DNA from: Pseudomonadota bacterium
GTDB taxonomy: Bacteria; Pseudomonadota; Gammaproteobacteria; Burkholderiales; SG8-39
DNA: 10,049 bases
Reading direction: 5' to 3'
NCBI GenBank assembly: GCA_021825225.1
Contig: JAKAIH010000055.1
Coordinates: forward strand, 1-10,049
How positions within the stretch are numbered: position 1 is the stretch's first letter; every line of letters starts with the position of its first letter. Of the stretch, positions 1 to 10,049 are shown in pieces. Below the pieces are notes generated by a model, which had not been told where the DNA came from, did not search any database, and was given only the letters and a program-made list of their open reading frames with translations. The position numbers and the translations under genes are program-made.

Positions 1-28
1 CCAGCACCCACACCTATCGGCTGTAAAT

Positions 29-40
29 TTTTAAAGAGCG
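29..40 (-). promoter_or_regulatory. boxA antitermination element of rRNA operon leader
   Basis: Read on the minus strand, this stretch is CGCTCTTTAAAA, close to the rRNA antitermination boxA consensus TGCTCTTTAACA. It is followed by TTTACAGCC and GATAGGTGTGGG, which resembles the boxA-to-boxC part of proteobacterial 16S leaders, including the GTGTGGG. In known systems NusB and S10 bind boxA RNA and make polymerase resistant to Rho on long untranslated rRNA. It lies about 30 nt downstream of the predicted start of the rRNA promoter at 78-105. The 16S gene itself is not in the window and must start beyond position 1 on the minus strand. Confidence 0.82.
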
Positions 41-77
41 TACTAGCGACCTGAAGGCCAACCAGCAAAGAGGCGGG

Positions 78-132
78 ATTATACAGCGCCGGCGAAACAG
101 GTCAAGCGTTTTGCCAGAATATTTTTAAAAAG
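78..132 (-). promoter_or_regulatory. rRNA operon P1-type sigma70 promoter with UP element
   Basis: On the minus strand there is a -35 TTGACC (100-105), a 16-base spacer and a perfect -10 TATAAT (78-83). The GC-rich discriminator CCCGCC follows, as expected for a stringently controlled stable-RNA promoter. Immediately upstream of the -35, positions 109-132 hold an A/T-rich tract (TTTTTAAAAATATT on the minus strand), a likely UP element for the RNA polymerase alpha subunit. A boxA leader lies downstream, so this most likely drives the rRNA operon just left of the window. The promoter starts about 20 bases after the tyrS stop, and no clear tyrS terminator is visible between them. Confidence 0.85.
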
Positions 133-150
133 CACGGCGAATGTCTCTGC

Positions 151-1356
151 TCAAACGACGGTGATGCGCGCAAATTTGCGCTTGCCCACCTGCGCCACGG
201 CGACCGTGCCCTTTGCGAGCCTGAGACCGCGATCGCTGACGCGCTCGCCGTCGAGTTTGACGCCGCCTTGCTCGATCATACGTATGGCTTCGGAGGTACT
301 CGCCGTAAGCTGCGCCTGTTTCAGTGCCTGCGCGAGCGGCAAACCGCCCTCTTCTGCCGCGAGCTGCACCTCCAGCAGATCCTCAGGCAGCGCGCCCTGG
401 CGAAAGCGCGCTTCGAAATCGGCAAGCGCGCGCGCCGCAGCCGCTTTGTCATGGAAGCGCGCGACGATCTCCTGCGCGAAGGCGACTTTGACGTCACGCG
501 GATTGCGTCCGCCGGCGACTTCCTGCTTCCACCGCTCCACCGCCTCGATCGACTCGAACGACAGCAATTCAATGTAGCGCCACATCAGCTCGTCCGAGAT
601 CGACATCAGCTTGCCGAAGATGTCTTCCGCTTTCTCGTTGATGCCGACATAGTTGCCGAGGGACTTCGACATCTTGTTGACGCCGTCCAAGCCCTCGAGC
701 AACGGCATCGTGAGGATGCACTGCGGTGCCTGGCCATAGTGCTTCTGCAATTCGCGTCCGACGAGCAGGTTGAATTTCTGGTCGGTGCCGCCAAGCTCGA
801 TGTCGGCGCGCATCGCCACCGAGTCGTAGCCCTGCATCAGCGGATAAAGAAATTCGTGAATGGCGATCGGCTGGTTCGCCTTGTAGCGCTTGCCGAAATC
901 GTCGCGCTCGAGCATGCGCGCGACGGTGGAGGTGGCCGCAAGCTTGATCATGCCCGCGGCGCCAAGCGCATTGCCCCATTCCGAATTGAAACACACCTCC
1001 GTTTTCTCGGCGTCGAGAATCTTGAAAACCTGCGCCTTATAGGTGACCGCGTTGGCCTCGATCTCCTCGCGCGTGAGCGGCGGCCGCGTTACGTTCTTGC
1101 CGGTTGGATCGCCGATCAATCCGGTGAAATCACCGATCAGGAACATGACGTGATGCCCCAGTTCCTGGAACTGGCGCATCTTGTTGATCAGCACCGTGTG
1201 CCCCAGGTGCAGGTCCGGTGCTGTCGGATCGAAGCCGGTCTTGACACGCAGAGGCCTGCCGGACTTCAGCCTTTCCGCCAGTTCCTCCTCCACCAGCAGC
1301 TCGCCGCAGCCGCGTTTAATGACCTGCATGGCGGATTCAATTGCATTACTTTTCAT
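151..1356 (-). CDS. tyrS: Tyrosyl-tRNA synthetase
   Basis: This cytoplasmic class I aminoacyl-tRNA synthetase charges tRNA-Tyr with tyrosine using ATP. The 401-residue product has the full family layout. The HIGH-type motif HLGH is at residues 50-53 within [11 protein letters not shown]. The catalytic Rossmann domain contains [14 protein letters not shown] (73-86) and [10 protein letters not shown] (187-196), and KMSKS is at 228-232. A C-terminal S4-like RNA-binding domain spans about 338-401 ([18 protein letters not shown]). Length and motifs match the bacterial family and no key residue is missing. The ATG at 1354-1356 gives the expected N-terminus before [11 protein letters not shown]; only a weak GGA lies upstream as ribosome site. 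It is divergent from the M23 peptidase gene and lies directly upstream, on the same strand, of the rRNA promoter, so tyrS transcripts may read into the rrn leader. Confidence 0.97.
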
Positions 1357-1390
1357 TGCGTTCCGTATCTGGCACAGAGGAAAAAGCCTG

Positions 1391-1399
1391 TGCTACACT
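1391..1399 (+). promoter_or_regulatory. Extended -10 promoter for the M23 peptidase gene
   Basis: TGCTACACT is an extended -10 (TGn followed by TACACT, 1394-1399). It lies 27 bases before the ATG at 1427, in the short divergent region between tyrS and the peptidase gene. No good -35 is visible at the right distance, which fits the extended -10 class. The predicted 5' UTR is about 20 nt. Placed by eye only. Confidence 0.4.
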
Positions 1400-1426
1400 T
1401 GCGGCGGACAAAAAAAGCCCGACCGG

Positions 1427-2743
1427 ATGAATAAACTAGAAACGCAAATTTTAGCGCACTTCGGCAGCCGACGAGAATCGAAACTGCGCTTGCGCTGGAT
1501 CGTCACCGTGTGCAGCCTGCCGTTCCTCGGCATGGTTGCTGCCTTCGGCACCGCCCCCGATACCGACTATTCGTTCGTCCCCACGAGAACCGTGGTGGAA
1601 AGTCTTGCGCTCGCGCCTGCCGAGCAGTCCGCTGACAGCAACGAGATATTTTGGCGCGAAGAGCGCTTCGGGCGCGGCGACACCATTTCCGACCTCCTCG
1701 CGCGCCTGGGTGTGAACGACGAGGAAGCGCGAACCTTTCTGCAGCACATCAAACCCGGCCGCTCGCTGCAATTGCTGCGCCCGGGCACGACGGTACAGGC
1801 GCGCACTGCCGATGACGGGACCCTGCTCGCGCTGCGCTATATTACCGACAAAGGGCGGCTGATCGGCTTCGACAAGCAGGGCGCGGACTTCAAGGCGATC
1901 GACCAACAACTCCAGCTTACGCCGCAGCAGCAGATGAAATCCGGCGAAATCCGCAGTTCGCTTTTTGCCGCCACCGACGCGGCCGGCCTCTCCGACAACG
2001 TCGCCACCCAGCTTGCCGATGTGTTCGGCGGCGATATCGATTTTCACCGGGATCTGCGCCGCGGCGACAAGTTTACAGTGGTCTACGAGATGTTCTACCA
2101 CCAGGGGCGCCCGATCAAATCCGGACGCCTGCTCGCCGCCGAGTTCGTCAACCAGGGCAAAAGCTACCGCGCGATCTGGTTCCAGGACGCCGAAGGCAAG
2201 GGCGGCTATTACACACCTGATGGCAAGAATCTGCGCAAGGAGTTCCTGCGCTCACCGCTGGAGTTCTCCCGCATCAGTTCCGGCTTTGCAATGCGCTATC
2301 ACCCCATCCTGCACGAGTGGCGCAAGCACCAAGGCATCGATTATGCTGCTCCGGTCGGAACCCACGTTAAAGCCACCGCGGACGGCACGGTTGAGTTCGT
2401 CGGCTGGGAGAACGGCTACGGCAAGGTCATCATGCTCAGGCACCAGGGCGGCTTCAGTACCCGTTATGCCCACCTCAGCAGCTTCGCCGCCGGCCTGCAC
2501 AAGGGCGAGCGGGTGCATCAAGGCGATGTGATCGGCCATGTCGGCCAGACCGGCTGGGCCACAGGCCCGCATCTGCATTACGAATTCCGCGTCAACAACC
2601 AAGTGCGCAATCCACTCACGGTGGCGCTGCCCGCAGCGCTGCCCATTCCAGCACGGCAGATGGCTGCATTCAATAGCGTGTCCGCGCCCCTCACGGCTGA
2701 GCTGAACCTGCTCAGAAACACCAACCTGGCGCTGCTCGAGTAG
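1427..2743 (+). CDS. M23-family zinc metallo-endopeptidase, membrane-anchored (MepM-like)
   Basis: This is a probable periplasmic peptidoglycan endopeptidase that cleaves peptide cross-links to allow wall expansion. The 438-residue product has a basic N-terminus and one hydrophobic segment at about 24-42, probably an uncleaved inner-membrane anchor. A LysM/OapA-like region follows at about 75-150 (GRGDTISDLLARLGV), then a linker domain, then the M23 (LytM) domain at about 285-400. The zinc ligands are intact: H301 and D305 in HQGID, and H384 in PHLHYEF, with catalytic H350-region YAHL at 347-350. The C-terminal 38 residues after the domain are low in conserved features. The ATG at 1427 was chosen because the upstream in-frame extension runs through tyrS antisense; no Shine-Dalgarno is visible before it. 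anmK follows 106 bases downstream on the same strand, linking two peptidoglycan functions. The exact bond cleaved cannot be told from sequence. Confidence 0.93.
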   Translation: MNKLETQILAHFGSRRESKLRLRWIVTVCSLPFLGMVAAFGTAPDTDYSFVPTRTVVESLALAPAEQSADSNEIFWREERFGRGDTISDLLARLGVNDEEARTFLQHIKPGRSLQLLRPGTTVQARTADDGTLLALRYITDKGRLIGFDKQGADFKAIDQQLQLTPQQQMKSGEIRSSLFAATDAAGLSDNVATQLADVFGGDIDFHRDLRRGDKFTVVYEMFYHQGRPIKSGRLLAAEFVNQGKSYRAIWFQDAEGKGGYYTPDGKNLRKEFLRSPLEFSRISSGFAMRYHPILHEWRKHQGIDYAAPVGTHVKATADGTVEFVGWENGYGKVIMLRHQGGFSTRYAHLSSFAAGLHKGERVHQGDVIGHVGQTGWATGPHLHYEFRVNNQVRNPLTVALPAALPIPARQMAAFNSVSAPLTAELNLLRNTNLALLE

Positions 2744-2825
2744 AACGTTGTTTTGAAACGAAGGGGATTCAGTTGGGATCGCAAGAGCCCCATCCCTTTC
2801 CCTGCGCCTTCTGCTCCCTCAGGCC

Positions 2826-2847
2826 AGGACTCGTTTTGGCAAGTCCT
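2826..2847 (+). other. Small hairpin just before the anmK start
   Basis: AGGACT (2826-2831) and AGTCCT (2842-2847) form a perfect 6-bp stem with a 10-base loop, ending two bases before the ATG at 2850. No T-run follows, so it is not an intrinsic terminator for the peptidase gene. The rest of the 106-base gap between the two genes shows no convincing promoter or Shine-Dalgarno. It may affect initiation or may be chance. Confidence 0.3.
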
Positions 2848-2849
2848 AA

Positions 2850-3983
2850 ATGGGTTCCAAGCTTATGCTGAGCGTGACTTCGCGTGAGTTGTTCATCGGG
2901 CTGATGTCGGGCACCAGCCTCGATGGCGTGGACGCAGCCCTGGTCGAATTCACTGCGCCCATCCCTACTCTCATCGAATCCACCTATCTGCCCTTTCCAG
3001 CGGCACTCAGGGCAGAACTGCATGCACTGCAAGCCCCGGCACCAAACGAACTGGACCGCGCCGCAAGGGCCGCCAACGAACTCGCGCGCCTGTATGCCGA
3101 TGCGTCCCTGGCCTTGCTAGGACAGGCCGGCATACCGCCGGCGGCGATACGCGCTTGCGGCTGCCACGGCCAGACCATACGCCACCGTCCCGACGCTGGC
3201 TACACTCTGCAGATCGGCAACCCAGCGCTGCTGGCCGAGCGCACCGGCATGTGCGTCATCGCCGATTTTCGCAGTCGCGATGTCGCCGCGGGTGGTCAGG
3301 GCGCGCCGCTGGTTCCGGCATTTCACGCCGCGGCGTTTGGCGCGAAAGGAAAGCATCGCGTCATCGCCAATATCGGCGGCATCGCCAACCTGAGCGATCT
3401 GCCGCCGAGCGGGGCGGTCACGGGTTTCGACACCGGACCGGGCAACGTTTTTCTCGACATGTGGATCCAGCGGCATCTGGGCGAAGCACACGATAGCAAT
3501 GGCGCATGGGCGCATAGCGGAACCGTCCTTGCGGAGGTGCTCGCGGCAATGCTGGCCGAGCCATATTTTGCGCGTCGTCCGCCGAAGAGTTTCGGTAGAG
3601 ACCTGTTCAACACCGCGTGGCTGGAGAAATTTCCGCTGCAACCGGCGGCCCCCCGGGACGTTCAGGCCACGCTCGCCGAGCTCAGCGCGCGCTCGATCGC
3701 TGCTGGCGTGGACCGGTATTGCGCGCAAGCGGATGAACTCTACGTTTGCGGTGGCGGCGCGCACAATCTGGATCTGCTCGAACGGCTGCGCCGAAACCTG
3801 CCAGGGTGCCGCATCGACACCACGGCGGCGTTGGGAATCGAACCCGACTGGGTGGAGGCGATTGCCTTTGCCTGGTTGGCCAAGCAGACACTGGACGGTC
3901 GCCCGGCCAACCTGCCCGCGGTCACCGGCGCAAGCGGCGAGCGCGTGCTCGGCGCCATTTACCCGGCACAGCCCGTTCCCTAA
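2850..3983 (+). CDS. anmK: Anhydro-N-acetylmuramic acid kinase
   Basis: This cytoplasmic enzyme of peptidoglycan recycling uses ATP and water to turn 1,6-anhydro-MurNAc into MurNAc-6-phosphate, which can re-enter metabolism through MurQ or a related route. The 377-residue product carries the family motifs in order: the ATP-binding GLMSGTSLDGVD (17-28), CHGQTIRHRP (105-114), QIGNP (121-125), the conserved block from DFRSRDVAAGGQGAPLVPAFH at 139-159, NIGGIANL (174-181), GFDTGPGN (192-199), PKSFGRDLFN, and the C-terminal VCGGGAHN. Length is normal (E. coli about 369). The start is uncertain: ATG 2850 gives eight or so extra residues, and ATG 2865 (MLSVTSRELFIGLMSG) would also fit. Neither has a Shine-Dalgarno. 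It lies downstream of the M23 endopeptidase gene, probably co-transcribed, and converges on erpA. Confidence 0.96.
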   Translation: MGSKLMLSVTSRELFIGLMSGTSLDGVDAALVEFTAPIPTLIESTYLPFPAALRAELHALQAPAPNELDRAARAANELARLYADASLALLGQAGIPPAAIRACGCHGQTIRHRPDAGYTLQIGNPALLAERTGMCVIADFRSRDVAAGGQGAPLVPAFHAAAFGAKGKHRVIANIGGIANLSDLPPSGAVTGFDTGPGNVFLDMWIQRHLGEAHDSNGAWAHSGTVLAEVLAAMLAEPYFARRPPKSFGRDLFNTAWLEKFPLQPAAPRDVQATLAELSARSIAAGVDRYCAQADELYVCGGGAHNLDLLERLRRNLPGCRIDTTAALGIEPDWVEAIAFAWLAKQTLDGRPANLPAVTGASGERVLGAIYPAQPVP

Positions 3984-4004
3984 AGGGACATCCGCGGAAC
4001 ACCC

Positions 4005-4031
4005 AAAAAAAACGGGAGCCGCAGCTCCCGT
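4005..4031 (-). terminator. Intrinsic terminator of the argC-erpA operon
   Basis: ACGGGAGC (4012-4019) and GCTCCCGT (4024-4031) form a perfect 8-bp stem with a 4-base loop. On the minus strand it is followed by eight T residues (4005-4012), the classic rho-independent form. It lies just after the erpA stop (4053-4055). It has no T-run in the plus direction, so it would end the minus-strand operon well but anmK poorly. Confidence 0.9.
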
Positions 4032-4047
4032 CGGACAGCTTTGTCCG
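4032..4047. repeat. Second hairpin between erpA stop and terminator
   Basis: CGGACA (4032-4037) and TGTCCG (4042-4047) form a perfect 6-bp stem with a 4-base loop, directly abutting the terminator stem at 4012-4031. A third tiny inverted repeat, CGCC-TTA-GGCG (4049-4059), places the erpA stop codon in its loop. The stacked hairpins could stabilise the 3' end of the erpA message or help stop anmK transcription coming the other way. Confidence 0.55.
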
Positions 4048-4052
4048 GCGCC

Positions 4053-4403
4053 TTAGGCGGAGAACGACGATCCGCAGCCGCAGGTGCTGGTCGCGTTCGG
4101 ATTCTTGATCACGAACTGCGCACCCTCCAGCCCTTCCTGATAATCGATTTCCGCGCCGACCAAATATTGGTAGCTCATTGCATCGATCAGCAGCGTGACA
4201 CCGTTCTTCTCCATCGCGGTGTCATCCTCGTTCTTGATTTCGTCGAAGGTAAAGCCGTACTGAAAGCCCGAACAGCCGCCGCCGCTGACGAACACGCGCA
4301 GCTTGAGCTCGCTGTTGCCCTCTTCCTCGATCAACTCCTTCACCTTGTTCGCCGCATTGTCGGTGAAGAGCAACGGGGCGGGCATCTCTGCTACTGCGTT
4401 CAT
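4053..4403 (-). CDS. erpA: Iron-sulfur cluster insertion protein (A-type carrier)
   Basis: This A-type carrier of the HesB/IscA family binds an Fe-S cluster and hands it to apo-enzymes in the cytoplasm; in E. coli ErpA serves isoprenoid and respiratory enzymes. The 116-residue product has the three family cysteines: C44 in [11 protein letters not shown], and C108 and C110 in TCGCGSSF. The start at 4401-4403 ([15 protein letters not shown]) is chosen because a strong AGGAG lies 8 bases upstream (4411-4415). A longer in-frame start at 4460 would run into the bactofilin gene and adds an unconserved tail. ErpA is favoured over IscA because of the N-terminal [16 protein letters not shown] and the absence of isc genes nearby; this is family knowledge, not proof. 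It is the last gene of the argC operon, 40 bases after the bactofilin stop, and is followed by a strong terminator. Confidence 0.94.
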
Positions 4404-4443
4404 GTCCTTACTCCTGAAAATAATCCAACCGTTATGCCCGCCC

Positions 4444-4854
4444 CTAATTGCGCGAGGCAATCTTCAGTTCAACCGTCTTGCCACTCTCGGCCGCACTTGA
4501 AATGTGCACCAAACGGCCTTCCACCACTGCGCCCAAGTGCATTTCCAGCGTATTGTAATGCACATCGCCTTTGACGCGGGAATGCGCCTGGAGTTCTAAG
4601 AATTCGGCGGAATATACAGGGCCGTTGATCGCCCCGTTCACCACCAAATGGGAAACATGGATCTCGCCGTCTATGCGGGCATGCTCGCTCACCACCAGAG
4701 TGCTCGGCTGCTCGCTGGAGGCAGTGACATTGCCCTTGATCTCACCGTCTACGCGCAAACCGCCGGAAAAAGTGATGTTGCCTTCTATCATGGTGCCAGC
4801 GCCGATAAGGCTATCGATGCGATTCTGCGGCTTGCTCGCCTTCTTACGGAACAT
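4444..4854 (-). CDS. Bactofilin (polymer-forming cytoskeletal protein)
   Basis: Bactofilins (DUF583) self-assemble without nucleotides into filaments under the membrane and act as scaffolds for wall enzymes, stalks or shape. The 136-residue product has the typical short charged N-terminal tail ([16 protein letters not shown]). A beta-helical core at about 15-115 is rich in repeating G-x-(I/V)-x-G turns ([47 protein letters not shown]), and a short tail follows. The length is normal. The ATG at 4852-4854 has a good site AAGGGAG that overlaps the stop of the upstream gene, so translation of the two is probably coupled. Bactofilins are known partners of M23 endopeptidases in several bacteria. 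An M23 gene lies about 1.7 kb away on the other strand. A C-terminal Ser/Glu-rich tail of about 20 residues is not part of the core. Confidence 0.93.
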
Positions 4855-4865
4855 GGACTACTCCC

Positions 4866-5615
4866 TTAGGAAAGGTTGAAACTCTGCGTCGCTCGGACCT
4901 GGGTGGACCCGGCCTCGAATACCCGCACACGCACCATTTTCACATGCGCGTCCGGCGCCACCCGGAACGTGCCATCGACCCGCTGGAAGTACTTGAAATT
5001 AATCTTATAAGACTGCGCCACCCCCTCTTCGGGGAAGGTGATAGTAACATCTTTGCCCGCCTGCTGCAGGGTCACCAGTAGCTGCAGGCTGCCCTGAAAG
5101 GGCTTGTCCCGCCTGCCCCCCTGCAACAGCAGCAAACGGTAGCGAAACTCGCCCGGCAGCGCTCCCGGATCGACGCGGAAGCGATTGATCAGCAGCGCGT
5201 TGTCGCGCTGCTCGCTCGGAATCAGGTTCTCGAAAAACGCGAGATCCTCCTTCAGCCGCGTATTTTCGTCCTCTAACGCCTTTACCTGCTTCCCCAGCTG
5301 GCTCTGGGCGGCGCGCTCGATCTGCAGCTTGCTTTCGCTGGCGTTGACACTAGTGCGCAATACGGTGGCTTCCTTGTTCAGCTGGTCTACGCTGGCGCGC
5401 AGTTGCGACAATTCCTGCTCGGCCTCGCTGCGGTCGAAGCCGGCGAAGCGCCGGCCCGCATCGTAGATCCAGGCCGCCAGGGCGAATGAACAGGACAACA
5501 CCGCAACCAATCCTAGCATCCGCCAATACCACGCGACGTGGGTCTGCACCGTCATGCGCGGCGCCGCGATGCCGAAGCGCTGGCGGAATCGTTTCAGCAG
5601 ATTCGGCGGCATCAC
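4866..5615 (-). CDS. Membrane-anchored coiled-coil protein of unknown function (DUF6776-like)
   Basis: No function is known to me for this protein. The 249-residue product starts with a basic cytoplasmic segment (KRFRQRF) and has one membrane helix at about 32-51 (MLGLVAVLSCSFALAAWI). A long Gln/Glu/Lys-rich coiled coil follows at about 62-130 (EAEQELSQLRASVDQLN, ALEDENTRLKEDLAFFENL). The C-terminal domain from about 140 to 249 looks like mixed beta strands and ends in FNLS. This gives an inner-membrane protein with a periplasmic coiled coil, similar in layout to the DUF6776 family often found beside bactofilin and argC in betaproteobacteria. The first in-frame start is GTG 5613-5615, immediately followed by ATG 5610-5612; ATG is equally possible and neither has a clear ribosome site. 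It begins 5 bases after the argC stop and ends 11 bases before the bactofilin start. It may anchor or recruit the bactofilin, which is inference from position. Confidence 0.85.
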   Translation of the reverse strand: MMPPNLLKRFRQRFGIAAPRMTVQTHVAWYWRMLGLVAVLSCSFALAAWIYDAGRRFAGFDRSEAEQELSQLRASVDQLNKEATVLRTSVNASESKLQIERAAQSQLGKQVKALEDENTRLKEDLAFFENLIPSEQRDNALLINRFRVDPGALPGEFRYRLLLLQGGRRDKPFQGSLQLLVTLQQAGKDVTITFPEEGVAQSYKINFKYFQRVDGTFRVAPDAHVKMVRVRVFEAGSTQVRATQSFNLS

Positions 5616-5620
5616 GCTAG

Positions 5621-6649
5621 CTACGGAAGTATCGGCACTTGCGCGAGTCCCAGTGACTCATCCAGACCGAACATGAGATTCATGTTCTGCACCGCCTGCC
5701 CCGAAGCGCCCTTGACCAGATTGTCGATGACCGAGAGCACCACCAGGGTGTCTCCTCCCTGGGGCCGGTGCAGAGCGATGCGGCAGGTATTGGCAGCGCG
5801 TACCGAACGTGTATCGGGATGACTGCCGGGCGGCAACACATCGACGAAACGCTCGCGCGCATAACGTTCCTCGTACAATTTCTGGAAATCGAACTCGTGC
5901 GTGATGCGCGCGTACAGCGTCGCATGGATGCCGCGTATCATCGGCGTCAGGTGCGGCACGAAAGTCAGGCCGATGTCGCTGCCGATGATTTGCGCCAGAC
6001 ACTGGACGATCTCCACGCCATGGCGATGCCCCGGCACGCCGTAGGCCTTGAAATTGTCCGAGGCTTCGGAGAACAGGATATGCGTTTCCGCCTTGCGACC
6101 AGCCCCGCTCACGCCCGATTTGGCGTCTGCGATCAGATGAGCGGCGTCAACCGCGCCCGCCTGGAGCAAAGGCAGCAATCCCAGCTGCACCGCGGTCGGA
6201 TAGCAGCCCGGATTGGCGATGATGCGCGCCTTGCGAATCGCAACGCGATTCACTTCGGGAAGACCATAGATCGCCTGGGGTATCAGTTCGGGGCACGCGT
6301 GCTTCATCTTGTACCACTTTTCCCATTCGGCCACGTTCTGAATGCGGAAATCGGCGGAAATATCGATGAGGCGCACCCCCGCATCGACCAGCCGCCGGGC
6401 ATCGTTCATGGCAACACCGTGGGGTGTGGCGAAGAATACGACGTCGCACTGCTCAAGCGCGGCCGCCGCCGGGTCGGAAAATGCGAGGTCGACGTGACCG
6501 CGCAAGCTGGGGAATAGCTCGCTCACCGCCATGCCAGCCTCCTTGCGCGAGGTGATGGCGCGCAGCTCCGCCTGCGGATGCTGCGCCAGAATACGCAACA
6601 ACTCAACGCCGGTGTATCCGGTGCCCCCGACCACGCCGATTTTGATCAT
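5621..6649 (-). CDS. argC: N-acetyl-gamma-glutamyl-phosphate reductase
   Basis: This is the third step of arginine synthesis: NADPH-dependent reduction of N-acetylglutamyl phosphate to the semialdehyde, in the cytoplasm. The 342-residue product begins with the nucleotide-binding loop [10 protein letters not shown] (5-14). It carries the catalytic cysteine C149 in NPGCYPT, and the family blocks [22 protein letters not shown] and [12 protein letters not shown]. Length matches the long (about 340 aa) ArgC type. The ATG at 6647-6649 gives the usual [11 protein letters not shown] start, with GGAG 8 bases upstream. It is the first gene of a probable four-gene operon with the DUF6776-like gene, bactofilin and erpA. 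The promoter should lie in 6650-6710 but no clear -35/-10 pair could be picked, and no ArgR-type operator was recognised. Confidence 0.96.
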
Positions 6650-6710
6650 TTGCCGCTCCGCATGTAAATTTCCAGTCTAACAGCCCATAAATTTCGCACA
6701 CACAAAAAAC

Positions 6711-6737
6711 AAAAGCCGCCTCGAAGGGCGGCTTTTT
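6711..6737. terminator. Terminator of rplM-rpsI, symmetric in both directions
   Basis: AAAAGCCGCC (6711-6720) and GGCGGCTTTT (6727-6736) form a perfect GC-rich stem with a 6-base loop, CTTCGA on the minus strand. On the minus strand it ends in TTTTGTTTTTTG, a good U-tract 20 bases past the rpsI stop. On the plus strand it ends in TTTTT. It insulates the ribosomal protein operon from argC. Confidence 0.9.
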
Positions 6738-6757
6738 CGTGGGTCCTGGGGCCAGGG

Positions 6758-7153
6758 TTACCGCTTGGAGAACTGCTTTGCACGCCGCGCCTTGTGCAAG
6801 CCCACTTTCTTGCGCTCCACCTCTCGCGCATCGCGCGTCACCAGCCCGGCCTTGGACAGCGCAGGCTTGAGCGCGGGGTCGTATTCAATCAGCGCGCGAG
6901 TGAGGCCGTGACGCACCGCGCCGGCCTGACCGGACTCGCCGCCGCCATCCACGTTCACCTTGATGTCGAAAGTCTGCAGGTGATCGGTCAACACCAGCGG
7001 CTGACGCACTACCATCCGACCCGTTTCCCGGGCAAAATATTCGTCCAGCGCCTTGTCGTTGACAATGAATTTGCCTTTGCCCGGCTTGATGAACACGCGC
7101 GCCACCGAGGTCTTGCGGCGGCCCGTGCCGTAGTTGTAACTGGTCTCAGCCAT
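6758..7153 (-). CDS. rpsI: Ribosomal protein S9
   Basis: S9 is a small-subunit head protein whose C-terminal tail reaches the P-site tRNA. The 131-residue product has the family features: [14 protein letters not shown] near the N-terminus (8-21), the signature [19 protein letters not shown] (70-88), and the basic tail ending QFSKR. The ATG at 7151-7153 comes 3 bases after the rplM stop (7157-7159), with GGAG inside the end of rplM, so the two are translated together as in most bacteria. The strong terminator at 6711-6737 ends the operon. Confidence 0.98.
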
Positions 7154-7156
7154 TGA

Positions 7157-7585
7157 TTAGATCTCCAGCGCTTTGGGTTGCTGTGCAACGTGAGGGTGCT
7201 CGCCATCGGCGTACACCTTCAGTTTCTTGAACATCGCGTAGCCCAGCGGGCCCTTGGGCAACATGCCCTTCACCGCCTTTTCCAGCGCCCGTCCGGGAAA
7301 CCGCGCCTGCATCTTGCCAAAGCTGGTCTGCGAGATCCCACCGGGATAGCCGCTGTGACGATAATAAGTCTTGCCCTCACCCTTGTCGCCAGTGACCCGC
7401 AGCTTGGCGGCATTGACGACTACGATGAAATCACCCGTATCGACGTGCGGGGTATAGATGACTTTGTGCTTGCCGCGCAGGCGCCGGGCAACCTCGGTGG
7501 CGACTCGCCCGAGCACCTTGTCGGTGGCGTCGATCACGAACCAGTCGCGTTTGACTTCGTGCGGCTTGGCGGAAAAAGTTTTCAT
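7157..7585 (-). CDS. rplM: Ribosomal protein L13
   Basis: L13 is an early assembly protein of the large subunit. The 142-residue product has the full family sequence: [19 protein letters not shown] (15-33), [11 protein letters not shown] (49-59), YRHSGYPGG (75-83) and [18 protein letters not shown] (108-125). Length equals the E. coli protein (142). The ATG at 7583-7585 gives the universal MKTFSAKP start. Its leader, about 26 nt, is unusual in lacking any purine-rich ribosome site: the bases before ATG read TTTACCCCCA. It is the first gene of the rplM-rpsI operon and is driven by the promoter at 7618-7646. E. coli L13 represses its own mRNA; nothing here shows whether that holds. Confidence 0.98.
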
Positions 7586-7617
7586 TGGGGGTAAACGGCT
7601 TCGCGGAAAAGGGCGTG

Positions 7618-7646
7618 ATTGTATGTCAGAGGCGATCAGGTGTCAA
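7618..7646 (-). promoter_or_regulatory. Strong sigma70 promoter of rplM-rpsI
   Basis: On the minus strand there is a perfect -35 TTGACA (7641-7646), a 17-base spacer and a -10 TACAAT (7618-7623, 5 of 6). It starts 33 bases after the end of the small RNA terminator and predicts a start near 7611. This gives an rplM leader of about 26 nt. Confidence 0.88.
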
Positions 7647-7678
7647 ACGAAGCGCGGCGCAGTATGTGGAATCGACGC

Positions 7679-7707
7679 AAAAAAAAACGCAACTCCGAGG
7701 AGTTGCG
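7679..7707 (-). terminator. Intrinsic terminator of the small RNA
   Basis: CGCAACTC (7688-7695) and GAGTTGCG (7700-7707) form a perfect 8-bp stem with a 4-base loop. On the minus strand nine T residues follow (7679-7687). It is as strong as the terminators after erpA and rpsI. No minus-strand protein gene lies upstream of it within reach, which is the main evidence for a separate non-coding transcript. Confidence 0.9.
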
Positions 7708-7786
7708 CTGAATCCACCAAAAGGAGGAGGGTGGAGGAGACAAGCTTCAGCACTGAATGGAAAGTTTCCATCAATGCTCAAGCTTT
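7679..7786 (-). ncRNA. Candidate small RNA with anti-Shine-Dalgarno loop
   Basis: This is an RNA of about 108 nt, supported by its own promoter, three hairpins and a strong terminator, with no gene for the terminator to serve otherwise. Hairpin 1 (7742-7785) has about 19 pairs with one mismatch and one bulge. One pair is G-U only when read on the minus strand, which favours that strand. Hairpin 2 pairs TCCACC with GGTGGA (7730-7735 with 7713-7718) and shows an 11-base loop CUCCUCCUUUU (7719-7729), which contains CCUCCUUU, the octamer at the 3' end of 16S rRNA. Hairpin 3 is the terminator. CUCCUC occurs three times in the RNA: before hairpin 2, in its loop, and in the terminator arm. Known small RNAs with such loops (Neisseria sibling RNAs, alphaproteobacterial cuckoo RNAs) block ribosome binding sites. 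I cannot place this one in a named family. Predicted 5' end near 7785; expression is not shown. Confidence 0.72.
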
Positions 7787-7791
7787 GACTA

Positions 7792-7821
7792 ATTCTACAC
7801 CACCGCTTTGTTGCGGCGCAA
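7792..7821 (-). promoter_or_regulatory. Predicted promoter of the small RNA
   Basis: On the minus strand there is -10 TAGAAT (7792-7797, 5 of 6) and -35 TTGCGC (7816-7821, 3 of 6) with an 18-base spacer. The predicted start, about 7 bases past the -10, falls at 7785, exactly where the outermost pair of the first small RNA hairpin begins. The weak -35 suggests an activator. Two palindromes lie upstream (7843-7852 and 7891-7900). Confidence 0.6.
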
Positions 7822-8031
7822 GATTTTTTTGCGTCAGGATGCGAAATATTTCACTGTGGTCATGAAAGAATTCGCCGCATCGTATCTGCATGAAATTTCA
7901 TTAAATTTAAAAACAATATACTTATTATTTGCCCCCTAAATAACACCGGGAAATGAATTGGGCCTGAGCTGATTTGGTCAACGTTGTTGCAGAGCACCAT
8001 TTACTGCTTTCGAGGAACGGAATGCCCGGGC
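7822..8031. other. A/T-rich non-coding region between small RNA and OsmC-family promoter
   Basis: No convincing gene is seen here. Positions 7880-7945 are much richer in A/T than the surroundings. Two perfect 10-base palindromes of related sequence occur, GAAATATTTC (7843-7852) and TGAAATTTCA (7891-7900), about 50 bases apart and upstream of the small RNA promoter. They could be binding sites for a regulator of the small RNA or of the OsmC-family gene. They match no regulator site I can name. Confidence 0.4.
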
Positions 8032-8037
8032 TACAAT
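8032..8037 (+). promoter_or_regulatory. Possible -10 element of the OsmC-family gene
   Basis: TACAAT in the context GGGCTACAATGCC matches a sigma70 -10 (5 of 6) and resembles the -10 proposed for coq7 (CGGCTACAATGC). No good -35 is seen 16-18 bases upstream. If used, the leader would be about 104 nt, GC-rich, with no recognised riboswitch. Confidence 0.4.
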
Positions 8038-8147
8038 GCCGGCCTCTCACGCCGAATGGCTCGGGAACCATCTTCGCGACGGCCAGTACCCGGACCGCCG
8101 CCGGAGCTGCGTCCCGCACATAGGCGCTAACCCCGAGGACATCGACG

Positions 8148-8564
8148 ATGGAATGCAAGGTGAAATGGATAGACGGTGTGAGCTTCGTCGCCGAAACCGG
8201 CAGCGGGCATGCGCTGGTGATGGATGGCGCGCCTGAAGGCGGCGGACGCAACCTCGGACCGCGGCCGATGGAAATGGTGCTCCTAGGCACAGGCGGCTGC
8301 AGCGCCTACGACGTGGTTGTCATCCTGAAGAAGAGTGGCCAGGAGATCAGCGACTGCAGCGTCGAGTTGAAAGCCGAGCGCGCCGATACCGACCCCAAGA
8401 TCTTCACCAGCATCCACATGCATTTCGTGCTGCGCGGCAGGAATCTGAAAAAGTCGATGGTTGAGTCTGCGATCAAACTTTCGCACCAGAAATACTGTTC
8501 CGCCTCGATCATGCTGGGCAAGACCGCCCAAATCACCCACGACTATGAGATTGTCGCGGAGTGA
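8148..8564 (+). CDS. OsmC/Ohr-family protein (YhfA-like)
   Basis: OsmC-family proteins are small dimeric cytoplasmic proteins. Characterised members reduce organic hydroperoxides through two cysteines, but the YhfA branch has no firm function. The 138-residue product has both family cysteines, C51 in LLGTGGCSAYDVV and C117 in HQKYCSASIML, so peroxidase activity is possible. It also has the branch-typical GGGRNLGPRPMEM (31-43). Length is normal for YhfA (about 135). The ATG at 8148 has GAGG 9 bases upstream and gives MECKVKWIDGVSF. It converges on coq7 with a 133-base gap that shows no clear terminator. The second ATG at 8153 is out of frame, so the start is fairly secure. Confidence 0.9.
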   Translation: MECKVKWIDGVSFVAETGSGHALVMDGAPEGGGRNLGPRPMEMVLLGTGGCSAYDVVVILKKSGQEISDCSVELKAERADTDPKIFTSIHMHFVLRGRNLKKSMVESAIKLSHQKYCSASIMLGKTAQITHDYEIVAE

Positions 8565-8697
8565 GAGCCTGCCGCAAGGGTCGCATTCCGGCGTTCTGAA
8601 GAAACAGGCCCCGAGAGTTCGGTGCAAAACGAGGGGATATCTTTCCCCATACTGCCCATTTTCGCCGCTGCAAAATCGCTTGGCTTTGGGTTCCAGG

Positions 8698-9327
8698 TCA
8701 AACCCAGTAGGAAACCTGTGTCATTACGCGTGCGGATAGGCGCATCGCGCGTTTCACCGGCTCGGGCAACTCGGCCGCACCCAGCGCATAGGCAGTCCTG
8801 GCATGCGCGCTTTCGTCCTGCTTCATCTGTACGACAATGGCACGGGTTTTCACGTCCTGGGGTGCAAGGCGCTCCAGATGACCCTCCAGGTGCGCTTCGA
8901 CTTGGCGCTCCGTTTCGGCCAGAAACCCAAGATTCCAGCGCGTACCGAATCTGCCTGCGGCATAGCCCAAGGCCAGCGATCCCGCGTACCAGAGCGGGTT
9001 GAGCAGACTCAGCCGTCCGCCTAATTCGGTCACACGCTGCTGGGTCCAGGCCAAGTGCTCGGTTTCCTCGCGCGCTGCCTGGGCCAGCGCCCGCGTCACC
9101 GTCGGCTCTTCACAGGACAAAGCTTGCCCCTGGTACAGGGCCTGAGCGCACACTTCGCCACAGTGATTCACCCGCATCAGCGACGCCGCATGGCGCTTTT
9201 CCGCATCGGAGAGTTCCGCCTCCGGCAGCGCACCTCCAGGAAGAGGCCGTGCCGATGCCGGCGCCGAGGCCAGGGTACGCAGGACCTTGTCGAATTCGAT
9301 AATCAGTTTGTCGATGCTGTTGAACAT
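8698..9327 (-). CDS. coq7: 2-nonaprenyl-3-methyl-6-methoxy-1,4-benzoquinol hydroxylase (demethoxyubiquinone hydroxylase)
   Basis: This di-iron monooxygenase makes the last hydroxylation in ubiquinone synthesis at the membrane, in place of the flavin enzyme UbiF of E. coli. All six metal ligands of the family can be placed on the 209-residue product: E58, E88 and H91 (EETEH), E140 (AETERQ), E172 and H175 (ESAH). Their spacing matches the human enzyme apart from a 4-residue deletion before the last pair. A hydrophobic stretch near 112-123 may sit on the membrane. The start is set at ATG 9325-9327 ([13 protein letters not shown]), the usual Coq7 N-terminus. An upstream in-frame ATG at 9352-9354 would add nine residues, but it overlaps a good -10 (TACAAT, 9353-9358), so it is probably not transcribed. 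Neither start has a clear Shine-Dalgarno. Confidence 0.95.
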
Positions 9328-9352
9328 GGCAAAATCGGAAACACGTGCTTGC

Positions 9353-9358
9353 ATTGTA
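9353..9358 (-). promoter_or_regulatory. Possible -10 element of coq7
   Basis: On the minus strand, CGGCTACAATGC contains TACAAT, 5 of 6 for a sigma70 -10. It lies 26 bases before the chosen coq7 start, giving a leader of roughly 18 nt. No good -35 is seen 16-18 bases upstream. Confidence 0.45.
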
Positions 9359-9445
9359 GCCGATAGTCGCCGGCCTTACCGGGGATAGACAAAATCGCCC
9401 AAAAACAGTTGCTTCACCCCCGAACTTCAGGTCTTGGATTGATTG

Positions 9446-9463
9446 TGTTGCAAAAATACAACA
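9446..9463. promoter_or_regulatory. Inverted repeat upstream of the porin gene, possible operator
   Basis: TGTTG (9446-9450) and CAACA (9459-9463) are separated by an A/T-rich 8-base centre. The spacing suits a dimeric repressor. A weak promoter would overlap it on the plus strand: TTGGAT (9434-9439), a 17-base spacer, and TACAAC (9457-9462). The regulator is unknown. The rest of the 309-base region between coq7 and the porin holds a 10-base palindrome ACCACGTGGT (9583-9592) and the porin ribosome site, and no other gene. Confidence 0.35.
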
Positions 9464-9636
9464 TTTCCACCTGCTTATTCGTACCTTGCGTAGAAAAACG
9501 GTTGCCACGCAGCCGATTTGAGTGAAAATGCGACCAGCAACTCCCAACTGGGGGGCGCGGAAAAGTGCGGCAACAGTGGCCAACCACGTGGTGTCATTGA
9601 TGCCAGCTCTATTCAAACTAAAAAGGAGATTTAGGT

Positions 9637-10049
9637 ATGCAAAAGAAACTGATTGCTTTGGCTGTGGCTAGTGCCGCTGCCGCCATCTCGGCGCCGGCGT
9701 TCGCGCAGTCGCAAGTCAGCGTCTACGGCATCATCGACGTAGGCATTGAGAGTGCCAAGTTCTCGGACGCGGCCGGCAACCTCACCCGCATGGTCAACGG
9801 CGCCAACAATACCAACCGTCTGGGCTTCAAGGGTTCGGAAGATCTGGGCAACGGCATGAAAGCGAATTTCATGCTGGAAACTCAACCTGCCCCCGATACC
9901 GGTACCGTCGGTACCGGAACTAATTTCTGGGCTCGTACCGCCACGGTCGGACTGTCGAGCAACAGCTGGGGTAGCGTAAACCTCGGCAGCCAGTACACCC
10001 CTTGGTTTAGTGCGCGTGCCGCCAACGACATATTCTATACGGCCGGCGC
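9637..10049 (+). CDS. Gram-negative outer membrane porin (Porin_4 type), 5' part
   Basis: This is a general diffusion porin forming a trimeric beta-barrel in the outer membrane. Only the first 137 residues are in the window; the gene runs off the right edge. Residues 1-23 are a signal peptide (MQKKLIALAVASAAAAI..., cleavage after AFA at 21-23). The mature start QSQVSVYGIIDVGIE follows, the hallmark first strand of betaproteobacterial porins. The blocks NRLGFKGSEDLGNGMKANF, ARTATVGLSS and WGSVNLGSQYTPWF are typical later strands. The ATG at 9637 is fixed by a strong AAGGAG (9623-9628) 8 bases upstream. That ribosome site, AAAAGGAG (9621-9628), is fully complementary to eight bases of the small RNA loop at 7719-7729. 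Substrate preference cannot be told. Confidence 0.95.
   Translation, partial: MQKKLIALAVASAAAAISAPAFAQSQVSVYGIIDVGIESAKFSDAAGNLTRMVNGANNTNRLGFKGSEDLGNGMKANFMLETQPAPDTGTVGTGTNFWARTATVGLSSNSWGSVNLGSQYTPWFSARAANDIFYTAG

Follow-up and report, generated by a model that had tools for sequence, protein, structure and literature searches.

The Rfam family RF02278, named Betaproteobacteria toxic sRNA, contains double-hairpin RNAs that were described in B. cenocepacia (ncS03, ncS05, ncS27 and ncS62; PMC4603805, PMC5688073) and H. seropedicae (four RNAs, Hsnc59, 63, 86 and 107; PMC7011215). Overexpression of ncS27 slows growth, and double-hairpin RNAs are reported to be induced in glucose medium, in biofilms and during starvation. 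According to the text of PMC5688073 (Sass 2017), the control of the accumulation of RF02278-type RNAs is unknown; the same text refers to a common upstream motif, which is unnamed there and given in the supplement, and notes the resemblance to the sibling RNAs of Neisseria. These RNAs, NmsRA and NmsRB (RcoF), also combine a CU-rich linker and loop with RBS targeting, as the RNA described below probably does. Their published control runs via RelA, and a mention of PHB was not found in that text.

The B. pertussis sRNA S17 (PMC11722255) is Hfq-dependent and is cut by RNase E from a precursor of 190 nt to 67 nt. Loss of S17 leads to an increase in 91-92 genes, 70 of which have complementary sites near the RBS, and the exponential growth of E. 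coli BL21 is unimpaired by its overexpression. The S17 promoter (-35 TTGCAT) needs no activator, its authors postulated a repressor that they did not identify, and S17 is subject to Bvg-cycle control. The same authors state that S17 and RF02278 RNAs are nearly identical in Sites 1 and 2. In Alphaproteobacteria, the trans-acting sRNA MmgR (ar8) of S. meliloti has a PhaR (AniA) site in its promoter and is repressed by PhaR; MmgR belongs to a different RNA family from the RNA studied here, to which we liken it by its published description.

Here we analyse a small RNA gene located in a 10,049-nt stretch of DNA from a member of the Burkholderiales (the window). The RNA itself is of a known kind, and the part that appears to be new is a PhaR-type operator at its promoter together with a putative wiring shared by several anti-Shine-Dalgarno RNAs, phasin 3′ UTRs included.

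The window RNA is a member of RF02278

The core of the window RNA (Table 1) matches RF02278 over the full length of the model with 63.9 bits, compared with a cut-off of 50. The preliminary description of this DNA had regarded the RNA as undescribed, which the Rfam check showed to be wrong: it is an ordinary member of a known family. The match to the Neisseria family NmsRb (RF02877) is sub-threshold (31.9 bits, cut-off 52). Scores above the RF02278 cut-off were obtained for 28 of 60 relatives, a number that includes the source genome, and, in a set of 200 genomes from the order, for 74. Up to nine copies were seen per genome (G042, G136 and G232), and two of the copies in G042 lie ~380 nt apart (1646160 and 1646538).

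Table 1. Features of the sRNA locus and neighbouring genes, in window positions.
Feature	Position	Strand	Basis
sRNA, predicted full transcript of ~108 nt	7679..7786	-	promoter and terminator in the sequence; fold z -8.1
RF02278 core (linker, CU-loop hairpin, terminator)	7679..7742	-	Rfam match, positions 1-64 of 64
5′ hairpin	7742..7785	-	fold; six same-genus loci with a two-sided pair change
Linker and stem start UGUCUCCUCCA, most constant part (S17 'Site 1')	7732..7742	-	TCTCCTCCA in 78/80 loci
16S-like loop CUCCUCCUUUU	7719..7729	-	fold; CCTCCTTT in 55/80 loci
Intrinsic terminator, nine T at 7687-7679	7679..7709	-	fold, sequence scan
PhaR-type box TGCGCCGCAACA, overlapping the -35	7809..7820	-	one mismatch to TGCRNYGCASMA
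sRNA promoter, -35 TTGCGC 7821-7816, -10 TAGAAT 7797-7792	7792..7821	-	sequence
Separate promoter TTGACA-N17-TACAAT, probably of rplM-rpsI	7618..7646	-	consensus scan
rplM, ribosomal protein L13, downstream neighbour	7157..7585	-	
rpsI, ribosomal protein S9	6758..7153	-	
OsmC-family gene, divergent upstream neighbour	8148..8564	+	
coq7-family gene, beyond the OsmC-family gene	8698..9354	-	

Most of the sequence signals in the preliminary description were found again. The minus-strand elements TTGCGC and TAGAAT are present with a spacer of 18 nt, the first hairpin forms at the predicted start, the loop of the second hairpin is CUCCUCCUUUU, and CUCCUC occurs three times in the RNA. The nine T residues of the terminator are likewise there, but its stem has 10 pairs in the fold and not the eight that had been given. 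The predicted transcript folds into three hairpins with -48.9 kcal/mol (z -8.1), and none of 200 dinucleotide shuffles was as stable. The sole promoter listed by the consensus scan was TTGACA-N17-TACAAT, which sits downstream of the sRNA terminator and before rplM; the scan missed TTGCGC/TAGAAT because TTGCGC fits only three of the six consensus positions. Because a separate promoter lies between the sRNA terminator and rplM, the RNA is most likely its own gene, and the earlier prediction of a stand-alone small RNA gene is supported.

The window RNA has the core, linker, CU loop, hairpins and terminator in common with the B. cenocepacia and H. seropedicae RNAs, and differs from them in a longer 5′ part, the hairpin of which was seen in its genus only. 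By analogy with ncS27 and S17, for both of which processing was reported, the 64-nt double hairpin is probably the processed form. We found rplM in 22 of 31 sRNA loci. In named genomes, 80 rplM loci were searched for the motif TCTCCTCC, which was present within 500 nt upstream in 52; three of the 80 loci have less than 100 nt of upstream sequence. S17, known here by description, adjoins coq7, and the proximity of a coq7-family gene to the window RNA therefore suggests that the two RNAs occupy the same locus. In one locus (L009), the OsmC-family gene (match 1968-2380) is in two overlapping pieces, perhaps owing to a frameshift or an assembly error.

Structure was compared in 80 loci, of which 52 were left after thinning by similarity; L002, L031 and L092 are absent from these counts, and in a few loci (e.g. 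L005 and L141) the anchors were misplaced, which shifts the positions. The two 3′ hairpins with the terminator were present in all 52 non-redundant folded sequences, among which the terminator arms occur in 47 distinct versions. According to the stems tabulated by script, the first stem of the two-hairpin core is mostly invariant, with few two-sided changes. The 5′ hairpin was found in six same-genus loci with the two-sided change GAGCAUU/AGUGCU to GAACAUU/AGUGUU, and the other four folded loci differ. Conservation of all three stems, suggested earlier as a check, was therefore seen for the two 3′ hairpins, and for the 5′ hairpin in same-genus loci only.

The linker and stem start TCTCCTCCA is kept in 78 of the 80 loci (50 of 52 non-redundant sequences) and the loop motif CCTCCTTT in 55 (36 of 52); the loop of the Polynucleobacter loci is of the CAAACA type. 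The preliminary description had placed its emphasis on the 16S-like loop and expected it to be invariant. The loop motif is absent in 25 loci and the linker is near-invariant, which argues that the constant seed is the single-stranded linker and not the 16S-like loop. The likeness of the loop to 16S rRNA was borne out: CCTCCTTT is the end of GGCTGGATCACCTCCTTT, which occurs as a 16S-type 3′ end in 4 of 20 genomes searched. A search of the source assembly gave no match to GGCTGGATCACCTCCTTT.

A PhaR-type box at RF02278 promoters

The earlier reading of the sRNA promoter overlooked a PhaR-type box over the -35. The consensus TGCRNYGCASMA was obtained for Bradyrhizobium PhaR from footprints and promoter alignment (PMC6201568), the region protected by PhbF of H. 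seropedicae contains TG[N]TGC[N]3GCAA (PMC3206438), and R. eutropha PhaR sites follow YTKNTGCRNYGCANMAR with up to three mismatches permitted (PMC12849132). The window box TGCGCCGCAACA has one mismatch to TGCRNYGCASMA and differs at two of 17 positions from the palindrome of R. eutropha PhaR, and the box is exact in five other same-genus rplM-linked loci. Two Herbaspirillum loci, other than those of the H. seropedicae RNAs, also have it exactly. The -35 of S17 fits the start of the box; for S17 the comparison of the upstream region is by the published -35 alone.

Within 160 nt upstream, TGCRNYGCASMA was found exactly in 59 and within one mismatch in 72 of 83 sRNA loci (one of them an identical duplicate), compared with means of 0.25 and 5.1, respectively, in 20 rounds of dinucleotide shuffling. 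L002, L031 and L092 belong to this set. Because a box could lie at any point of the 160-170 nt and on either strand, some of the one-mismatch boxes are due to chance (5.1 of 83 expected). The R. eutropha pattern, with up to three mismatches, fits 71 of the 83 loci. Exact boxes were 56-fold denser upstream of the sRNA (68 in 13.3 kb) than elsewhere in these loci (23 in 251 kb), and a reversed-pattern control gave no exact box and one within one mismatch among 115 loci. The source genome has 21 box sites versus three for the reversed pattern, a count that by itself is no evidence because most of the sites fall in long open frames.

Of 30 phasin starts sampled in the order, 22 have the box around them and 27 have it within one mismatch, whereas one mononucleotide shuffle of each gave none and four, respectively. 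The phasin promoter of the source genome has two one-mismatch boxes. That the box is a mere extended -35 is disfavoured by its presence at phasin genes, by the near-zero reversed-pattern control and by loci of the Rhodocyclaceae type, in which it precedes a separate -35-like CTTGC. As far as our searches reach, the link of RF02278 promoters with PhaR is new, and no report of it was found among the papers listed in our literature searches, supplements aside.

The source genome encodes PhaR (PF07879, 109.6 bits, in a 243-aa open frame). To compare box and PhaR gene across the order, we used 200 genomes at a completeness of at least 95%, with the less complete source genome among them, and examined 115 sRNA loci, 84 in 57 PhaR-bearing and 31 in 25 PhaR-less genomes. 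For the PhaR-less set, every listed match was taken (25 of 30 genomes, the other five having weaker matches), and nine of these loci score below 50 bits. The PhaR-bearing set consists mainly of matches above 50 bits; it includes L030 of G039 (40.2 bits) and excludes G213, G240, one G042 copy and weaker listed matches. L157, in which the core was not found, was excluded from the count.

In the PhaR-bearing genomes, the box was exact in 46 of 84 loci and present within one mismatch in 63. None of the 31 loci of PhaR-less genomes had the box, either exactly or within one mismatch, and the same holds for the 22 of these loci with at least 50 bits. Counted by family group, an exact box was found in 14 of 19 PhaR-bearing versus 0 of 9 PhaR-less groups (Fisher p 5.8e-4), a comparison in which two families appear in both lists and the groups are not independent, since the PhaR-less loci of the nine groups may stem from few losses of PhaR. 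The Polynucleobacter loci L082, L023 and L025, with neither box nor PhaR, are counted in favour of the link. The PhaR-less loci carry the dyad TTAGANNATNCTAA instead, which was present within one mismatch in 28 of 31 loci versus one of 84 in PhaR-bearing genomes (in G164). This dyad (e.g. TATTAGATAATTCTAATA) surrounds the -10 in the PhaR-less loci L159-L184, L147, L150 and L158.

The association has exceptions in both directions. Of the 84 loci in PhaR-bearing genomes, 21 had no box within one mismatch. Among the six loci from Cupriavidus/Ralstonia, five (L037-L040 and L043) lack the box at the promoter, with PhaR in their genomes; L039 and L043 have one-mismatch boxes located 29-37 nt ahead of the core. 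The single mismatch of the window box to the strict consensus and the alternative dyad in PhaR-bearing G164 also count against the link. L111 and the same-genus locus L020 are without a box although PhaR is present. Conversely, the genomes G003 (89% complete), G069 and G097 have a box, and PhaR was not found in them.

Proposed control by PhaR and alternative readings

We consider it likely that the window RNA is an RF02278 sRNA with its own promoter and terminator that pairs with ribosome binding sites, and that a PhaR operator keeps it repressed until PHB granules titrate PhaR. When PHB is lacking, PhaR would sit on the -35 or immediately upstream of it and block the promoter; when PHB granules form, PhaR would be drawn onto them and the RNA would be made. 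The transcript would then be trimmed to the 64-nt double hairpin, which would probably be bound by Hfq, and the CU-rich linker and loop would pair with ribosome binding sites and lower the translation of many messages for transport and catabolism. RBS targeting, Hfq binding, trimming and any slowing of growth are proposed here by analogy with the published relatives. The preliminary description had proposed a post-transcriptional regulator of many messages; this mechanism gains support from ncS27 and S17, for which action at the RBS is either reported or predicted, and we retain it as probable.

The steps that involve PhaR are proposed because of the operator and the published work on phaP1 and MmgR; we infer from these both the binding of PhaR at sRNA promoters and the direction of control. 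The sign of this control is uncertain, because PhaR can also activate, as reported for phaP3 (PMC12849132). That double-hairpin RNAs are reported to rise in glucose medium, in biofilms and upon starvation fits PhaR control, and the S17 promoter, described as independent of an activator and postulated to be under a repressor, fits repression by PhaR. If the proposal is true, some bacteria brake protein synthesis while they fill their carbon stores, and the widespread, growth-slowing RF02278 RNAs would have, in the PhaR operator, a named regulator with a known signal. Two conserved systems, the sensing of carbon stores and RBS-pairing RNAs, would then be joined, in parallel with the PhaR control of MmgR in Alphaproteobacteria.

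PhaR binding at the box is read from sequence, and a conserved upstream dyad could instead be bound by another regulator, with the match to PhaR sites being a coincidence or a type of site that is shared. The loci without a box in PhaR-bearing genomes, including those of Cupriavidus/Ralstonia, would suit such a regulator. We regard it as unlikely, however, since the consensus stems from PhaR footprints made elsewhere and the match extends to its length and asymmetric tail. The box also stands by 22 of 30 phasin genes and at none of the 31 loci of PhaR-less genomes, and the reversed pattern yielded no exact and a single one-mismatch box in 115 loci.

Two further readings concern the element rather than its promoter, and we give both of them very little credence. 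A role as 5′ leader of rplM-rpsI, or as its attenuator, would explain why the element lies on the strand of rplM, ~90 nt upstream, and why rplM is found in 22 of 31 sRNA loci, but the strong terminator is followed by a separate promoter ahead of rplM in the consensus scan, and the leader was set aside on these grounds. Moreover, rplM is not in nine of the 31 stretches (some of which are short), several sRNA copies occur in some genomes, and the relatives are expressed as short RNAs. It is similarly improbable that the loop works chiefly by mimicking the 16S 3′ end as a decoy, that is, as a global, toxin-like RNA that titrates Shine-Dalgarno sequences unspecifically or binds a protein of the 16S end. 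The identity of CCTCCTTT with the 16S end of relatives, the designation of the family as toxic and the slower growth upon ncS27 overexpression would be in keeping with a decoy, which is weakened because, of 80 loci, 25 are without the loop motif and 78 retain the linker. For S17, overexpression was harmless to the exponential growth of E. coli BL21, and its deletion raised a limited gene set in which 70 of 91 genes have matching sites.

Other anti-Shine-Dalgarno RNAs and phasin messages

A scan of the source genome for TCTCCTCCNCC gave 18 sites, compared with five for the reversed pattern. By inspection, five of the 18 are hairpin-plus-terminator elements, namely the window RNA, two ar14-like RNAs (C157 and C414), the 3′ UTR of a phasin gene (C151) and an RF02278-like element with 29.3 bits (C227), which is convergent with a tRNA gene. 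A box with at most one mismatch within 200 nt upstream was found for three of these five elements versus two of the 13 other sites; the C227 element has no box in that range.

The two extra RNAs resemble alphaproteobacterial ar14 (RF02344), which consists of a hairpin with a CUCCUCCUCC loop and a terminator, and score 27.5 and 32.6 bits against it, below the cut-off of 58.8. Among 80 family genomes searched by pattern, ar14-like RNAs were found at nine loci in six genomes of the genus and not outside the genus. All nine have a box within one mismatch 39-40 nt upstream, seven of them exact, and in eight a second box follows ~90 nt further upstream. The ar14-like RNAs at L121 (1500-1612), L130 (1395-1513) and L292-L300 are double hairpins with the loop UCCUCCUCCUCCUUU, with up to three per genome.

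In other families, too, there are phasin messages with an anti-Shine-Dalgarno hairpin at their end (L239/L270, L268/L269 and L243, and L271 from outside the sample of 30). A text search of 30 phasin 3′ UTRs gave five matches, and the count after inspection was four of 30. We set aside L251, in which the match lies ~90 nt down, behind a terminator-like hairpin, and L266, in which the context is different; L243, which has TGTCTCCTC and not the search string, was added by eye. Phasin 3′ UTRs with a CUCCUCC hairpin and terminator were seen in L246 (1119-1230, C151 of the source genome), L269, L270, L271 and L243, the last with UGUCUCCUC. Judging by its sequence, the phasin 3′ UTR hairpin is a possible source of a 3′-UTR-derived sRNA.

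Under PhaR control, carbon storage would release several RNAs that brake translation: the RF02278 RNA, the two ar14-like RNAs and, if it is set free from its message, the phasin 3′ UTR hairpin. With some reservation, we lean towards a broader proposal, in which, across much of the order, PHB storage has direct control of such anti-Shine-Dalgarno RNAs. PhaR would repress the RF02278 genes and, within this genus, the ar14-like genes, some phasin messages could give off an sRNA from their terminal hairpin, and the formation of granules would slow translation for uptake and catabolism. In this proposal, PhaR is the repressor postulated for S17, and PhaR-less lineages swapped the operator for TTAGANNATNCTAA. 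If true, this operator swap would show how one RNA was put under a new signal.

RF02278-like elements of another build, with UGUCUCCUCCUCCC within the loop of one hairpin, were observed at L002 (1488-1562) and L031. The L002 element is convergent with a tRNA gene, and elements of the L002/L031 type are without a PhaR-type box.
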